From assembly GCF_026230175.1 (NCBI RefSeq), contig NZ_CP104208.1:62001-126000 (forward strand): a stretch of DNA of 64,000 nt. The letters are read 5' to 3'. Below, one piece after another: positions 1 through 64,000 of this stretch. Every line of letters begins with the position of its first letter. Positions within the stretch are counted from its first letter, which is position 1. Position numbers and translations under genes: made by a program. Below the pieces are notes generated by a model, which was not told where the DNA came from, searched no databases, and saw nothing but the letters and a program-made list of their open reading frames with translations. This DNA is from Desulfovibrio mangrovi (GTDB lineage: Bacteria > Desulfobacterota > Desulfovibrionia > Desulfovibrionales > Desulfovibrionaceae).

Positions 1-1
1 T

Positions 2-415
2 GAGGAAGAACTGGAGCGGCTGGAGACGGAGGTTCGTACTGATTTCGGCATGGGGCTTACCTTTTTCAGGACCGGCAATACCCGAAAAGCCTTGGAAATT
101 TTCAACGCCATACCCGATATGGATGTGGACTGGCAGCCGGAACACAAGCACATGTTCTCGGAATTTGGCACGGGATTGCGTAAAACTCGCTTGCTTGATG
201 TGGCTCTTAAGCATTATTTCAAGGCGTTGGAGCTTGCACCAAAGGATGAGAACCTGCACCACAACATTGCTCGTGTGTTCTACGAGCAGAACAAATACGA
301 TAGTTGCAAGGAATGGTTGGAAAAATCCCTGCAGATTAATCCGCAGCTTGTTCCTTCCAAACAATTCCTGAGCTTTCTGCACAAGTCGGGAAAACTGCCT
401 TCCTACCAATTCTGA
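2..415 (+). CDS. TPR-repeat protein, 5' end outside window
   Basis: The frame is open from the first complete codon at base 2, so the true start lies to the left and the visible 137 codons are the C-terminal part. The residues form helical TPR-like pairs, including a run with ALKHYFKALELAPKDENLHHN that is followed by a second helix pair and a short C-terminal extension. It is clearly paralogous to the C-terminal 115 or so residues of the next gene, which shares the EHKHMFSEFGTGLRK/AHKHVFTDFGISLRK block and the NPxLxPSxxF end. TPR domains usually mediate protein contacts. No enzymatic motif is visible and the partner is unknown. Confidence 0.75.
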   Translation, partial: EEELERLETEVRTDFGMGLTFFRTGNTRKALEIFNAIPDMDVDWQPEHKHMFSEFGTGLRKTRLLDVALKHYFKALELAPKDENLHHNIARVFYEQNKYDSCKEWLEKSLQINPQLVPSKQFLSFLHKSGKLPSYQF

Positions 416-436
416 TCTGCGATTCCGGCGTGATGC

Positions 437-1384
437 ATGCGCCGGTCGGGAGAACGCGTTTTGGAAATAGACAACTTTCGTGGCGTTTATTCCTCCCGGG
501 AAACAGACCACACTTCTCAGACTCCTGGTGCGACCAGAACGCGGAAGCGTTACTGGCTGGTATGGGACGATACGGACGAGACCGTTCTCGTGCAGCCGCT
601 TTCCGCTTCGCTGGAACCTTCCGGCGTCAAGCGCATTATACCCGTTGAGGATCTCGATACTCTTTACGTGGAAGAGCCCTCCGTGGTTCCCTCCTTTTCC
701 CAGCCCCATCTGACCGAGCCTGACGGCTGGGAGAGGATTACCGCTGCTTCCGTGCCGGATTCGGGGGTGGAAGGGATCGACGGCGAAGGAGAACGCGCCT
801 CCGGCGATGATGTCATGAAGCTTCCCCGCGAGGTGCGGCGTCAGGCCATAGATCTTGATGATACCGGTTTTCTTGCGGGGCTGGAGGAAGAGACGCCTGC
901 AAGCGGAACGGACGATGCCTTCATTACCGGACGAGATGCCCGCCGTCAGCCTGCTGCCCCTGCCGATGCCGCAGCAGATGAGAAGGAACGAGAACTGCGT
1001 GCTGCTTTCGGCCTGGCGCTTATGGAGTTCAAGCGCGGCAACCGTGCCAAGGCGCTTCGTCTGTTTGAGGATTTGACGAAAGAGAGCGGGCTGGTTACCG
1101 CACACAAGCATGTGTTCACGGATTTCGGCATCAGCTTGCGCAAGAGCAAGCTTTTGGATATGGCGCTGAAGCATCATCTGAAGGCCGTTGCATTGAGCCA
1201 TGATGATGAGAATGCGTACCATAATGTCGCCCGGATATACTACGAACTTGGTGACATGGATAATGCTCTACGCTATCTGCAGAAGTCTCTGGAATTGAAC
1301 CCGTCCCTGATCCCCTCTGAACGGTTCATGCGTTTCATCCGCAGGAAACAGAAAGGTGACAGGACCTTGAAGCTCGACATGTGA
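437..1384 (+). CDS. TPR-repeat protein with N-terminal extension
   Basis: This is a 315-residue protein whose last 120 residues are TPR-like and closely match the preceding gene. The first 190 residues are low in helix-forming repeats: residues 30-75 contain KRYWLVWDD and VQPLSASLEPSGVKRIIP and look like a small folded unit that I do not recognise, followed by an acidic linker. It lies 21 bases after the upstream paralogue and 22 bases before the AMIN gene, so the three are probably cotranscribed. The ATG at 437 has no good ribosome site. A TTG at 461, preceded by GGGAGA, is a plausible alternative start. Function is unknown. Confidence 0.7.
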   Translation: MRRSGERVLEIDNFRGVYSSRETDHTSQTPGATRTRKRYWLVWDDTDETVLVQPLSASLEPSGVKRIIPVEDLDTLYVEEPSVVPSFSQPHLTEPDGWERITAASVPDSGVEGIDGEGERASGDDVMKLPREVRRQAIDLDDTGFLAGLEEETPASGTDDAFITGRDARRQPAAPADAAADEKERELRAAFGLALMEFKRGNRAKALRLFEDLTKESGLVTAHKHVFTDFGISLRKSKLLDMALKHHLKAVALSHDDENAYHNVARIYYELGDMDNALRYLQKSLELNPSLIPSERFMRFIRRKQKGDRTLKLDM

Positions 1385-1406
1385 TTAACGCGTAAACGAG
1401 GCATAG

Positions 1407-2240
1407 ATGAATAAGAATGTCGCCATGCTCATCCTTTCCGTGGTGCTGCTGGCAATGATTCTGATTGTTTTGAACCAGTGGGCGTTTGGTCCCGCTTCCG
1501 CGCCGCAGGGCGGTGCGGAGTTTTCCGACATCCTGAAGAAGTCTCCTGTGGTCAAGGTGCCGTCGGATGCTCCCGGCGTGCGCATTCCTGTGGGCAACCA
1601 GTCTGAAGCCGAGCCTGCGCCTGTTGTGCAGCCCGGGGCACAGGATGTGTCTGATGTGCCTGCCGCAAGTGATGCGCCGTCTGCTCCTGCTGCCATTGGA
1701 GCGGGACAGGCGCAAGACGCAGTGCAGTCTGCGCAGGTGAAATCCGAGCCCGCAGCTGTGGAACAGGTGCGTCCTGAGCCGCTGCAGCCTGCTCCGGTGA
1801 AGCCCGCAGTTCCCGCGAAGAAGGAGAGCGTGCAGGCCGTTGCCGCCCCCAAGGTCAAGGAAAGCGCAAAGAAGCCTGAGCCAGTGAAAGCTGCTCCGGT
1901 TCCTGTCAAATCTGCTCCTGTCAAACCTGCCGTGAATGCGCTGCAGTCCATTGTCTTTACTGCCAGCGGTAATACCGGTGTGCTGGAAGTTGTCGCGGCG
2001 GGTGCCTTTGACTACAAGGTGTTCTCGCTTAAGCAGCCGCAGCGTGTGGTCATCGACCTGAACGGCAATTTCGAGAAGCTGGCAGTGCCTTCCGTCAAGT
2101 CCAATGCGCTTGTTACGGGGGTACGGCTCGCCCGTCATGAAAAGAGTGTGCGTATCGTCATGGATATTGCCGGAACAGCCCCCCGCAGTTGGGATGCCCT
2201 GCAGGCGAAGAGCAATACGCTACGCGTGAAATTGAAGTAG
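1407..2240 (+). CDS. Membrane-anchored AMIN-domain protein
   Basis: The protein has 277 residues. Residues 5-23 form an uncleaved-looking hydrophobic anchor, residues 30-185 are an Ala/Pro/Val/Lys-rich linker, and the last 85 residues form an AMIN-like domain (VFSLKQPQRVVIDLNG, then VRLARHEKSVRIVMDIAG). AMIN domains in other bacteria target peptidoglycan amidases and secretins to the periplasm, so a periplasmic envelope-binding role is likely (inference). No amidase or secretin domain is attached. A GAGG ribosome site lies 6-7 bases before the ATG. It probably ends the TPR operon, because a strong terminator follows. Confidence 0.75.
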   Translation: MNKNVAMLILSVVLLAMILIVLNQWAFGPASAPQGGAEFSDILKKSPVVKVPSDAPGVRIPVGNQSEAEPAPVVQPGAQDVSDVPAASDAPSAPAAIGAGQAQDAVQSAQVKSEPAAVEQVRPEPLQPAPVKPAVPAKKESVQAVAAPKVKESAKKPEPVKAAPVPVKSAPVKPAVNALQSIVFTASGNTGVLEVVAAGAFDYKVFSLKQPQRVVIDLNGNFEKLAVPSVKSNALVTGVRLARHEKSVRIVMDIAGTAPRSWDALQAKSNTLRVKLK

Positions 2241-2259
2241 GCTGTTGGACAGCAAGCAT

Positions 2260-2292
2260 AAAAAAAACGAGGCCCCAAGGCCTCGTTTTTTT
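2260..2292. terminator. Bidirectional terminator between AMIN gene and copper chaperone
   Basis: A perfect 9-bp stem, AACGAGGCC/GGCCTCGTT, with a four-base loop is flanked by an A-run on the left and a T-run on the right. It can therefore end transcription of the plus-strand AMIN operon and of the convergent minus-strand gene. Confidence 0.85.
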
Positions 2293-2309
2293 GTTGGTTG
2301 AGCCATTTT

Positions 2310-2510
2310 CTATTCGGGAACATCAAAACCGATGTTTTCAATGGCTGCGCGAATGGCATTGACGTCCACGGGGGCGTTTTCCGTCCACGTTGCTTCGCCC
2401 TTCAGCAGATCCACGTTCACGGAGGCAACGCCGGGGACTTTGGAAACGGCTTCGGTGACGGAAGCCTTGCAATGGTTGCAGGTCATGCCTTGTACTTTGA
2501 TGCTGGGCAT
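2310..2510 (-). CDS. copZ: Copper chaperone, CopZ-like HMA protein
   Basis: A 66-residue single heavy-metal-associated domain carries the metal site GMTCNHC at residues 8-14 (two cysteines), followed by the usual [12 protein letters not shown] helix. Proteins of this type carry Cu(I) in the cytosol and deliver it to CopA ATPases. The start at 2510 is chosen because GGAGA lies 8 bases upstream and it gives the normal family length; an upstream in-frame extension to 2585 has no support. It is divergent from the copper ATPase gene, which fits a shared copper-responsive control region, although I could not pick out an operator. Confidence 0.85.
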
Positions 2511-2678
2511 GGTGGTATCTCCATTGTTAGTGGTTGTCTTTTCAGAGTTGTTCCTTATTGTATGTACTGGGAACTGATTAGGCAAGCAGTCCCGATAATT
2601 CGTTATTTCTGTCGCGCATCATGGTTCGGTTTGCTCCGTATGATGTACGGCGACCCTTCAGCAGAAACGGACGTGATT

Positions 2679-5303
2679 ATGAGTGAAAAGGAATCCGGAA
2701 CTCCACCGCCACAGGTGCAGGATGCCGTTGCAACAGACCGGAAAGGTGGCAGAACTGTGCGTATGCCTGTTCGGGGCATGACCTGTGCCGTATGTGCCGG
2801 GCGGATCGAAAAGGTTGTGGGCAGAATGGAAGGGGTGGATTCGGCGAGCGTCAATCTGGCCTCGGAACTGCTTGATGTGCGATTTGATCCTTCTGTCCTG
2901 ACCCCGGAAGCCATTGCCGAGCGGGTGCGCTCTATAGGCTTTGAGGCGCTTCCGCCTGCTCCGTCCGTATCGGAAGGCGAATCCGACGTTTTGCGTTTCG
3001 GCATTCGGGGTATGCACTGCGCCGCCTGTTCCACCCGTATCGAGAAGGTTGTGGGCAAGATGGAGGGCGTGGAAAGTGCCGAGGTCAGTCTGGCAACGGA
3101 TTACGCCACTGTCCGTCTCGGCTCGGGTGTATCGCATCGCGACATGATAGACTCCATCGTGCAGCGGGTTGCAGCCTTGGGCTTTGAAGCCGAGCACATT
3201 GCCGAAGGGCAGGATGATGCTGGCTCCCTGTGGGAACTGCAGCAGGAAGAAACCAGAAACCGGCTTGCACTCATGCGCGCGCGCCTTGTGCCGGCATTTC
3301 TCTTCGCGCTGCCGCTTCTTGTCCTCTCCATGGGCGAGATGGTCGGATTGCCTATGCCGCAGGCGATTTCCCCGCATCATGCTCCGTTGACCTATGCACT
3401 CGTACAGTTGGCGCTGGTGCTGCCCGTCATGTGGTCCGGCAGGGATTTTTATCGTATCGGCTTCCGTAATCTGGCGCAGCGTGCGCCGAACATGGATTCC
3501 CTTATCGCCGTGGGTACCGGAGCCGCCTTCATCTACAGTCTGTGGAACACCGTTGAAATTGCATGGCTCGGACCGCACGCGGAACGCAGCATGCAACTGG
3601 TTATGGACCTGTACTATGAATCCGCAGCTGTGCTGATTGCTCTGGTTTCCCTCGGGAAGTATTTTGAAACCCGTTCGCGTGCCCACACCTCCGATGCCAT
3701 CCGCGGGCTCATGGAGCTGACGCCGGATACGGCCACCCTGCTCAAGGATGGCGAGCAGACGGTTATTCCCGTATCGCAGGTGCATAAGGGCGACATGCTG
3801 CTGGTCAAGCCGGGAGAGCGTATCCCTGTTGACGGTACGGTACTTGAGGGGCGTTCAAGCGTTGATGAATCCATGCTGACTGGTGAGTCCATGCCTGTTT
3901 CCAAGGATGTCGGGGAAACGGTTGCAGGCGGCACCATGAACAGGAACGGTGCGCTGACCATCCGTGTGGATCGCACGGGTGGTGATACCGTTCTGGCACG
4001 CATTATCCGGTTGGTGCAGGATGCGCAGGGCTCCAAGGCTCCCATCGCCAACCTTGCCGACAGGGTGAGCCTGTATTTCGTTCCAGTGGTCATGGGACTG
4101 GCATTGCTTTCCGGCATTGCGTGGTTCTCCAGCGGGGCGGACTTCACATTTTCCCTGCGCATTTTCATATCCGTCATGGTTATTGCTTGCCCCTGCGCCA
4201 TGGGCTTGGCCACGCCTACGTCCATCATGGTCGGTACCGGGCGCGGAGCGCAGTTCGGCGTGCTGATCAAGAACGGAGCCGCGCTTGAAGCGGCTGGCTC
4301 CGTGCAGACGCTGGTCTTTGACAAGACAGGCACGCTGACCCGAGGTATGCCGGAACTGGTGGAGGTTGTGGCTCTGGCTGATATGCCGGAAACACAGGTG
4401 TTGCGCTATGCCGCCTCGCTTGAATCCGTTTCCGAGCATCCGTTGGCGGAAGCAGTAGTTCACGGCGCTGCCGCGAGAGGGGCTGCACCTGTTTCCGTGC
4501 AGGATTTTCAGTCCGTGACGGGCAAGGGCGTGCAGGGCGTGGTCGATGGGATGCTGGTCCGGGTGGGCAACGCCAGTTTTGTGCTGTCCGATATTTCCGG
4601 AAATTCGAAGAATGCCGAAGTACTGCGTGCCGGAGAAATCATGGCTGCACAGGCGGAATTGGGGCGCACCCCCCTTCTTGTTTCCATAAGGGATATGAAT
4701 GCCGCCCCGCAGACCGCGAGGGCAGTGGCCGTGCTGGCCATTGCCGACCGGCTGAAGGATGAGGCGCCTGAGATGGTGCGCAGGCTTGAAGCCATGGGCA
4801 TTTCCGTGGTCATGCTGACCGGCGACAACGAGCGGACGGCCCGGGCGGTGGCTGCGCAGGCGGGAATCAGGAATGTGATTGCCGAAGTTATGCCTGATCA
4901 GAAGGACGGCACCGTTGCATCGCTGCAGGCTGAGGGAAAGATTGTCGGCATGGTCGGGGACGGTATCAATGACGCTCCGGCCCTTGCGCGTGCGGATGTT
5001 GGCATAGCCATGGGCACGGGCATAGACGTGGCCGTGGAGGCGGGGGACATTGTGCTGATGAAGGGCAGCCTGGATGGCGTACTCACCGCCATAGCCCTGA
5101 GCCGGGCTACGGTGGCCAACATCAGGCAGAATCTGTTCTGGGCCTTCGGGTACAACGTGTTGGGTATCCCTGTGGCCATGGGGCTTGTGTATGCCCTGTT
5201 TGATGGTCCCACCCTGTCGCCGATGATTGCAGGTGGTGCCATGGCCATGAGTTCCGTTTCTGTTGTGACCAACGCCCTGCGGTTAAGGTTCTTCAAGCCC
5301 TGA
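2679..5303 (+). CDS. copA: Copper-translocating P1B-type ATPase
   Basis: From this start the protein has 874 residues. There are two N-terminal HMA domains (GMTCAVC near residue 33, GMHCAAC near 111), then the P-type ATPase core: TGES in the actuator domain near 401, the membrane metal site CPC near 504, the phosphorylation motif DKTGTLT near 548, SEHP near 586 and GDGINDAP near 761. The CPC motif and tandem HMA domains indicate Cu(I) export from the cytosol. The neighbouring chaperone gene supports this. The start is uncertain: ATG codons at 2640 and 2643 are also in frame and none has a strong ribosome site. Confidence 0.9.
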
Positions 5304-5339
5304 GAGCAGGGGAGTCCCGCAGAGGTGGCATATTAAAAG

Positions 5340-5371
5340 AAAAGCCCCGCCATTCCGGCGGGGCTTTTGTG
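5340..5371. terminator. Bidirectional terminator after copA
   Basis: A 12-bp stem, AAAAGCCCCGCC/GGCGGGGCTTTT, with a five-base loop lies between the convergent copA gene and the small minus-strand gene. It has T-rich ends in both directions. Confidence 0.85.
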
Positions 5372-5388
5372 TTTTCTACGAGTGCTGC

Positions 5389-5811
5389 TCAGTATTGCTT
5401 GATATATTCGTCCAGACTTTCGGCAGAGCAGTTCTTGCTGACCCAGAAAGCCGCTGCCCAGACCATGAGGGCGGTTGCCTGTGTGTCGTCCAGCCGTTTC
5501 AGCTTCGCTTCCAGACTCGTCTTGCTGGCACCGTGCTTGAGGTGCAGATTCTGCACTTCGCAGGCGTCTCGCGTGCGCAGAAGGAGGTAGTCCAGCCGGG
5601 TGTTTTCAGGAAGAAGCTTGATGTCCTTGTGGGCTTCGACGATGGTCTTTAGTTCCGGAGCAGAAAACTGGCTTTTAATCTGCATGGTTGCGCGGAAGAA
5701 TGTGTCTACCGCCCAAGGCAGGATGAACTCCGCGCCGGCGCTCTTGGTGCGGAAATAATCTTTCAGCCACTTCTCCTGATCGTTGGTGATCCGTGCAGCA
5801 ACTTGTGGCAT
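5389..5811 (-). CDS. Conserved-looking hypothetical protein, about 140 aa
   Basis: I do not recognise this protein. The sequence begins MPQVAARITNDQEKWLKDYF, a pattern like the start of ribbon-helix-helix DNA-binding proteins, but the rest is an all-helical region (EFILPWAVDTFFRATMQIK, then a leucine-rich middle) without a known catalytic motif. The start at 5811 has a run of G residues just upstream; an ATG at 5826 and the long ORF start at 5874 are alternatives. It stands alone between two terminators, so it is probably transcribed by itself from the AT-rich region upstream. Confidence 0.6.
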   Translation of the reverse strand: MPQVAARITNDQEKWLKDYFRTKSAGAEFILPWAVDTFFRATMQIKSQFSAPELKTIVEAHKDIKLLPENTRLDYLLLRTRDACEVQNLHLKHGASKTSLEAKLKRLDDTQATALMVWAAAFWVSKNCSAESLDEYIKQY

Positions 5812-6002
5812 TCGCGGGCCCCCCATGCTTATGGGTAGGAAATTCTTAGGAATTTTTCCTCCATGTCCCCCCAAGGGTCATGGTATTTTGCCCAAAGACT
5901 ATACCATATTTTGTTGATACTCAAGAAAGTATCTAGAGTAGGTATCAAATTCGTCAGGAAAATATCATCACAATACTCTACATTTCATCAGCTACAGCAA
6001 AG

Positions 6003-6034
6003 AAAAAGGCCCGTCCAGACAGCTGGGCGGGCCT
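6003..6034 (-). terminator. Terminator of UDP-glucose pyrophosphorylase gene
   Basis: The 11-bp stem GGCCCGTCCAG/CTGGGCGGGCC (one G-U pair) is followed on the minus strand by a T-run. It sits 22 bases beyond the stop codon of the minus-strand gene. Confidence 0.8.
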
Positions 6035-6055
6035 CTGTGGGTACAATATAGCGTG

Positions 6056-7549
6056 CTATTCTATGGTGATATCGTGATCGATCTGCATCCCGGCAGGCAG
6101 GCGCACCGGCATGGCGGAGAAGTTGCGTATGGTTACGTCGCCTATGATGACGATGTCCTTGCCGAAGACCACGTCGCCCTGCACTGTCAGCGACTTGCAT
6201 GCGGCCAGCTTGGGGGCCCCGTGGGGGAAGCGCAGCTCCAGTTTGTCAATGGTGCCATAGTATGCCTTGTCCAGATCAATGACTATGGGCGGCAGCAGGC
6301 GGGCCGGATTGGGGATGAGCGTGGCATCCTTGCGCATGACGAAGCAGTCGGACATGACCGCAAGCAGATCGGAGCAAGTTTTTACGGGCAGGAAACGCTC
6401 GCGGGATGTCACGATGGCCTGCGCGCCGGGGAAGCTGGAGATGGCTGCGCCCATGGCGCTTTCTACCTGAAATACCTTGTCGGAATGCTGGTCGCGCGGG
6501 TTCACGGTCTTGGGGTTCAGAATGATGGGCAGCTTGAGCAGTCCCTGGCGGCGTATGTGGTTCCGCAGCGCTTTCAGATCTATCCAGATGTTGTTGGTGT
6601 TGAACAGGCCGTAGCGTTCAATGTTCTGGAATTTGTCCAGGTCGTCCGCAGGGCACTGCGCCAGTTCGCGGAGAATGAGACTGCCATCGGGCTTGCGGGC
6701 AAGATGACCGCCCTTGCGGTCGGAAACTGTGCGCGGGGCCGCTTCAATCAGGAAGGGAATGCCCTCTTCGGCAATGTAGCCGAGAATGCGCATGTCCAGT
6801 GTTGCCCCGAGGTTGTCGGAGTTGGAAATGAAGGCGTAGCGTCTGCCTTCATCAAGCAGTCTGTCGAGTAGTCCGGAAAGGGCGAGAGCGGAATACAGGT
6901 CGCCATGGCCGGGAGGATTCCACTCGTGGCCTCGGTTCTCAGGGTATTCTGCGGGCCGCAGGGTGGCGCGGTTCACCTTGGGGAATTTGTGCTGCATGAA
7001 GCAGTTGGGGATCACATGCTCCGCATCAAGATTGCGCAGAGCCTCGGCGGTATCTGCGTCCGTACTGAAGCTGTTCATGAGCGCGAGCGGGACGTCCGTT
7101 TCGCAGGCATCCCTCAGGGCAAGCGTCTGGCGGACGATGATTTCCAGAAATGACCGGCCGCTGCGTACAGGAATGAGAGATTTTGCATAGGTCATGCCCA
7201 TGCTGGTGCCAAGGCCGCCGTTCAGTTTGATGACAACGGCACGGGCAGCTTCCTCCATGCCCCTGTCGGCATAGCGTTCAAGCGCAGTGATGCTTGGCAG
7301 GTCTTCCGCGCCAATGGGATTGATTTCCGAATCGGGGATCAGCCCTGTGTGATTGTTGACGATTTCGTCGTAGTAGGCCGCAAAGAGCGCTATGAGTTGG
7401 TGCGGCAATCCGTGCTCGGTCATTTTTTGTGCAAACAGCGCGAACGGATTATCGTCTTTCCCCTGAACCAAGGCTGCCTCCGTGTGGGAGTAGCGCGTGT
7501 GCATGTGGGGATTGGGCCGGTTGTGCGTTCCTGTAACGCTTTGGCTCAT
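6056..7549 (-). CDS. UTP--glucose-1-phosphate uridylyltransferase, eukaryote-type (UDPGP family)
   Basis: This 497-residue protein belongs to the UDPGP family of nucleotidyltransferases found in eukaryotes and some bacteria, and is not of the short GalU type. The nucleotide-binding loop KLNGGLGTSMGMTYAKS appears about 110 residues in, and other family blocks follow (LMNSFSTDADT, HGDLYSALALSGLLD, ISNSDNLGATLD). The C-terminal part is a left-handed beta-helix-like region (VQGDVVFGKDIVIIGDVTIRN). It should make UDP-glucose from UTP and glucose-1-phosphate for polysaccharide or lipopolysaccharide synthesis. The start at 7549 has GGAGAG at normal spacing; the longer frame to 7624 is not needed. 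Confidence 0.85.
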   Translation of the reverse strand: MSQSVTGTHNRPNPHMHTRYSHTEAALVQGKDDNPFALFAQKMTEHGLPHQLIALFAAYYDEIVNNHTGLIPDSEINPIGAEDLPSITALERYADRGMEEAARAVVIKLNGGLGTSMGMTYAKSLIPVRSGRSFLEIIVRQTLALRDACETDVPLALMNSFSTDADTAEALRNLDAEHVIPNCFMQHKFPKVNRATLRPAEYPENRGHEWNPPGHGDLYSALALSGLLDRLLDEGRRYAFISNSDNLGATLDMRILGYIAEEGIPFLIEAAPRTVSDRKGGHLARKPDGSLILRELAQCPADDLDKFQNIERYGLFNTNNIWIDLKALRNHIRRQGLLKLPIILNPKTVNPRDQHSDKVFQVESAMGAAISSFPGAQAIVTSRERFLPVKTCSDLLAVMSDCFVMRKDATLIPNPARLLPPIVIDLDKAYYGTIDKLELRFPHGAPKLAACKSLTVQGDVVFGKDIVIIGDVTIRNFSAMPVRLPAGMQIDHDITIE

Positions 7550-7777
7550 AGTGCTCTCCATGTATGAGAGTTGCATGTTAATGCACATTACCGGAGTAAT
7601 GTGACGAACAAGCTGCGTTTCCACGACGTCTTGCTGCCCGGAATGATGTGCAAAAACCGTTCCCTGCAGGGGGGAGCAGAAGGAACGGATGGGGCTGGCT
7701 CGTTGGCCTTCTCGGCAAGGATTAATTCAATACCACGTCTGAGATTGCATGGATGTTATATTTCCGTTCTGCCCATG

Positions 7778-7807
7778 AAAAAAGAAGGCGGCCTTAGGGC
7801 CGCCTTC
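7778..7807 (-). terminator. Terminator of ubiD-family gene
   Basis: A perfect stem, GAAGGCGGCC/GGCCGCCTTC, with a four-base loop is followed on the minus strand by a run of T. It lies 25 bases past the stop codon of the UbiD-family gene. Confidence 0.85.
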
Positions 7808-7831
7808 AAAATGATCAGCAGGCGGAACCGG

Positions 7832-9676
7832 TTACAGGATTCCATGCAGACAACCGCCCTTGGCGGCAAGTCTGTCCACTTTTTCCGTAATGGCCGGATC
7901 TTCCTCCAAGGCCGGAGCGTGGAATGATTTGAGGCGGGCGTCAATGATGACAGGGCCTCTGCAGCCCCAGTGCTTGCAGTGGGTAAAAGCGCCGGCACCG
8001 TACATGTCGGTGGCCGGGTCTGAACGGGTGAACGTGACCCACAGGAAATTGTCCCAATCCTTGGCCGTGAAATCGGCGTCGTCCGCCACAACGAAGAGGG
8101 GCAGGGGCGAGAGATCCGCAGACTGGTTCTGCAGATGCTCGGCCAGTTGGAACATGGCATCTTCGTGCTCGTCGCGAGCCGCAGTATGCTTGGGCCCTTG
8201 CAGAACGATGACACCGGGGGCGAAGACGCGGGGGGCGCTGAAGCCGTCCGGCAGCGTAAAGCCTGAAGGCAGGCTGTTCCCCAGTGAGCGTTTTTTGGGG
8301 CCGCAGGCTGCCCAGATGAGCTTGGAGCCCTGGTTCAGACTGATGCCTGTGTAATCGAGCGTGTCTATGGTCGTACGCGTGATGAAGTGCAGATCCCGTT
8401 CAAAGTCCGTACGCTCCAGCATGTGCGTCAGGAATTCCCTGAAATTGTGGGTATGCAGCGAGGGATTATCCTCGTGGGCAGCGATGATCACATACTTGGA
8501 CAGGGAGGTCTGAGTATTGCCGAGCAGGGAAAGCCCGCAGGTTATCAGCTCCTGCGGCTGACGTTCCTGTGCGTAGGGAACATAGCGTTCGCTGCCGATG
8601 GCGAGCAGCAGGGGGTGCACGCCCGCCTGGTCCACTGCATGTACTTCCCGCACGCCGTTGAAGACGGTGGGTACGAGATCGGCGGTCAATTCATGGATGA
8701 ATGTGCCGAAGACCGTGTCCTCCTGCGGGGGGCGGCCCACCGTGGTGAAGGGCCATACGGCATCGTTGCGGTTGTAGACCGCGTCCACGCGCATGAGGGG
8801 GAAGTCGTGGGCGAGGCTGTAGTATCCCAGATGGTCGCCGAACGGTCCTTCCGGCTTCTGCTCGCCCGGATGAACCGTGCCGCAGATGCAGAAGTCCGCT
8901 TCGGCGAGGATGGGAAGCTGGCCCTTGCGCTCAATCATGGGAATGCGGAATCCGGCCAGCGCGCCGCCGAACAGGATTTCGGCAATGCCTTCCGGCAGGG
9001 GCATGATGGCTGCAAGCGTCATGGAGGGCGGGCCGCCCACGAACACGTTTACCTTGAGCGGTTCGCCCCGGCGCAGGGCTTCTGCGTGATGGTAGCCGAT
9101 GCCGCGATGAATCTGGTAATGCAGGCCCACTTCCTTGTCCGGTTCAAAATTGGGACCGGTCAGCTGTACACGGTACATGCCGATGTTGGATTTCATGAAG
9201 CCGGGGGAGTCCGGGCTTTCCGTGTACACCTGCGGCAGTGTCACGTAGCCGCCGCCGTCCATGGGCCAGGAATGCAGCTGAGGCAGCTTGGTCACAGAGG
9301 TGGTGTTGTCCAACACGGGGCCGGTTTTCACCTTCTTGGGCAAGGTGGACCAGAGGGCTCGCGGAACTCCGGCGTAATGCCACGGCTGCTTGAAAAAGTC
9401 GAACGGATTGACCTTGAGTTTGAACAGGCCTTCCAGCGCGCGCAGGGAGTCGCGGAATATCCAGCGGGTGCGTTCCAGTGTGCCGAATACGTTGCACACC
9501 ATGGGAAAGGCCGTGCCCTTGACCCGGGTGAAGAGTATGGCCGGTGCTTCTGCGCGGTAGGCCCGACGCTGAATCTCGGCCACTTCAAGATATGGATCGA
9601 CCTCTTCCGTCACTCTGACGAGCTGGCCAGTCCGTTCAAGGTCTGCCAGCAATTGCTGCATATTCTGATATCGCAC
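7832..9676 (-). CDS. UbiD-family prenyl-FMN-dependent decarboxylase
   Basis: The 614-residue protein covers a whole UbiD protein. The signature EGPFGDHLGYYS is at residues 276-287 and includes the conserved acidic residues of the active site; NIGMYRVQLTGP and GIGYHHAEALRRGEPLKV are further family blocks. UbiD enzymes decarboxylate aromatic or unsaturated acids with prenylated FMN made by UbiX; the UbiX gene is not in this window. A role in menaquinone synthesis, possibly in the futalosine route, is plausible for this group, but the substrate cannot be read from sequence. The start is a GTG with AAGGATT at good spacing. Confidence 0.85.
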   Translation of the reverse strand: MRYQNMQQLLADLERTGQLVRVTEEVDPYLEVAEIQRRAYRAEAPAILFTRVKGTAFPMVCNVFGTLERTRWIFRDSLRALEGLFKLKVNPFDFFKQPWHYAGVPRALWSTLPKKVKTGPVLDNTTSVTKLPQLHSWPMDGGGYVTLPQVYTESPDSPGFMKSNIGMYRVQLTGPNFEPDKEVGLHYQIHRGIGYHHAEALRRGEPLKVNVFVGGPPSMTLAAIMPLPEGIAEILFGGALAGFRIPMIERKGQLPILAEADFCICGTVHPGEQKPEGPFGDHLGYYSLAHDFPLMRVDAVYNRNDAVWPFTTVGRPPQEDTVFGTFIHELTADLVPTVFNGVREVHAVDQAGVHPLLLAIGSERYVPYAQERQPQELITCGLSLLGNTQTSLSKYVIIAAHEDNPSLHTHNFREFLTHMLERTDFERDLHFITRTTIDTLDYTGISLNQGSKLIWAACGPKKRSLGNSLPSGFTLPDGFSAPRVFAPGVIVLQGPKHTAARDEHEDAMFQLAEHLQNQSADLSPLPLFVVADDADFTAKDWDNFLWVTFTRSDPATDMYGAGAFTHCKHWGCRGPVIIDARLKSFHAPALEEDPAITEKVDRLAAKGGCLHGIL

Positions 9677-9811
9677 GATGGGAATCCTTGTTTCTTTTCG
9701 TGTTCGGTAGGCCGCACGCAGGTGCGGCGAATGCGAAACGTGCTGTATTTTGCCTTGAAAGGCAAGCCAAGGAAAGCCCGTGAGGATATTTTTCTGACGG
9801 AGGGAAGGGGG

Positions 9812-10486
9812 TTAGGGCTTGAACATGTATCCCTGACCGCGCACCGTGTGCAGCACCTGCTTGTCTGTTCCTGCATGCAGGCGGGAACGCAGGCGGCAGG
9901 CCAGTACATCTACAAGATTGGGTCTGGGGCGCGCGGTGTAGTCGAAGAAGTTGTCCAGAATGAATTCCCTGCTGAGCACTTCTCCGGGAGAACGCATGAA
10001 CGTTTCAAGCAGCAGGGTCTCTCTTGGGTGGGTACGCAGCGATCTGCCAGCTTTGAAGGTTGCCCCGGTTGAAGGCGCCAGCTGGATGTCACCGGCTTCA
10101 AGCACTTCGTTCGGCTGGCCGTTGATTATCCGTTTCGACCGTCGGATTCCCTGATGGATGGCGTTGATGCAGAATGGTTTGCGAACGCGGACTGCATGCG
10201 GTGGCGTGGGCGGCTCATGCGGCTCCACATGTTTGCTGTTCACCAATACAATAAGGGGAATGCCGGCCAGGGGGTCAGACTGGCGAAGCGTGTCAAGCAT
10301 AGTGGATGCATGTACATAATCAAGGTCAAGCATGAACGCAGACTGTTGTTCCGGTTGAGAGGAAAGCATCTGCACTGTCAGTGCGTCTGGGGCGCTGATG
10401 ACGGACAGTTGCTCGCCGGATTTTACGAGTCCGCGAGAAACAAACGATATGATCTCTTCTGATGAACATGCCAGATGGATATACAT
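9812..10486 (-). CDS. Atypical OmpR-type response regulator
   Basis: This 224-residue protein has a receiver-like N-terminal half and a C-terminal winged-helix effector domain (SREFILDNFFDYTARPRPNLVDVLACRLRSRL, ending VLHTVRGQGYMFKP, listed here by its ends). The receiver keeps a possible phosphorylated aspartate (MLDLDYV, residues 54 or 56) and a lysine (VRKPF, residue 103). The acidic pair after the first strand is missing: the protein reads LACSSEE there. No histidine kinase gene is adjacent. The protein may therefore work without phosphorylation or respond to another signal (inference). The start at 10486 has a weak ribosome site and follows a short CA/TG-rich tract. Confidence 0.8.
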   Translation of the reverse strand: MYIHLACSSEEIISFVSRGLVKSGEQLSVISAPDALTVQMLSSQPEQQSAFMLDLDYVHASTMLDTLRQSDPLAGIPLIVLVNSKHVEPHEPPTPPHAVRVRKPFCINAIHQGIRRSKRIINGQPNEVLEAGDIQLAPSTGATFKAGRSLRTHPRETLLLETFMRSPGEVLSREFILDNFFDYTARPRPNLVDVLACRLRSRLHAGTDKQVLHTVRGQGYMFKP

Positions 10487-10552
10487 GTGTGTATGTGTAT
10501 GCCGAGAAAATTGGTCTGACAACCTCGTTAGAAAAAAATTGGTATAAGGTTT

Positions 10553-10583
10553 AAAAAAAAGTAAAGGGAGGCCGAAGCCTCCC
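10553..10583 (-). terminator. Terminator of yeiH-like gene
   Basis: The stem GGGAGGC/GCCTCCC with a CGAA loop is followed on the minus strand by a T-rich run. It separates the transporter gene from the response regulator gene downstream. Confidence 0.75.
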
Positions 10584-10606
10584 ATTTTGTTTTGGATATG
10601 TGGACG

Positions 10607-12346
10607 TTATATTTGCGCGGTAATCTCCGGAAACACGAGGTAGAACATGATGTATGCCATGGTCAGCGTGAGCACCAGGTTGAAGGACTGACCGCACACG
10701 TACAGCACCAACGGCTTGCCTCCCTTGAAGTAGTGGGCCAGTTCACGGAAGTTGGTCGCAAGGCCGATGGCCGCAAACGAAAGGGCAAAGAACCACTCTC
10801 TGAAGAGGCGGGTGAACCCGCGCACCACACCGTGGTCGACCATGGTGTAGCCCATGTCGCTACCGAGGCTGCCGTCAATGAAGGAGAACAGAACTGATGC
10901 GGACAGGAAGCCAAGCACGAACTTGGGGAAGCGGTGCCAGATTTCCATCCAGCCCACTGACTTGCCGGCTTCACATTCCACACGCGTGCACCAGTATACG
11001 GCTACGCCGAATGCGGTAACACCGATCAGTACGTTCTGGATCATCTTGATGGTGGCAGCAACATAGAGGGCCTTTTCACCAAGGAAGGCGCCCGCAGCAG
11101 CCACGGCGCCGGTTGCGTCAATGGTACCGCCCATCCACGCGCCGCCAAGGATTTCCGGAATGCCTACCGCCTTGATGAAGGCCGGCATGGCGATCATCAT
11201 GATGGCGGTGAAGACCAGCGAAAGCCCGATGGACAAGGTCAGTTCTTCCTTCTTGGCACGGCAGGCCGCTGCCGTTGCTATGGCCGCAGAGGTGCCGCAT
11301 ACGGACATGTCGGCGGAAATGACGATGTTCAGCGTCTTTGAAGGCATCTTCAGAATCTTCTGACCGAAGATGAAGGTGCATATGAGAACGATGGGGGTAA
11401 CCACCCACGCCACGAATATGCCCGGTATGCCGATGGCCACGATCTTGTTGAAGAGCACTTCAGCACCGAGCAGAACGAGGCCGGTCTTGATGAAGTATTC
11501 AACTTCACAAGCCTTTTTCGCAAAGTCTGGGGTGCCTACCGTGTTGGCAATGAGCATGCCGATGATGACGCCCCAGGCTTCAGCACCAACTCCGTACTGT
11601 TTTGCCACGGACTGACCGCCCATCAGGTAGGCGAGGGTCGAAACGCCGAAAACGACCGCGAAGCCTTTCAGGAATCCTGCGGTATCCTTACCCATGAACT
11701 TGATGCCGATGCTGAAGAACAGGGCAAAGACCAGACAGAGCACCACAAGCGTGGGAATGCGGTTGTATGGCTTGCTGGAAACCTTTTTCTTGGCATCGCT
11801 TTCCTTTTTATGGGCGGCGCGCCAATCGGCTATTTGGGCTTTCGCCTCATCGTTCAGGGCAACGTCCTGAAAATTGGCGGCAACTGCGGCAGCTTCCGCT
11901 GTCTGAGCAAGGGCAAAGGCTTTTTCGGTCTTGGCCTTTGCTTCCTTATACTTGGGCTTTGCAGCGTCATTTTTGGCATCTGCCTGTTCCTGGGAAAGGA
12001 TCAGGGCTTCCAGCGGATTGGATTTCCATGAACCAGGGGCCGCAGTCCAGTGTTTGAAGAACTTGCCAAGGGCGCCGTCTTCGGCCTTCAGTTTGCCCTT
12101 GGCGTCTTTGGCCTTGTGCCATGCGATGGTCTTGAAGGGGGCTTTGGCCGCCTCAGACTCCATGACGGCATTCTGCTGGGCGATCTTGTCCTGGAACTCT
12201 TGCGTGGGGGAAAAATTGAAATAGAGGAAGAAGGCGGTTGCAATGATGAAAAAACCGAGCCAGATGGCCCAGTAGTCTTCCTTGGTCCAGAGGTCCGATA
12301 TGGAAGATTTGCCCTTGTCGACAACAATATTCGAATCCTGAGACAT
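10607..12346 (-). CDS. yeiH: YeiH-family putative sulfate exporter with long N-terminal loop
   Basis: The protein is an integral membrane protein of 579 residues in the UPF0324/YeiH family, which normally has about 340-350 residues. The C-terminal 380 residues hold the family core (AEAWGVIIGMLIANTVGTPDF, split here as motif start and end; VISADMSVCGTSAAIATAAA; GAWMGGTIDATGAVAAAGAF). An added N-terminal part has one membrane segment at about residues 27-45 followed by a charged Lys/Ala/Glu-rich loop of some 145 residues. The role as sulfate exporter is only putative in the family. The start at 12346 has GGGAGGAG. The gene has a long upstream untranslated region. Confidence 0.8.
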   Translation of the reverse strand: MSQDSNIVVDKGKSSISDLWTKEDYWAIWLGFFIIATAFFLYFNFSPTQEFQDKIAQQNAVMESEAAKAPFKTIAWHKAKDAKGKLKAEDGALGKFFKHWTAAPGSWKSNPLEALILSQEQADAKNDAAKPKYKEAKAKTEKAFALAQTAEAAAVAANFQDVALNDEAKAQIADWRAAHKKESDAKKKVSSKPYNRIPTLVVLCLVFALFFSIGIKFMGKDTAGFLKGFAVVFGVSTLAYLMGGQSVAKQYGVGAEAWGVIIGMLIANTVGTPDFAKKACEVEYFIKTGLVLLGAEVLFNKIVAIGIPGIFVAWVVTPIVLICTFIFGQKILKMPSKTLNIVISADMSVCGTSAAIATAAACRAKKEELTLSIGLSLVFTAIMMIAMPAFIKAVGIPEILGGAWMGGTIDATGAVAAAGAFLGEKALYVAATIKMIQNVLIGVTAFGVAVYWCTRVECEAGKSVGWMEIWHRFPKFVLGFLSASVLFSFIDGSLGSDMGYTMVDHGVVRGFTRLFREWFFALSFAAIGLATNFRELAHYFKGGKPLVLYVCGQSFNLVLTLTMAYIMFYLVFPEITAQI

Positions 12347-12634
12347 TTCAGTCTCCTCCCATGTTACACAACCTGTTGTCCGATGGGGTGAAACCCCCTC
12401 TCGTCGCAACGCGATCCACAAAATACGGTCACACAATGCCACTCGAACGGTTGCCCAACACAGTTAAGGGCTATGGGGTGTTGATCATAGGCCATTTCTC
12501 CTTTTTTCAGGTTCGTGCGGTCTTCAGGCGGTCATGTGCTGTCATTGCCATGTCCGTCTGTGTACCGTGTTCCGTGCCCGGCGTTTTCGTATGCGGGGCA
12601 CTATGAGCCGTGGCCGTTTGCAATTCCTGTGCAG

Positions 12635-12659
12635 AACATGAATGTTGTCATAACATGTT
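12635..12659. promoter_or_regulatory. Paired inverted repeats with AACAT half-sites
   Basis: AACATGAATGTT at 12635-12646 is a perfect inverted repeat, and AACATGTT at 12652-12659 repeats the half-site on the same helix turn region. They lie about 290 bases upstream of the yeiH-like start. A regulator binding site is possible, but no known regulator is matched. Confidence 0.3.
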
Positions 12660-12766
12660 GAATGCCAAGGGGGTTCATCCATGTCATGATAAAAAAAGGT
12701 GATAACACCCAATAGCACTGATAAAAGAAGTTTGCACTATAAATGCAAACAGATGTTGTCGTTGGG

Positions 12767-12796
12767 GGAGGAGGAGGAGGAGGAGGAGGAGGAGGA
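12767..12796. repeat. (GGA)10 trinucleotide microsatellite
   Basis: Ten uninterrupted GGA units are flanked by further G-rich sequence. The tract lies just beyond the trmFO terminator and is outside any supported gene. Such tracts can change length by slippage. Confidence 0.9.
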
Positions 12797-12803
12797 GGGA
12801 AGT

Positions 12804-12836
12804 AAAAAGCGCCGGAGCTGATGCTTCCGGCGCTTT
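12804..12836 (-). terminator. Terminator of trmFO
   Basis: The perfect stem AAAGCGCCGGA/TCCGGCGCTTT with a nine-base loop is followed on the minus strand by T residues. It begins eight bases past the trmFO stop codon. Confidence 0.8.
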
Positions 12837-12843
12837 AATGCTT

Positions 12844-14190
12844 CTAGAGCTTTTCGCGAACTGTTTCGAACCATTCGGCGAAGTGCGTCCTCGCCCGTTC
12901 CGCGTAGAGGGCCTTGCGGTCCTTTTTCTTGGCCCGCATGCCGAGTTCGGGCATCAGGCCGAACTGGACATTGGACGGCTGGAAGTTCTTCTGCTCCGTG
13001 CGCAGGTGATTGAGCAGGCCGCCGAGGCAGGTTACCGCAGGCGGAATTTCCACTTCCTGTCCTCTTGAGCGGGCAGCGAGAATGATGCCCAGCCACATGC
13101 CGCAGGCTGCGGATTCCACATAACCTTCCACGCCGGTGATCTGACCGGCAAGAAAGACGTTGGGCCGGCTCTTGAGAGACAGGTCGTTGTTCAGCGTTTT
13201 CGGTGCGTTTACATAAGTATTGCGGTGCACGCTGCCGTAGCGGACAAACTCTGCATTCTCCAGCCCCGGAATCATGCGGAAAATCCTGTCCTGCTCGCCG
13301 TACTTGAGTTTGGTCTGGCAACCGACGAGGTTGAACATGGACTTGTTCAGGTCTTCGGTGCGCAGTTGCACAATGGCGAAGGGGCGGGTGCCGGTTCTGG
13401 GGTCGGTGAAGCCGACCGGCTTGAATGGGCCGAAAGCGAGAGTCATTTCTCCGCGTTCTGCAAGAGCTTCGATGGGCATGCAGCCTTCGAAGTGGATTTC
13501 CTTTTCAAAATCCTTGGTGGGAGCCTTTTCTCCGGCCACCAGCGCGGCATGGAAGGCGAAATATTCGTCCCGCGTCATGGGGCAGTTCAGATAGTCCTTG
13601 TCCTCCGGCATGTAGCGGGAGCCCCAGAACGCCTTGGTCATGTCGATGGAGTCTGCGCTGACAATGGGCGCGATGGCATCATAGAAATACAGGTGGGTGC
13701 TGCCCACGGCCTGTGCGAGTGATGCGCTCAGGCCTTCGCTTGCAAGGGGGCCGGCAGCGACAACAACGGCATCAAAACCTGCCAGTTCCGGCGCGTCAAG
13801 GGAAGCAATCTCCTGACGGACAAGAGTGATATTGGGATCTTCTTCCATGGCGCGGGTGACATATGCGCTGAACTTTTCGCGATCAACGGCCAGCGCTTTG
13901 CCTGCGGGCACACGGGTTGCCTCGGCTGCCTCCATGACAAGGCTGCCAAGCTCACGCATCTCCTGCTTCAGCAGGCCCACACCGGATTCCAGCTGGTCGG
14001 AGCGGAGCGAGTTGGAGCAGACGAGTTCGGCCAGTCCTTCCATCTGGTGTGCGGGGGAATACCGGTGCGGTTTCATTTCAAAGAGGGTGACAGCCACCCC
14101 GGCACGCGACAGTTTGCGCGCGCATTCGCAACCGGCGAGACCGCCGCCTATGATGGCCACCTTGGTGAGGGAACGGGAAGTATCGGACAC
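12844..14190 (-). CDS. trmFO: Methylenetetrahydrofolate-tRNA-(uracil-5-)-methyltransferase TrmFO
   Basis: The 448-residue flavoprotein methylates U54 in the T-loop of tRNA with methylenetetrahydrofolate as carbon donor. The FAD-binding motif VAIIGGGLAGCECA is near residue 11, followed by family blocks LVCSNSLRSDQLESG and FEGCMPIEALAERG and the C-terminal GVEGYVESAACG motif. The length is normal. The GTG start at 14190 is chosen because AGGAGG lies seven bases upstream; the upstream ATG at 14205 has no ribosome site and the longer frame is a spurious extension. Confidence 0.95.
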   Translation of the reverse strand: MSDTSRSLTKVAIIGGGLAGCECARKLSRAGVAVTLFEMKPHRYSPAHQMEGLAELVCSNSLRSDQLESGVGLLKQEMRELGSLVMEAAEATRVPAGKALAVDREKFSAYVTRAMEEDPNITLVRQEIASLDAPELAGFDAVVVAAGPLASEGLSASLAQAVGSTHLYFYDAIAPIVSADSIDMTKAFWGSRYMPEDKDYLNCPMTRDEYFAFHAALVAGEKAPTKDFEKEIHFEGCMPIEALAERGEMTLAFGPFKPVGFTDPRTGTRPFAIVQLRTEDLNKSMFNLVGCQTKLKYGEQDRIFRMIPGLENAEFVRYGSVHRNTYVNAPKTLNNDLSLKSRPNVFLAGQITGVEGYVESAACGMWLGIILAARSRGQEVEIPPAVTCLGGLLNHLRTEQKNFQPSNVQFGLMPELGMRAKKKDRKALYAERARTHFAEWFETVREKL

Positions 14191-14314
14191 GTAAGCCTCC
14201 TGCATGGAATTGGGCTTTCTGGTAGACCATCGGGTCTGTGAAGGCAAGAGAATTGCTGTTCTGCGGGGGCGGAGCACGTCTTTGAGACGGGCTTCGGGAT
14301 GGCCTTTGGAGAGG

Positions 14315-15193
14315 TTAGTTGACGCGGGGCTGGACTGATATCGGATTCTTGGCCGTTCCGTTGCGGGAGTCGGTCGGGAGGTAGGTGTCCATGAGTTTTG
14401 TGTGCAGCTCTTTGATTTTGCCTGAAGCCTTGAGCTCTGCCAGCCGGGAATTGAAGATATCCAGAAGTGCCTCCACGCTGGGGTGCGTAGGGTTGAAGCA
14501 TACGTATAGGGGCTTGTTTTCAATATAGGGATGCTGCACGCCAAGCGCCGTGCCTTTGGCGTCGATATGCTTCCGGTAAAGGTAGAGGGCGGTCAGCGGA
14601 TCGCCGATGATGATATCCACCCTGCGCATGAGCAGTTTGCGGACGTTGGTCAGATCATCCGTCGAGAAGTCCTTGAGCAGGAAGGTGGCGGCATCGAATT
14701 CCTTGAAATTGATATAGCCGGAAACGACGCCGATTCTATACCGTTTCAGGTCTTCAATGGATTTGTAGAAATGGGGATCGCTTGCTCTGTGCATGAAGGT
14801 CAGAGGTCCTCCGGGGAAGGGCGCTGAGTAGGTGCACTGCCGGCTGTCCATATCGGGGTCGTAATATTCGGGTAGATACCCCGCAATTTCCTTGCGGGTA
14901 ATGTAGTTGATGGCTCGTTGCCAAGGCAGGTAGACAAGCTCCACCGAGTATCCGGCGGGCAGAAAAACTTCGCGCAGGAGTTCTGCAACGTAGCCTTGCT
15001 CCGGCAGGTCTTTGGAAATGTATGGCGGCCATTCAAGCGTGGCAAATCGCAAGGTTTTGGGGCCGGGGCTGTGCAGGGGGAGCTGTGAGTAGCTGGTCAG
15101 GGAAGGGGGCGAATCCGGTCCGGCATAGGCAATAGAGCAAGCCAACGTCAGGCTGAGGAAACAGAGCAGAACTGTTCGGGAGAGTGTGCGCAT
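14315..15193 (-). CDS. Periplasmic solute-binding protein, SBP_bac_3-like
   Basis: The protein has 292 residues. Residues 1-24 form a signal peptide ending in AYA. The mature part starts with LRFATLEWPPYISKD and has the two-lobe amino-acid-binding-protein pattern (YVAELLREVFLPAGYSVELV, then RYRIGVVSGYINF). Similar proteins serve ABC transporters or sensory systems. No permease, ATPase or sensor gene is adjacent, so it is an orphan and the ligand is unknown. The ribosome site before the ATG is weak (GGGAC). Confidence 0.8.
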   Translation of the reverse strand: MRTLSRTVLLCFLSLTLACSIAYAGPDSPPSLTSYSQLPLHSPGPKTLRFATLEWPPYISKDLPEQGYVAELLREVFLPAGYSVELVYLPWQRAINYITRKEIAGYLPEYYDPDMDSRQCTYSAPFPGGPLTFMHRASDPHFYKSIEDLKRYRIGVVSGYINFKEFDAATFLLKDFSTDDLTNVRKLLMRRVDIIIGDPLTALYLYRKHIDAKGTALGVQHPYIENKPLYVCFNPTHPSVEALLDIFNSRLAELKASGKIKELHTKLMDTYLPTDSRNGTAKNPISVQPRVN

Positions 15194-15234
15194 ATGGTTG
15201 TCCCGATTGCCGAATCGACAGGTGGTTCAGAAGG

Positions 15235-15260
15235 GCAGGGCGCGCGGGACCGCGCCCTGC
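15235..15260 (-). terminator. Hairpin after phosphorylase gene, weak terminator
   Basis: The perfect 10-bp stem GCAGGGCGCG/CGCGCCCTGC with a six-base loop lies 24 bases beyond the phosphorylase stop codon. It has no clear T-run, so termination here is likely but not certain. Confidence 0.45.
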
Positions 15261-15283
15261 ATGGTTTGCAACAAACGAGTGTC

Positions 15284-17848
15284 CTACGAATGCGCCCAGC
15301 GGATAAGGCCGAGCGAGTGCGGATCCAGAAGATGCGGGTGTGCAGGCACGGCGCGTACGGTGTACCCGAAGCGACCGGCTTCGGGCGGGGTTGCTTCGCC
15401 CCGGTAACGCATCCAGCCATCTCTGACTTCGGACACGGGAGTCATGGGGGCAATCTCGCGGGAGGCGAAGCTGCCGTCCTGTTTTACAGGGCCGAAATAG
15501 GATTCTACAAGAATATGCTCCGGAGGCAAGCCGTTGAGGTGGAGATCCGCTTCGATGACGAGTTTTTCGTTAACAAACAGATTGGGAGCGTCCACGGTCT
15601 GCACGTTGCGGATTTCCACGGCGCTCCATTTGGTCATCATATCCATGCGCCAGGTGGCCAGTTCGCGGGCTGCCGCGAAGCCGTTTTCGCTCAGGCGCAG
15701 GTAGTTCTCATAGGCGGGAATATAGGTCTTGTTGACGTAGTTCGTGACCATGCGGTGCGAGTTGAATACGGGGCCCAATTCCACGAATGCCTGTTTCATC
15801 CGGCGTATCCATGCCCGGGGCAAGCCGCCGTGGCCGCGGTCGTAGAATTCGGGAATGATTTCGTTTTCCAGCACATTATAGAGCGTCTGGATTTCCACGA
15901 AATCCTGATAGTCGGGATCGCTGTATTCTTCGCCCTTGCCGATGGCCCAGCCAAGGCTGTTATCCGGCTTATAGGCTTCGTCCCACCAGCCATCCAGCGT
16001 ACTGAACTGGAGTACGCCGTTGAACACGGCTTTCATGCCGCTGGTGCCACAGGCTTCCAGAGGCCGACGGGGGTTGTTGAGCCATACGTCGCAGCCGGAA
16101 ATCATGTGTTGTCCCACTTCCATGTCGTAGTCCTCGAGGAAGACCATGTTGAAGCGGCACTCGTGCGAACGGCACAGGGTGATGAGATCCTTGATGAGCT
16201 GTTTGCCGCCGTTGTCGGCGGGGTGCGCCTTGCCTGCGAATATGAACTGGATGGGGTGCTTCTTGTCGGCGATGAGCCGCATCAGTTTGTCCTGCTCCTT
16301 GAGCAGCAGGTTGGCGCGCTTGTACGTGGCGAAGCGGCGGGCAAAACCGATGGTGAGCGCTTCGGGATTCAGCACCTCGTCGGCGTGCTGCAGTTCCTTG
16401 CGGCGCGCTCCTTGTGCCTCCAGTTGTTTGCGCAGGCGCATGCGGGCAAAGTCGATGAGCCTCGCGCGCAGGCGTTCGTGCGTGCGCCAGAGTTCCGCAT
16501 CGGGAATGTTGATGGCCTGTCCCCATGTGCGGGTGCAGTCAGGATCCTCGCGCCAGTTGGGGCCGAGATAGCGGTCGTTCAGCTGGCCTACGTCTTCAGC
16601 CACCCATGTGGGGGCATGCACCCCGTTGGTCAATGCACCGATGGGGACGTCTTCCACCGGATATTGGGTCCAGACCTGTTTCCACATGTTACGTGACACT
16701 AAGCTGTGCAGTTCGGAAACGCCGTTGCTGAAGCGGGAGAGCTTGAGCGCCAGCACGGTCATGCAGAAGTCTTCATTGTCATTGAAGGGGTTTTCGCGGC
16801 CAAGGGCCATGAATACCTTGAAGGCAAGGCCGATTTCCTGCGCGTATCCTTCGAAGTAGCGCCGCATCATTTCCATGGGGAAACGATCGTTGCCTGCGGG
16901 GACGGGTGTGTGTGTGGTGAAGATGGAACTGGATGCCGCCACTTCCTGCGCCGCCTCGAATGACAACCCCTGCTGCATGAAGCTGCGCAGTCGCTGCAGT
17001 CCTGCGAAGGCGGAGTGGCCTTCATTCATATGGATGACCTTGGGGAAGAGTCCCAGCACTTCCAGGGCGCGCATGCCGCCGATGCCGAGCAGGATTTCCT
17101 GCTGGATGCGCATCTCAAGGTCGCCGCCATACAGACGCGAGGTGAGCGCCTTGAATTCCGGCGGGTTGTGCGCGGTATTCGTATCCAGAAGATACAGGGC
17201 TATGCGGCCTATCTGGGCCTTCCATATCTGTACCTCCAGCGGGCGTCCTCCCATGTCGAGGATGAAGCAGGCGGGTTCGCCTTCCGGCGTTGTGGCCCGT
17301 TGTATCGGCAGCTGTTCGAAGTCGTAGTCTGGGTAGCGTTCCTGCTGCCAGCCATCGGGGGTCAGGTACTGTCTGAAGTACCCTTGCTTGTAAGCGAGGC
17401 CCATGCCCACGAGGGGGATGTTGAGGTCGCTTGCGGACTTGAGGTGGTCGCCTGCCAGAATCCCGAGCCCGCCGGAGTAAATGGGCAGGCATGAGGAAAT
17501 GCCAAATTCGAAGCTGAAGTATACCAACGCAGGATTGGCCTGCGATGCCTGTTTGAACTGCAGAGACGAGGGGCGGGAAAGATAGTTGCGGGCCTTCTGC
17601 AGCGCCTCGTTGAGGCGCTGGATGTAAAAATCGTCATTGGCAAGCTCGCGCAGGGTGCCCTGCGGCAGCTTGTTCAGGAACCGCACAGGGTTTTTTTCCG
17701 TTTCACGCCACAGTGTCTGGTCTATCTGGGCGAACAGGCTTTCGATTTCTCCGTTCCATGAAAACCACAGGTTATAGGCGAGCTCCCAGAGCCCGTGCAG
17801 TTTTTCCGGCAGACGGGGAATGACACTGAAGACCTTGAGCGGTTGCAT
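15284..17848 (-). CDS. glgP: Alpha-glucan (glycogen) phosphorylase, GT35
   Basis: This 854-residue protein is of the type with an N-terminal DUF3417-like domain (LPEKLHGLWELAYNLWFSWN near residue 12), common in bacteria and archaea. SFEFGISSCLPIYSGGLGIL and the pyridoxal-phosphate lysine motif EACGTSGMKAVFNG (lysine near residue 606) mark the catalytic core. It releases glucose-1-phosphate from alpha-1,4-glucans. The product could feed the UDP-glucose pyrophosphorylase found 8 kb away, but the two genes are not linked in an operon. The start has GGAGGG at good spacing. Confidence 0.92.
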   Translation of the reverse strand: MQPLKVFSVIPRLPEKLHGLWELAYNLWFSWNGEIESLFAQIDQTLWRETEKNPVRFLNKLPQGTLRELANDDFYIQRLNEALQKARNYLSRPSSLQFKQASQANPALVYFSFEFGISSCLPIYSGGLGILAGDHLKSASDLNIPLVGMGLAYKQGYFRQYLTPDGWQQERYPDYDFEQLPIQRATTPEGEPACFILDMGGRPLEVQIWKAQIGRIALYLLDTNTAHNPPEFKALTSRLYGGDLEMRIQQEILLGIGGMRALEVLGLFPKVIHMNEGHSAFAGLQRLRSFMQQGLSFEAAQEVAASSSIFTTHTPVPAGNDRFPMEMMRRYFEGYAQEIGLAFKVFMALGRENPFNDNEDFCMTVLALKLSRFSNGVSELHSLVSRNMWKQVWTQYPVEDVPIGALTNGVHAPTWVAEDVGQLNDRYLGPNWREDPDCTRTWGQAINIPDAELWRTHERLRARLIDFARMRLRKQLEAQGARRKELQHADEVLNPEALTIGFARRFATYKRANLLLKEQDKLMRLIADKKHPIQFIFAGKAHPADNGGKQLIKDLITLCRSHECRFNMVFLEDYDMEVGQHMISGCDVWLNNPRRPLEACGTSGMKAVFNGVLQFSTLDGWWDEAYKPDNSLGWAIGKGEEYSDPDYQDFVEIQTLYNVLENEIIPEFYDRGHGGLPRAWIRRMKQAFVELGPVFNSHRMVTNYVNKTYIPAYENYLRLSENGFAAARELATWRMDMMTKWSAVEIRNVQTVDAPNLFVNEKLVIEADLHLNGLPPEHILVESYFGPVKQDGSFASREIAPMTPVSEVRDGWMRYRGEATPPEAGRFGYTVRAVPAHPHLLDPHSLGLIRWAHS

Positions 17849-18147
17849 TCGCTACCCTCCGTATTGGCTGGCGAAAGATGTCCTGTCATATGCCTGCTTC
17901 GCAATGTGGCGAAGCGATTTCGGCTCGCGAAATAGTATCGTGTCCTGCCGTTCAATCAATGAGATATTTTACCTCTACCGGCAAGCTGCGGCAATCCTGT
18001 GACATCACTTTACTTGAACAACCGTCTGGCATATCAAAGTGCGACCGTCTGATTCCGGATGTGCCGGAGCGTTGCGGAGTAGAGCGGCCCGGCATGTAGC
18101 GGGCAGGCATATTATGTAATGATACAATGTTGCACAGGAGAAAGGTA

Positions 18148-18666
18148 GTGACAAGCGAAACTTGCAGACACGTCGGGCCAGCCCGTATAGGGGTTCGGGT
18201 GCGTTTCCTTCGGGATGCGCAGGACGTGTACGCCAACGGCGGCGGGGAATCCGGCGACACCGGACTTGCCTATGCCACGCCGTGGTCGGCCGGTTTGGAC
18301 TTGCGTGCCTGCTTTGCAGAGGAGAGCATCACGATCCCGCCCGGAGGACGACACGCCATACCCGTGGGTGTCGCCATTGAGCCAGAGGCGCTCAATGTAG
18401 CGGGATTCGTGTACTCGCGAAGCGGCCTCGGCACGAAACGCGGTCTTACCGTGAGTCAGGGAGTCGGTGTCATCGATCCTGACTACCGCGGCGAGATCAT
18501 CGTTTCGTTGCTGAATACGTCCGGCGAAGAGCGCACTGTCACCCGTGGGGAACGTATTGCCCAACTTGTGTTCCAGCCCTTCTATCAGGCGGACATTACG
18601 GTGACGGAAGAGCTCGGCGATACCCAGCGCGGCGCCGGGGGCTTTGGACATACCGGAGCCATGTAG
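18148..18666 (+). CDS. dut: Deoxyuridine triphosphatase
   Basis: The 172-residue enzyme hydrolyses dUTP to dUMP and diphosphate, which keeps uracil out of DNA and supplies dTMP synthesis. The five dUTPase motifs are visible: AGLDLRA, YSRSGLGTKRG, GVIDPDYRGEI with its catalytic aspartate, RIAQLVFQP and RGAGGFGHTG at the C-terminus. A GTG start at 18148 is preferred because AGGAG precedes it by seven bases; the ATG at 18127 lies upstream of that ribosome site. A small insertion after the first strand (DVYANGGGESGD) is slightly longer than usual. Confidence 0.93.
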   Translation: MTSETCRHVGPARIGVRVRFLRDAQDVYANGGGESGDTGLAYATPWSAGLDLRACFAEESITIPPGGRHAIPVGVAIEPEALNVAGFVYSRSGLGTKRGLTVSQGVGVIDPDYRGEIIVSLLNTSGEERTVTRGERIAQLVFQPFYQADITVTEELGDTQRGAGGFGHTGAM

Positions 18667-18834
18667 TCCTCTGCGGAATGCAGGGGCGTCCCGTTTCGGG
18701 GAGCCGGATACGGCTGCCCGGGAGATGAGTGGTTTTTACGGGAGCCTGCATGCCAAGGAGTGTATGGCTTTTCTTTCCAACCGATTTGTTACCCGATTTA
18801 CGCGAAACGTAACGGTCAGCAGGATACAAATTAC

Positions 18835-20040
18835 ATGAGCGAGACCTTTGACGCCCTCAAGAAACGTGAAGAAGCGTTGTTGTGCCGCACCTACGGGCGT
18901 TACCCCCTTGCAGTGAAGTCTGCCAGCGGGGCCCGTCTGTACGATTTCGACGGCCGGGAATATATTGACCTGCTTGCCGGCATAGCCGTGACCAACGTGG
19001 GACACTGTCGTCCCGAACTGGCTGATGTGGCCGCGGAACAGGCCCGCAAACTGGTGCACGTGAGCAACCTCTTTTATCAGGAGGAGCAGCTCGTGCTTGC
19101 CGAGAAGCTGCTTGCCACCAGTCACTTCAGCAAGGTGTTTTTCTGCAACTCCGGCGCGGAAGCCAACGAAGCCGCCATCAAGATCGCACGTCGCTACGCC
19201 CAGCGCGTAAAGGGCCGTGACGCAGGCGAGATCATTACCTTTACCGGCGCGTTCCACGGCCGTACGCTTGCCACCGTGGCCGCCACGGGGCAGACAAAGT
19301 TCCAGGACGGCTTTGCTCCCATTCCTGCGGGATTCCGGCAGGTGGAGTGGGGCAATCTGGAGGCGCTGGCCGAGGCCATGGGACCGCAGACCGCTGGTGT
19401 CCTTGTGGAGATCGTGCAGGGCGAGGGCGGCGTACGGCCCATGACTCGCGAGTTTGCGGAAGGCATTCAGCAGTTGTGTCGTGAACGCGGCGTTCTGTTC
19501 ATGGTGGACGAGATCCAGACCGGTCTGTGCCGTACGGGCAAGTTCTGGGCCTTCCAGCACTTCGGGCTGGAGCCGGATGTGGCCACCTCTGCCAAGGCAT
19601 TGGCCAACGGCCTGCCCATGGGAGCCATGATGACGACCGATGACGTGGCGCGCGGCTTCGAGCCCGGCAGCCATGCCACTACTTTTGGGGCAGGCGCCAC
19701 AATGTCTGCCGTGGCGGCAAAGGTCATCGACATCATGCAGGATGAAAAGCTCGCCGAACGTTCTGCGGAACTGGGTGAGTATGCCATGGGGCTTTTCAGA
19801 GCCATTGGCGAGCGTCACCCCGGCACTATAGCCGAAGTTCGGGGGCTGGGGCTGATGATCGGCGTTGTGCTAGCTTTCCCCGGACAGGATGTCTGGAAGG
19901 CGCTGATGGAGAAGGGCTTTGTGCTCAACCTGACCCAGGAACGCGTGTTGCGCCTTGTGCCCCCGCTGGTGATCGCCAGAGAGGATATTGACGCGTTTGC
20001 CGCGGCTCTGGAAGAGTTGCTGGCTGCACGTGCGGCTTGA
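18835..20040 (+). CDS. argD: Acetylornithine aminotransferase
   Basis: This 401-residue class III aminotransferase uses pyridoxal phosphate. Family motifs are in order: LLAGIAVTNVGHCRPEL, FFCNSGAEANEAAIKIAR, FTGAFHGRTLATVAATGQ, VDEIQTGLCRTG and the cofactor lysine in TSAKALANGLPMG. It transfers an amino group between N-acetylglutamate semialdehyde and glutamate in arginine synthesis, and may also serve lysine synthesis as succinyldiaminopimelate aminotransferase. It follows dut by 168 bases. The start at 18835 has AGGA upstream; an in-frame extension to 18760 is not supported. Confidence 0.92.
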   Translation: MSETFDALKKREEALLCRTYGRYPLAVKSASGARLYDFDGREYIDLLAGIAVTNVGHCRPELADVAAEQARKLVHVSNLFYQEEQLVLAEKLLATSHFSKVFFCNSGAEANEAAIKIARRYAQRVKGRDAGEIITFTGAFHGRTLATVAATGQTKFQDGFAPIPAGFRQVEWGNLEALAEAMGPQTAGVLVEIVQGEGGVRPMTREFAEGIQQLCRERGVLFMVDEIQTGLCRTGKFWAFQHFGLEPDVATSAKALANGLPMGAMMTTDDVARGFEPGSHATTFGAGATMSAVAAKVIDIMQDEKLAERSAELGEYAMGLFRAIGERHPGTIAEVRGLGLMIGVVLAFPGQDVWKALMEKGFVLNLTQERVLRLVPPLVIAREDIDAFAAALEELLAARAA

Positions 20041-20061
20041 TCTGCATATTAAATGAATATG

Positions 20062-20092
20062 AAAGGGCACCCCTCGGGGTGCCCTTTTTTTG
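20062..20092 (+). terminator. Terminator of argD
   Basis: The perfect 9-bp stem GGGCACCCC/GGGGTGCCC is followed by a run of T, 25 bases after the argD stop codon. Confidence 0.88.
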
Positions 20093-20222
20093 TGCAGCAG
20101 CACAGAGTGCTTGGTCGCAGTCGGCATGATTTTCTTCTTGCGGTCCTGTCCAACTATTATGCTTTTCGGTAGAAGTGGTTATAGTAGGTGTATATCTCAT
20201 GTCCGATCAAGGAGGGGAGACC

Positions 20223-20513
20223 ATGAACGGCATGTCCACTTTCGCTGCGGGCGGCATTACCGACCGCAGTACCTTTGGCGCGGCAGTTGTCGCAAAGACG
20301 CTGGACTATATGAACAACGCGAGTTCCGGGCCTGCTCCCTTTGACAAGCAGACCTTCGGTGCTGCCGTTGTGAGCAAGACCATGGACTACATGAATGCTG
20401 GCGGTCCGTCCCGGAACAGGTATCAGTTCGGCATGGAACATACCTATCAGTTCGGCAAGGACATACTGAGTGCCTACACGGGCAAAGGGGGCATTGCCGA
20501 CTTCCGTGTCTAG
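20223..20513 (+). CDS. Small protein with two FGAAVV repeats
   Basis: The 96-residue protein has no recognised domain. Residues 16-32 (STFGAAVVAKTLDYMNN) and 43-59 (QTFGAAVVSKTMDYMNA) are a clear tandem repeat, and YQFG occurs twice near the end (67-70 and 74-77). There is no signal peptide or membrane segment. The ATG at 20223 is supported by a strong AAGGAGG ribosome site, which suggests good expression. It stands alone after the argD terminator with a long AT-rich region downstream. The repeat could be a binding or assembly module (inference). Confidence 0.8.
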   Translation: MNGMSTFAAGGITDRSTFGAAVVAKTLDYMNNASSGPAPFDKQTFGAAVVSKTMDYMNAGGPSRNRYQFGMEHTYQFGKDILSAYTGKGGIADFRV

Positions 20514-21031
20514 TGCCGGCTTGTTTCGTGTGTGTTCAGTCTTTCATCTGGCTGCGTAGTTGCAGGCAGAAACACTACTGTTGTGTATTTTTGTCAAATT
20601 CAGTTCCAAAGTTGCACATTTCATGCGCCGAAAAGGTGTGATTCTGAAGAATTCATTTTTTTGGCTATTTTTTGAACGTTCGCTCAATCCCCGTTTTGCT
20701 AGGGGGAAATGCTCCTTCCGGGCAATTCGCCTGTTCTGTGAAGGGGCTTCTTTTGTGTATAACTGCCTGTAAAGATGTTGTTTTGACAAAAGTGTAAATT
20801 GTTTGTCTTGACAGCCGTACCTCCCCTTGTCTACAAAAACGATCAAACTCCACTGATTTGTCACCGGAAACTGATGATTTCGGCTAATCTTTGAAGAGCC
20901 GTTGTAGCTAAACGGAAACTGTGCAGAGCCGCGCAGCTTCTTTTTTGTGGTGCGGGTTCCGGGTTCACACACCTGTCCTCCGTTTTTTGCGGTGGGACAT
21001 CTGATTTGAGGGATTGATAGGTAGTTTCATC
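20514..21031. other. AT-rich intergenic region before ABC transporter operon
   Basis: I see no supported gene in these 518 bases. Two TTGACA elements, at 20783-20788 and 20808-20813, are candidate -35 boxes for the amino acid transporter operon, but neither has a convincing -10 box at the right distance. A mixed open frame on the minus strand has no ribosome site or coding character. Confidence 0.55.
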
Positions 21032-21760
21032 ATGGCGATGATCGAGATTAAGGATATCCATAAGTGGTACGGCGATTTTCATGTTCTCAAAAATGTAAGT
21101 CAGAACGTGGAAAAGGGCGAGGTGCTGGTCATCTGCGGTCCTTCCGGTTCGGGCAAGTCCACCTTTATTCGCTGTATCAACCGGCTTGAGGAGATTCAGA
21201 AGGGCGAAATCCTTCTGGAGGGCAAGAACATCCATGACAAGGATGTGAATGTGAATGAACTGCGTACCGAAGTGGGCATGGTGTTCCAGCAGTTCAACCT
21301 CTATCCGCACCTCTCTGTGCTGGATAACGTGACCCTTGCTCCCACTAAGGTCCGCAAAATGCCCAAGAGTCAGGCCGAATCCATCGCCATGGAGCTGCTG
21401 GCCCGCGTGGGTATTCACGATCAGGCCAAGAAATACCCCATAGAACTTTCCGGCGGTCAGCAGCAGCGTGTGGCCATTGCCCGTGCGCTGGCCATGAAGC
21501 CCAAGGTGATGCTCTTTGACGAGCCCACCTCGGCTCTTGACCCCGAGATGATCAACGAAGTGCTCAACGCCATGAAGGATCTTGCCCGCGACGGCATGAC
21601 CATGCTCTGCGTAACCCATGAAATGGGCTTTGCGCGTGAAGTGGCGGACAGAGTCATCTTCATGGATGGAGGCGCGATAGTGGAGGAGGGCACTCCCGAG
21701 CACTTCTTCACCAATCCCCAGCACGACCGTACAAAGGCTTTCCTCAAGGAAATCCTTTAG
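21032..21760 (+). CDS. Polar amino acid ABC transporter ATP-binding protein
   Basis: The 242-residue ATPase has Walker [11 protein letters not shown]-loop region [16 protein letters not shown], signature LSGGQQQR and Walker [15 protein letters not shown] followed by an H-loop (CVTHEMGF). It is closest in pattern to GlnQ/HisP-type ATPases of polar amino acid importers. It leads the four-gene operon. The start at 21032 is chosen over the extra-long 21014; an ATG at 21038 is also possible, and the ribosome site (GGTAG) is weak. Confidence 0.92.
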
Positions 21761-21829
21761 GATAACTGGCATGGACAGGGCAGTGCATTGTGCACGTCCG
21801 TAACAGCTTACTCGTGAGGGAGTTTAGGC

Positions 21830-22642
21830 ATGAAACGTTTGATACTGATCGCAGTGACTCTTTGTCTGGTCTTTTCCAGCGCAGTTGCCTTCGCCGGCAA
21901 GATCGATGAAATCAAGACCCGCGGCACGCTGCTGTGCGGCGTGAAGGACTCTGTTGTTCCCTTCGGCTATGTTGATGAAGCTTCCAAGCAGCTTGTCGGT
22001 TTTGATGTCGACATCTGCAAGGCTCTTGCCGACAAGCTGGGCGTAGGTCTTGAGCTGAAGACCGTTACCTCCGCTACCCGTATCCCCATGGTAACCCAGG
22101 GTTCCATTGATATCGCTGCCGCTACCATGACCCACAAGCATGAGCGTGACGAAGTTATCGACTTCTCCATCACCTACTTCATGGACGGCCAGAAGCTGCT
22201 GGTTGCCGCCGATTCCGGTATCAACTCCGTTGCCGACCTGAAGGGCAAGAAGGTTGCCACCGTTAAGGGTTCCACTTCCGAAAAGAACATCCTTGCCGCT
22301 CAGCCCGATTGCAAGGTTCTGGCCTTTGACGAATACCCGCAGGCCATGCTGGCCATGAAGCAGGGCAAGGCCGCTGCCGTGACCACCGACTCCGTTATCC
22401 TCGTCGGCCTGAAGGGTTCCGACCCCGAACCGGCAAAGTGGTCTATCGTTGGTGACGCCATCTCTGCTGAGCCTTACGCTCTGGGTATTGCCGAAAACGA
22501 TTCCGATTTCCGTGACTTCATCAACAAGTCCCTGAACGACATGTGGCGTTCCGGTGAATACAAGGCCGTCTACGACAAGTGGCTCGGCCCCGACACCAAG
22601 TACTACATGCCCCTGACCTGGACCATGGAACTGTGGCCCTAG
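21830..22642 (+). CDS. Amino acid ABC transporter periplasmic binding protein
   Basis: The 270-residue protein has a signal peptide (residues 1-22, ending AFA), followed by a family 3 solute-binding domain: GTLLCGVKDSVVPFGYVDE, GFDVDICKALADKLGV and the TSEKNILAAQP region. It captures a polar amino acid in the periplasm; the exact ligand cannot be read. GAGGGAG lies upstream of the ATG. The codons are strongly biased to C-ending, which suggests high expression, and a terminator-like hairpin directly downstream fits production in excess over the permeases. Confidence 0.92.
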   Translation: MKRLILIAVTLCLVFSSAVAFAGKIDEIKTRGTLLCGVKDSVVPFGYVDEASKQLVGFDVDICKALADKLGVGLELKTVTSATRIPMVTQGSIDIAAATMTHKHERDEVIDFSITYFMDGQKLLVAADSGINSVADLKGKKVATVKGSTSEKNILAAQPDCKVLAFDEYPQAMLAMKQGKAAAVTTDSVILVGLKGSDPEPAKWSIVGDAISAEPYALGIAENDSDFRDFINKSLNDMWRSGEYKAVYDKWLGPDTKYYMPLTWTMELWP

Positions 22643-22656
22643 TCCTTGACTAACCA

Positions 22657-22691
22657 ACGGGGAGTGCGGATCTCCCGCGCTCCCCGTTTTT
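22657..22691 (+). terminator. Hairpin with T-run inside transporter operon (partial terminator)
   Basis: The 13-bp stem from ACGGGGAGTGCGG to CCGCGCTCCCCGT (one G-U pair) is followed by TTTT. It lies between the binding protein and the first permease. It probably lets only part of the transcripts continue, giving more binding protein than permease. Confidence 0.75.
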
Positions 22692-22692
22692 C

Positions 22693-23409
22693 ATGCTTTC
22701 GAGGCTCGTTTTGAATTATCAATTCCAATGGAATGTTGTCCTGTCCGGTGAGTATCTGGACTGGATCATTAAAGGGGTGGTGGTTACCTGCCAGATTTCG
22801 GCGGTATCCCTGTTTCTCGCCCTTGTCATAGGTACCGTTATCGCCGTTATGCGCCTTACGCGGTTCAAACCCTTTGTGTGGTTTACCGCTGCGTATACGG
22901 AGTTCTTCCGCAATACGCCGTTGCTGGTGCAGATTTTCTTCTGGTATTTCGGTTCGGACGGGCTTCTTCCCCGTCCCGTGCTGCAATGGCTTTATGAGCG
23001 GGATTTCGAATTTGCCGCGGGCGTTATCGCGTTGACGGTGTATACCTCCGCGTTCATTGCGGAAGAAATCCGTTCCGGCATCAATTCCATTCCCAAGAAT
23101 CAGCTGGAAGCGTCCCGTGCCTGCGGTCTTTCCTTCGTGCAGGCCATGCGTTACGTCATTTTGCCGCAGGCTTTCCGTATCATCATTCCGCCGCTGATTT
23201 CCCAGTCGCTGAACCTGATCAAGAACTCTTCGCTGTGCATGACCATCGGTGTTGCAGAGTTGACCTACATGGCGCGCCAGATCGAGTCCTACTCGTTCCG
23301 AGGTTTCGAGGCGTTTACTATCAACATGTTGATATACCTCTCGATCTCTTTGCTGGTTTCACTCGCCATCAACCAGTACAACAAGCATTTCCTGCGCATG
23401 GCAGGCTAA
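22693..23409 (+). CDS. Amino acid ABC transporter permease
   Basis: The 238-residue inner membrane protein is of the HisM/GlnP type. It starts almost at the end of the upstream hairpin. The EAA loop that contacts the ATPase is visible as NQLEASRACGLSFVQAMRYV, followed by ILPQAFRIIIPPLISQ. About five membrane segments are predicted by hydrophobicity. It pairs with the next permease to form the channel. Confidence 0.9.
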   Translation: MLSRLVLNYQFQWNVVLSGEYLDWIIKGVVVTCQISAVSLFLALVIGTVIAVMRLTRFKPFVWFTAAYTEFFRNTPLLVQIFFWYFGSDGLLPRPVLQWLYERDFEFAAGVIALTVYTSAFIAEEIRSGINSIPKNQLEASRACGLSFVQAMRYVILPQAFRIIIPPLISQSLNLIKNSSLCMTIGVAELTYMARQIESYSFRGFEAFTINMLIYLSISLLVSLAINQYNKHFLRMAG

Positions 23410-23421
23410 GGGGGTACTGGC

Positions 23422-24114
23422 ATGCAATGGAATGTAGTGATCGACAACTTTGACTACCTGCTCTTCGGCGCCTATCCCGAAGGGCCTCTGGGCGGCATAG
23501 CCCTGACAATCATTCTGGCCCTTGTGTCCATTTTTGGTGCGTTCTGGCTCGGACTTGCCGTGGGCCTCATGCGTCTTTCCAAGCGCTGGTGGCTCAAGTA
23601 TCCCGCGCTGGTGTATATCGAGATCGTGCGCGGCGTACCGCTGCTCATGCTCATTCTGTGGTTCTATTTCATGTTTCCCGTGTTTCTCGGCAAAGCCTTG
23701 CCGGAGTGGGATTCGGTCATCATTTCCTTTATCGTCTTTACGGCGGCATATGTGGCAGAAATTGTCCGCGCCGGCGTGCTGGCGTTACCCAAGGGACAGA
23801 TGGAAGCCTCCCGCGCTACGGGCCTGACGCATTTTCAGGCCATGTGCCACGTCATTCTGCCGCAGGCACTGCGAAACATGATTCCTTCCTTCGTGAACCA
23901 GTTCGTCTCGCTCACCAAGGATACCTCGCTTGCCTATGTCATAGGCGTTGTTGAACTTACCCGTGCAGCGGAGCAGGTGAACAACCGCACGTTGTCCGCT
24001 CCCATGGAGATATACCTGACAATCCTTGTGATGTACTTTATCATCTGCTATGTGCTCACGTCCTTCAGCCGCAGGCTGGAGCGCAAGATGGCACGTTACC
24101 AAGCACGAGGATAA
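23422..24114 (+). CDS. Amino acid ABC transporter permease
   Basis: This 230-residue protein is the second HisM/GlnP-type permease, 12 bases after the first. Its EAA loop reads GQMEASRATGLTHFQAMCHV, followed by ILPQALRNMIPSFVNQ. Five hydrophobic segments are visible. Together with the other permease, the ATPase and the binding protein it makes a complete importer. Confidence 0.9.
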   Translation: MQWNVVIDNFDYLLFGAYPEGPLGGIALTIILALVSIFGAFWLGLAVGLMRLSKRWWLKYPALVYIEIVRGVPLLMLILWFYFMFPVFLGKALPEWDSVIISFIVFTAAYVAEIVRAGVLALPKGQMEASRATGLTHFQAMCHVILPQALRNMIPSFVNQFVSLTKDTSLAYVIGVVELTRAAEQVNNRTLSAPMEIYLTILVMYFIICYVLTSFSRRLERKMARYQARG

Positions 24115-24121
24115 ATACATC

Positions 24122-24973
24122 ATGGAAAATCTGATCAAGCTGGACATAACCGTTCCCGAGGAAATGCAGGACCTCGCCACCGTGGCGCTGGTGAGCAAGC
24201 TGCAATACGGCTGGGAGGAAGAAACCCTGCCCACTGGCGATATACGTTATCGTGTGTATGTGGAGAACCCCGCCTTCTGCGAGGAGTTTCTCGCCGAACT
24301 CAGGAGCTTCGTTCCGGATGCACAGGTTGACCGCGACGAGGTGGAAAACCAGAACTGGGCCATGGCGTGGCGTGAATATTTCACTCCCGTCAAGGTCGGC
24401 AACCTGTTCATGGTCATCGCTCCCTGGATGACGGATATGGAGCTTGAAGGACGTATTCCTATTGTTATCGAGCCCAAGACCGCCTTTGGTACCGGGCATC
24501 ATCCCACCACCGCCCTGTGCCTTGCCTGCGTCTCCAAGCTGGCGGAAGAAGGCCGCCTCCGTGAAGGCATGAGCTTTTTCGATATCGGCACCGGTTCCGG
24601 CATTCTCGCCATCGGCTGCGCCAAGCTTGGCCTCAAGGGGCTGGGCGTGGATATCGACACCCTTGCAGTCGAGAACAGCGAGGAGAACCGCGAGATCAAC
24701 GACGTGGCCGCACATTTTGACGTTGCCAAGGGGAGCGCGGACTACACGGCCGAATCTTTTGATGTGGTGCTGGCCAACATTCTCGCCCAGCCGCTCAAGG
24801 ATCTTGCCGCAGACATCATTGCCCGGGTAGCTCCCGGCGGTTGCCTCGTACTTTCCGGCTTGCTCGCAACGCAGGCCGACAGTGTGGAAGAAGTCTATGT
24901 TGCGCAGGGACTGCCTGCCGCCCGCCGTGAAATCGACGGTGAGTGGGCTGCTCTTATCTGGGAGCGCCTCTAG
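24122..24973 (+). CDS. prmA: Ribosomal protein L11 methyltransferase
   Basis: The 283-residue S-adenosylmethionine-dependent methyltransferase has the PrmA arrangement: an N-terminal substrate-binding domain, then EPKTAFGTGHHPTTALCL near residue 120, motif I FFDIGTGSGILAIGCAK, and VVLANILAQPL. It trimethylates ribosomal protein L11. It starts seven bases after the permease stop codon with GAGG upstream, so it is probably the last gene of the transporter transcript; the link is likely positional only. Confidence 0.9.
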   Translation: MENLIKLDITVPEEMQDLATVALVSKLQYGWEEETLPTGDIRYRVYVENPAFCEEFLAELRSFVPDAQVDRDEVENQNWAMAWREYFTPVKVGNLFMVIAPWMTDMELEGRIPIVIEPKTAFGTGHHPTTALCLACVSKLAEEGRLREGMSFFDIGTGSGILAIGCAKLGLKGLGVDIDTLAVENSEENREINDVAAHFDVAKGSADYTAESFDVVLANILAQPLKDLAADIIARVAPGGCLVLSGLLATQADSVEEVYVAQGLPAARREIDGEWAALIWERL

Positions 24974-25010
24974 TTCGCATCGTTTCTCCACCACGCGAAT
25001 ATGCCTGATC

Positions 25011-25038
25011 AAGCGCCGGTTCATCCGGCGCTTTTTTT
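25011..25038 (+). terminator. Terminator after prmA
   Basis: The perfect 9-bp stem AAGCGCCGG/CCGGCGCTT with a five-base loop is followed by seven T residues. It closes the ABC transporter-prmA operon. Confidence 0.88.
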
Positions 25039-25419
25039 GTGCCCCCCCCTCTCTCTCCCTCATGATCGGGACGGCTGACTGGCAACGCAGACGGAAGGTG
25101 TTCTGCTCACTGCATCAGGTGAGGCAACTCATTTTATGATGACTCGGCATAGCAGCAAAATGTGGCGGAGCCTCAAAAAAAGTGTGGTATGCCTGTTGTT
25201 TTTGAATTGTTTGAATATTCAGTTTTTTTGCTATGTTGCAAAACGAGTCAAAAACTGGCCTTATAATAATATGCTGATTTCTTTATTTATAATAATTTTC
25301 ACAAGTAGGTTGACAGATTTTGCCAAGTAGGAGATAGGGTGCAAATATCAGTTTGAGCATGCAAACAATTTTTGGCGCATGGCTCGACAAGCACAAAACA
25401 ACGGGTGAGGATTATTACC
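25039..25419. other. AT-rich intergenic region before RipA-like gene
   Basis: No gene is supported here. Bases 25130-25340 are markedly more AT-rich than the surroundings. TTGACA at 25310-25315 with GATAGG at 25333-25338 (17-base gap) is a candidate promoter for the following gene, with a leader of about 75 bases. Confidence 0.5.
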
Positions 25420-26190
25420 ATGATGACGCTATCTCCGCAGGAATATGTGGAAGCGTTCTTCGGCGAGGGCTGCGCTGAAAGCGTAGCGGGTGGAGACTGT
25501 CAACCTGCCGGAGCACGCAAGACCATGGCCCTTCAGGCCGCTTTGGACAACTTCCGTTACGAAAAGGAAATGTACTGGAAGAAGTCTGTATTTTTCTGGA
25601 CCTTTATCGCGCTTTCTTTTTCCGGCCTTTTCGTAACCAACGCCACCATGCAGAACCCTTCTTTTCATCAATTCATTGTCTGCTGCATCGGTGCCGTCAT
25701 TTCCTTTGCGTGGGTAGCTATCACGCAGGGCAGCAAATACAACCAGCAGAAGTGGTGCCGCATTGTGCATACCCTTGAAGACGGTGCCTTCGGCCCCTTG
25801 TTCAAGACGCACACCATGGTGAAGCGCACTGACGCAGGCGTGAACCGTCTGTATCATCCTTCCAAGGGCGTTGTTACCGATCCTTCTTCGTCTTCGTACG
25901 AACTGCGTCCCTTCTGTGTTTCCAAGATCAACGACTATCTTTCTTTCTACGTGGCATGGACCTGGGTATTCCTTGCCGTACGCTACTTCGTGAAGACCGC
26001 GCCGGAACTCGTTTCCGCTGTCATGCCCGTGTTCACTGATCCCGCAATGGAACAGAGCTTCATCTCCTTTTCCTTCCTGGCGTTTTCCGCCTACTTCCTC
26101 CTGATGATGTTCTTCCGTTGCCGTACCAACCCGAACGAAGTGAATTGTTCCGACGAGAGCTTCTTTCAGGTTTCCAAATTCAGCCGGTAA
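25420..26190 (+). CDS. RipA-like membrane protein
   Basis: This 256-residue protein has four hydrophobic segments in two pairs (about residues 63-82, 90-108, 183-205 and 222-242). The block just before the first pair, NFRYEKEMYWKKSVFFWTFI, matches the recurring YWK-x-x-xFW pattern of proteins annotated as the RipA octameric membrane family (my recall, not searched). The middle part between pairs is soluble and contains HTLEDGAFGPLFKTH. Function in this family is poorly known. The start at 25420 has GAGG nine bases upstream; 25423 is an alternative. Confidence 0.65.
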   Translation: MMTLSPQEYVEAFFGEGCAESVAGGDCQPAGARKTMALQAALDNFRYEKEMYWKKSVFFWTFIALSFSGLFVTNATMQNPSFHQFIVCCIGAVISFAWVAITQGSKYNQQKWCRIVHTLEDGAFGPLFKTHTMVKRTDAGVNRLYHPSKGVVTDPSSSSYELRPFCVSKINDYLSFYVAWTWVFLAVRYFVKTAPELVSAVMPVFTDPAMEQSFISFSFLAFSAYFLLMMFFRCRTNPNEVNCSDESFFQVSKFSR

Positions 26191-26494
26191 TGATTCGAGC
26201 GCACCATGTGATGTTTCGTTGGCAGCGAAAGTCGGCATAGTCAGGCGTTTTGTCGGTTAAGGCATTATCCCCTGCGAAAGATATCTGCCTGCCTGTCCGT
26301 GCCGGACATCACCGCGCCCGAATTAGAATACGCCCCCGGGAACCGACCCTCCCGGGGGCGCCTGTATTTCAGGACCTGAAAAGGCGCTGCTGTGCTTCGC
26401 ACCTGTCTGCCTGTTTACGGCATTCGGCAGGTTGCAATTGACGGGGGCGCAGTAACCCAGTATCGCTGGCAACACATCATATATGGAGTGACGC
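26191..26494. other. Intergenic region before glycosyltransferase
   Basis: No gene is supported in this 304-base stretch. It contains a strong palindrome, CGCCCCCGGGA/TCCCGGGGGCG, at 26331-26360 with an eight-base loop and no proper T-run, which may act as a weak terminator or messenger-stabilising hairpin. Confidence 0.5.
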
Positions 26495-27586
26495 GTGCAT
26501 TCAGCCCATTCAGCCTCCCCGGTATCTGCCGGAGAGGTTTCTCTCATCAATATCAATCCTGCCGACGTGCGCCGGATTCTGGTTTGCCAACTGCGCCAGA
26601 TAGGTGACGTGCTGCTGGCCACGGCATCCATTTCGCTGCTCAAGCGCCGTTTCCCCGATGCCGAGATACATGTGCTGACGGAAAAGAAGTGCCTGCCCAT
26701 GCTGGAAAACAATCCGGATGTGGGCAAGGTCTGGGCCATAGACAAAGGTCGGCTGAACACCCTGTTCAAGGAGCTGGCTTTTTATTGGACTGTTGCGCGT
26801 CAGGGTTATGATATCGTCGTGGACTTTCAGCAGCTTCCCCGCTGCCGGTGGGTGGTGGGCCTCTCCGCTGCTCCGGTTCGCCTGAGCTACACGCCGGAAT
26901 GGTATAACCGCTGGCTCTTCACACACACCGTAAAGCCTCTTGATGGCTATTCTGCCATGGCCAAGGCCAGCGTACTGAGGCCGCTGGGCATAGAGTGGAA
27001 CAGTGAACCGCCGCGCCTGTATCTTACGGACGCTGAACGTCGTTTTGCCGCCGATTACCTCGCTCGTTACGGGGTGACCGAGGAGCACCGCGTTATCACT
27101 GTGGACCCCACGCACCGGCGCGCCACCCGTCGTTGGCCTGCCAGATATTATGCCGCTCTGATTGCCAAGGCGGCAGAGGCGCATCCCGATTTGCGGTTCC
27201 TGCTGCTGTACGGCCCCGGCGAGCTGGAAGATGCCCGTGCCGTGCTGGAGGCCTGCCCGCGTCCTGAAGCCGTCATCCTTCCGGATGAGATCATCTCTCT
27301 GCGCGAGATGGCAGCCTGCATCGAACGGGCCGTGCTGCACATCGGCAACTGCTCCTCGCCCCGCCACATTGCCGTGGCACTCGGGGTGCCTTCTTTCATC
27401 GTGCTGGGTGCTACCAGTCCTGCGTGGACCTTTCCCGCTCCGGAGCATACGCAGGTGTCTCTGGGAATGGACTGCCAGCCCTGCAACCGGAATTCCTGCG
27501 AGAAGGGCTATGCCTGTCTTGAGGGGCTCTCTCCCGATGTAGTGTGGGAAGCCATGCAGGAGCATATGGTGCGCTGCGGCTTGTAG
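26495..27586 (+). CDS. Glycosyltransferase family 9 (heptosyltransferase-like)
   Basis: The 363-residue protein resembles ADP-heptose:LPS heptosyltransferases. The N-terminal Rossmann domain has ILVCQLRQIGDVLLATASI, and the C-terminal domain has the donor-binding blocks VDPTHRRATRRWPARYYA and HIGNCSSPRHIAVALGVPSF. It probably adds a sugar in lipopolysaccharide core synthesis at the inner membrane. Four clustered cysteines (CQPCNRNSCEKGYAC) near the C-terminus are common in the family. The start is a GTG with GGAG upstream; no other LPS gene is adjacent. Confidence 0.85.
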   Translation: MHSAHSASPVSAGEVSLININPADVRRILVCQLRQIGDVLLATASISLLKRRFPDAEIHVLTEKKCLPMLENNPDVGKVWAIDKGRLNTLFKELAFYWTVARQGYDIVVDFQQLPRCRWVVGLSAAPVRLSYTPEWYNRWLFTHTVKPLDGYSAMAKASVLRPLGIEWNSEPPRLYLTDAERRFAADYLARYGVTEEHRVITVDPTHRRATRRWPARYYAALIAKAAEAHPDLRFLLLYGPGELEDARAVLEACPRPEAVILPDEIISLREMAACIERAVLHIGNCSSPRHIAVALGVPSFIVLGATSPAWTFPAPEHTQVSLGMDCQPCNRNSCEKGYACLEGLSPDVVWEAMQEHMVRCGL

Positions 27587-27611
27587 CTGCTCTGTTATTT
27601 CCGAAACGTAT

Positions 27612-27651
27612 AACGCCGCCGGACCCCATGGGTTCCGGCGGCGTTTTTTTT
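27612..27651 (+). terminator. Terminator of glycosyltransferase gene
   Basis: The perfect 12-bp stem AACGCCGCCGGA/TCCGGCGGCGTT is followed by a long T-run, 25 bases after the stop codon. Confidence 0.9.
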
Positions 27652-27705
27652 GGCAGACGCTACGTCTTTTGCAAAGGCATGCCGACTGATGGCGGCCTGT
27701 GCGCG

Positions 27706-29826
27706 TCAGTTTTCGCCGAAGGCATCCTCAAGGGCCGAGTCGGCAAGTTCTGTCGTGAACAGGTCGCGCAGGACCACTGGTTCACCGGCTCTGCCGCCTT
27801 TGGGGAACAGGGCCACAACGGGGATGGATTGCGACCCCAGTGCGTTGAGCAGTGATTGTCCTTTTTCATTGGGACGGGTCAGGTCCACCTTGATGTAGGT
27901 GATGTCGTACTTTTCTGCCCAGCGGGCGCGATTGTTCGCGGTGAGCACCGTATGCTCCAGAATCTTGCAGTTGGGGCACCAGTCTGCGGTGAAATCAATC
28001 ATGATGTTTTCGTTGCCCAGTGCAGCGAGAAAGCTCTGCTGCGTGAAAGGCTTCCATGGTTTGACCGTTGCGGTGGGGGTATTGCCGTAGGCCAGCGGAA
28101 TGGCGATAAGCGCCACACACAGAGGTCTGATGAGGATGCGCTGCAGGCGTGGTGCGTTGAAGTCGGCAAAGTTGCCCCAAACCCACGCTGCAACGGCAGT
28201 GACCCACAACACAGCCAGCAGGAAGGGCAGTTTTTCCGCGGGCAGGATGGTCAGCAGGTACCCCGTGGTGCCCATGAGGAAGAATCCCACAAGGCGTTGC
28301 AGCACAAGAGTCCAACTGCCGGGCTTGGGGAAGTGGCGGACCAGTGAGGGAAAAATGGCCATGCCTGCATAGGGAATGGCCATGCCTGTGCCCACGGCGA
28401 GAAGGATGGTCGCAACCACCAGTGGCGGTTGCAGAAAGGCCCAGCCCAGCACGCCGCCGAGGAAGGGGCCGCTGCACGGGGTTGCCAGCAGGGTTGCCAG
28501 CAGGCCGGTTGAAAAGGCGCTCCATTTGCCGTTTTCCTGCGAGGCGCTTCCGTGCAGATTGAGCATGGGCAGCTCGAAGATGCCGAAGGTGGAGAGCCCC
28601 AGTGCGAACATCAGCAGCATCAGCCCTGTTACGAGGCGTTCGTCCTGAAATAGCTGGCCCCATGCGGTGCCCGCTGCGGAGAAAATGGTCGCCAGCATCA
28701 AGAACCAGACCATGATGCCCATGGCGAACCATATGTTGTGTTCTCTGAAGCTGGCCATGCGTTTGCGTTCATCAATGATGCCGGAAGCGGACACCAGCGA
28801 GGAGAGCTTGAGGCTGATGACGGGCAGAACGCAGGGCATGAAGTTGAGGATGAATCCGGCGAGCAGACCGAACGCGATGGCAGTGCCGAGCGTGGTAACC
28901 TCCAGCGACTGGAGATGGTAGCGCGGGGAAAGTGCATACCCTTTTGTTTCCGAGAAAAATGGGCTTCCGTCTGGCGCTGAAAGGCTGTTCTTCAATGGTA
29001 CGGCAGTAACGGCATTGCCGGTTTGGGCGGGAGTCTGCAATGTGCCTGATTCAGCAGCGGAAGAACCGAGGGGCGATGTGCCGGAGGCGGATGGCAGGGC
29101 CACGCCCAGTTCCTTGGCCAGTCCGGTTGCGTTTTCAGTTTCATCAGAGGCTGTCTGGCCCCCTGCGGTTGCTGTCACGGCCTTGTATTGTGCAAGAGTG
29201 GGCCACCATGGCTGGGATTCGGCCGTGGCAAGCGCAGTTGTGGAATCGTCCCATTCAATGGTCAGTTTCTTCTGCACCGGCAAGCAGTTGCTGTCGGAGC
29301 AGAGCAGCAGGCGGACTGTGATGGGAAGTGCGCCCTTTGCGTCATACGTGGGAAGGTGAATGAAGAACGGTGTGGCTTCTTCATGAATCATGACCGTGGC
29401 CGTGGGATCAAAGACATCCTTGGCTGCGATACCTTCCGGATACAGAATGGTCATGTCCTGTTGGAGGCTGTCTGGTATAAGTTCCGTCGGGCGCCCAGTG
29501 TCGCCCGGGTCGTTGGCATAAAAATGGTAGCCCTTGAGCGGAGTGATCCAGACCGTTGCAAGAATGCCGGAAGCGGGGAGCTCCGCTGCCCTGTCTTGTG
29601 ATGCGGGCAGGGCGGCGCCGGAAACGGGAAGCGGCGTTTCGATCCGGAAGACCTCTCCCTTGAACGTTACCGGCAGCTCTGAAGATTGGGCAGCCGCGTG
29701 CATGGGGAGAGCTGCCTGCAGCAGGAAAACGAGCAGGGCTGAGATGATGCTGTATTGGATTGTTCCGGCCAACCGGCCGGAAACCATGGCGGGAGTAGGG
29801 ATTGTGAGTGGTTGTGTGCGTCGCAT
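27706..29826 (-). CDS. dsbD: Thiol:disulfide interchange protein DsbD
   Basis: From this start the protein has 706 residues. After a signal/anchor segment comes a periplasmic DsbD-N-like domain (LLLCSDSNCLPV, two cysteines), an Ala/Ser/Thr-rich linker, a membrane domain of eight segments with the redox cysteines PCVLPV and TPCSGP, and a C-terminal thioredoxin domain with WCPNCK near residue 617. It carries electrons from cytosolic thioredoxin to periplasmic thiols. The start is uncertain: ATG codons at 29787, 29892 and 29901 are in frame. A likely tRNA promoter on the other strand makes the furthest starts less likely. Confidence 0.85.
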   Translation of the reverse strand: MRRTQPLTIPTPAMVSGRLAGTIQYSIISALLVFLLQAALPMHAAAQSSELPVTFKGEVFRIETPLPVSGAALPASQDRAAELPASGILATVWITPLKGYHFYANDPGDTGRPTELIPDSLQQDMTILYPEGIAAKDVFDPTATVMIHEEATPFFIHLPTYDAKGALPITVRLLLCSDSNCLPVQKKLTIEWDDSTTALATAESQPWWPTLAQYKAVTATAGGQTASDETENATGLAKELGVALPSASGTSPLGSSAAESGTLQTPAQTGNAVTAVPLKNSLSAPDGSPFFSETKGYALSPRYHLQSLEVTTLGTAIAFGLLAGFILNFMPCVLPVISLKLSSLVSASGIIDERKRMASFREHNIWFAMGIMVWFLMLATIFSAAGTAWGQLFQDERLVTGLMLLMFALGLSTFGIFELPMLNLHGSASQENGKWSAFSTGLLATLLATPCSGPFLGGVLGWAFLQPPLVVATILLAVGTGMAIPYAGMAIFPSLVRHFPKPGSWTLVLQRLVGFFLMGTTGYLLTILPAEKLPFLLAVLWVTAVAAWVWGNFADFNAPRLQRILIRPLCVALIAIPLAYGNTPTATVKPWKPFTQQSFLAALGNENIMIDFTADWCPNCKILEHTVLTANNRARWAEKYDITYIKVDLTRPNEKGQSLLNALGSQSIPVVALFPKGGRAGEPVVLRDLFTTELADSALEDAFGEN

Positions 29827-29868
29827 GAGTCTCTTATGGGGTTTTTGCAAAAAATTTGCAAAATAATG

Positions 29869-29897
29869 TTGACAGAAACGGGTCTTCCACATAGGTT
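29869..29897 (+). promoter_or_regulatory. Promoter of tRNA-Lys pair
   Basis: TTGACA at 29869-29874 and TAGGTT at 29892-29897 are 17 bases apart, which predicts transcription from about 29904, some 45 bases before the first tRNA. The position and the perfect -35 box support it; the -10 box is only moderate. Confidence 0.5.
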
Positions 29898-29948
29898 CCA
29901 TCTCCGCCGCGGGTCGAAGAGATTCAGCCGCAGCGGCACAAATAGCGT

Positions 29949-30023
<75 letters not shown>

Positions 30024-30058
30024 CGCTTACAACGCCTTTGGCGACACAATAATATTTT

Positions 30059-30133
<75 letters not shown>

Positions 30134-30138
30134 CATTT

Positions 30139-30174
30139 AAGGCGCCTCGCGGTAACGCGGGGCGCCTTGATTTT
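30139..30174. terminator. Terminator after tRNA pair
   Basis: The 13-bp stem AAGGCGCCTCGCG/CGCGGGGCGCCTT (one G-U pair) with a GTAA loop is followed by a T-run. It ends the tRNA transcript and may also serve the convergent minus-strand gene. Confidence 0.85.
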
Positions 30175-30196
30175 TATCTCCGTTCTTCCCTTCCGG

Positions 30197-31021
30197 TCAG
30201 CGTTTCTGCTGATCAAACACTTCTCTGGCTGCAGTGATGCCATTAAGGGCGGCAGGAAATCCCGCATAGATAGCCATCTGTACAAGCAGTTCCAGAATGG
30301 CCTCCTGCGTCATTCCCACATTCAACGCCGCCTGCACGTGCACCTTGAGTTGCGGCAGCATGCCGCCACGACCGCAGCTTGCCGCGATCATGGCTATTTC
30401 CTTGTGCTCAGCGGAAAGAGCGGGGCGGCCGATGACTTCGCCGTAACTGAAGTCAACCAGCAGGTCTGCCAGCAGCGGAATGGTGCCCTGCATTGCCCGT
30501 AGCACATTTGTTCCGGCCTCTCCGCTGGTCGCGTGCAAGGTTTTGAGTCCCCTCCGGCGTTTCTCTTCGGGGGAAAGCGTTTCCTCCTTGGGGGTGAAAT
30601 CCGGCGTGTGGGTGGCAAACACCTCGCCTGCCACGGCAATGGCATTCAGCGCAGCCGGAAAGCCTGCAAATACGGCAACAAGATAGATGACATCCACAAC
30701 CTGCTGCGGCGTCAATCCGCAGGCCAACCCTCCACGTATATGGACGGCCAGCTGAGGCGCGGCATTGCCCATAGCCGCCAGAACAGCGATTGTGGCCACC
30801 TCCCTGCTTTGCAGATCAAGCTGCGGGCGGGCAATGACGCAGCCTCCGGCCACATCGATGATAAAACGGACCATGTCCGGCGCGACGGGGCCAAGTGCTG
30901 TCTTCAGTTTTTCCGGCATGTCCGGAAGCATGGCGTTGAAGATAGCTATTCCCCGCTCATGGTCTGATGCGTCCGTCATGGATGGGGTTGTCGTAGATGC
31001 TGCTGCGGTGTTCGTTTTCAT
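30197..31021 (-). CDS. Carboxymuconolactone decarboxylase-family protein, two domains
   Basis: The 274-residue protein holds two tandem carboxymuconolactone decarboxylase-like domains (residues about 60-120 and 190-265), each with the pattern of a helical hairpin ending in YLVAVFAGFPAALNA or VQMAIYAGFPAALNG. The domains lack the CxxC pair of AhpD peroxidases, so a peroxidase role is doubtful. The reaction is unknown. AGGAGG precedes the ATG at 31021. It is divergent from a LysR regulator that probably controls it. Confidence 0.8.
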   Translation of the reverse strand: MKTNTAAASTTTPSMTDASDHERGIAIFNAMLPDMPEKLKTALGPVAPDMVRFIIDVAGGCVIARPQLDLQSREVATIAVLAAMGNAAPQLAVHIRGGLACGLTPQQVVDVIYLVAVFAGFPAALNAIAVAGEVFATHTPDFTPKEETLSPEEKRRRGLKTLHATSGEAGTNVLRAMQGTIPLLADLLVDFSYGEVIGRPALSAEHKEIAMIAASCGRGGMLPQLKVHVQAALNVGMTQEAILELLVQMAIYAGFPAALNGITAAREVFDQQKR

Positions 31022-31099
31022 GGATACCTCCTGACTGGGTTTCATTGCACAGTGCTCGTCTCTCTGTTATTTATCCAATACCGTTTTTCTCAATCTGTA

Positions 31100-31114
31100 A
31101 TACATTTCATGTAT
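31100..31114. promoter_or_regulatory. LysR-type binding palindrome (T-N11-A)
   Basis: ATACAT-TTC-ATGTAT is a perfect inverted repeat and contains the T-N11-A pattern of LysR-type regulator sites. It sits between the divergent carboxymuconolactone-family gene and lysR gene, just upstream of the preferred GTG start. Confidence 0.55.
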
Positions 31115-31123
31115 GGTGACCGT

Positions 31124-32008
31124 GTGGAACTGAGGTTGATGGAACAGTTTGTCGCAGTGGCGGAAACCCTGCACTTCGGGAGGGCGGCGGAACGATTGTA
31201 CATGTCGCAGCCGCCGCTCAGTGTGGCCATGCAGAAGCTGGAGGCGGAAGTGGGTGTTGTCTTGCTGGAACGGAACAGGCGCGGAGTGCGTCTGACAGCC
31301 GCCGGAGAGGTGTTTCTGGCAGAATGCCGCCAGATTCTTGCCGGTGTGCAGCAGGCCATGACGCTCACGCGCCGAACAGCGAGAGGCGAAGCCGGCGTAT
31401 TACGGCTTGGTTGTATGGGGCCGGCCGTGGCGGCTGGCTTGCCGGATGTTCTGCAGAAATTCCGGCGGGAGCATCCGCATGTGCGCGTGCTGCTTGAAGA
31501 GGAGCTCTCCGTCCGGCTGTTATCCATGCTCAGGGAGGGATCGCTTGGTCTGGCTGTGGTCAGGTTGCATGGCGCATTGCCCGCCGGTGTGCAGGTGCGC
31601 CTGTTTTGCAGGGATGCCTATGTGGCGGCATTGCCGGAAGAACATCCGCTTTCCGCATCGGTGGGCATCGATATGGCTGACCTGCGCGATGACTCCATTA
31701 TCCTCTTTCCTCGTTCCATGGGGGAGGCGTTGTATGATGCCGTCATAGCCGCTTGCCAAGGTTCGGGCTTCAGCCCCCGAATTGAGCAGGAGGTCAGCAC
31801 CAAATCAACAACGTTGGCGCTTGTTGCCGCCGGAGTGGGCGTAGCATTTGTGCCGGCTTCTCTTGCGCGGGCGGGGTATAAAGGGGTGCGCTTTGTTCCC
31901 TTGCGGTCTGCGCTGCCCCCTGTTGAAATGTACTGGGCATGGCCTGCAGGGAGGAGTAACCCAGTGGTTGAGCGCTTTATGGAATATCTCGAATCCGGGG
32001 CGGCCTAG
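31124..32008 (+). CDS. LysR-family transcriptional regulator
   Basis: The 294-residue regulator has an N-terminal helix-turn-helix (MEQFVAVAETLHFGRAAERL, then SQPPLSVAMQKLEAEVG) and a C-terminal effector-binding domain (LRLGCMGPAVAAGLPDVL). The GTG at 31124 gives the usual family N-terminus; the ATG at 31109 falls inside the palindrome proposed as its operator. It is divergent from the carboxymuconolactone-family gene, the classic arrangement for a LysR regulator and its target. The effector is unknown. Confidence 0.88.
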   Translation: MELRLMEQFVAVAETLHFGRAAERLYMSQPPLSVAMQKLEAEVGVVLLERNRRGVRLTAAGEVFLAECRQILAGVQQAMTLTRRTARGEAGVLRLGCMGPAVAAGLPDVLQKFRREHPHVRVLLEEELSVRLLSMLREGSLGLAVVRLHGALPAGVQVRLFCRDAYVAALPEEHPLSASVGIDMADLRDDSIILFPRSMGEALYDAVIAACQGSGFSPRIEQEVSTKSTTLALVAAGVGVAFVPASLARAGYKGVRFVPLRSALPPVEMYWAWPAGRSNPVVERFMEYLESGAA

Positions 32009-32031
32009 CGGCGGCGACAGGAGAGCATGAT

Positions 32032-32066
32032 AAAGGGCACGCATTGCTGCGTGCCCTTTTGTATTT
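32032..32066. terminator. Terminator after lysR
   Basis: The perfect 12-bp stem AAAGGGCACGCA/TGCGTGCCCTTT with a TTGC loop is followed by T-rich sequence. It lies between convergent genes. Confidence 0.8.
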
Positions 32067-32101
32067 CGTAACATGAGGGGGCTGGGAAAGCCCTGACAGG
32101 A

Positions 32102-33331
32102 CTACTCCACACAAACCATGTCGTATTCATCGCCCGTGATGCACGCGGCGCCGTTCTCGGTGATTTCAAACGTGTTCTCCACGCCCACCATGCCGATTCC
32201 CTCAATGCCAATCTTGGGTTCAACAGCCATGACCATGCCCGCTTCCATGGGCGCGTCAAACTTGTTGGCCAGCACGGGAAATTCGTCAATGCCGAGCCCT
32301 ATGCCGTGTCCCACGAAAGGAACCTTGCCTTTGCCCAGCGCCATGAAGCCTTCGGCAAATCCGGCCTTGTCGGCCATCTGCACCGCCTCACGGTAGATCT
32401 CGGAAGGAATGGCTCCCGGGCGCATGCGTTCCGCAACATGGTGCTGAATGGCAATGCTGGTGTCATGGGCGCGGCGCACGCTGTCCGGAATGCTGTCGGC
32501 CTTGCCGGACCAGTACAGCTGGGTCTTGTCCGTATGGTAGCCCTCAAGGCAGAAGCCGATGTCCACGGCGAGGGGGGAGCCCTTTTTCCATACCGTGCCG
32601 GAATAGCCCATGTACGGCGTGGCGGGATGCTCGCCCTTGACGCCGAGGGGGCCGTTGAAGTGGTTGGGATAGTTCCCGTTTTCACCGGCAGAGACATGGC
32701 CGAGGAATATTTCTTCGCCAAAGGCGTTCATGCGCAGGATGCCGGAATGGCCGCGCGCAAAGAATACATCCCACGCGCGGTGCGATATTTCGCGCTCGTT
32801 CATGCCGGGGCGGATGAGTCTGGGCAGTTCCCTGTGCAGGCTTTCATGGTGGCGTTGACCGGCAAGACGCAGCTTGGCCAACTCCCATGGAGTTTTTACC
32901 GAACGGGCCAAGGTGAGAATGGTGTCGCAGGAAACGAAGGTTTTGTCGGCGAGCTTGGCGCGCAGCAGTTCACCGAGCTGCCATGTCAGGCCGGAATATT
33001 CCACGGCGACCGTATCGCCGAGGGGAGAATCTACTTCGTGCAGGACCTTGGCAATGTCGCCGTAGGAACGGAAGCTGTGAATGTGCTCCAGCGGGCTTTC
33101 CAGTCTGCATCGTTCAATGCCGTGGCGGACGAGCAGAACGGGGGCTCCTTCCTTCGGCAGCCAGAACAGGCCGTTGCCGAGAGTGCCTGTGAGGTGATAG
33201 ATGTTCACCCGCGCAAAAACGAGCATGCCTGAAGCCTGCGGGGCGTGGGTTTCCAGCAGGGCGCGGCAGCGGGCATGGCGTTTTTCCAGTTCTTTTGACG
33301 GGATGACTTCTATGGCGGTATGTCGGGTCAC
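32102..33331 (-). CDS. M24-family metallopeptidase (Xaa-Pro peptidase-like)
   Basis: The 409-residue protein has a creatinase-like N-terminal domain and a pita-bread catalytic domain. The five metal ligands are visible: two aspartates in DIGFCLEGYHTDKT, a histidine in GHGIGLGIDE, and glutamates in VEPKIG and VENTF. It is therefore likely an active dinuclear aminopeptidase acting on Xaa-Pro peptides or a related substrate in the cytosol. The GTG start at 33331 has AAGGAG; the longer frame to 33391 lacks one. Confidence 0.87.
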   Translation of the reverse strand: MTRHTAIEVIPSKELEKRHARCRALLETHAPQASGMLVFARVNIYHLTGTLGNGLFWLPKEGAPVLLVRHGIERCRLESPLEHIHSFRSYGDIAKVLHEVDSPLGDTVAVEYSGLTWQLGELLRAKLADKTFVSCDTILTLARSVKTPWELAKLRLAGQRHHESLHRELPRLIRPGMNEREISHRAWDVFFARGHSGILRMNAFGEEIFLGHVSAGENGNYPNHFNGPLGVKGEHPATPYMGYSGTVWKKGSPLAVDIGFCLEGYHTDKTQLYWSGKADSIPDSVRRAHDTSIAIQHHVAERMRPGAIPSEIYREAVQMADKAGFAEGFMALGKGKVPFVGHGIGLGIDEFPVLANKFDAPMEAGMVMAVEPKIGIEGIGMVGVENTFEITENGAACITGDEYDMVCVE

Positions 33332-33607
33332 AATATGCTCCTTGCGTTTAATCGTCGTGGCAGCCGGTGCGCTTCGCGGGTTGGGCTGCAATGCCTTGCG
33401 GGGCTGTGGCCCTGAGACGCCAGTGGAGCTGTTGTAAGTGATGCCTCATGAAATCGCAATGCCCGTCTCCTGACGGCGCAGTATGTATTCATATTGTATT
33501 GCTGCAATGTGGTCTGAGGGCTGTCGGTGCGATTGCGCTTCCCCGCACTGCGGCGTATGCTCGGCTGCAAGATGGATTGAAAAGGAAAGTAAGGTTGAAG
33601 GAACGTT

Positions 33608-34030
33608 ATGCTATTTGACGACACCTTGCGCGATGCTCTGCGGAACGTCCGCACCATTGCCGTTATCGGGGCCAAGGACAAGGCGGGACAGCCTGTGGAC
33701 ATGGTCGGGCGTTATCTCATCACGGCCGGTTACACCGTCATTCCGGTGCACCCCATTCGCAAGAACGTGTGGGGCCTGCCGACCTATACCTCCATTCTGG
33801 ATATCCCCGTGCCTGTGGATGTGGTGAACCTGTTCCGCGCATCCGAATTCTGTCTTTCACATGCAGAGGAAGTCTGCAGGCTGGCAACGCTGCCCTCGAT
33901 TTTCTGGATGCAGTCGGGCATCCGCAATCAGGGTGCGGGCAGGCTGATGGCGGAAAGGGGGGTGCGGGTTGTCGAAGACAAATGCATCATGGTCGAGTTG
34001 CAGCGGCTGGGCATAAAAGGTCCGGCATAG
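33608..34030 (+). CDS. CoA-binding domain protein
   Basis: The 140-residue protein is a single CoA_binding_2-like Rossmann domain similar to YccU: RTIAVIGAKDKAGQPVDMVG is the nucleotide-binding turn, followed by YTVIPVHPIRKNVWG and a C-terminal MVELQRL helix. Such proteins bind CoA, but their role is not established. GAAGGA lies upstream of the ATG. Confidence 0.82.
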   Translation: MLFDDTLRDALRNVRTIAVIGAKDKAGQPVDMVGRYLITAGYTVIPVHPIRKNVWGLPTYTSILDIPVPVDVVNLFRASEFCLSHAEEVCRLATLPSIFWMQSGIRNQGAGRLMAERGVRVVEDKCIMVELQRLGIKGPA

Positions 34031-34130
34031 ACCGTTTGGCACCAATCGTTTCCGGCGCGTAGCATGACGAATACCGTTCTTTTTTGTCGATAATTCTTTT
34101 GATTGCTGTTATTTCAGGAAGTTGAATCAT

Positions 34131-34604
34131 ATGAGCTTGAATGACGATATGACCATGGCAGGGGAAGCGGAAGCCTTTGACTGCAAGATGTGTGGCCACT
34201 GCTGCCTTGGCGAAGGCGGTATTGTGGTGAGCCCCAAGGATCTGGACCGCATTGCCGACCATCTTGGCCTGACCCCTGAAGAGTTTGCGGAACGCCACGG
34301 CGTGCGTAAGGGGGAGAAGCTGTTCATCCGTGTGGGAGAAGACGGCTACTGCACCTTCTTTGTGCAGGGCAAGGGATGCGGCGTGCACATTGCCAAGCCG
34401 GACATCTGCCGTGCGTGGCCTTTCTTCCGTGGCAACGTGGTCGATGCCGATTCCCTTGAGCTGGCTAAAGATTTTTGCCCCGGTATCCGAAGTGATGTGA
34501 GCCATGCGGAATTTGCACGTCAGGGCCGCGCCTACCTCAAGGAAAATGGCCTGCTGGCTTCTGATCCGCGCTGCGAGGCACGTGCGCTGATTCTGGACGA
34601 ATAG
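34131..34604 (+). CDS. YkgJ-like cysteine-cluster protein
   Basis: The 157-residue protein has the Fe-S/zinc-type cysteine pattern of the YkgJ family: CKMCGHCCLGEGG near residue 18, CTFF, GCGVHIAKPDICRAWPFF and a late CPG. The eight or so cysteines probably bind a metal or cluster. Function is not established. AGGAAG precedes the ATG. It is followed 66 bases later by the J-domain gene, probably in the same transcript. Confidence 0.8.
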   Translation: MSLNDDMTMAGEAEAFDCKMCGHCCLGEGGIVVSPKDLDRIADHLGLTPEEFAERHGVRKGEKLFIRVGEDGYCTFFVQGKGCGVHIAKPDICRAWPFFRGNVVDADSLELAKDFCPGIRSDVSHAEFARQGRAYLKENGLLASDPRCEARALILDE

Positions 34605-34670
34605 GGAAGAGCCTCAGGCAACGGAGCAAGGGGAATGGCCGTACGCGGCCGGAACGATCACGGAGGGGAC

Positions 34671-35516
34671 GTGACGCTTAAGGAATGCTACAGGATACTC
34701 AAGCTGAAAGAGGGCGCAAGCGTAGACGATGTAAAATCCGCCTACCGCAAGCGTGCGTTCGAGCTGCATCCCGATCTGCATCCCGACAAGCCCGATGCGG
34801 CCCGTCAGTTTCAGTTGCTGAATGAAGCCTATGTGATGCTTACGCGCACCGGCAGCACGGAAGAAGGCTTCCGTACGCAGGCAGAGCAGGCCTATGCAAA
34901 GGCGAAGAAGGGATTCGACGCTTCCCAGTCATCCCAGTCGTCTCAGTCATCTCAAGCCGGTCAGTCCGCCCAATCCTCGCAGGAGCAGCGGACCAGGGCC
35001 TCGGAAGCCTATTCCAAAACCCAGTCGCAAAAGGCGGGCGGTTCGGCAACTGGGGCCCGCTATACCTCATCCCGACAGCAGGTTCGGCAGGAAGACGTGC
35101 TCAACGACATCCTCAAGGACCCCTTTGCCCGACGGGTGTTCGAGGATATCTACAGCCAGATCCGCCGGGAGACGGGGAAGGCTCCCTTGCCCAGGAAGCG
35201 CAAGCTGAGTTTCGAGTGGGGAGATTCCAAGCTTTCCTTCGATATGACCCACGGGCTTGCCGCAGGCGTGAAGGGCTGGATGCGCAAGCAGATGGACGAT
35301 GAACAGACCATCCACCTGCCGCCGCAGAGTCTTGTGCCGGGGGCGCGCGTGCGCATCACCCTGTCGCAGGGCATGAACGAGGAGCCCCGGCAGATAGAAA
35401 TCACCCTGCCATCGGACTTCGTGGTGGGGCGGCCCATCCGCTTGAAAGGGCTGGGCCGCAAGATAGGGCCGTGGGTGGGCGACCTTTACCTGCGCATTCT
35501 CGCCAAGCTTTCCTGA
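34671..35516 (+). CDS. J-domain protein (DnaJ-like)
   Basis: The 281-residue protein starts with a J-domain (residues 1-60; HPD motif in FELHPDLHPD), which should stimulate a DnaK-type ATPase. A Ser/Gln-rich low-complexity linker (SQSSQSSQ, residues about 80-105) follows, then a C-terminal DnaJ-C-like region with LPPQSLVPGARVRI and RPIRLKGLGRK. There is no zinc-finger domain. The GTG start at 34671 has GGAGGGG just upstream; a longer ATG frame from 34635 exists but has a poorer ribosome site. Confidence 0.83.
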   Translation: MTLKECYRILKLKEGASVDDVKSAYRKRAFELHPDLHPDKPDAARQFQLLNEAYVMLTRTGSTEEGFRTQAEQAYAKAKKGFDASQSSQSSQSSQAGQSAQSSQEQRTRASEAYSKTQSQKAGGSATGARYTSSRQQVRQEDVLNDILKDPFARRVFEDIYSQIRRETGKAPLPRKRKLSFEWGDSKLSFDMTHGLAAGVKGWMRKQMDDEQTIHLPPQSLVPGARVRITLSQGMNEEPRQIEITLPSDFVVGRPIRLKGLGRKIGPWVGDLYLRILAKLS

Positions 35517-35584
35517 ACAGGCTTTTCCGTCCGCTTATCTCGGCAGGAGTGTCCTGCGCCTTGCCACACCCTTTGCGACATCCG

Positions 35585-36166
35585 CTATTTCAGGCGTTGC
35601 AGGCCGTCCCGCATGCACATGGGCACAATCCACTTGTGGAAGGGGCGTACGACGAAAAAGTACGCGCGGCCCGTGGCGTTGTTGAAACGCACACAGGTGC
35701 TCAGCGAGATGGCGTCTGTTCCTGCAGGGACGCTTGTTCCGGTTTCCCCCTTCTTCCGTTCCAGAGCGATGACAAAGTCGAGATGGCTGTCCGATTCCTT
35801 GAAGAGCAGCAAGTCATCTTCCATGTGCACGAGCTTGAAGATGCCGATACGGTCGCCTATGGCCGGTTCGGAAACTTCAGCTCCGGGCTTGGGGACGCCT
35901 GTGCCCTTGGCGGTTTTCAAGCCCAGCGGTGCGACAAGCATGTCACGCAGTTGCATGAGCCGGAAAAGCAGCTTGGGCGGATGGGCAAACATGGCGTGCG
36001 CCAGCGCGTGCAGAGGCATATCGAATCCTTCGGGCAGGGGAGCCGAGAAGGTGTCCTGATAATCGATGCGCGGCAGCAGGCGGCGTATCTGTCCGATGTG
36101 CAGAAGTGTTTCGCTTTGCACTACGTCAGGGGAATATGTTGAGCTCTGCATGTCTGGCGTGGTCAT
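35585..36166 (-). CDS. DUF2867-like protein
   Basis: The 193-residue protein matches my recall of the DUF2867 family, which shares a YQDTFSAPLP and an F-x-MPLHALAHAMFAHPP block near the N-terminus and a C-terminal FFVVRPFHKWIVPMCM. No catalytic role is known. The start is uncertain: ATG 36166 is best placed after AAGGAT, while ATG 36178 lies too close to it. It lies 26 bases downstream of the YdjM-like gene on the same strand and is probably cotranscribed. Confidence 0.7.
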   Translation of the reverse strand: MTTPDMQSSTYSPDVVQSETLLHIGQIRRLLPRIDYQDTFSAPLPEGFDMPLHALAHAMFAHPPKLLFRLMQLRDMLVAPLGLKTAKGTGVPKPGAEVSEPAIGDRIGIFKLVHMEDDLLLFKESDSHLDFVIALERKKGETGTSVPAGTDAISLSTCVRFNNATGRAYFFVVRPFHKWIVPMCMRDGLQRLK

Positions 36167-36192
36167 GGTCGTGTTCATCCTTGGTTTGGGGA

Positions 36193-36642
36193 TTAAAACT
36201 CCCGATCCAGAATCAGGTGCGAAAGATAGCCGATAACGGCGGCGGCATAGTAAGGCAGGGTTTCTTCCCATGATGTGCGGAAGAAAACCCACGGCAGTGC
36301 CATGATGGGCAGGGGAACCAGCAGCATGGCCCACCAGGTGTGCGTCCAGCCGCGATGCTTGCCCAGCGCGGGCAGCATGGCAAAGAGGCCGAGAATGCTG
36401 GCCCATTTGTAATGTTCGTGAATGATCAGCGTTATGTCTGTGACCGCCATGATGGCATAGAAGAAGTTCTGCCCCTTGGACTCGGTGTCGCAGTCGGGGA
36501 ACAGGGCGGCCAGCGTGGAGATGGTGACCAGAATGGCAATGTATATGGGCTCGGCATCGAACCAGCCCATGTACATGGAACCGGCTATGATGCCGCCCGC
36601 CATGCCGGCTCCGGCGAGCATGTGTGCTTGGTATCCGGGCAT
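36193..36642 (-). CDS. YdjM-like membrane-bound metal-dependent hydrolase
   Basis: This 149-residue inner membrane protein has about four hydrophobic segments. Polar blocks typical of the YdjM/DUF457 group lie between them: LFPDCDTESKGQ, HRGWTHTWW and GYLSHLILD. The aspartates and histidines could bind a metal. In other bacteria members are LexA-regulated and annotated as hydrolases without a proven substrate. The ATG at 36642 has GGAT upstream. Confidence 0.8.
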   Translation of the reverse strand: MPGYQAHMLAGAGMAGGIIAGSMYMGWFDAEPIYIAILVTISTLAALFPDCDTESKGQNFFYAIMAVTDITLIIHEHYKWASILGLFAMLPALGKHRGWTHTWWAMLLVPLPIMALPWVFFRTSWEETLPYYAAAVIGYLSHLILDREF

Positions 36643-36822
36643 CAAGTATCCTTTTGGATGGGTATTGTGGCGGGAGAATAGGCAAAAGGGCAGGCAAGGT
36701 AAAGCCGCATCTGTTGTTTTGTAAGGTGCGGGAGGATTGTCTCCGGATTGTGTGCCGTCTCAATTGACACGGTGCACGCAGGGGCGTAGCCCGTTCTTTC
36801 ATATCATATCCGGAAGGTATTC

Positions 36823-37836
36823 ATGTCGCGCACATCTCGCCCAGACGAGCAGAACGTTCCTTCATCCCCGCCAGCTTCCAAGCCTGCTTCCGCCGGAGCG
36901 GACAGCCATTGCGCGTCTTCGGCCTCGGTTTGCGGTTTGCCGGTAGACGATCAGCGACGCAATGCCATCGCGGGCATTCTCTTTGCCCTGTGCGCAACAG
37001 TCATCTGGTCCGGCAATTTCATTGTGGCGCGCGGGCTTTGTGATATTGTGCCTCCGGCCACGCTCGCCTTTCTCCGTTGGATCACGGCATTTCTTTTTCT
37101 GCTGCCCATAGGCTGGAAAGCCGTCATGCGCGAGCGGAAGGTGGTGCTGCGGCGCTGGAAGTATCTTACCGCCACGGCCTTTCTGGGCATCACCATCTTC
37201 AATACCCTTGTGTACGCGGCAGGCCGCAGCACGGCGGCGTTGAACATGTCGCTCATCGCCATTACTTCTCCCCTCTTCATCATGCTACTGGCGCGAATTT
37301 TTTTAGGGGAAAAGGTCACCACAGGCCGTGCCGTGGGCGTTTCCGTTGTGGTTTGCGGTGTGCTGCTGCTGGTCACGCGGGGCGATCTTACCCGCCTTGC
37401 CGGTCTGGAATTCTCCATCGGCGACGTGTGGATGTTGTGCGCGGCCATGCTTTTCGGGGCCTATACCATTCTTGTCCGGCGTATGCCGGAGCGTATGGAG
37501 CAGGCAGCCTTTCTGCTGGTTACCTTCGGCCTCGGAGCCTTCATGCTCATCCCCTTGGTCGCGTGGGAACAGGCACAGGGGCTGCATTTCGAGTTCACCC
37601 CCTCGCTGTTTGCCGTGATGCTGTACGTGGGCGTGGGCGCTTCCCTCATCTCCTTCTGGTGCTGGAACAAGGCTGTGAGCCTTATCGGCCCTTCGCAGGC
37701 GGGCATTGTCTACTACAGCCTGCCGCTTTTCTGCGGGGTGGAGGCTGTTCTTCTGCTCGGCGAACCCGTCAGCTGGGTGCATTTTGCAAGCGGGGCGCTC
37801 ATTCTGGGCGGTATCCGCGTGGCTACACGAAGTTAG
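36823..37836 (+). CDS. EamA/DMT-family exporter
   Basis: The 337-residue membrane protein has ten hydrophobic segments and two EamA repeats (IAGILFALCATVIWSGNFI and the later IGDVWMLCAAMLFGAYTI). The first 45 residues form an unusual polar Ser/Pro-rich extension before the first segment. Family members export metabolites or amino acids; the substrate is unknown. CCGGAAGG upstream of the ATG supports the start. Confidence 0.85.
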   Translation: MSRTSRPDEQNVPSSPPASKPASAGADSHCASSASVCGLPVDDQRRNAIAGILFALCATVIWSGNFIVARGLCDIVPPATLAFLRWITAFLFLLPIGWKAVMRERKVVLRRWKYLTATAFLGITIFNTLVYAAGRSTAALNMSLIAITSPLFIMLLARIFLGEKVTTGRAVGVSVVVCGVLLLVTRGDLTRLAGLEFSIGDVWMLCAAMLFGAYTILVRRMPERMEQAAFLLVTFGLGAFMLIPLVAWEQAQGLHFEFTPSLFAVMLYVGVGASLISFWCWNKAVSLIGPSQAGIVYYSLPLFCGVEAVLLLGEPVSWVHFASGALILGGIRVATRS

Positions 37837-37860
37837 CCTCCGGTTTTCTGTCTTCACATG

Positions 37861-37889
37861 CTGCCCCTCGCGTGAGGGGCAGTTTTTTT
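37861..37889 (+). terminator. Terminator of EamA gene
   Basis: The perfect hairpin CTGCCCCTCGCGTGAGGGGCAG ends in seven T residues, 24 bases after the stop codon (shown here as the whole stem-loop motif at 37861-37882). Confidence 0.85.
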
Positions 37890-37986
37890 CCTGCATCTAT
37901 TTTCATTTTCTTCGACTCCTCTTTGACAAGAGGCTGCCCCATTTGTATATCCTATCAGGAATCATTTTCATCTGTGAGGATTGCAT

Positions 37987-39633
37987 ATGAACGCAGCGGA
38001 TCTGTTCGTCCGATGTCTTGAGGCGGAGGGCGTGACCCATATATTCGGTATTCCCGGTGAAGAGAATCTTGCCTTTCTGGAAGCTCTACGCACTTCCTCC
38101 ATCAGGTTGGTTCTGACCCGTCATGAGCAGGCGGCGGGCTTCATGGCCGCTACCTTCGGCAGGCTGACGGGCAAGCCGGGGGTGTGCCTTTCCACGCTTG
38201 GCCCCGGGGCCACAAATCTTGTCACGGCGGCATCCTATGCCCTGCTGGGCGGTATGCCCATGGTGCTCATCACGGGGCAGAAGCCCATCAAGAAGAGCAA
38301 GCAGGGGCGTTTTCAGATCCTGGACGTGGTGGGGGTGATGGAACCGGTAACCAAGCTTGCTCGGCAGGTGGTGAGCGGCAACGCCATTCCCGCTCTTGTT
38401 CGCGATGCCTTCCGCGTGGCGCAGGAAGAAAAGCCCGGTCCCGTGCATCTGGAACTGCCGGAGGATATCGCTGAGGAGACGGTTTCGGTTTCTCCCCTGA
38501 CCGTTGCCGAGCCGTATTTTCCGCAGGCGGACAGGGCCGCTATCATGAAGGCGGTGGAGCTTGTCCGTGCGGCGGAACGGCCCCTGCTGACCATTGCAGC
38601 CGGTGCCAACCGGCACAGCGTTTGCGAAGCCGTGGAAGGCTTTGTGGATGTGACAGGCATCTATTTCTTCTCCACCCAGATGGGCAAAGGGGTTGTGGAT
38701 CAGCGGCATCCCCAGTCGCTGGGCTCCGCTGCGCTCTCCGATCACGACTATCTGCATTGTGCCATCGCGCGGGCGGACCTCATCATCAATGTGGGCCACG
38801 ACGTGGTGGAAAAACCGCCATTCTTCATGGAGCCGGATGACGGCAAGACAGTCATCCACATCAACTACTCGGCTGCGGAGGTTGATCAGGTCTACTTCCC
38901 ACAGCATGAGGTGGTGGGTGACATTGCCGAAAGCCTGTATTCGCTGACCGAGGCGCTAGGCTGCTGCCGCAAGCCTTCCTACGAGTATTTCACCCGCATC
39001 AAACAGGAAGTGGAGCGCAATGTGTACGGCAACGGCCACGCGGCAGACAGTTTTCCGCCCACGCCGCAGCGCATCGTGCATGATATGCGTGAGGCCATGC
39101 CCGACGACGGGGTGCTTTCGCTGGACAACGGCATGTACAAGATCTGGTTCGCCCGCAATTACAAGGCGTACCGGCCCAACTCCCTGTTGCTGGACAATGC
39201 GCTGGCGACCATGGGGGCGGGGCTTCCGGTCGCCATTGCGGCCAAGCTGCTGTATCCTGAGCGTACCGTGGTGGCCTTGTGCGGGGATGGCGGATTCATG
39301 ATGAACTCGCAGGAGCTGGAAACGGCTCTGCGTCTGAAGCTCGATCTGGTTGTGATCGTACTGCGCGATGACGGGTACGGCATGATCAAGTGGAAGCAGG
39401 CCGGAGCGGGCCTTGCCGTGTACGGTCTTGATTTCGGTAATCCGGATTTCGTGGCGTATGCGCAAAGTTACGGCGCTGAAGGCCACCGCATTACCGAGAG
39501 CGGCGAGCTGGGCGAGGTTCTGCGCCGGTGCTTTGCGCAGGGCGGGGTGCATGTGATAGAACTGCCCGTGGATTATTCCGAGAACGAACGGGTGCTGCTG
39601 CAGGAGCTGCGCAGCAAGACCTGCCTGCTGTAG
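37987..39633 (+). CDS. Acetolactate synthase-like thiamine diphosphate enzyme
   Basis: The 548-residue protein is a thiamine-diphosphate enzyme of the acetolactate synthase large subunit family, of the AlsS/catabolic type. The catalytic glutamate is in RHEQAAGFMA, and the cofactor motif starts at GDGGFMMNSQELETA near residue 437 and ends with YGMIKWKQ. No small regulatory subunit gene is nearby, which fits a catabolic rather than amino-acid-biosynthetic enzyme. The aldehyde dehydrogenase gene follows directly, so the product may be processed further (inference). GTGAGGA precedes the ATG at 37987. Confidence 0.8.
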   Translation: MNAADLFVRCLEAEGVTHIFGIPGEENLAFLEALRTSSIRLVLTRHEQAAGFMAATFGRLTGKPGVCLSTLGPGATNLVTAASYALLGGMPMVLITGQKPIKKSKQGRFQILDVVGVMEPVTKLARQVVSGNAIPALVRDAFRVAQEEKPGPVHLELPEDIAEETVSVSPLTVAEPYFPQADRAAIMKAVELVRAAERPLLTIAAGANRHSVCEAVEGFVDVTGIYFFSTQMGKGVVDQRHPQSLGSAALSDHDYLHCAIARADLIINVGHDVVEKPPFFMEPDDGKTVIHINYSAAEVDQVYFPQHEVVGDIAESLYSLTEALGCCRKPSYEYFTRIKQEVERNVYGNGHAADSFPPTPQRIVHDMREAMPDDGVLSLDNGMYKIWFARNYKAYRPNSLLLDNALATMGAGLPVAIAAKLLYPERTVVALCGDGGFMMNSQELETALRLKLDLVVIVLRDDGYGMIKWKQAGAGLAVYGLDFGNPDFVAYAQSYGAEGHRITESGELGEVLRRCFAQGGVHVIELPVDYSENERVLLQELRSKTCLL

Positions 39634-39643
39634 GAGGTGCGGT

Positions 39644-41038
39644 ATGTCCGCTATGCTGGAAGTGTTCAATCCCTATGATCGCAAGTCTGTTGCATTCGTG
39701 GAGACCGTGGACGAGGCACAGGCCTTTGCTGCGCTTGAACGGGCGTATGCCCTGTTTCGCGACCGTTCGCGGCATATTCCCGCGCATGAGCGGATTGCCA
39801 TATTGGAAAGGGCTGCCGCGCTGATGCGTGAACGCAAGGAAGAGCTGGTTCGTGATGCCGTGATGGAAGGCGGCAAACCATGGGCTGACAGTGTGGTTGA
39901 GGTGGACAGGGCCATCAACGGGTTTGCCGTGGCTGTGCAGGAACTGGCAGCGGGCCACGGCAGCGAAGTGCCCATGACCGCAACGCCTGCCGCCGCAGGG
40001 CGGCTTGCCGTGACCATGCGCGAGCCGCGTGGCGTGGTCATGGCCATCAGCGCTTTCAATCATCCGGTGAATCTCATCGTGCATCAGGTGGTGCCCGCTT
40101 TTGCGGCGGGATGTCCTGCGCTGGTGAAGCCTGCCTCGGCCACTCCTGTTTCCTGCCGTAATGTGGTGAATATCCTTCATGAGGCTGGCTTGCCCGAAGA
40201 CTGGGTGCAGTTCCTTCCCTGCGGCGGAGCCGTGGCGGAAAAACTGGTGGCGGACGAGCGTGTGGCCTTTCTTTCCTTCATTGGTTCGGCCCGTGTGGGC
40301 TGGATGCTGCGATCGCGTCTTGCGCCCGGGGCCACCTGTGCGCTTGAGCATGGCGGTGCGGCTCCCGTTATTGTGGATGCCACAGCCGATCTGGATGCCC
40401 ACGTGCCCGCACTGGTCAAGGGTGGCTTCTATCATGCCGGGCAGGTCTGTGTTTCCGTGCAGCGTGTGTACGCTCATGCCTCCATTGCAGGCGAGCTTGC
40501 CCGCAAGATGGCCACGGCGGCGGAACGGCTGGTGGTGGGGAATCCGCTTGATCCCCGTACCGAGGTGGGGCCACTTATCAGCCCTGCAGAGGTGGAGCGT
40601 GTGGAAGCGTGGGTGAACGAAGCCCGTGAGGCCGGAGCGCAGGTGCTGTGCGGCGGCGAGCGCTTTTCTGATACCTGCTACAAGCCTACCGTGTTGTTCA
40701 ATCCCTCTGATGAGGTGCAGGTTTCGCAGAAGGAGATTTTCGGCCCTGTGGTCTGCGTCTACAGCTACACGGACCGCGATGAAGCCATAGCCCGAGCCAA
40801 TGCCCTGCCGTATGCCTTTCAGGCTTCGGTGATTGCGCAGGATATAGATGCCGCGCTCTATGCCGTGCGCAGGCTGGACGCCACGGCCGTCATGGTCAAC
40901 GATCATACCGCCTTCCGTGTGGACTGGATGCCCTTCGGCGGGTACCGCCATTCCGGTATGGGCGTTGGCGGCATAGGCCATTCCATGCGGGAAATGAGTG
41001 TGGAGAAGTTGCTGGTGATCAAGTCGCCGTCGCTGTAG
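39644..41038 (+). CDS. Aldehyde dehydrogenase family protein
   Basis: The 464-residue protein has the family Rossmann domain. The catalytic cysteine is in GQVCVSVQR near residue 268 and the glutamate in LEHGGAAP. The NAD-binding region is AISAFNHPVNLIVHQ. The sequence resembles succinate-semialdehyde/glyceraldehyde-type enzymes, but the substrate is not readable. It starts 10 bases after the acetolactate synthase stop codon with an excellent TAGGAGG site, so the two are surely one operon. Confidence 0.88.
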   Translation: MSAMLEVFNPYDRKSVAFVETVDEAQAFAALERAYALFRDRSRHIPAHERIAILERAAALMRERKEELVRDAVMEGGKPWADSVVEVDRAINGFAVAVQELAAGHGSEVPMTATPAAAGRLAVTMREPRGVVMAISAFNHPVNLIVHQVVPAFAAGCPALVKPASATPVSCRNVVNILHEAGLPEDWVQFLPCGGAVAEKLVADERVAFLSFIGSARVGWMLRSRLAPGATCALEHGGAAPVIVDATADLDAHVPALVKGGFYHAGQVCVSVQRVYAHASIAGELARKMATAAERLVVGNPLDPRTEVGPLISPAEVERVEAWVNEAREAGAQVLCGGERFSDTCYKPTVLFNPSDEVQVSQKEIFGPVVCVYSYTDRDEAIARANALPYAFQASVIAQDIDAALYAVRRLDATAVMVNDHTAFRVDWMPFGGYRHSGMGVGGIGHSMREMSVEKLLVIKSPSL

Positions 41039-41174
41039 GCGGCGTATGATGTTTTAGCCGGGCTACGGTTCTTGCCGGAGTTTATTCGACAACAACTTGC
41101 AATCCGCGGACAATCATCCCGACCCGGGGTGGTTGCCTGCGGATTCTTTGCAGGTAATGTATGGTGGGGGGATA

Positions 41175-41612
41175 TTATTCCCCGATCAGATCGTAGAAAT
41201 AGGAGCGGTAGGCGAGATAGGCTGCATCGGCGCGGGCAACGACTAAATTGATGGACTCCCTGTCCGCACCGGTTTCCAGCCGTTCGAGCAGGTTTTCCAG
41301 CGCGGTGGCAAGCTTGAGGCTGGTGGAGCGGGCCACGGGGTTGTGCAGGCTGTTGGGGGCATCTTGGAGATAGCCGATCATGGCCCATGCCCGCATGGTC
41401 ATGCCGGCATCCAGTTCGCCGTCTTCAAGGCAGGCGTCCAGCATGGAACGCATGTCCTCGTCGTCGATGATGTCGGCGGCTTCGCGAAAGTGCTTGATAT
41501 CGTACCAGTTAGGGTCGGTGGGTGCATCGCGGTCGTTTTCCTCAGCCTTCTTCAGGACGGCGAACACCAGAAAAAGCATGCTGAACACGAGCAGTAGTAT
41601 AGTCAGATGCAT
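41175..41612 (-). CDS. Small membrane-anchored protein of unknown function
   Basis: This 145-residue protein starts with a single hydrophobic segment (residues 1-20, TILLLVFSMLFLVFAVL) and continues with a helical, acidic cytosolic or periplasmic part (AADIIDDEDMRSMLDAC). I do not recognise the family. The ATG at 41612 lies after GGAGG and AGG at slightly long spacing. It is convergent with the aldehyde dehydrogenase gene. Confidence 0.65.
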   Translation of the reverse strand: MHLTILLLVFSMLFLVFAVLKKAEENDRDAPTDPNWYDIKHFREAADIIDDEDMRSMLDACLEDGELDAGMTMRAWAMIGYLQDAPNSLHNPVARSTSLKLATALENLLERLETGADRESINLVVARADAAYLAYRSYFYDLIGE

Positions 41613-41911
41613 AACCTGCCTCCAATGATGCAACTATTCGATACTATTGCCTCTCTGTCAACCCGCCAGTTGTTTTGTCGTAGTTGGTTTGCTTGCAGCG
41701 CGTGACGGACAACGGGGGGGCATGACTGTTCTGCCCCTGTGGGATCGTTCTTTGTACCTGATCTGGAGGGTTATTTTCCCGCTCCGGAAAGGAATCCTCA
41801 AGGATCGGAAATTGACGCGGCATGATGCGCCCGTTACTCTGACCCACTGCCGATATGCGCGAGTATGTTCCCGCATTGCATTGGCTGCCGTATCTTTTCA
41901 GGAGGGTTCCC

Positions 41912-42760
41912 ATGCCCTGTGCAACCGATTCCGCCACCGTGCGCTTCTGGCGCGATGAGGCGCTGGACGCCGTGGAGGTGCGCTATTCGCATTTTGACGG
42001 CTACCGTTTCCCCGCGCACGTGCACGATACGTGGTCCGTGGGACTGGTGGACGAAGGGCACAGCGTGTTCCGGCTTTCCGGCCGCTCGCAGCCCGTGCGG
42101 GCAGGGCAGATCGCCATCATACCTCCCGGCATGGTACACGACTGCAATCCCCGCGAGGGGGCATGGACCTACCGCATGTTTTATGTGGATGATGCCCTGA
42201 TGCGCTCGCTTGCCTGCGGTCTTTCCGGCGTGCAGCGTGATGCGGCGGGCAGCGGTGCTGATGTGGCGGCGTTCGACGCACTGGTCATTGATGACGTCGA
42301 GGTCTTTGCCGCGCTTTCCGGCTTTCAGCGGCTGGTGGAGCAGGGGGCGGAACCGTTGGTAAAGCGTGCCGCCATGACCGAGGCCTTTTCCCTGTTGCTG
42401 TTGCGGCACGGTTCCGTGCGGGAGGAGCAGGGGCGCAGCGGCGATGAGCGTCTGGCCGTACGGCGTGTGCGCGGGTATCTGGCGGATAATCTGGCCGAGA
42501 AGGTCACGCTGGATGACCTTGCCGCCGTGAGCGGCCTGAGCGCCTGTCACCTGCTGCGTGTCTTTCGTGCAGAGACCGGCCTCACGCCCCACCAGTGGCA
42601 GACCCAACTGCGCATTAATCACGCCAAGCAATTGCTCGCAGGCGGAGCTCCTATTGCGGATGTGGCTTTTGCGGCCGGATTTACCGACCAGAGCCATTTT
42701 ACCCGCACGTTCCGTGCGGTAACGGGCGCAACTCCCCGCTTGTACCGGATGGCGGAATAG
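41912..42760 (+). CDS. AraC-family transcriptional regulator
   Basis: The 282-residue protein has an N-terminal cupin-like AraC binding domain (FPAHVHDTWSVGLVDEGHSV) and a C-terminal pair of helix-turn-helix motifs (VTLDDLAAVSGLSACHLLRVF and IADVAFAAGFTDQSHFTRTF, each shown as a fragment). A perfect AGGAGG lies before the ATG at 41912; the longer frame from 41855 is not needed. It may control the convergent or neighbouring VOC or EamA genes, but no target is clear from sequence. Confidence 0.86.
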   Translation: MPCATDSATVRFWRDEALDAVEVRYSHFDGYRFPAHVHDTWSVGLVDEGHSVFRLSGRSQPVRAGQIAIIPPGMVHDCNPREGAWTYRMFYVDDALMRSLACGLSGVQRDAAGSGADVAAFDALVIDDVEVFAALSGFQRLVEQGAEPLVKRAAMTEAFSLLLLRHGSVREEQGRSGDERLAVRRVRGYLADNLAEKVTLDDLAAVSGLSACHLLRVFRAETGLTPHQWQTQLRINHAKQLLAGGAPIADVAFAAGFTDQSHFTRTFRAVTGATPRLYRMAE

Positions 42761-42913
42761 CGCGTCCTGCCTGCCGGAGCCACAGTTCCTCTGATGCTTC
42801 AAGAGTAGGGCGGCTCGGCGTGCTCATGCTCCGGCATCTCCCCTCCCCTTTCTTATCTTCCTTCAACTGATGGCAGGCGTTTGCGGGCAATTCTTGCAAT
42901 TCCCCTTATCCAG

Positions 42914-43582
42914 CTACCAATGAAACACGAGCGGCAACTGCGGTCTGAAGTCATGCGTCATGCCATGTGGCGTGTCATCAAAGAACAGCTCCAGCAGGTG
43001 CGACGCTCCGGTGGTGATCTTCAGCTTCCCTGTCTTGCAGACCTGTTCGACCGTGGCGGAGAGCGGAACGGAGGTTGTGGTTGTCAGCCGCACGCGGGTA
43101 ACCCGCTTCAGGCCGCAGGGGTGGTCCAGCGGCTCTCCGCTTTCCGTGTTGTCCCTGCGGGTGATGAAATCTAGGTACACGTAATTGGGTTCGGCCACGC
43201 CGTTGTCGGTGGCAACCTGCATGCAGAGCGGAGCCGGCAGGTACTGCGGATGATAGAGCGCATGCTCGGGCAGGCTTTCTTTTCCATGTGCCTCTTGCAT
43301 CGCCGCTTCCGGCCGGAAGATCAGACCGAAGGGGGAGCCATCCTCTTTCAGGGCGTCAAAGCGTTCCTTGAGGCGGATGGGGGCGGTACCTGCCGAAGCG
43401 AGTTCGGTTTCGTCAGAGGCCCAGAGCAGTTCCAGCATGAAGTTATGAAAAAAGAAACGCCGGTTTGCGGTGCCTTGGCCCGGATGCGTATTGGAGGAAC
43501 CTTCCCGCAGGCCGAAGCGGAGGAGGCTGTCTCCCACCGGAGCCAGCATGTCAGTGCAGATGTATATATGATCGAGTTCCAT
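42914..43582 (-). CDS. VOC/glyoxalase-like domain protein
   Basis: The 222-residue protein begins MELDHIYICTD, a typical beta strand start of a vicinal-oxygen-chelate fold, and continues with ANRRFFFHNFMLELLW. It resembles the glyoxalase-like group of single-chain proteins that bind a divalent metal. The reaction is unknown. GGGAGG lies before the ATG at 43582; the frame to 43726 is an extension without a ribosome site. Confidence 0.7.
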   Translation of the reverse strand: MELDHIYICTDMLAPVGDSLLRFGLREGSSNTHPGQGTANRRFFFHNFMLELLWASDETELASAGTAPIRLKERFDALKEDGSPFGLIFRPEAAMQEAHGKESLPEHALYHPQYLPAPLCMQVATDNGVAEPNYVYLDFITRRDNTESGEPLDHPCGLKRVTRVRLTTTTSVPLSATVEQVCKTGKLKITTGASHLLELFFDDTPHGMTHDFRPQLPLVFHW

Positions 43583-43795
43583 GTGCTGCCTCCCTTGCGC
43601 ATCAATATGGGGCGAGCGGCGCTGAGCTTGACTGTTGTTGTGCTGTATCATGCTGAATTTGCAGATCTTAGCTGTGTTTCTGCTTACCCCTGCCTCGGAT
43701 GCAAGTAAAGCGGAAGCAACGCTCATCGCAATATTCTACCAGACCGGGTTTCGGTCGTGGGATAGGGTGCCTGCCAAATATGAACGGAGGCTTTC

Positions 43796-44212
43796 ATGAC
43801 CGCAGGCAAGAATTCGAAATGCGTTTTTGTAATTGATGCTGATCTGCCCAAGGGGCTGGCTGCCAATACGGCGGCTGTGCTGGCGACATCTGTAACCGCG
43901 AAGGTAGGGGATATGGTCGGCTGCGATGTGACCGACGGCGGCGGATGCTGTCATCCTGCCATTACGCAGGTTGCCATTCCTATCCTCAAGGCTTCCGCAA
44001 GCGAGCTGACAGAGCTGCATACGGCGGCCCGTGCCGATGCGGAATTGCTTGTAACCGGGTTTAGCGATGCGGCACAGCGTTCAAGAAGTTATGATGAATA
44101 CGCAGCCCGTATGAGCGGGCTGCAAACGGACTCCGTGCGCTTTCTTGGCATAGCGTTGTTCGGGGCTCGTAAAAAGGTTGCCTCGCTGACAGGGCAGTTC
44201 GGGCTTATGTAG
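43796..44212 (+). CDS. DUF2000-like protein
   Basis: The 138-residue protein has the DUF2000 signature KCVFVIDADLPKGLAANTAAVL at the N-terminus (shown here as its start KCVFVIDADLPKG), followed by a second block around GGGCCHPAIT. No function is known. GGAGG before the ATG supports the start. It is followed by the second EamA gene, with which it may be cotranscribed. Confidence 0.75.
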   Translation: MTAGKNSKCVFVIDADLPKGLAANTAAVLATSVTAKVGDMVGCDVTDGGGCCHPAITQVAIPILKASASELTELHTAARADAELLVTGFSDAAQRSRSYDEYAARMSGLQTDSVRFLGIALFGARKKVASLTGQFGLM

Positions 44213-44383
44213 CCCCATATCGTTTATCCCCCGGTTCCCCTTTGGGGGAATGTTTGGTGAAACCACTGTTTAACATCTATTTGCTTGTCCTGCGCCGCGT
44301 AACCGATTACGCAGAAACTGCTGTCCCGCAATGCGGTAAAATGCCGGTTGCGCGGCGGGATTCGCTTTATCGAAGGGGCTTTC

Positions 44384-45301
44384 ATGTTCTCCCGTAACTC
44401 GGCTTCGCTGCTTCCCACGCTGGCGCTTCTTGCCGCTGTCTGTCTCTGGTCCAGTTCCTTCGTGGGCATGAAGATCGCCCTGCGAGAGATTGCACCGCTC
44501 ACTATAATCTGGATGCGGCTTGTCTGTGCTTCCATCGTGGTTCTGCCCATGTTGCGGCGGGGTATGGGGGCCAACCGCAAGCCGGGGGACGGGAAATGGC
44601 TGTTCGTGGTGGCCCTGTTCCAGCCCTGTCTCTATTTCACACTGGAAAGCTACGCCCTGCAATTCACCTCTGCCTCCGAGGCGGGAACCATTTCCGCGAC
44701 AATGCCTCTGATGGTGGCAGCACTGGCCGCGTTGTTTCTGGGAGAGAAGGCTTCCATGACCATGCTGGCAGGGCTGCTTCTGTCCTGCGGCGGCGTGGCA
44801 TGGTTGACTCTGGCGGGAACCCCTTCGCCGGATGGCCCCAATCCGGCTCTCGGCAATGCTCTTGAATGCGCCGCAATGGTGGCGGCGGCTGGCTATACCC
44901 TTGCCCTGCGCAAGCTGGAAGGGCGCTACGGTCCGTGGGCCTTGACCGGCCTGCAGAGCCTTGCAGGGTTTGTCTGGTTTTTTCCCGGAGCCATGGCATC
45001 TGGTTTTCCCGATGTAACCGACCTTGCCGCCGTCTGGCCGAGCCTGCTGGCCGTGTTGTACATGGGCGTGTTTGTCTCGCTGGGTGCGTTCTGGTGCTAT
45101 AATTATGCGTTGGCTTACGTGCCTGCGGGCAGGGCTTCTGCCTTCATCAACATGATTCCTGTCATTTGTCTTGTCCTCGGGTGGGCCGTACTTGATGAGC
45201 GTTTGAATCCCCTGCAATACGCGGCCTGCATCGTGGTTCTGGCAGGCGTGTGCCTGAGTCAGGAGCTGGTGCCGTGGAGACGTGCGGCGCGTGCAGTGTG
45301 A
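44384..45301 (+). CDS. EamA/DMT-family exporter
   Basis: This 305-residue membrane protein has ten hydrophobic segments in two EamA halves (LLAAVCLWSSSFVGMKIALR, and the later AFWCYNYALAYVPAGRASAF). It is a second member of the family in the window, not closely similar to the first outside the core pattern. Substrate is unknown. The ATG at 44384 has GAAGGGG; an in-frame start at 44348 is less likely. Confidence 0.85.
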   Translation: MFSRNSASLLPTLALLAAVCLWSSSFVGMKIALREIAPLTIIWMRLVCASIVVLPMLRRGMGANRKPGDGKWLFVVALFQPCLYFTLESYALQFTSASEAGTISATMPLMVAALAALFLGEKASMTMLAGLLLSCGGVAWLTLAGTPSPDGPNPALGNALECAAMVAAAGYTLALRKLEGRYGPWALTGLQSLAGFVWFFPGAMASGFPDVTDLAAVWPSLLAVLYMGVFVSLGAFWCYNYALAYVPAGRASAFINMIPVICLVLGWAVLDERLNPLQYAACIVVLAGVCLSQELVPWRRAARAV

Positions 45302-45471
45302 TTTTTTTGTGTGTCCATCTGCGCAAATCATGGTGCGCGACGGGGTGTTTTCTGCATGCGCACGGCCTCTTGATGAAGTTCCCGCCATTCTTCTTACGAT
45401 TCGTGCAAACTGTTTTTTCCTGTAATATCCTGTCTTGCTTGTGATTGAGCGGAGAATGGAGTATTGATTGA

Positions 45472-45501
45472 TTGACTAATGAATTTGATGTGTATCATAA
45501 T
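45472..45501 (+). promoter_or_regulatory. Candidate promoter of hdr leader transcript
   Basis: TTGACT at 45472-45477 and CATAAT at 45496-45501 are 18 bases apart, which predicts a start near 45508, just before the first hairpin. No other gene lies between here and hdrC. Confidence 0.45.
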
Positions 45502-45583
45502 GGAATCATTTATTTAAGCCTTCCCCCTAGGGGGAAGGGGTTGTACTGTTGTTGAATTACCTGTAAGCGCACTCGAAGTATTG

Positions 45584-45684
45584 AGGTCGTGCTCGCAAGG
45601 ATGAAGGTGTCATCCTTGTTTGGCTTTTTGATGACCTGCGCCGGGGGCTTCCGGCCGGGTCCGCGCTGCGGTGAAAATTGCAGC
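45584..45684 (+). ncRNA. Candidate structured RNA element in hdr leader
   Basis: AGGTCGT (45584-45590) pairs with ATGACCT (45631-45637) around an inner hairpin AAGGATG/CATCCTT (45597-45617). A further hairpin, GCTGC-N10-GCAGC (45665-45684), with loop GGTGAAAATT follows. It could be a leader regulator of the hdr operon or a separate small RNA. The consensus of known riboswitches is not matched. Confidence 0.35.
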
Positions 45685-46073
45685 TGCGAAATGAGTCAGG
45701 CACGGAACCCTGTGACCGATAGCCATGCAAACAGAACCATGCCGGATGTAGTTGAATCTCCCTGTCGCCCGCCGTGTTCATACCGAACAGGGCTCAAGGC
45801 GCCCTCCGCCCGCAAGGCAAGCTGCCATGCGGACGGCAGGTCTGTGCAACGGGGCAGGGTGCTTTCGCTTTCGGTCATCGCAGCCGGTTATCCTCCACCT
45901 TTTCCCTTCCTGGTCGAATCGACCACCGTCGCTCCGCCCTGACCCTAAGGGCGCGACACCGGGTTAGTGCCGCCATCTGTCCCTAACCTTCTTCCATTGT
46001 CATATCGACGACCGCCAGCCTGTCTGGTTCTGTGCGGTTTGTGTATTCAACCGGATTACCTCAGGGAACAAGC

Positions 46074-46658
46074 ATGAAAACAATCTCTCTGCAGAAGCCG
46101 GACGTTCAGTTCATCCGCGAAGTCAGGGAACGCAGCGGTCAGGAGCCGAGCCACTGTTACCAGTGCGGCAACTGTACCGCGGGCTGCCCCTACAACTTCG
46201 CCTATGACATTCCGGTGAGCAGGATCATGCGTCTTCTGCAACTCGGAAGGCGTGAGGAAATTCTGCAAAGCAAGTCGCTGTGGCTGTGCGCCACCTGTCA
46301 GTCCTGCACCACCCGTTGCCCCAACCGCATTGACGTTGCCCGTGTGATGGACGTTCTGCGCCACATGGCGCGTGAAGCCGGATACGCCACCGAGCGTAAC
46401 GTGAAGGCTTTTGGCGATGCGTTTCTGGAGTCCGTGGAAAAACACGGCCGCGTGTACGAGGTGGGCATTCTCGCAACCTACGTGAGGAAGACCGGACGCT
46501 TTTGGACCGATGTGGAGCTTGCTCCGCGTATGCTGCCCAAGGGCAAGCTGAGTCTGAAGCCCCACACCATTCAGGGAGCGGAGCATATTGCCCGTATTTT
46601 CCGCCGTTATCGCGGAGAGCCTGATCCCGTGGCAAAGAACGGAGGCGAGAAGAAATGA
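46074..46658 (+). CDS. hdrC: Heterodisulfide reductase subunit C-like protein
   Basis: The 194-residue protein has two [4Fe-4S] motifs: C28, C31, C34, C38 in CYQCGNCTAGCP and C72, C75, C78, C82 in CATCQSCTTRCP. HdrC passes electrons between HdrA and HdrB. The gene starts the operon hdrC-hdrB-hdrA-flxD-flxC-flxB-flxA; AGGGAAC precedes the ATG. It overlaps hdrB by four bases, so translation is coupled. No membrane segment is present, so the complex is cytosolic. Confidence 0.93.
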   Translation: MKTISLQKPDVQFIREVRERSGQEPSHCYQCGNCTAGCPYNFAYDIPVSRIMRLLQLGRREEILQSKSLWLCATCQSCTTRCPNRIDVARVMDVLRHMAREAGYATERNVKAFGDAFLESVEKHGRVYEVGILATYVRKTGRFWTDVELAPRMLPKGKLSLKPHTIQGAEHIARIFRRYRGEPDPVAKNGGEKK

Positions 46659-47530
46659 GCCAGCGTATAGGCTACTACCCCGGATGTTCCGGTGCCGGAA
46701 CCTCCATGGAATATGATGCTTCCACCCGTGCCGTCTGTGCGCGTCTGGGCCTTGCCCTGCAGGAAGTCCCGGACTGGAGCTGCTGTGGTTCCACCCCCGC
46801 GCACACCGTGGATCATGTGCTTTCCGCGGCGCTTTCCGCCCGCAACCTCGAGCTTGCCGCCGAGGCGGGCCTTGAGACCGTGACCACCCCTTGTCCCAGC
46901 TGTCTGGCCAACCTGCGTGTTGCCGGACACAAGATGGAAAAGGAAGGGTTCCGCAATCAGGTGAAGGCACTGCTGGAAACCGAATGTGCGTCCCTTGCCA
47001 CCGTAAAGTCCACCCTGCAGGTGCTGCTGGAAGACGTGGGGCCCGAGGCTGTGAAGGCCAAGGTTGTGCGTCCGCTCTCCAAGCTGCGCGTTGCCTGCTA
47101 CTATGGCTGCATCATGAACCGCCCGCCGGAAGTCATGCAGTTTGACGACCCCGAGCACCCCATGTCCATGGATACCCTCCTGGAAGCCTGCGGTGCCGAG
47201 GTGCTTCCCTTCCCCCTGAAGGTGGAATGCTGCGGCGCTGCTGCCGGCATGCCCCGCAAGGACATCGTGACCGAGCTTTCCGGCAGACTGCTGGACGTGG
47301 CCGCGGGCATGGGCGTGGACGCCATTGTCACCGCCTGCCCCCTCTGCCAGATGAACCTTGACCTGCGTCAGGGCCAGGTGAACTCGGCGCGCGGCACCAG
47401 CCACGCCATTCCGGTGTTCTATTTCACGCAACTTATGGGACTCGCCATGGGCCTTTCTTCTTCCGAGATGGGCATATCCAAGCTGGCCGTGGACCCCAAG
47501 CCCTGCCTTGAACAGGCAGGCGTGCTCTAG
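46655..47530 (+). CDS. hdrB: Heterodisulfide reductase subunit B-like protein
   Basis: The 291-residue protein has two CCG domains: WSCCGSTPAHT with CPSC, and VECCGAAAGMP with CPLCQMNLD. In known HdrB these bind two noncubane [4Fe-4S] clusters at the site of disulfide reduction. It therefore carries the low-molecular-weight or protein disulfide substrate, possibly DsrC in sulfate reducers (inference from the family). It overlaps hdrC by ATGA. Confidence 0.93.
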   Translation: MSQRIGYYPGCSGAGTSMEYDASTRAVCARLGLALQEVPDWSCCGSTPAHTVDHVLSAALSARNLELAAEAGLETVTTPCPSCLANLRVAGHKMEKEGFRNQVKALLETECASLATVKSTLQVLLEDVGPEAVKAKVVRPLSKLRVACYYGCIMNRPPEVMQFDDPEHPMSMDTLLEACGAEVLPFPLKVECCGAAAGMPRKDIVTELSGRLLDVAAGMGVDAIVTACPLCQMNLDLRQGQVNSARGTSHAIPVFYFTQLMGLAMGLSSSEMGISKLAVDPKPCLEQAGVL

Positions 47531-47545
47531 CAAGGAGATGAAATC

Positions 47546-49519
47546 ATGCGCATAGGCGTTTTCGTCTGCCACTGCGGGAGCAACATCGCCGCCACCGTGG
47601 ATTGTCCCAGTGTGGCTCAGGCGGCCAAGCTGTTCCCTGACGTGGTGTTTGCCTCCGATACCATGTACGCCTGTTCCGAACCCGGACAGGACGCCATCAT
47701 TCAGGCCATCAAGGAGCACAGGCTCGACGGCGTTGTCGTCGCCTCCTGTTCCCCCCGCATGCACGAGCCCACCTTCCGCCGCGCTCTGGAGCGCGCCGGT
47801 CTGAACCGCTACATGCTGGAAATGGCCAACATCCGCGAACACGTTTCGTGGATCGGCAAGAACAAGGAGCTGAACACGGTAAAGGCCACCGAACTGGTGC
47901 GCATTGCCGCTGCCAAGCTGCGTCTGAACACCCCCCTCTATGCCAACCAGTTCGACGTGACCAAGCGCGTGCTGGTCATCGGCGGCGGTGTGGCCGGTAT
48001 TCAGGCTGCGCTGGACTGTGCGGATGCGGGCATTCAGGTCATCATGGTGGAACGCGATACCAGCATCGGCGGCAAAATGGCCAAGCTGGACAAGACCTTC
48101 CCCACCGTGGACTGCTCTTCCTGTATTCTCGGCCCCAAGATGGTGGACGTTGCACAGCATCCCAACATCACGCTGTACGCAGCCTCCGAGGTTGAGGAAA
48201 TCAGCGGCTACGTGGGCAACTTCGACGTGAAGGTGCGTCGCCGTGCCACCTACGTGAACTGGGATGCCTGCACCGGCTGCGGCCTGTGTATGGAAAAGTG
48301 CCCCAGCAAGAAGAGCTACGATGCCTTCAACGAAGGTGTGGCCCCCACCGCTGCCATCGGCATTTCTTTCCCGCAGGCTATTCCCAAGAAGGCCTCCATC
48401 AATGCCGAGTTCTGCATGAAACTGCAGAAGGGCAAGTGCGGCGTGTGCGCCAAGATCTGCCCCACCAAGTGCATCGACTTTGAACAGCAGGATACCATCG
48501 TTTCCGAGAAGGTGGGCGCCATTGTCGCCGCCACCGGTTACGACCTCTTTGACTGGACTGTTTACAACCAGTACGGCGGCGGCCGGTACCCCGACGTGGT
48601 CACCTCGCTGCAGTACGAACGCATGATGAACGCCTCCGGCCCCACCGCAGGCCACATCAAGCGTCCTTCTGACGGCAAGGAACCCAAGCGCGTGGTCTTC
48701 ATCCAGTGCGTGGGCTCCCGTGACAAGGCCGTGGACCGTCCCTACTGCTCGGGCTTCTGCTGCATGTATACCGCCAAGCAGGCCGTGCTGACCAAGGACC
48801 ACATTCCGGATTCCGACTCCTACGTATTCTACATGGACATCCGTTCCCCCGGTAAGGGCTACGACGAGTTCACCCGTCGTGCGCAGGAACAGTACGGCGT
48901 GCAGTACGTGCGCGGCCGCGTGTCCATGATCTACCCCAAGGGCGATGTGCTCGTGGTTCGCGGCGCGGACACACTTGCCGGTACGCAGGTGGAAGTGGAA
49001 GCCGATCTCGTGGTACTTGCCGTGGGCATTGAGTCCTCCAAGGGCGCTCCGCATCTCGCGGAAAAGCTGCGCATTTCCTACGACCATTACGGTTTCTTCA
49101 TGGAAGCGCACCCCAAGCTCAAGCCCGTGGAAACCAACACCGCAGGCGTGTATCTCGCCGGTTGCTGTCAGGGGCCCAAGGACATTCCCACGTCCGTCGG
49201 TCAGGGCAGTGCGGCTGCTGCCAAGGTGCTCACCCTGTTCGCCAAGGACAAGCTGGAAAGCGATCCGCAGATCTCCCGCGTGAACCAGAACCGCTGTGTC
49301 GGCTGCCTCAAGTGCACCATGACCTGCCCCTTCGGCGCGGTGAAGGACGTGAAGGACCGTGCCGGCAACACCAAGGCCGAGGTTGTGGAAACCGTCTGTC
49401 AGGGCTGCGGTATCTGTACCGTTACCTGTCCCCACGGTGCCATCCAGTTGCAGCACTTTACCGATAACCAGATTCTTGCGGAGGTGAATGCCTTATGTCA
49501 GCCCGAAATGGAGTTCTAA
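47546..49519 (+). CDS. hdrA: Heterodisulfide reductase subunit A-like flavoprotein
   Basis: The 657-residue protein has the FAD-binding motif VLVIGGGVAGIQAALDCA near residue 142, the family block VDCSSCILGPKMV, and several [4Fe-4S] motifs (CTGCGLCMEKCP, CGVCAKICPTKC, and the C-terminal CVGCLKCTMTCP and CQGCGICTVTCP). The N-terminal CHCGSNI region adds cysteines. HdrA is the bifurcating flavin centre that links FlxD to ferredoxin and HdrC/B. It starts 15 bases after hdrB with AAGGAG upstream. flxD begins inside its 3' end. Confidence 0.95.
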   Translation: MRIGVFVCHCGSNIAATVDCPSVAQAAKLFPDVVFASDTMYACSEPGQDAIIQAIKEHRLDGVVVASCSPRMHEPTFRRALERAGLNRYMLEMANIREHVSWIGKNKELNTVKATELVRIAAAKLRLNTPLYANQFDVTKRVLVIGGGVAGIQAALDCADAGIQVIMVERDTSIGGKMAKLDKTFPTVDCSSCILGPKMVDVAQHPNITLYAASEVEEISGYVGNFDVKVRRRATYVNWDACTGCGLCMEKCPSKKSYDAFNEGVAPTAAIGISFPQAIPKKASINAEFCMKLQKGKCGVCAKICPTKCIDFEQQDTIVSEKVGAIVAATGYDLFDWTVYNQYGGGRYPDVVTSLQYERMMNASGPTAGHIKRPSDGKEPKRVVFIQCVGSRDKAVDRPYCSGFCCMYTAKQAVLTKDHIPDSDSYVFYMDIRSPGKGYDEFTRRAQEQYGVQYVRGRVSMIYPKGDVLVVRGADTLAGTQVEVEADLVVLAVGIESSKGAPHLAEKLRISYDHYGFFMEAHPKLKPVETNTAGVYLAGCCQGPKDIPTSVGQGSAAAAKVLTLFAKDKLESDPQISRVNQNRCVGCLKCTMTCPFGAVKDVKDRAGNTKAEVVETVCQGCGICTVTCPHGAIQLQHFTDNQILAEVNALCQPEMEF

Positions 49520-50022
49520 GCGATACGCGCGAACTGCGCGTGGTCGGCTTCCTCTGCAACTGGTGCTCGTACGGCGGTGCGGATACGGCAGGCGTGGCGC
49601 GCTTTGAGCAGCCCACCGACCTGCGTATCATCCGCGTTCCCTGCTCGGGTCGTATCGACCCCCTGTTCATCATGCGTGCGCTGGTCAGCGGCGCGGACGG
49701 CGTGCTGGTTTCCGGCTGCCACCCCCGCGACTGTCACTACGCAGAGGGCAACTACTACGCCCGCCGCCGGCTCGAACTGCTCAAGCAGTTCCTGCCCATC
49801 ACGGGCATTGATCCGCAACGCTTTGAATATACGTGGGTTTCCGCCTCTGAAGGTGCTCGCTGGCAGGAAGTGGTGACCAAGTTCACCAACCGTATCCACG
49901 AGCTTGGCCCCGCGCCGCGCATGCAGGGCGGCAGCGGCTATGACGAACTCTGCCTCAAGCAGATCGAGGAAGGCGTGAAACAGGGGCCCGCCTGCCCCTG
50001 CCACAAGGAGAGGGCGTTATGA
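49495..50022 (+). CDS. flxD: FlxD, MvhD-like iron-sulfur protein
   Basis: The 175-residue protein resembles MvhD of methanogens, which delivers electrons to HdrA. Its [2Fe-2S] cysteines are in CNWCSYGGAD (C21, C24) and VPCSGR (C50), with a further GCHPRDC. It begins 25 bases before the hdrA stop codon with GGAGG upstream and ends four bases inside flxC, so translation of the whole set is coupled. Confidence 0.92.
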   Translation: MSARNGVLSDTRELRVVGFLCNWCSYGGADTAGVARFEQPTDLRIIRVPCSGRIDPLFIMRALVSGADGVLVSGCHPRDCHYAEGNYYARRRLELLKQFLPITGIDPQRFEYTWVSASEGARWQEVVTKFTNRIHELGPAPRMQGGSGYDELCLKQIEEGVKQGPACPCHKERAL

Positions 50023-50999
50023 GTACGCTTGAACAACTGAAGGAACAGATCCGCAAGGCCCTGCCGGACCTTGACGTGGTCATCGGCTGGGAGCAGGGCT
50101 ACGACGCCATGCACGCCACGCCGCTGTTCATCCGCACGGAAGAGGACATCGACCGCCTCATCTGGAGCCCGCTGTGCGTGCACAGCCTCGGCACCTATCT
50201 GACCGGCCTGACCAAGACCCCGAACGTCCGCAAGGTCGGCCTTGTGGTGAAGGGCTGTGATTCCCGCGCCATCGTGCAGCTTACTCAGGAGCGCATGATT
50301 CCCCGCGAGAACATCGTTCTGTTCGGCGTGGGCTGCACCGGCTGTCTCAGCCATGCCCGCCTTGAGTACAAGGTGGAGCAGGGCGGTCATTACGTGGAAG
50401 ACATGCACTCCATCACATTTAATGGTGACAAGGTGGAAGTTGCCGTGAACGGCGATGTCGAAAGCTTCGATTTCGACACCGTGTGTCTGGAAAAGTGTCT
50501 GACCTGCCGCTTCCCCAACGCCATTGCCACCGAGCATTTCGCTGGCGAGCAGGTGCCCGTGGCGCCCAAGTGCGAGAAGGCTCCTTCGCTGGAAGCCTTT
50601 GAAAAGCTCTCTCTGGAAGAGCGTTTCGCCTTCTGGCAGGACCAGATGCGCCGCTGCGTGCGTTGCTACGCCTGCCGCAACACCTGTCCCATGTGCGTGT
50701 GCCGCGACCACTGCATCTCCACCTCGCGCAACCCGCACTGGGTATCGCAGGAGACCAGCTCGGCCGAGAACTTCATGTTCCAGATGATCCACACCATGCA
50801 CCTTGCCGGTCGCTGCATCGAATGCGGCGAATGCCAGCGCGCATGTCCGGTTGATCTGCCCATCATGCTGTTCCGCCGGACCATGGTGCATGCGATGAAG
50901 GATACCTTCGGCTACATCAGCGGTGCGGACCCCGAGGCCACGCCGCCTCTGCTCACCTTCAAGGTGGAAGAGGACAACATCAAGGAGAGGGGCTGGTAA
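50019..50999 (+). CDS. flxC: FlxC, 4Fe-4S protein with FrhB/FdhB-like domain
   Basis: The 326-residue protein has an N-terminal coenzyme F420 hydrogenase/formate dehydrogenase beta-subunit-like region (GLVVKGCDSRAIVQLTQE, VGCTGCLS) and a C-terminal ferredoxin-type part with CVRCYACRNTCPMC and CIECGECQRACP. It should pass electrons between the FlxA flavin and FlxB/FlxD. It overlaps flxD by four bases and shares its last base with the first of flxB. Confidence 0.88.
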   Translation: MSTLEQLKEQIRKALPDLDVVIGWEQGYDAMHATPLFIRTEEDIDRLIWSPLCVHSLGTYLTGLTKTPNVRKVGLVVKGCDSRAIVQLTQERMIPRENIVLFGVGCTGCLSHARLEYKVEQGGHYVEDMHSITFNGDKVEVAVNGDVESFDFDTVCLEKCLTCRFPNAIATEHFAGEQVPVAPKCEKAPSLEAFEKLSLEERFAFWQDQMRRCVRCYACRNTCPMCVCRDHCISTSRNPHWVSQETSSAENFMFQMIHTMHLAGRCIECGECQRACPVDLPIMLFRRTMVHAMKDTFGYISGADPEATPPLLTFKVEEDNIKERGW

Positions 51000-52066
51000 T
51001 GGAAGCGAAATTCATCAGCCATGACGAAACCACGCTCTGGCTCGACGAGCTGGCTGAGCGCCACGTGGTGCTGGCCCCCATGTGGGACAATACCGTGGTG
51101 ACCTTCCGTCCGCACGTGAAGGGCCGCGTGCCTGTGCTGGACCGTATGCCGGTCATGCCTCCCAAGGACGGCGTGTTCCCCCAGAATGAGGTGCTGCTCA
51201 AGTACAAGCATGAGAAGGACCCCGAGAATCTTGACCGCACCACCGTGCAGGTGAAGGAAACCCTGCCGCAGGAAACCGCTGTGGTGGTGGGTGCTCGTCC
51301 CTGTGGAACGCGCGGCATGCTGGTCTTCGACCGCGTGTACGACTGCGACAAGATCCGCGATCCCTATTACGTCGGGCGTCGTCAGAACACGCTGTTCGTT
51401 ACCGTGGCCTGTACCCGTATCGAATCCACCTGCTTCTGCCATGACGTGGGCAGCCATCCCGCCGATGCGGAAGGTTCCGACGTGCTGCTGGTGCCCGTGA
51501 AGGGCGGCTATGTGGCCGAAGCGGTGACCGAGCGCGGCGAAGAACTGCTCAAGGCCTCCTTCTTCAAGCCTGCTGCCGCCAAGGTGCAGGAAGCTGAGGA
51601 AGTGAAGAGCGTGAACCGTGAAAAGCTGCCCGAAGCTCATGACTATACCGGCTGCGGCGAAAAGCTCATGGCACGTTTCGATGACCTTGCGTTCTGGACC
51701 GAACAGTCCGCCAAGTGCATCAGCTGCGGCGCATGTACCTACCTGTGCCCCACCTGCTACTGCTTCAACATCACTGACGATTCCGTGGGCCTTGCTGGTA
51801 AGCGTCTGCGTACGTGGGACAACTGCATGTCCTTCCAGTTCACGCTGGAAGGCAGTGGCCACAACCCGCGTCCCACCAAGGCGCACCGTCTGCGTAACCG
51901 CGTGAACCACAAGTTCGCCTACTATCCGGAACTGCACGGCGTCATCGCCTGCTGCGGTTGCGGACGATGCATCAAGAGCTGTCCCGCTTCCGTGGACATC
52001 CGGGCCATCGTGAAGGCGGCACAGAACTATACTCCCAAGCAAGAAGAGGGCGGCGATGAGCGCTAA
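50999..52066 (+). CDS. flxB: FlxB, 4Fe-4S dicluster protein
   Basis: The 355-residue protein has a sulfite-reductase subunit A-like N-terminal part (VVVGARPCGTRGMLVFDRV) and two C-terminal [4Fe-4S] motifs, CISCGACTYLCPTC and CCGCGRCIKSCP. It should relay electrons from FlxA toward FlxC and FlxD. The start codon overlaps the flxC stop (TAATG) and the 3' end overlaps flxA by 11 bases. Confidence 0.88.
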   Translation: MEAKFISHDETTLWLDELAERHVVLAPMWDNTVVTFRPHVKGRVPVLDRMPVMPPKDGVFPQNEVLLKYKHEKDPENLDRTTVQVKETLPQETAVVVGARPCGTRGMLVFDRVYDCDKIRDPYYVGRRQNTLFVTVACTRIESTCFCHDVGSHPADAEGSDVLLVPVKGGYVAEAVTERGEELLKASFFKPAAAKVQEAEEVKSVNREKLPEAHDYTGCGEKLMARFDDLAFWTEQSAKCISCGACTYLCPTCYCFNITDDSVGLAGKRLRTWDNCMSFQFTLEGSGHNPRPTKAHRLRNRVNHKFAYYPELHGVIACCGCGRCIKSCPASVDIRAIVKAAQNYTPKQEEGGDER

Positions 52067-52901
52067 CAATCCCATCCTTCCCGATATGGCGACCATCCTC
52101 GAAGTAGTGGATGAAACGCCCAATATCCGTACCTTCCGCGTCCGTTTCAACGATGAGAAACTGATGCAGGACTTCACCTTCATGCCCGGTCAGGTGGGAC
52201 AGCTTTCCGCCTTCGGTTTCGGTGAAGCCACCTTCGTTATCAACTCTTCCCCCACCCGCATGGACTATCTGCAGTTCAGCGTCATGAAGGTGGGCGAAGT
52301 GACCGGCCGTCTGCACACCCTGAAGGAAGGCGATTCCATCGGCGTGCGTGCTCCGCTGGGCAACTGGTTCCCCGTGGACGAGATGAAGGGCAAGGACATC
52401 ACCTTCGTTGCGGGCGGCATCGGCATGGCACCGTTGCGTACCCTGCTGGTCTACCTGCTGGACAACCGCAAGGACTACGGTAAGATCACCCTGCTGTACG
52501 GCGCGCGTTCGCCCCGCGATATGGCCTATCAGGAAGACGTGCGCGAATGGCGCGACCGTGACGATCTGGACGTTGTGCTGACCGTGGACTCCCCTGCGGA
52601 AGGCTGGGGTGAATCTCCTGAAGAACGCGTCGGCCTCATCCCCAACGTGCTGATGGACATCAACCCCTCGGCCAAGAACGCCATCGCTGTAACCTGCGGC
52701 CCGCCCATCATGATCAAGTTCACCCTGCAGGCCCTGAAGAAGCTGGGCTTTGAGGATGACCAGATCATTACCACGCTGGAAAAGCGCATGAAGTGCGGCG
52801 TTGGCCTGTGCGGACGCTGTAACATCGGTACCAAGTACGTGTGCGTGGACGGCCCCGTATTCAAGTACTCCGAACTGAAAGATCTGCCCGACGAACTGTA
52901 G
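52056..52901 (+). CDS. flxA: FlxA, flavin- and NAD(P)-binding oxidoreductase
   Basis: The 281-residue protein resembles the electron-transfer subunit PyrK and ferredoxin-NADP reductase: flavin-binding MPGQVGQLSAFGFGEATFVI, nucleotide-binding FVAGGIGMAPLRTLLVYLL (fragments), and a C-terminal [2Fe-2S] motif CGVGLCGRC. It probably oxidises or reduces NAD(H) for the Hdr-Flx complex. The start overlaps flxB by 11 bases; GGCGATG lies upstream. Confidence 0.92.
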   Translation: MSANNPILPDMATILEVVDETPNIRTFRVRFNDEKLMQDFTFMPGQVGQLSAFGFGEATFVINSSPTRMDYLQFSVMKVGEVTGRLHTLKEGDSIGVRAPLGNWFPVDEMKGKDITFVAGGIGMAPLRTLLVYLLDNRKDYGKITLLYGARSPRDMAYQEDVREWRDRDDLDVVLTVDSPAEGWGESPEERVGLIPNVLMDINPSAKNAIAVTCGPPIMIKFTLQALKKLGFEDDQIITTLEKRMKCGVGLCGRCNIGTKYVCVDGPVFKYSELKDLPDEL

Positions 52902-52915
52902 GGCGAGGAGGCATT

Positions 52916-53389
52916 ATGGCCGGTATTTTCAAGGCAGGCGATATCATTCGCGCTGCGGAGGAGATCGAATCGCGTGGCGAGGCATTCTATCAGCGTCTTG
53001 TCGATGCCGTCGGCTTTGACGGTGACTCTTCCGCCCGTGAGGTGTTCGAGTTTCTGCGCGATGAAGAGGCAAAGCACCGCGAGGTGTTCCGCGCCATGGG
53101 CCAACGTCTTGCTCCGGTGATTCTGCCTGCATGGGCGACCGAAGAGGAATACGTGGCCTACATGAGCGCCATGCTCGATAACCATGCCCTGTTCAGGGAA
53201 GGTGATTCTGCCGGTGGCGACCTGTCCCGCGAGGATGCCATCCGCCTGGCCATGCAGTTCGAGAAGGACACCATGTTCTTCTTCCGCGAAATGCGTGAGT
53301 TGGTGCCGGATTCCGAAAAGGCGGCTGTTGACCGCTGCGTGGACGAAGAACGCACCCACCTGATCAAACTGGTGGCTCTGTTGGCCTGA
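52916..53389 (+). CDS. Ferritin-like diiron protein
   Basis: The 157-residue protein is a four-helix ferritin-like/rubrerythrin-like domain without the rubredoxin tail. Metal-binding carboxylate-histidine motifs are visible as IESRGEAFYQ, DEEAKHR, QFEKDTMFF and DEERTHL. It may act as a peroxidase or oxygen sensor that protects the oxygen-labile Hdr clusters (inference). It starts 14 bases after flxA with a strong GAGGAGG site, so it is in the operon. The longer frame starting inside flxA is spurious. Confidence 0.85.
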   Translation: MAGIFKAGDIIRAAEEIESRGEAFYQRLVDAVGFDGDSSAREVFEFLRDEEAKHREVFRAMGQRLAPVILPAWATEEEYVAYMSAMLDNHALFREGDSAGGDLSREDAIRLAMQFEKDTMFFFREMRELVPDSEKAAVDRCVDEERTHLIKLVALLA

Positions 53390-53403
53390 TGTTGCCGTTT
53401 GAA

Positions 53404-53442
53404 GCCGCTGCCTGATGCAGCTGCCTGATGCAGCTGTCTGAT
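53404..53442. repeat. Three 13-bp tandem repeats after hdr operon
   Basis: Three near-identical units of the form GCAGCTGCCTGAT lie end to end between the ferritin-like gene and its terminator. One differs by two bases and one by one base. Confidence 0.85.
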
Positions 53443-53476
53443 GCCCTTGGCGTACTTTGTACGACATGAAAACGAG

Positions 53477-53508
53477 AAGCCCGGAACCGCAAGGTTCCGG
53501 GCTTTTTT
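53477..53508. terminator. Terminator of hdr-flx operon
   Basis: The perfect 12-bp stem AAGCCCGGAACC/GGTTCCGGGCTT with a GCAA loop is followed by six T residues. It lies between the operon and the convergent YciI-like gene. Confidence 0.88.
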
Positions 53509-53541
53509 CCGAGTTGGGCGCAGATCGCCCCTGTTGGCTCT

Positions 53542-53829
53542 CTATTCCTTGAGCGTTTCAAATCCGGCCGCAGTCATGGTCGGCGCAAATTCCGTGATCT
53601 CGTATGTGGCCACCTGTTCCCTGTGAAAGGGGTCTTCCGCAAGGTGTTGTTGCAGGGTTTTCATATCGCACCCTCTGGCCAGAATGATGCCGCCTGTTCT
53701 GGGCACCTTTCTGCCGGAGGCTATGAAAACGCCAGCGTCATATTTTTCGTGCAGAAACTGCACATGCTCTTCCAGTAACCTGTCGATGCTCTCAAGGGGA
53801 GCCGTGTACGTAAGTGATACAATATACAT
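53542..53829 (-). CDS. YciI-like protein
   Basis: The 95-residue protein is a small alpha-beta barrel of the YciI family, with the block EHVQFLHEKYDAGVFIASG and the typical histidine near HREQVATYE. It is dimeric in known members, and its role is unknown. GAGGTAT lies upstream of ATG 53829; the frame to 53877 is an extension. Confidence 0.8.
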   Translation of the reverse strand: MYIVSLTYTAPLESIDRLLEEHVQFLHEKYDAGVFIASGRKVPRTGGIILARGCDMKTLQQHLAEDPFHREQVATYEITEFAPTMTAAGFETLKE

Positions 53830-54075
53830 GCGTAATACCTCGCAAGCCGTTTCTACTCCTTTAGGGCGGAAACGCAAGGCAGCGAGGGACGAGGATATCT
53901 TGAAGCATAACCTTGTCGTGTTTTCTACTGCACTTGAGACAGGCTGTGAGGATATTTCATGTTGATATTGATGATTTGTGCAATGTCGCTTGGAAAATAA
54001 TGGGATATTGTTGGCGTATCGCGGGTTGATGATTTACAATCCTCAGAGGTATCAGTGTAACCTCAGGGGTCGTTT

Positions 54076-54771
54076 GTGGATATTACCTACCGCTTTACGC
54101 TGGACACAGGGCAGACGGAGTTATTCTCCCTGCGTTTCAAGCCGGATACGCTTGATGCGGATTGGCCGCTTCCTGACGTGCTGCCGGATTGGGCTCTTTT
54201 GCCGTTCCATATTTGCAGCCACTGCCGCTTCGATGTGGATGCAACAGCGTATTGTCCGCTTGCCGCCCGGCTGGTGGACATCATTGCCAGACTCGGCCAC
54301 CTTATTTCGTATGATTCACTGCTGGTGGAGGTGGAAACGCCTGAGCGGAGCATCAACCAGCGCACCACGGCCCAACGTGGCGTAAGTTCGCTGCTGGGGC
54401 TTATCATTCCCACATCTGGCTGCCCCTACACGGCTTTTTTCAAGCCCATGGCGCGTTTTCACCTGCCTTTTGCTTCTCCGGACGAAACCTTCTACAGGGC
54501 AGCCTCAATGTTCATGCTTGCCCAGTATTTCATGCATGACAACCCCGAGGCGGTTGACCTGCATATGGAAGGACTGTCGCGCATTTATTCCGATATCGAG
54601 ATTGTGAACTTTCAACTTGTGAGCAGGTTGCGTGCGGCGACACAGGCGGATTCCTCGGTCAACGCCGTGATCATCCTCGATCTGTTTGCCAAGTCCATGC
54701 CCTTTGTGCTGGAAGACAGGCTGGAGGATTTCCGCCATCTTTTCATGCCGTTCCTCAACGGGAAACCGTAA
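54076..54771 (+). CDS. Uncharacterised protein, DUF6901-like
   Basis: The 231-residue protein starts with ITYRFTLDTGQTELFSLRF and has HICSHCRFDVDATAYCPLAA, a four-cysteine cluster near residue 48, then a helical second half (YSDIEIVNFQLVSRLR). It matches my recall of the DUF6901 family; I did not search it. No function is known. The GTG start at 54076 has AGGGG upstream. Confidence 0.65.
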   Translation: MDITYRFTLDTGQTELFSLRFKPDTLDADWPLPDVLPDWALLPFHICSHCRFDVDATAYCPLAARLVDIIARLGHLISYDSLLVEVETPERSINQRTTAQRGVSSLLGLIIPTSGCPYTAFFKPMARFHLPFASPDETFYRAASMFMLAQYFMHDNPEAVDLHMEGLSRIYSDIEIVNFQLVSRLRAATQADSSVNAVIILDLFAKSMPFVLEDRLEDFRHLFMPFLNGKP

Positions 54772-54805
54772 AATCCTGTATTTTTCGCTCTGGCGATTAA
54801 CTATG

Positions 54806-54840
54806 AAGGCCCGCCGGATTGCTCCGGCGGGCCTTTTACT
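54806..54840. terminator. Bidirectional terminator before sufB
   Basis: The perfect 13-bp stem AAGGCCCGCCGGA/TCCGGCGGGCCTT with a TTGC loop lies between the convergent plus-strand gene and sufB. T residues follow on the plus strand. Confidence 0.85.
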
Positions 54841-54864
54841 TGCAATATGCGTAGCTGGTACAGC

Positions 54865-56025
54865 CTACATGACGTCGTTGGCGTCCAGCTCGTTGATCTG
54901 CTTGTTGATGGCTTCCTGCAGTTCCGGGGGTAGGCCTTCCATCTCCACGTTCAGGAAGCCGCGGACGATGGTTGCGGTTGCTTCATCTTCATCCAGACCG
55001 CGTGCCATGAGGTATTCGATCTCTTCCTGAGCGATCTTGCCAACGGCGGCTTCGTGAGAGAGCTCAACGCCGTCGATGGTGGCATCCAGTTCCGGAATGG
55101 CATGGATGCGGCCGCCGCCGAGGATGAGGCCCTTGCATTCGAGGTGGCCGCGAGCGGGCACGTTGCTTGCGCCAATGAAACCGCGGTTGATGATGGTGCC
55201 GCCGGTGGTCAGGGTGCGGGCGATGATTTCAGCACGGGTGTTGGGCGCGTTCAGCTGGATGCGGTTGCCGGAGTCCACGTAGGAACCTTCCGGAGCCACG
55301 ATCACGGAGTTGAAGCGTGCAACCGCGCCGGAGCCGTTCAGGGTCAGCGAGGGATACATCTGCAGGTCCTTCACGGGCTTGAGCAGCACGTAGTTGCTCA
55401 GGAACACCGCGTCTTCTTCCAGAACGCCTGCGGAACGGGGACGGACGGCGGTGTCTTCGCCCCAGTTGTGAATCATGGTGAAGGTGAGCTTGCCGCCCTT
55501 CTTCACGTAGAATTCTGAAATGCCCATGTGAGCGGTTTCCTTGGCGCCGTGAGCCGTTGCACAGCCGGTGATGATGTGCATTTCCGCACCTTCTTCAACC
55601 ACCACGATGTTGTGCACGTTCTGGGCAAGGCCGGAGTCCTTGATGAACAGGCAGGACTGTACGGGGTCCTTCACCTTGGTGCCAGCCTTGGCGCGGATGA
55701 AGTAACCGCCGTGCAGGTTTTCGTAGGCGGTCTTGGTGAACTCGTCCTTGTCCTTGTCCACCAGCTTCCACCAGTATTCGGGCAGGCCGTCGTATTTTTC
55801 CAGCGCAGCCTTGATGTCCATGATCTCAAGGCCTTCCTGCTTGGTCTTGCAGTGTACGCCGGAGTGGTTCATGTGCATGAAGGAGCCTGCGCGGTCCTTG
55901 CGGTCAACGTCGATGCCCGCGTAGAGGAGGCGTTCCTTGTCCTCGGGGGACAGGGAGGAAAGATCTTCGATGGGAGCGGCGGAACCGCCGTCGAACTTGT
56001 ATTTCTTCAGGTCGATTTTCTGCAT
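54865..56025 (-). CDS. sufB: SufB/SufD-like Fe-S assembly scaffold protein
   Basis: The 386-residue protein is a member of the SufB/SufD family, with the beta-helix core (VVVEEGAEMHIITG, SLTLNGSGAVARFNSVIVAP) and C-terminal LSHEAAVGKIAQEEIEYLMARG. The C-terminal glutamate and histidine region matches SufB. It should work with SufC as a scaffold for Fe-S cluster assembly. It follows sufC by one base. No sufS, sufE or sufA gene lies nearby, so this resembles a minimal SufBC system. GGGAGG precedes the ATG. Confidence 0.87.
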   Translation of the reverse strand: MQKIDLKKYKFDGGSAAPIEDLSSLSPEDKERLLYAGIDVDRKDRAGSFMHMNHSGVHCKTKQEGLEIMDIKAALEKYDGLPEYWWKLVDKDKDEFTKTAYENLHGGYFIRAKAGTKVKDPVQSCLFIKDSGLAQNVHNIVVVEEGAEMHIITGCATAHGAKETAHMGISEFYVKKGGKLTFTMIHNWGEDTAVRPRSAGVLEEDAVFLSNYVLLKPVKDLQMYPSLTLNGSGAVARFNSVIVAPEGSYVDSGNRIQLNAPNTRAEIIARTLTTGGTIINRGFIGASNVPARGHLECKGLILGGGRIHAIPELDATIDGVELSHEAAVGKIAQEEIEYLMARGLDEDEATATIVRGFLNVEMEGLPPELQEAINKQINELDANDVM

Positions 56026-56026
56026 G

Positions 56027-56827
56027 TTAGTATACCTCCCGGAAGTCGGCGAGGTCGATCTTTTCTCCGCTTTCGGCGCTCAGGCAGCGCAGGCATTCCT
56101 TGTAGCCGTGGCGGGAGATGTGGTCGAGAATGTCGCGGGGACGGGCTTCGCAGCACAGCTTGCCGTTATACATGACCTGACCGCGGTCGGCGTTCACATA
56201 TTCGAGAATGTAACCGGTGTGGGTAATGATGAGGCCGGAGGTCTTGCATGACTGCTTGGCCATCTTCATGGTGCAGGATGCGGGCTGCATGCCATCCAGC
56301 AGTTCGCGGGCGGTCTTGCCGATCAGAGACATGTTTTCAAGGTCAACGCCGGACTCGGGTTCGTCGAAGAGTACGAGGTCGGGGCGCTGAGCCATGAGCT
56401 GCAGCAACTCGGAACGCTTGATTTCACCACCGGAGAAACCGGAGTTGATGTCGCGGTCGAGGAAGCGGGTGAAGTTTACCTTCTTTGCCAGTCCGTCCAC
56501 GTCCACAGGGCGGCCCTGACCGCACATCTGTACGAGGTGGCCGGTCTTCAGACCATGAATGGTGGGCGGGCGCTGGAAGGACATGCCGATACCGAGGCGG
56601 GCACGTTCGTACATGGGCGCGTGGGTGATGTCCACGCCCTTGAAGAGAATCTGGCCTCCGGTCACGGTGTAGTTACCAAAGCCCATGAGGCTCATGAGCA
56701 GAGTGGTCTTGCCGGACCCGTTGGGGCCGAACAGAATGAACGTTTCACCTTCGGAGATCTTCAGATCGATGCCCTTGAGCACCTCAACGTCCCCGATGTT
56801 AACGTGTAGATTCTTTATTTCAAGCAT
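56027..56827 (-). CDS. sufC: SufC-like Fe-S assembly ATPase
   Basis: The 266-residue ABC-type ATPase has Walker A GPNGSGKTT, SufC-type signature FSGGEIKRSE, Walker B LVLFDEPESGVDLEN and a late H-loop (IITHTGYILEYV). A cysteine-containing insertion, SCTMKMAKQSCKTSG, and a C-terminal CCEARPRDILDH block set it apart from enterobacterial SufC and are typical of archaeal-like forms. It should power the SufB scaffold. The ribosome site (GGGGAC) is weak. Confidence 0.87.
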   Translation of the reverse strand: MLEIKNLHVNIGDVEVLKGIDLKISEGETFILFGPNGSGKTTLLMSLMGFGNYTVTGGQILFKGVDITHAPMYERARLGIGMSFQRPPTIHGLKTGHLVQMCGQGRPVDVDGLAKKVNFTRFLDRDINSGFSGGEIKRSELLQLMAQRPDLVLFDEPESGVDLENMSLIGKTARELLDGMQPASCTMKMAKQSCKTSGLIITHTGYILEYVNADRGQVMYNGKLCCEARPRDILDHISRHGYKECLRCLSAESGEKIDLADFREVY

Positions 56828-57044
56828 GAGAAGTCCCCGTCTTGCGGTATGGAATTACAGACGCCTTTGCGTCTGGACGCACCGTTATGCGGCATGAATC
56901 CGGCTAAGTCAATGCAGGTACTTCGAGGTGACCGGATTTCAGGTAATGCATATCCATAATGATACACACACGGCGCGCAGAACGGGCGGCCGTGGTTTGG
57001 GCGGATGATGCAGTGGGCGGGGATTGCGGGAGATGGGGGGCGGT

Positions 57045-57836
57045 TCAGTCTTCCTTGGTCTCGTCGCGGCGGGCAGCCGGAGGAACCAGCGGGTGATGCG
57101 GCCGTGTGATGACAGCCTTGTGGGGCGGAGTGCCTTCAGGGATGCGGCAGTAATAGCAATGTCCCTTGCGCCGGAAAAGTGGCAGCAGGATGATGCCGGC
57201 CACGAAGCCTCCTGCATGCGCCCACCATGCTATGGTTGCGCCGCCTCCCTGTTGAACCAGGGAGCCGAGTCCGGAAATGACCTGCATGGCGAACCAGATG
57301 CCGAGATACAGCAAGGCGGGCAGTTCGAAGAACAGGGGGATGATGACGATGGGAATGAGCGTTGTGACCTTGGCGTGCGGGTAAAGCAGAAAATAGGCCC
57401 CCATGACGCCCGCAATGGCGCCGGACGCCCCCACGATGGGGACAGTGGCCGAGGTGTCCGAGAGCATGTGCGTGAGCATGGCCGCAAGACCGCAACACAG
57501 GTAGAAGAGGGTGAAGCGTACCGGCCCCATCACGTCTTCAATGTTATCCGCAAAGATCCAGAGTGACCACATGTTCAGCAGCAGGTGGCTCCAACTGCCA
57601 TGAATGAACTGGTGCGTGATGAAGGCGAACTGCCCGTAGGCGGGATAGCCCACGTGTGCGGCCCACTCCGGAAAGGCGTAACGCGCGGGCACGACTCCGA
57701 AGGTATGCAGCATGAGAAACAGGTCCCCGCTGGAGAGGGCCTGCTGGTACAGATACACCAGCACGTTGATCGCGATGATGGTGTAGACTGCGTAGGGGGT
57801 GTGCACCCGTGGTATGCTGTCGCGGATGGGAAACAC
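57045..57836 (-). CDS. Rhomboid-family intramembrane serine protease
   Basis: The 263-residue protein has six or so membrane segments with the rhomboid catalytic pair: serine 138 in GASGAIAG and histidine 207 in WWAHAGG. The HGSWSHLLLN motif (asparagine 88) stabilises the oxyanion. It should cleave membrane proteins within the bilayer. The C-terminal tail CHYYCRIPEG has two cysteines. The start is a GTG with AGAGG upstream. Confidence 0.9.
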   Translation of the reverse strand: MFPIRDSIPRVHTPYAVYTIIAINVLVYLYQQALSSGDLFLMLHTFGVVPARYAFPEWAAHVGYPAYGQFAFITHQFIHGSWSHLLLNMWSLWIFADNIEDVMGPVRFTLFYLCCGLAAMLTHMLSDTSATVPIVGASGAIAGVMGAYFLLYPHAKVTTLIPIVIIPLFFELPALLYLGIWFAMQVISGLGSLVQQGGGATIAWWAHAGGFVAGIILLPLFRRKGHCYYCRIPEGTPPHKAVITRPHHPLVPPAARRDETKED

Positions 57837-57870
57837 GTGGGCCTCTGCCTATGCTGAAGGGTTCGGGCGG

Positions 57871-59487
57871 TTATTCCTGAAAGAGTGCGGTCAGGCGTTC
57901 CTGCAGTGCCTTGCGCCGGTCATCGCGCCTCCGTGCGAGGGAGTCGAGCAGCTTGTCCGCGTTGGCGGCCAGCGCTTCCGGCGTGCCGCTGTTGTCCACC
58001 ACAATGTCGCAGGCCCCCATCTTGTCCTTCTCCGCCCACTGCCACGATTCCATGACAGCCAGCGTTTCCTCGCTCCAGTTGCGGTGTTCGGCAAGGCGTG
58101 CTGCGCGGATATCCCTTGGGCAGTTGACGCCGACGAGAAGGTCGGCATCCCCGTGCCATCCCGTTTCCAGAAACAGCGGGATCTCTGCCGCGGCAGCGGG
58201 TGCGTCTGCGTGCCGTTTCCAGAAATCGAGAAGATCGTGGCGCACAATGGGGTGGACGCATCCTTCCACTTCCTTGCGGATGGAAGCTGATTCGCACATG
58301 GCCTCGAAGAGAGCCCGTCTGTCCACGGGGCCGTCTGCAGGAGCAAAACGATCTCCGTAGCGTCCGCGCAGGAAATGCCAGCCGTCTCCGTCCTTGGCAT
58401 AAAGGGTATGCACGATGCCGTCTGCCGTCCAGACGGGGAGCCCCCGTTCTTCCAGCAGGCGCAGCAGGGCTGATTTGCCGCAGCCGGGCATGCCCGTGAG
58501 TACAACCCGCTGAGTGTGGGAGGAAAGGGCGGTGGCAAGCTGCATGAAGTCGTCCGGCGGGGGGCAGACAAAGCGCATGGCTTCGCCGGAGACGGGATGG
58601 GTGAATTCCAGTTTCCACGCATGCAGCATCTGCCGGGCGGCCAGCACGGCGAGAGGCGAATCATCAGGCACGCCGCCGCCATAGGTGGAGTCTCCCCACA
58701 GCGGATGTCCGATATGGCTCATGTGCACACGGATCTGATGGGTTCTGCCGGTATGGATGCGTACAGCAACAAGGGCGTAGTTGCCTGCGTTGTCGGCATG
58801 CAGCACGTGGTAGTCCGAGTGTGCCTTGCGTCCGCCCTGTTCCAGCTTCACCGGGGCCATCTTCACTTTGATGGTAGGATGGCGACCTATGGGCGTATCC
58901 ACTGTGCCGCTTTCGCGTTCGGGAACGCCGACGGTCAGGGCGAGATATTCCTTGTGCATGCTCCGCTGGGCAAAGGCCTGTGAAAGGGCTAGTCTGACCG
59001 CTTCCGTCAGGGCGACGACGATGATGCCGGACGTGTCCTTGTCCAGCCGGTGCACGATTCCGGGACGGAACCCTTCCATGGAGGCGAGTTCCGGAAAATG
59101 GTGGAGCATGCGGTGTACCAGCGTGCCGGAGGGGCAGCTGGGGCAGGGGTGCACGGTAAGACCCGCCTGCTTGTTGAGCACCACGAGATGCTTGTCCCTG
59201 TAGAGCACGTTGATGGGTGCATCTTCCGGAACCAGCGAAGAGGTGTCGAAATCGATATGCATCTCGATCTGCATGCCCGTGCAGACCTTGGTGTTGGGTT
59301 TGGTGCAGCGTCCGGAATTGACGAAGACCTTGCCTTCCTTGATGGCTTTCTTGACTCGCTCGCGGCTTATGGCGTGCTCGGTCAGGTTTTCCGAGAGGTA
59401 TTGGTCAAGGCGTGTGCCGTGCGCATCGCGGGAAACTGTAAGGGTGACGGTGTTGCCGTTGTCAGGATCGTCAATATAATTAGTCAT
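57871..59487 (-). CDS. Fused RluD-type pseudouridine synthase and dephospho-CoA kinase
   Basis: The 538-residue protein joins two usually separate enzymes. Residues 1-310 are an RluA/RluD-type pseudouridine synthase with an S4-like domain and the catalytic aspartate in HRLDKDTSG (D149). Residues about 327-530 match dephospho-CoA kinase (CoaE): P-loop GMPGCGKSALL at 332-342, then PLFLETGW and DIVVDNSGTPEAL. The kinase should make coenzyme A in the last synthetic step. I saw no stop codon or frameshift at the junction. The ribosome site is poor, and the gene is divergent from upp. Confidence 0.88.
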   Translation of the reverse strand: MTNYIDDPDNGNTVTLTVSRDAHGTRLDQYLSENLTEHAISRERVKKAIKEGKVFVNSGRCTKPNTKVCTGMQIEMHIDFDTSSLVPEDAPINVLYRDKHLVVLNKQAGLTVHPCPSCPSGTLVHRMLHHFPELASMEGFRPGIVHRLDKDTSGIIVVALTEAVRLALSQAFAQRSMHKEYLALTVGVPERESGTVDTPIGRHPTIKVKMAPVKLEQGGRKAHSDYHVLHADNAGNYALVAVRIHTGRTHQIRVHMSHIGHPLWGDSTYGGGVPDDSPLAVLAARQMLHAWKLEFTHPVSGEAMRFVCPPPDDFMQLATALSSHTQRVVLTGMPGCGKSALLRLLEERGLPVWTADGIVHTLYAKDGDGWHFLRGRYGDRFAPADGPVDRRALFEAMCESASIRKEVEGCVHPIVRHDLLDFWKRHADAPAAAAEIPLFLETGWHGDADLLVGVNCPRDIRAARLAEHRNWSEETLAVMESWQWAEKDKMGACDIVVDNSGTPEALAANADKLLDSLARRRDDRRKALQERLTALFQE

Positions 59488-59510
59488 TTTGGAGAAAATT
59501 TTCCTTGCGC

Positions 59511-59539
59511 TTGACCAAAGTGGTTGGTTCGGGCTAAAT
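59511..59539 (+). promoter_or_regulatory. Promoter of upp
   Basis: TTGACC at 59511-59516 and CTAAAT at 59534-59539 are 17 bases apart, which predicts a start near 59546. The leader terminator begins about ten bases later. Confidence 0.5.
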
Positions 59540-59554
59540 CATCAAAGTTTTGGG

Positions 59555-59576
59555 CGGCCAAAAGGCCGTTTTTTTT
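59555..59576 (+). terminator. Terminator in upp leader (attenuator)
   Basis: CGGCC-AAAA-GGCCG followed by eight T residues is a short but canonical terminator in the plus direction. It lies between the predicted upp promoter and the upp ribosome site. Confidence 0.7.
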
Positions 59577-59600
59577 CAAGTACTCTTCAAGGAGGCCAGA

Positions 59601-60227
59601 GTGGCTGTTTACGTGGTTGACCATCCATTGGTCAAACATAAACTCGGGCGTCTGCGCGAAGTCGACGTCACCGTGTCTGAGTTCCGCGCCCTTTCCAATG
59701 AAATCTGCCGTCTTCTCACCTATGAGGCAACCAAAAGCCTTGAGACTGAGAAGAAGACCATACAGGGTTGGGCAGGACCTGTCACTGTTGACCAGATCAA
59801 GGGTAAGAAGGCAACCGTTGTACCGATCCTGCGTGCAGGTCTTGGTATGCTGGATGGCCTGCTGGACATGATCCCCGGCGCCAAGGTGAGCGTGGTGGGC
59901 ATGTTCCGTAACGAGGAAACCCTTGAACCCGTAGAATATTATGTAAAGCTCGCCAAGAATATTGACGAGCGCACCGCCATCATCATTGATCCCATGCTCG
60001 CCACCGGCGGCACGCTGGTCGCCACCATCGACCTGCTGAAGAAGGCTGGCTGCAAGCATATTCTCGGTCTGTTCCTTGTGGCTGCGCCCGAAGGTATCGA
60101 GCGAGTCACCAAGGCGCACCCCGACGTGGATATCTATACCGCATCTGTCGACGAGCGACTGAATGAAAATGGGTATATTCTTCCCGGCCTGGGCGATGCA
60201 GGCGACAAGATTTTCGGGACCAAGTAG
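59601..60227 (+). CDS. upp: Uracil phosphoribosyltransferase
   Basis: The 208-residue enzyme converts uracil and PRPP to UMP in the salvage pathway. Family motifs are [24 protein letters not shown], the PRPP-binding [12 protein letters not shown] and the uracil-binding [15 protein letters not shown]. The GTG start at 59601 has AAGGAGG at good spacing; the longer frame from 59550 lies over the leader terminator. uraA follows 330 bases later, and the two should work together: UraA imports uracil and Upp captures it. Confidence 0.94.
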
Positions 60228-60556
60228 GGTTTCGAACCGTTTTCGAACGGACAGGGCATTTGCCTTTGGTTTTTTTGCCTCCGGTTTCCGGAGGCAATAA
60301 CCAAGGGGCGGATGCTCTTTTTTTGGGCTTGCTGCTGCCGGTATCATCCGTGCGGCAGCAGGGAAGCTTGCCCCCGCAGGCATGGCCGGTTCATCTGAGA
60401 ACCGGTTGGAAGTGCGGGGATGCGGGCTTTGAGTGACCTGTGAATCGGGGCTCGTTTTTTCCGGAGCACCGGCCTGTGGTTCCCGTGAGGGAGTAAGCCG
60501 ACCGCGAAGGGGGCGGGAGGCGTAAGGATAATTTGTAACCGTTACTTGAGGAGGGC
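60228..60556. other. Long structured leader upstream of uraA
   Basis: These 329 bases hold no supported gene. Visible hairpins are GCCTCCGG/CCGGAGGC at 60277-60295, CTGCTGCCG/CGGCAGCAG at 60332-60361 with flanking GGGCTT/AAGC pairing, and CCGGTTC/GAACCGG at 60386-60405. The first lacks a T-run on its 3' side, so it does not act as a plain upp terminator. The region may carry regulatory RNA for uraA. Confidence 0.55.
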
Positions 60557-61804
60557 ATGGTGTCCATTTCCAACACCGAGTATTCCTTCAGACTGAAAGA
60601 CAGTCTTGTAGGCGCACAGATGTTGTTTGTCGCGTTCGGCGCACTGGTACTCGTACCGCTGCTGACCGGGCTCAACCCCAACGTGGCTCTGTTTACCGCA
60701 GGCGCCGGTACGCTGCTGTTCCAGCTTGTGACCAAGCGTAGCGTTCCCGTATTTCTGGCTTCCTCGTTCGCGTTTATCGCACCCATCATTCACGGTGTGC
60801 AGACCTGGGGCATTCCCGGCACCATGTGCGGTCTTGCCGCAGCCGGTCTGCTTTATGCCCTGCTTGCCCTGCTCATCAAGTTGCAGGGACCCCAGATTCT
60901 GGAGCGCGTTCTGCCCACCATCGTGACCGGTCCGGTCATCATGGTCATCGGTCTCATCCTTGCCCCCGTGGCTGTTTTCATGGCTCTGGGCAAGACCGGC
61001 GATGGCGCTATCCAGCTGATTCCGCAGGGCCCCGCCCTGTTCATTTCCATGATTTCTCTGGGCACCACCATTTTCGCTTCCCTGATGGGACGCGGCATGA
61101 TCAAGCTTGTGCCCATTCTGCTGGGTATCGTGGTTGGCTACGTAACGTGCATCCTCTTCGGTTATGTTGATTTCACGCCTGTTCTGAACGCTCCCTGGCT
61201 TGCGGTTCCTGCGTTCACCTTCCCCGAGTGGAACCTTGAAGCCATCTTCTTCATCGTCCCCGTTGCAATTGCACCCGCCATTGAGCACGTGGGTGACGTA
61301 CTCGCCATCGGTTCCGTCACCAACAAGAACTATCTGGACAAGCCCGGCGTGCACCGCACCCTGTTGGGCGACGGTCTGGCCACCTCTCTTGCCTCCATGC
61401 TTGGCGGCCCTCCCAACACCACTTATTCCGAAGTAACCGGTGCTGTTGCGCTGACCAAGGCCTTCAACCCCGGCATCATGACCTGGGCTGCCATCACCGC
61501 CATAGCCCTTGCCTTTGTGGGCAAGCTGGGCGCGCTGCTGCAGACCATTCCCGTCCCAGTTATGGGCGGCATCATGATCCTGCTCTTCGGTGCCATCGTG
61601 GTTGTGGGCATGAACTCTCTGGTTCGCGCCGGCAAGGACCTGATGGATCCCCGCAACATGGCCATTGTTGCCATTATTCTGGTGTTCGGTATCGGCGGCA
61701 TGGCCTTCAATGCCGGTGAGTTCACCATCAAGGGTATCGGCCTTGCCGGTATCGTGGGTGTGGTGCTGAACCTCGTCCTTCCCAAAACCAAGGCGCATAA
61801 GTAG
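60557..61804 (+). CDS. uraA: Uracil permease, nucleobase:cation symporter 2 family
   Basis: The 415-residue membrane protein has the UraA/UapA pattern: VAFGALVLVPLLTGLNP, the second-half motif VAIAPAIEHVGDVLAIG with the substrate-site glutamate, and the TTYSEVTGAVALTK block near the end of the core. It imports uracil with protons across the inner membrane. TTGAGGAGGG before the ATG is a strong ribosome site. It follows upp and a long structured leader, so it may have its own promoter. Confidence 0.93.
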   Translation: MVSISNTEYSFRLKDSLVGAQMLFVAFGALVLVPLLTGLNPNVALFTAGAGTLLFQLVTKRSVPVFLASSFAFIAPIIHGVQTWGIPGTMCGLAAAGLLYALLALLIKLQGPQILERVLPTIVTGPVIMVIGLILAPVAVFMALGKTGDGAIQLIPQGPALFISMISLGTTIFASLMGRGMIKLVPILLGIVVGYVTCILFGYVDFTPVLNAPWLAVPAFTFPEWNLEAIFFIVPVAIAPAIEHVGDVLAIGSVTNKNYLDKPGVHRTLLGDGLATSLASMLGGPPNTTYSEVTGAVALTKAFNPGIMTWAAITAIALAFVGKLGALLQTIPVPVMGGIMILLFGAIVVVGMNSLVRAGKDLMDPRNMAIVAIILVFGIGGMAFNAGEFTIKGIGLAGIVGVVLNLVLPKTKAHK

Positions 61805-61829
61805 CACTTAGCAGCCAGCTTAGGTTTTC

Positions 61830-61861
61830 AAGCCCCGGGCATATGTCCGGGGCTTTTTTTG
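61830..61861 (+). terminator. Terminator of uraA
   Basis: The perfect 9-bp stem AAGCCCCGG/CCGGGGCTT with an eight-base loop is followed by a run of T, 25 bases after the stop codon. Confidence 0.88.
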
Positions 61862-61931
61862 TTGCGCCTGTAGATGATCTTCTATATTGAAAATCTATCA
61901 TTCTATAACGTATGGCAAGCAGGAGGACGGC

Positions 61932-63542
61932 ATGGAACAACGCAATCATGTGGCGGTGTTGCGGCAGCATACGCCGGATGTGGAAATTCTCGCAGAAGAA
62001 CTGGATGTACAGGGCAGGGCCGCCAAGGCTGCGTTGTCGCTCACCAGAGAGAGGGATTGCAGTGAGATGGACGATGCGCAGCAGGGCATTCGGATGCATT
62101 GTCTTCAGCGCTTGCGGGAGGCCAAGGGTAAGGCAGAAGCGATTCTGGATCGGGAGCGCTATGCACGTGCCGAATATGCTGCCTTCAATCCGCTCGGCAG
62201 GCTCAAGGATACGATGCACAAGTTTGAGAGTGCAGTGCAGCATGCCACCTTCGGGCGTCGTAACGAACTGCGGAACAGCTTTGGCAAGGTCGTGGAATTG
62301 CGTATGCAGTTGTGGAAGTTACGGCAGGACAGGGGGTATGAGCGCGATCCTCAGCCGCAGGGAAATGTGCAGGCTGCAGTAGGCTGGCTTGTGGTGGCGG
62401 TGATTCTTGAGACTTTCTTCAACGGCGTTCTCTTCGCCGGCGGCAGTGAAATGGGGTACGTAGGGGGGCTGACGCAGGCCTTGTTCATTTCACTGGTGAA
62501 CCTGATCCTTTCGTTTGGAACGGGCTATCTGCTCAAATTGCGCAATGCCCTGAACGGTTGGCGCAGGTACGCGGTAACGGGCGGTCTGCTTTCGATGCAG
62601 CAGGCTATCATCGGTCTGGTTAACCTGAGCGCTGCGCACTACAGGTCTGCCGTAGCCGTGCTGGAAAGCTTTGAAAGGGCAAACCGGCAGTTTTTGAGCC
62701 GGGTGTTCACCCAGCCTTTTCAACTGGAGTCCTTCGAATCCTTCGTGTTGCTTATCTTCGGTATCATCATAGCCCAGTACCTGCTCTACAAGGGCTACAC
62801 CTTTGGCGATGTAGACAAGGAGTTCGGCAAGGTAGGGCGTGAGCTTGCCGAGGCGGAAAAGGACTATGAAGAACTGAAGCTGAACGTGGAGGAAGACATC
62901 AAGCTCGCCCGTGCGGATGCCGACCGTGAGGTAGGTAGGGACGTGGGCGACTATTCCCGCATTCTGGGGCTCTACAAATCCAGCCTTGCCATGAGCCGGA
63001 ACATCCGTGAGGAATATGGCCGCATTGCCTCTGAGTGGAATGATGCCCAGAAACTTCTGCTCAGACAGTTCAGACGACTGCTGGGAGGTGCCCCTACGGC
63101 CTGTCCGCTCCCCGGATATTGGGATACCTACAAGGATTTTGCAGAGGGCGAAATGCAGGTGACCTTGGATCTGACCGATGACGAAGCAGTGCTTGCCCGC
63201 ATGGTTGTCCTTGATGATGTGGTCAGCAAGGGGGAGGAGATCAAGCAGATCGTGCATCAGCGCGAATTGGAAGAGTCCCGTAGTCTTGAAGCGTTCTTCA
63301 ACAGCATAGAGCGGAAGAGGGAGAAGGGCGAGGACGGAGCCTCAAAGAATGCAGCCGGTGAACCCGGTGAGGATTCTGCCGGACCAACGGGACCCGGAAG
63401 CCGTTTCGATGCCGAAAACGGTAGCGATGCGGGGGATTCTTCGTCCGCAGAGTATGATGATGCCTCTTCTTTCAGCAGTGACAACGGCAACGGGCCTCAC
63501 GACGACATGGGAGACTATCATGGCCAGGCAGAAAGGATCTAG
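61932..63542 (+). CDS. Four-segment membrane protein with coiled coils, unknown function
   Basis: I do not recognise this 536-residue protein. The N-terminal 140 residues are helical and charged, followed by about four membrane segments (near 147-169, 177-203, 215-235 and 270-287). A Lys/Glu-rich coiled-coil stretch (about 290-330) and a helical cytosolic region follow, and the last 75 residues are acidic and Gly/Ser/Asp-rich. It has the general plan of proton-channel stators or signalling scaffolds, but no motif proves this. AGGAGG precedes ATG 61932. It overlaps the next gene by 23 bases, so the two are translated together. Confidence 0.75.
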   Translation: MEQRNHVAVLRQHTPDVEILAEELDVQGRAAKAALSLTRERDCSEMDDAQQGIRMHCLQRLREAKGKAEAILDRERYARAEYAAFNPLGRLKDTMHKFESAVQHATFGRRNELRNSFGKVVELRMQLWKLRQDRGYERDPQPQGNVQAAVGWLVVAVILETFFNGVLFAGGSEMGYVGGLTQALFISLVNLILSFGTGYLLKLRNALNGWRRYAVTGGLLSMQQAIIGLVNLSAAHYRSAVAVLESFERANRQFLSRVFTQPFQLESFESFVLLIFGIIIAQYLLYKGYTFGDVDKEFGKVGRELAEAEKDYEELKLNVEEDIKLARADADREVGRDVGDYSRILGLYKSSLAMSRNIREEYGRIASEWNDAQKLLLRQFRRLLGGAPTACPLPGYWDTYKDFAEGEMQVTLDLTDDEAVLARMVVLDDVVSKGEEIKQIVHQRELEESRSLEAFFNSIERKREKGEDGASKNAAGEPGEDSAGPTGPGSRFDAENGSDAGDSSSAEYDDASSFSSDNGNGPHDDMGDYHGQAERI

Positions 63543-64000
63543 CACCGGATTGAAGAGCTTGCTGAAGCGGGAAGGCCGTAAACAGCAATCTTTTCCGCAT
63601 CGTTATGAAGACAGAAGGCGTGGCGACTCCAGAGGCAGGAAGCCGGAACGCACCGGCAGCCTGAAAGGGCTTCCTGTTGTGGCTGCCGCATTGGTTCTCA
63701 TGGTTGCTCTTGGCGTTATATGGAGAGAAGTCACGGCCGCGCCGAAGACGCTTGCCTACCATCTTGTGTTGCTGCTTGACCGTTCCGACCCATTGACTGA
63801 GACACAGCAGCAGGAATTGCGCAGCATTATGCAATCTGTGGAGTGGGGCACGCCGGACGGCGGCAAGGTTTCGGTCTTTTATCTGGATAATATGTCCGGT
63901 TCGTATCTGGAACCTGTGGCGAGTGCCGTTGCCCCGCCGCGCCATCAAGGGAATTTGTTTGGAAACGAGCGGATTGCCGAGCAGCGTTTCAGGCGGGATT
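63520..64000 (+). CDS. Membrane-anchored protein, 3' end outside window
   Basis: The frame starts at an ATG 23 bases before the end of the previous gene, with GGGAGA upstream, and stays open to the window edge, so at least 160 residues are coded. The start is basic (RKQQSFPHRYEDRRRGD) and cytosolic. One membrane segment follows near residues 50-66 (VVAAALVLMVALGVIW), and the part beyond contains YHLVLLLDRSDPLTETQQQE and probably lies in the periplasm. The DRSDPLT block faintly recalls a von Willebrand A-type start, but I cannot confirm it. Confidence 0.7.
   Translation, partial: MARQKGSSTGLKSLLKREGRKQQSFPHRYEDRRRGDSRGRKPERTGSLKGLPVVAAALVLMVALGVIWREVTAAPKTLAYHLVLLLDRSDPLTETQQQELRSIMQSVEWGTPDGGKVSVFYLDNMSGSYLEPVASAVAPPRHQGNLFGNERIAEQRFRRD

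What the first reader, a model, noticed from the sequence alone, without database searches (positions are those of the whole stretch)
61932..64000. Unrecognised translationally coupled membrane gene pair at the right edge
A four-segment membrane protein with coiled-coil and acidic tail overlaps, by 23 bases, a second single-segment protein with a basic cytosolic start and a DRSDPLT motif outside. Tight overlap shows they work together. I recognise neither. A stator-like or envelope-sensing complex is possible (inference), and this is the best candidate for an undescribed system in the window.
Basis: partly seen in the sequence, partly recalled or inferred. Interest (0 to 1): 0.65.

Follow-up and report, generated by a model that had tools for sequence, protein, structure and literature searches.

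The report
Undescribed membrane sensor-like gene pair
Two neighbouring genes encode a conserved pair of inner-membrane proteins, one with a von Willebrand-type binding domain outside the membrane; in other bacteria the same pair leads a four-gene operon with a motor-like pair that can lie among virus-defence genes, so it may belong to an unknown cell-envelope sensing or defence machine.

Summary
The pair is real. Gene A (61932-63542, 536 aa): four membrane helices, long cytosolic helical hairpin, acidic tail. Gene B starts 23 bases before A ends and runs past the window to 64377 (285 aa): one membrane helix, then a von Willebrand A (vWA) domain predicted to be periplasmic; DRSDPLT is its degenerate metal-site motif. 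Pfam, NCBIfam, PADLOC and PDB sequences gave no convincing match to A or B. Co-conservation is strong: 71 of 72 genes upstream of B relatives match the A profile. In 24 loci (plasmids, two virus-catalogued contigs, some islands with defence-like genes) the order is A-B-C-D. C shows MotA-like motifs (weak support); D resembles ZorB/MotB (strong in one protein). Eight of 25 B-C loci carry a staphylococcal-nuclease gene nearby or fused to D; none of 58 A-B-only loci does. The window genome has A-B and no detected C; its closest relative lacks the pair, another has a split A, and the pair diverges faster than its flanks. Best reading: A-B is the sensing half of an undescribed Zorya-like envelope machine, standing alone here. 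Gene structure and co-conservation are shown, folds predicted; sensing and defence are inference.

The parts
61830..61855 (+). Terminator-like hairpin between the uraA-like gene and gene A, followed by a T run; suggests A-B is its own transcription unit
   Evidence: (L002:1830-1855): stem of 11 pairs, 8 G-C. The scan found 3 such sites against 2.4 expected in shuffles, so it is only suggestive.
61921..61926 (+). Ribosome-binding-site-like AGGAGG before gene A
   Evidence: Read from the sequence.
61932..63542 (+). Gene A, 536 aa: N-terminal helical domain, four membrane helices, long cytosolic helical hairpin, acidic tail
   Evidence: profile relatives beside B in 71 of 72 cases; AF2 model pLDDT 84.6.
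62367..62438 (+). Membrane helix 1 of A (residues 146-169), with an acidic residue at 160 (38 of 38 rows) and N164 (38 of 38)
62454..62546 (+). Membrane helix 2 of A (175-205), with invariant G175, G179, A183, N190
62565..62663 (+). Membrane helix 3 of A (212-244), weak by hydropathy in this protein, invariant R238 near its end
62733..62798 (+). Membrane helix 4 of A (268-289)
62817..63086 (+). 90-residue helix of A (296-385), first arm of the predicted cytosolic hairpin
63369..63539 (+). Acidic tail of A (480-536), 14 D/E and 2 K/R, mostly low confidence in the model
63509..63513 (+). Ribosome-binding-site-like GGGAG before gene B, inside gene A
   Evidence: Read from the sequence.
63520..64000 (+). 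Gene B, 285 aa, cut by the window edge (ends at 64377 in the genome): basic start, one membrane helix, vWA domain
   Evidence: 74 relatives; AF2 model of the homologue L020 B, pLDDT 89.1; vWA folds.
63667..63723 (+). Membrane helix of B (residues 50-68)
63778..63798 (+). DRSDPLT (residues 87-93), degenerate MIDAS-type motif of the vWA domain; the first D is invariant in 29 of 29 rows
   Evidence: distant relatives L117 and L118 have the canonical DxSGS.

Best explanation
A and B form an inner-membrane complex. B is anchored by one helix and holds a vWA domain in the periplasm that binds a periplasmic or cell-wall ligand, probably through a divalent metal. A takes up the change through its membrane part, which has conserved polar residues, and passes it to the cytosol along its long helical hairpin. 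The same pair is the first half of a larger, horizontally moving operon A-B-C-D in which C-D resembles an ion-driven stator (Zorya/MotAB type), with a staphylococcal-type nuclease in about a third of cases. In the window genome only A-B was found, as a stand-alone sensor module. Shown: gene structure, co-conservation, the wider operon and its neighbours. Predicted: vWA fold (model of a homologue), membrane layout. Inferred: physical complex, ligand binding, direction of signalling, energising by C-D, any role in defence.
For: 71 of 72 upstream genes of B relatives match A. B model is a vWA fold: Z 12.4 to 8s05_A and 12.2 to 4fx5; 17 Foldseek matches at 0.001 or better include several vWA chains. 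Metal-site residues D87, S209, D210 invariant in 29 of 29 rows. A keeps an acidic residue at 160 and N164, G175, G179, A183, N190, R238 in 38 of 38 rows. A-B-C-D in 24 loci; L111 D matches ZorB2 at 1.5e-27. Nuclease near or fused in 8 of 25 B-C loci against 0 of 58 A-B-only loci.
Against: No complex was modelled and no ligand is known. The window lacks C-D and the nuclease. Two-gene copies in Bosea and Maricaulaceae look vertically inherited, not defence-like. Homology of C to MotA rests on a 2% hhalign match, and many Zorya hits of C lie in coiled coil. G265 has B without A, G116 has A without B, G657 has C without A-B.
Confidence: 0.5

Rival explanations
1. A-B serves a housekeeping envelope or regulatory role (stress sensing, wall or outer-membrane upkeep), and C-D operons are a later borrowing of it.
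For: Two-gene copies form well-supported groups in Bosea and in Maricaulaceae/Hyphomonadaceae, and two Maricaulaceae loci (L043, L073) read side by side share neighbours. In the window the pair sits between metabolic genes.
Against: In the window's own genus the pair rang in 2 of 10 genomes, is split in one of them, and its proteins are 48-49% identical between G000 and G021 where flanking genes are 75-92%.
Confidence: 0.25
2. A-B alone is an energised machine: A is a distant ExbB/TolQ-type pentamer and B its vWA partner that transmits force to the wall or outer membrane, as proposed for membrane-tethered vWA proteins next to tolQ genes (PMC12204202).
For: Ten of the 50 structural rows for A are ExbB or TolQ chains, about 170-190 aligned residues, Z 7.4-8.5. 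A has a conserved acidic residue inside helix 1. The paper proposes vWA proteins as motor partners (section 8).
Against: Those Z values are within the tool's noise for helical proteins, and ABC exporters and designed bundles rank higher. B's helix (GLPVVAAALVLMVALGVIW) has neither the aspartate nor the SHLS/His marker named in the paper. Profile comparison of A with C found only coiled coil.
Confidence: 0.15
3. The window pair is a decaying leftover of A-B-C-D with little or no function.
For: Starred branches force at least 3 switches between two- and four-gene forms on the B tree. The G021 copy of A is split at contig ends with matching inverted ends, as by an inserted element. The window B and G021 B lack the two cysteines present together in 26 of 29 rows.
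Against: Both window frames are open over full length and keep the invariant residues. The two-gene group window, G021, G278, G306 is coherent (99/92), so this form has lasted.
Confidence: 0.1

Closest known systems
Zorya anti-phage systems (ZorA-ZorB core plus ZorC/D, ZorE or ZorF/G; PMC8565338, PMC11890865, passages seen)
   Same: The extended operon A-B-C-D has a MotB/ZorB-like D (L111 D vs ZorB2 1.5e-27), a C with MotA-like helix motifs and a long coiled tail, extra genes beside the motor pair, a nuclease in some cases, and some defence-like neighbours.
   Different: The window pair has neither ZorA nor ZorB. A and B match none of the PADLOC Zorya models; type III partners are DUF3348 and DUF2894 proteins. 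D has glutamate in its membrane helix in 20 of 20 rows.
Membrane-tethered vWA proteins next to tolQ-like genes, proposed force transducers (PMC12204202, section 8 read)
   Same: One membrane helix plus a periplasmic vWA domain, encoded beside a multi-helix membrane protein; in the extended operon also beside stator-like genes.
   Different: B lacks the aspartate of the pore helix and the SHLS/His marker; B is single, not in heterologous pairs; partner A has four membrane helices with an N-terminal helical domain and no sequence match to TolQ. The paper's own proteins were not compared here.
MotA-MotB / ExbB-ExbD / TolQ-TolR ion-driven stators
   Same: C has invariant threonines (T88, T120; 22 of 22) in two neighbouring membrane helices that hhalign lays on MotA TM3-TM4; D has one membrane helix with an invariant acidic residue and, in some rows, an OmpA-like end.
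   Different: Homology of C is not proven (2% probability); A-B is an addition not known from these systems; C-D is not found in the window genome.

Membership tests
vWA domain proteins (gene B) | vWA (Rossmann-like alpha/beta) fold | tested here: met
   Model of the homologue L020 B, pLDDT 89.1; Z 12.4 (rmsd 3.4, 156 aligned) to 8s05_A, 12.2 (rmsd 2.8, 160 aligned) to 4fx5, a vWA protein. The window B itself was not modelled.
vWA domain proteins (gene B) | MIDAS motif DxSxS with further metal-site residues | tested here: inconclusive
   Window has DRSDP, a degenerate form; D87 and S209-D210 invariant in 29 of 29 rows; canonical DxSGS in distant relatives L117, L118. Metal binding not testable.
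MotA/ExbB/TolQ stator subunit (gene A) | sequence profile match to MotA_ExbB or ZorA models | tested here: not met
   No such family at E up to 5 (P0001) or in the 25 families shown of 42 at E up to 1 for 28 A proteins in Pfam; no PADLOC hit for window A, and only weak coiled-coil hits for 4 other A proteins.
MotA/ExbB/TolQ stator subunit (gene A) | ExbB/MotA-like fold | tested here: inconclusive
   Foldseek none at 0.001; VIA-align 10 of 50 rows ExbB/TolQ at Z 7.4-8.5, within noise for helical proteins.
Zorya system (window pair) | ZorA and ZorB core genes | tested here: not met
   A and B match no Zorya model; no C homologue found in G000 (the tool warns an empty answer is weak). G000 has MotA_ExbB genes elsewhere (5 places), not beside A-B.
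Zorya system (A-B-C-D elsewhere) | ZorA- and ZorB-like pair | tested here: inconclusive
   L111 D vs ZorB2 1.5e-27; other C and D marginal or none; several C hits in coiled coil.
Zorya system (A-B-C-D elsewhere) | ZorC/ZorD, ZorE or ZorF/ZorG partner | not tested
   Not searched for systematically around the 24 loci; A and B are not matched by those models.
TMH-vWA transducers of PMC12204202 | conserved aspartate of a pore helix, or SHLS/His motif, in the membrane helix | tested here: not met
   Window B helix GLPVVAAALVLMVALGVIW has no D, H or SHLS; markers from section 8.
Anti-phage defence system | protection in a phage or plasmid challenge | not testable with these tools
   Only gene surroundings, mobility and divergence speak to it.

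The most novel reading that the evidence does not exclude
A-B-C-D, with a staphylococcal-type nuclease (free or fused to D) in about a third of cases, is an undescribed ion-driven envelope defence machine: the periplasmic vWA protein B and its partner A sense incoming phage or conjugating DNA, or the wall damage that goes with it; C-D supplies motor force; the nuclease cuts DNA in the periplasm. A-B as in the window is a separately inherited sensor or a reduced form of it.
Probability: 0.3. Interest if true: 0.85.

Novelty: new variant of a known kind. Interest (0 to 1): 0.62.

Why it matters
It names a conserved two-gene membrane module that none of the curated libraries searched here covers, and ties it to a four-gene operon found in alpha-, beta- and gammaproteobacteria, in the window's own phylum and on mobile elements. 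If it defends, it would widen the Zorya idea of a motor that watches the cell envelope, adding a periplasmic binding domain and possibly a periplasmic nuclease. If it does not, it is still an unknown envelope pair kept in whole groups such as Maricaulaceae. Either way a simple laboratory test exists.

Tried and rejected
Family libraries: Pfam, NCBIfam, PADLOC and PHROGs on A and B, Pfam on 29 B and 28 A proteins and NCBIfam on the 28 A proteins, PADLOC on 5 further A and 5 further B proteins, PDB sequences: scattered sub-threshold or coiled-coil hits only. A collection scan with A alone found nothing; the 4-row B profile then gave 74 loci. Profile comparison of A with C found only coiled coil, so no sign that A is a paralogue of C. 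Foldseek on A gave no match at 0.001. B profile in virus-catalogued contigs: none; one B and one A protein in phage records: none; the C protein of L068 in plasmids: none at 1e-6, although the B protein of the same operon finds 24 plasmid records, so single-protein searches with C miss relatives. The C profile in 395 genomes of the phylum rang in 3: G468 and G675 with A-B, G657 without. Literature: (words around Zorya, ZorF/ZorG, von Willebrand, stator, vWA/MotA/OmpA/anti-phage, four-gene operon, periplasmic nuclease) listed no paper that I could recognise as describing this pair or operon; only open-licence PMC papers are held and most listed papers were not opened.

Weak points of the nuclease link: the nuclease model was built from five of the eight cases; two (L024, L032) are weak hits in broken frames; one (L108) is on the other strand about 490 bases beyond D; many A-B-only loci are near-copies; no random-locus background was taken; the Fisher value 3.7e-5 used 55 A-B-only loci where the count is 58 and ignores kinship. 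Of the 58, 2 have under 3 kb downstream and 7 under 3 kb upstream. L170 (C without A-B) is outside the 25 and has no nuclease.

Defence neighbours were hand-picked: ten proteins from six loci; seven gave PADLOC hits at 0.001 or better, three none; several of the seven are helicases, which hit many helicase models.

Rows left out: structure alignments used 41 of 74 B relatives, and the window A plus 37 of 72 A relatives; near-copies and doubtful starts were dropped. The tree used 41 of the 74 plus 20 other rows. Misfits: L084's partner matches A only at 2e-5 and L067 has no A beside it; L063 and L088 have no upstream gene on their contigs.

Full report
What is there. The window is bases 62001-126000 of a single 3.95-Mb contig. 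At its right edge, behind a uraA-like gene and a terminator-like hairpin (61830-61855), lie two genes on the + strand. A (61932-63542) has a good ribosome site and 536 codons. B starts at 63520 and, read from the genome, ends at 64377 with 285 codons. The next gene, cmk-like, is on the other strand. The names uraA, upp, cmk, hisC and usp are my reading of the sequences, not library results. For A, hydropathy gives three clear segments and the AF2 model four.

Co-conservation. With B as query, 5 of 149 genomes of the family rang, and with A also 5 of 149; both occur together in 4 (G000, G021, G098, G134). A four-row B profile found 74 loci in named genomes, 9 of 297 genomes of the order and 5 of 297 of the phylum, the window genome included each time in the last two. 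In the 74 loci, 72 have a same-strand gene just upstream of B; 71 of these match a profile of A built from other genomes, 70 at 1e-20 or better, one (L084) at 2e-5; L067's does not match. Of the 9 genomes of the order, 7 have A beside B (in G021 split over two contigs); G265 has B alone, G105 a 141-residue B fragment; and G116 has A without B. So the pair is a real unit with a few exceptions. The spacing varies, so tight overlap is not a rule.

What the proteins are. B: 29 aligned sequences share D87 of the DxSD motif, S209-D210-M211 and N214. The model of the homologue L020 B (pLDDT 89.1, pTM 0.81) is an alternating beta/alpha fold. The best structural matches are Z 12.4 for 8s05_A (Sec23/24-like ArnAB) and 12.2 for 4fx5 (a vWA protein), with Ku80, Rpn10, CMG2 and integrin I domains close behind. 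Two distant relatives, L117 and L118, carry the canonical DxSGS. Two cysteines occur together in 26 of 29 sequences, are both missing in the window and G021, and only one is present in L084; this would fit a periplasmic disulfide lost in the window's lineage (inference). A: the model (pLDDT 84.6, pTM 0.67) has an N-terminal helical domain, four membrane helices, a 90-residue helix and a return helix, then a disordered acidic tail. An acidic residue at 160 and N164, G175, G179, A183, N190 and R238 are kept in 38 of 38. Foldseek gives A no match at 0.001. The second aligner lists ExbB and TolQ chains in 10 of 50 rows at Z 7.4-8.5, below designed bundles and ABC exporters; the tool says such values may mean only a common arrangement.

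The wider operon. In the six plasmid records that I opened (of 20 found; Sinorhizobium, Rhizobium, Microvirga, Paracoccus), A and B are followed by two more close or overlapping genes, C and D. D is annotated as OmpA family in three of the six and C once as a chemotaxis protein; the rest are hypothetical. A-B-C-D stands in 24 loci: 19 by profile, L020 and L115 with D read by eye, and L168, L169 and L171. L088 starts inside B and shows B-C-D. They include alpha-, beta- and gammaproteobacteria, three genomes of the window's phylum (G237, G468, G675) and two contigs catalogued as viral. C has invariant T88 and T120 in neighbouring helices (22 of 22) and D an invariant membrane glutamate (20 of 20). 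hhalign lays C's two helices on MotA TM3-TM4 in a sensible register but with only 2% probability; TolQ against MotA, true homologues, gave 53% in the same set-up, so the test is weak rather than negative. The best library match is L111 D with ZorB2 at 1.5e-27; other C and D proteins give marginal Zorya matches or none, and several C hits lie in coiled coil. I therefore call C-D stator-like, not a stator.

Nuclease. A staphylococcal-nuclease-type gene lies next to or near the operon in L107, L108, L109, L110 and L168 and, weakly and in broken frames, in L024 and L032; in L076 the domain is fused to the end of D. That is 8 of 25 loci with B and C, against 0 of the 58 A-B-only loci. The limits of this count are under Tried and rejected. 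Several free-standing proteins begin with signal-peptide-like stretches (my reading; no predictor was run), which would put the nuclease on the same side as B's vWA domain and D's C-terminal part.

Surroundings and history. In L116 the operon stands between arrays of regularly spaced repeats, 70 copies with a 36-base core, which I read as CRISPR arrays (no CRISPR or cas search was run). Hand-picked neighbours in L023 match type IV restriction enzymes (1.7e-94) and E1- and JAB-like proteins; two in L077 match PDC-M27 and Zac profiles; one in L032 a Hachiman helicase profile; one in L076 UvrD-type helicases; neighbours in L024, L108 and one in L023 matched nothing. In the two Pasteurellaceae loci the operon's third-position GC is 0.25-0.31 while the neighbouring frames are 0.35-0.58, as for acquired DNA. 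By contrast, A-B-only copies of Bosea and of Maricaulaceae/Hyphomonadaceae form well-supported groups, and two Maricaulaceae loci read side by side share their neighbours. On the B tree, starred branches force at least three switches between the two- and four-gene forms and the fewest is five. The window lies with G021 (100/99) and with G278 and G306 (99/92), all two-gene, while G098 and G134 of the same family sit elsewhere. So the pair has entered this family more than once, or been inherited unevenly.

In the window's own genus, 10 genomes were searched with the uraA-like protein. G096, 96% identical in that protein, has fewer than 170 bases between uraA and cmk, and comparison of the flanks shows no simple scar. 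G079, G057 and G120 have a different reading frame in that gap. A and B of G000 and G021 are 48% (A, residues 7-288; 33% for its later part) and 49% identical, while flanking genes are 75-92%. In G021, gene A is split at two contig ends that carry the same short inverted sequence, as an inserted element would leave (inference). No C homologue was found in G000; the tool warns that an empty answer is weak, but the same profile rang in G468, G657 and G675. So here the pair looks dispensable, fast-changing and without its motor-like half.

How it most likely works. Shown or predicted: a one-helix vWA protein and a four-helix partner with a long cytosolic hairpin, encoded together. Inferred: B's domain binds something in the periplasm or cell wall; A carries the change inward; where C-D exist they add ion-driven force or use the signal, and the nuclease may be an effector. 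A vWA protein working with a motor has been proposed for other proteins (PMC12204202, section 8 read, passages), but the markers named there are absent in B's helix. Zorya is the closest system by logic (PMC8565338 and PMC11890865, passages only), but the window pair lacks its defining core. In the stator survey PMC12505986 (passages) a search for 'VWA' found nothing.

Verdict. The pair is a conserved membrane module, undescribed as far as the libraries and papers searched show; B is a vWA protein; and elsewhere the pair is the front half of a larger stator-like operon. Its function in the window genome is not known; a stand-alone envelope sensor is the best reading, at about even odds.

Noticed in passing
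window 57871-59487 (-): A 538-aa frame reads as an RluD-type pseudouridine synthase fused to a CoaE-like kinase domain (my reading, no library search).
   Followed up: no
L002:9403-10617 (+), about 5.4 kb right of the window edge; L015:8202-9386 in G021: A solute-binding protein whose C-terminal part reads like a cytidine deaminase; the fusion is present in both genomes (my reading, no library search).
   Followed up: no
end of L014 and start of L015 (G021:C8 / G021:C36): Gene A of G021 is split at two contig ends that carry the same short inverted sequence, as an insertion element would leave.
   Followed up: partly
L076:9987-11627 (+): The D protein of Thalassorhabdomicrobium marinisediminis carries a staphylococcal-nuclease-type domain at its end.
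   Followed up: partly
L116:3221-7200 and 12365-14105: A-B-C-D of G468 stands between two arrays of a 36-base repeat, 70 copies in all, read as CRISPR.
   Followed up: partly
L170:6093-8460 (-): G657 has a C homologue with a D-like gene (read by eye; no profile hit for D) and no A or B in the stretch fetched.
   Followed up: no
L019:9520-10953 (-); L114:9130-9963 (-); L018:10252-10677 (-): Exceptions to the pair: G116 has A without B, G265 has B without A, G105 has a 141-residue B fragment.
   Followed up: partly
L168:1611-2153 and 4770-5240 (+): A virus-catalogued contig carries two staphylococcal-nuclease-type genes upstream of A-B-C-D, the second just before A.
   Followed up: partly
L023:13303-15839 (+): Downstream of A-B-C-D in Cupriavidus sp. 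amp6 lie an E1-like gene, an E2-like small protein (my reading) and a JAB-like gene; the E1- and JAB-like ones match PADLOC models.
   Followed up: partly
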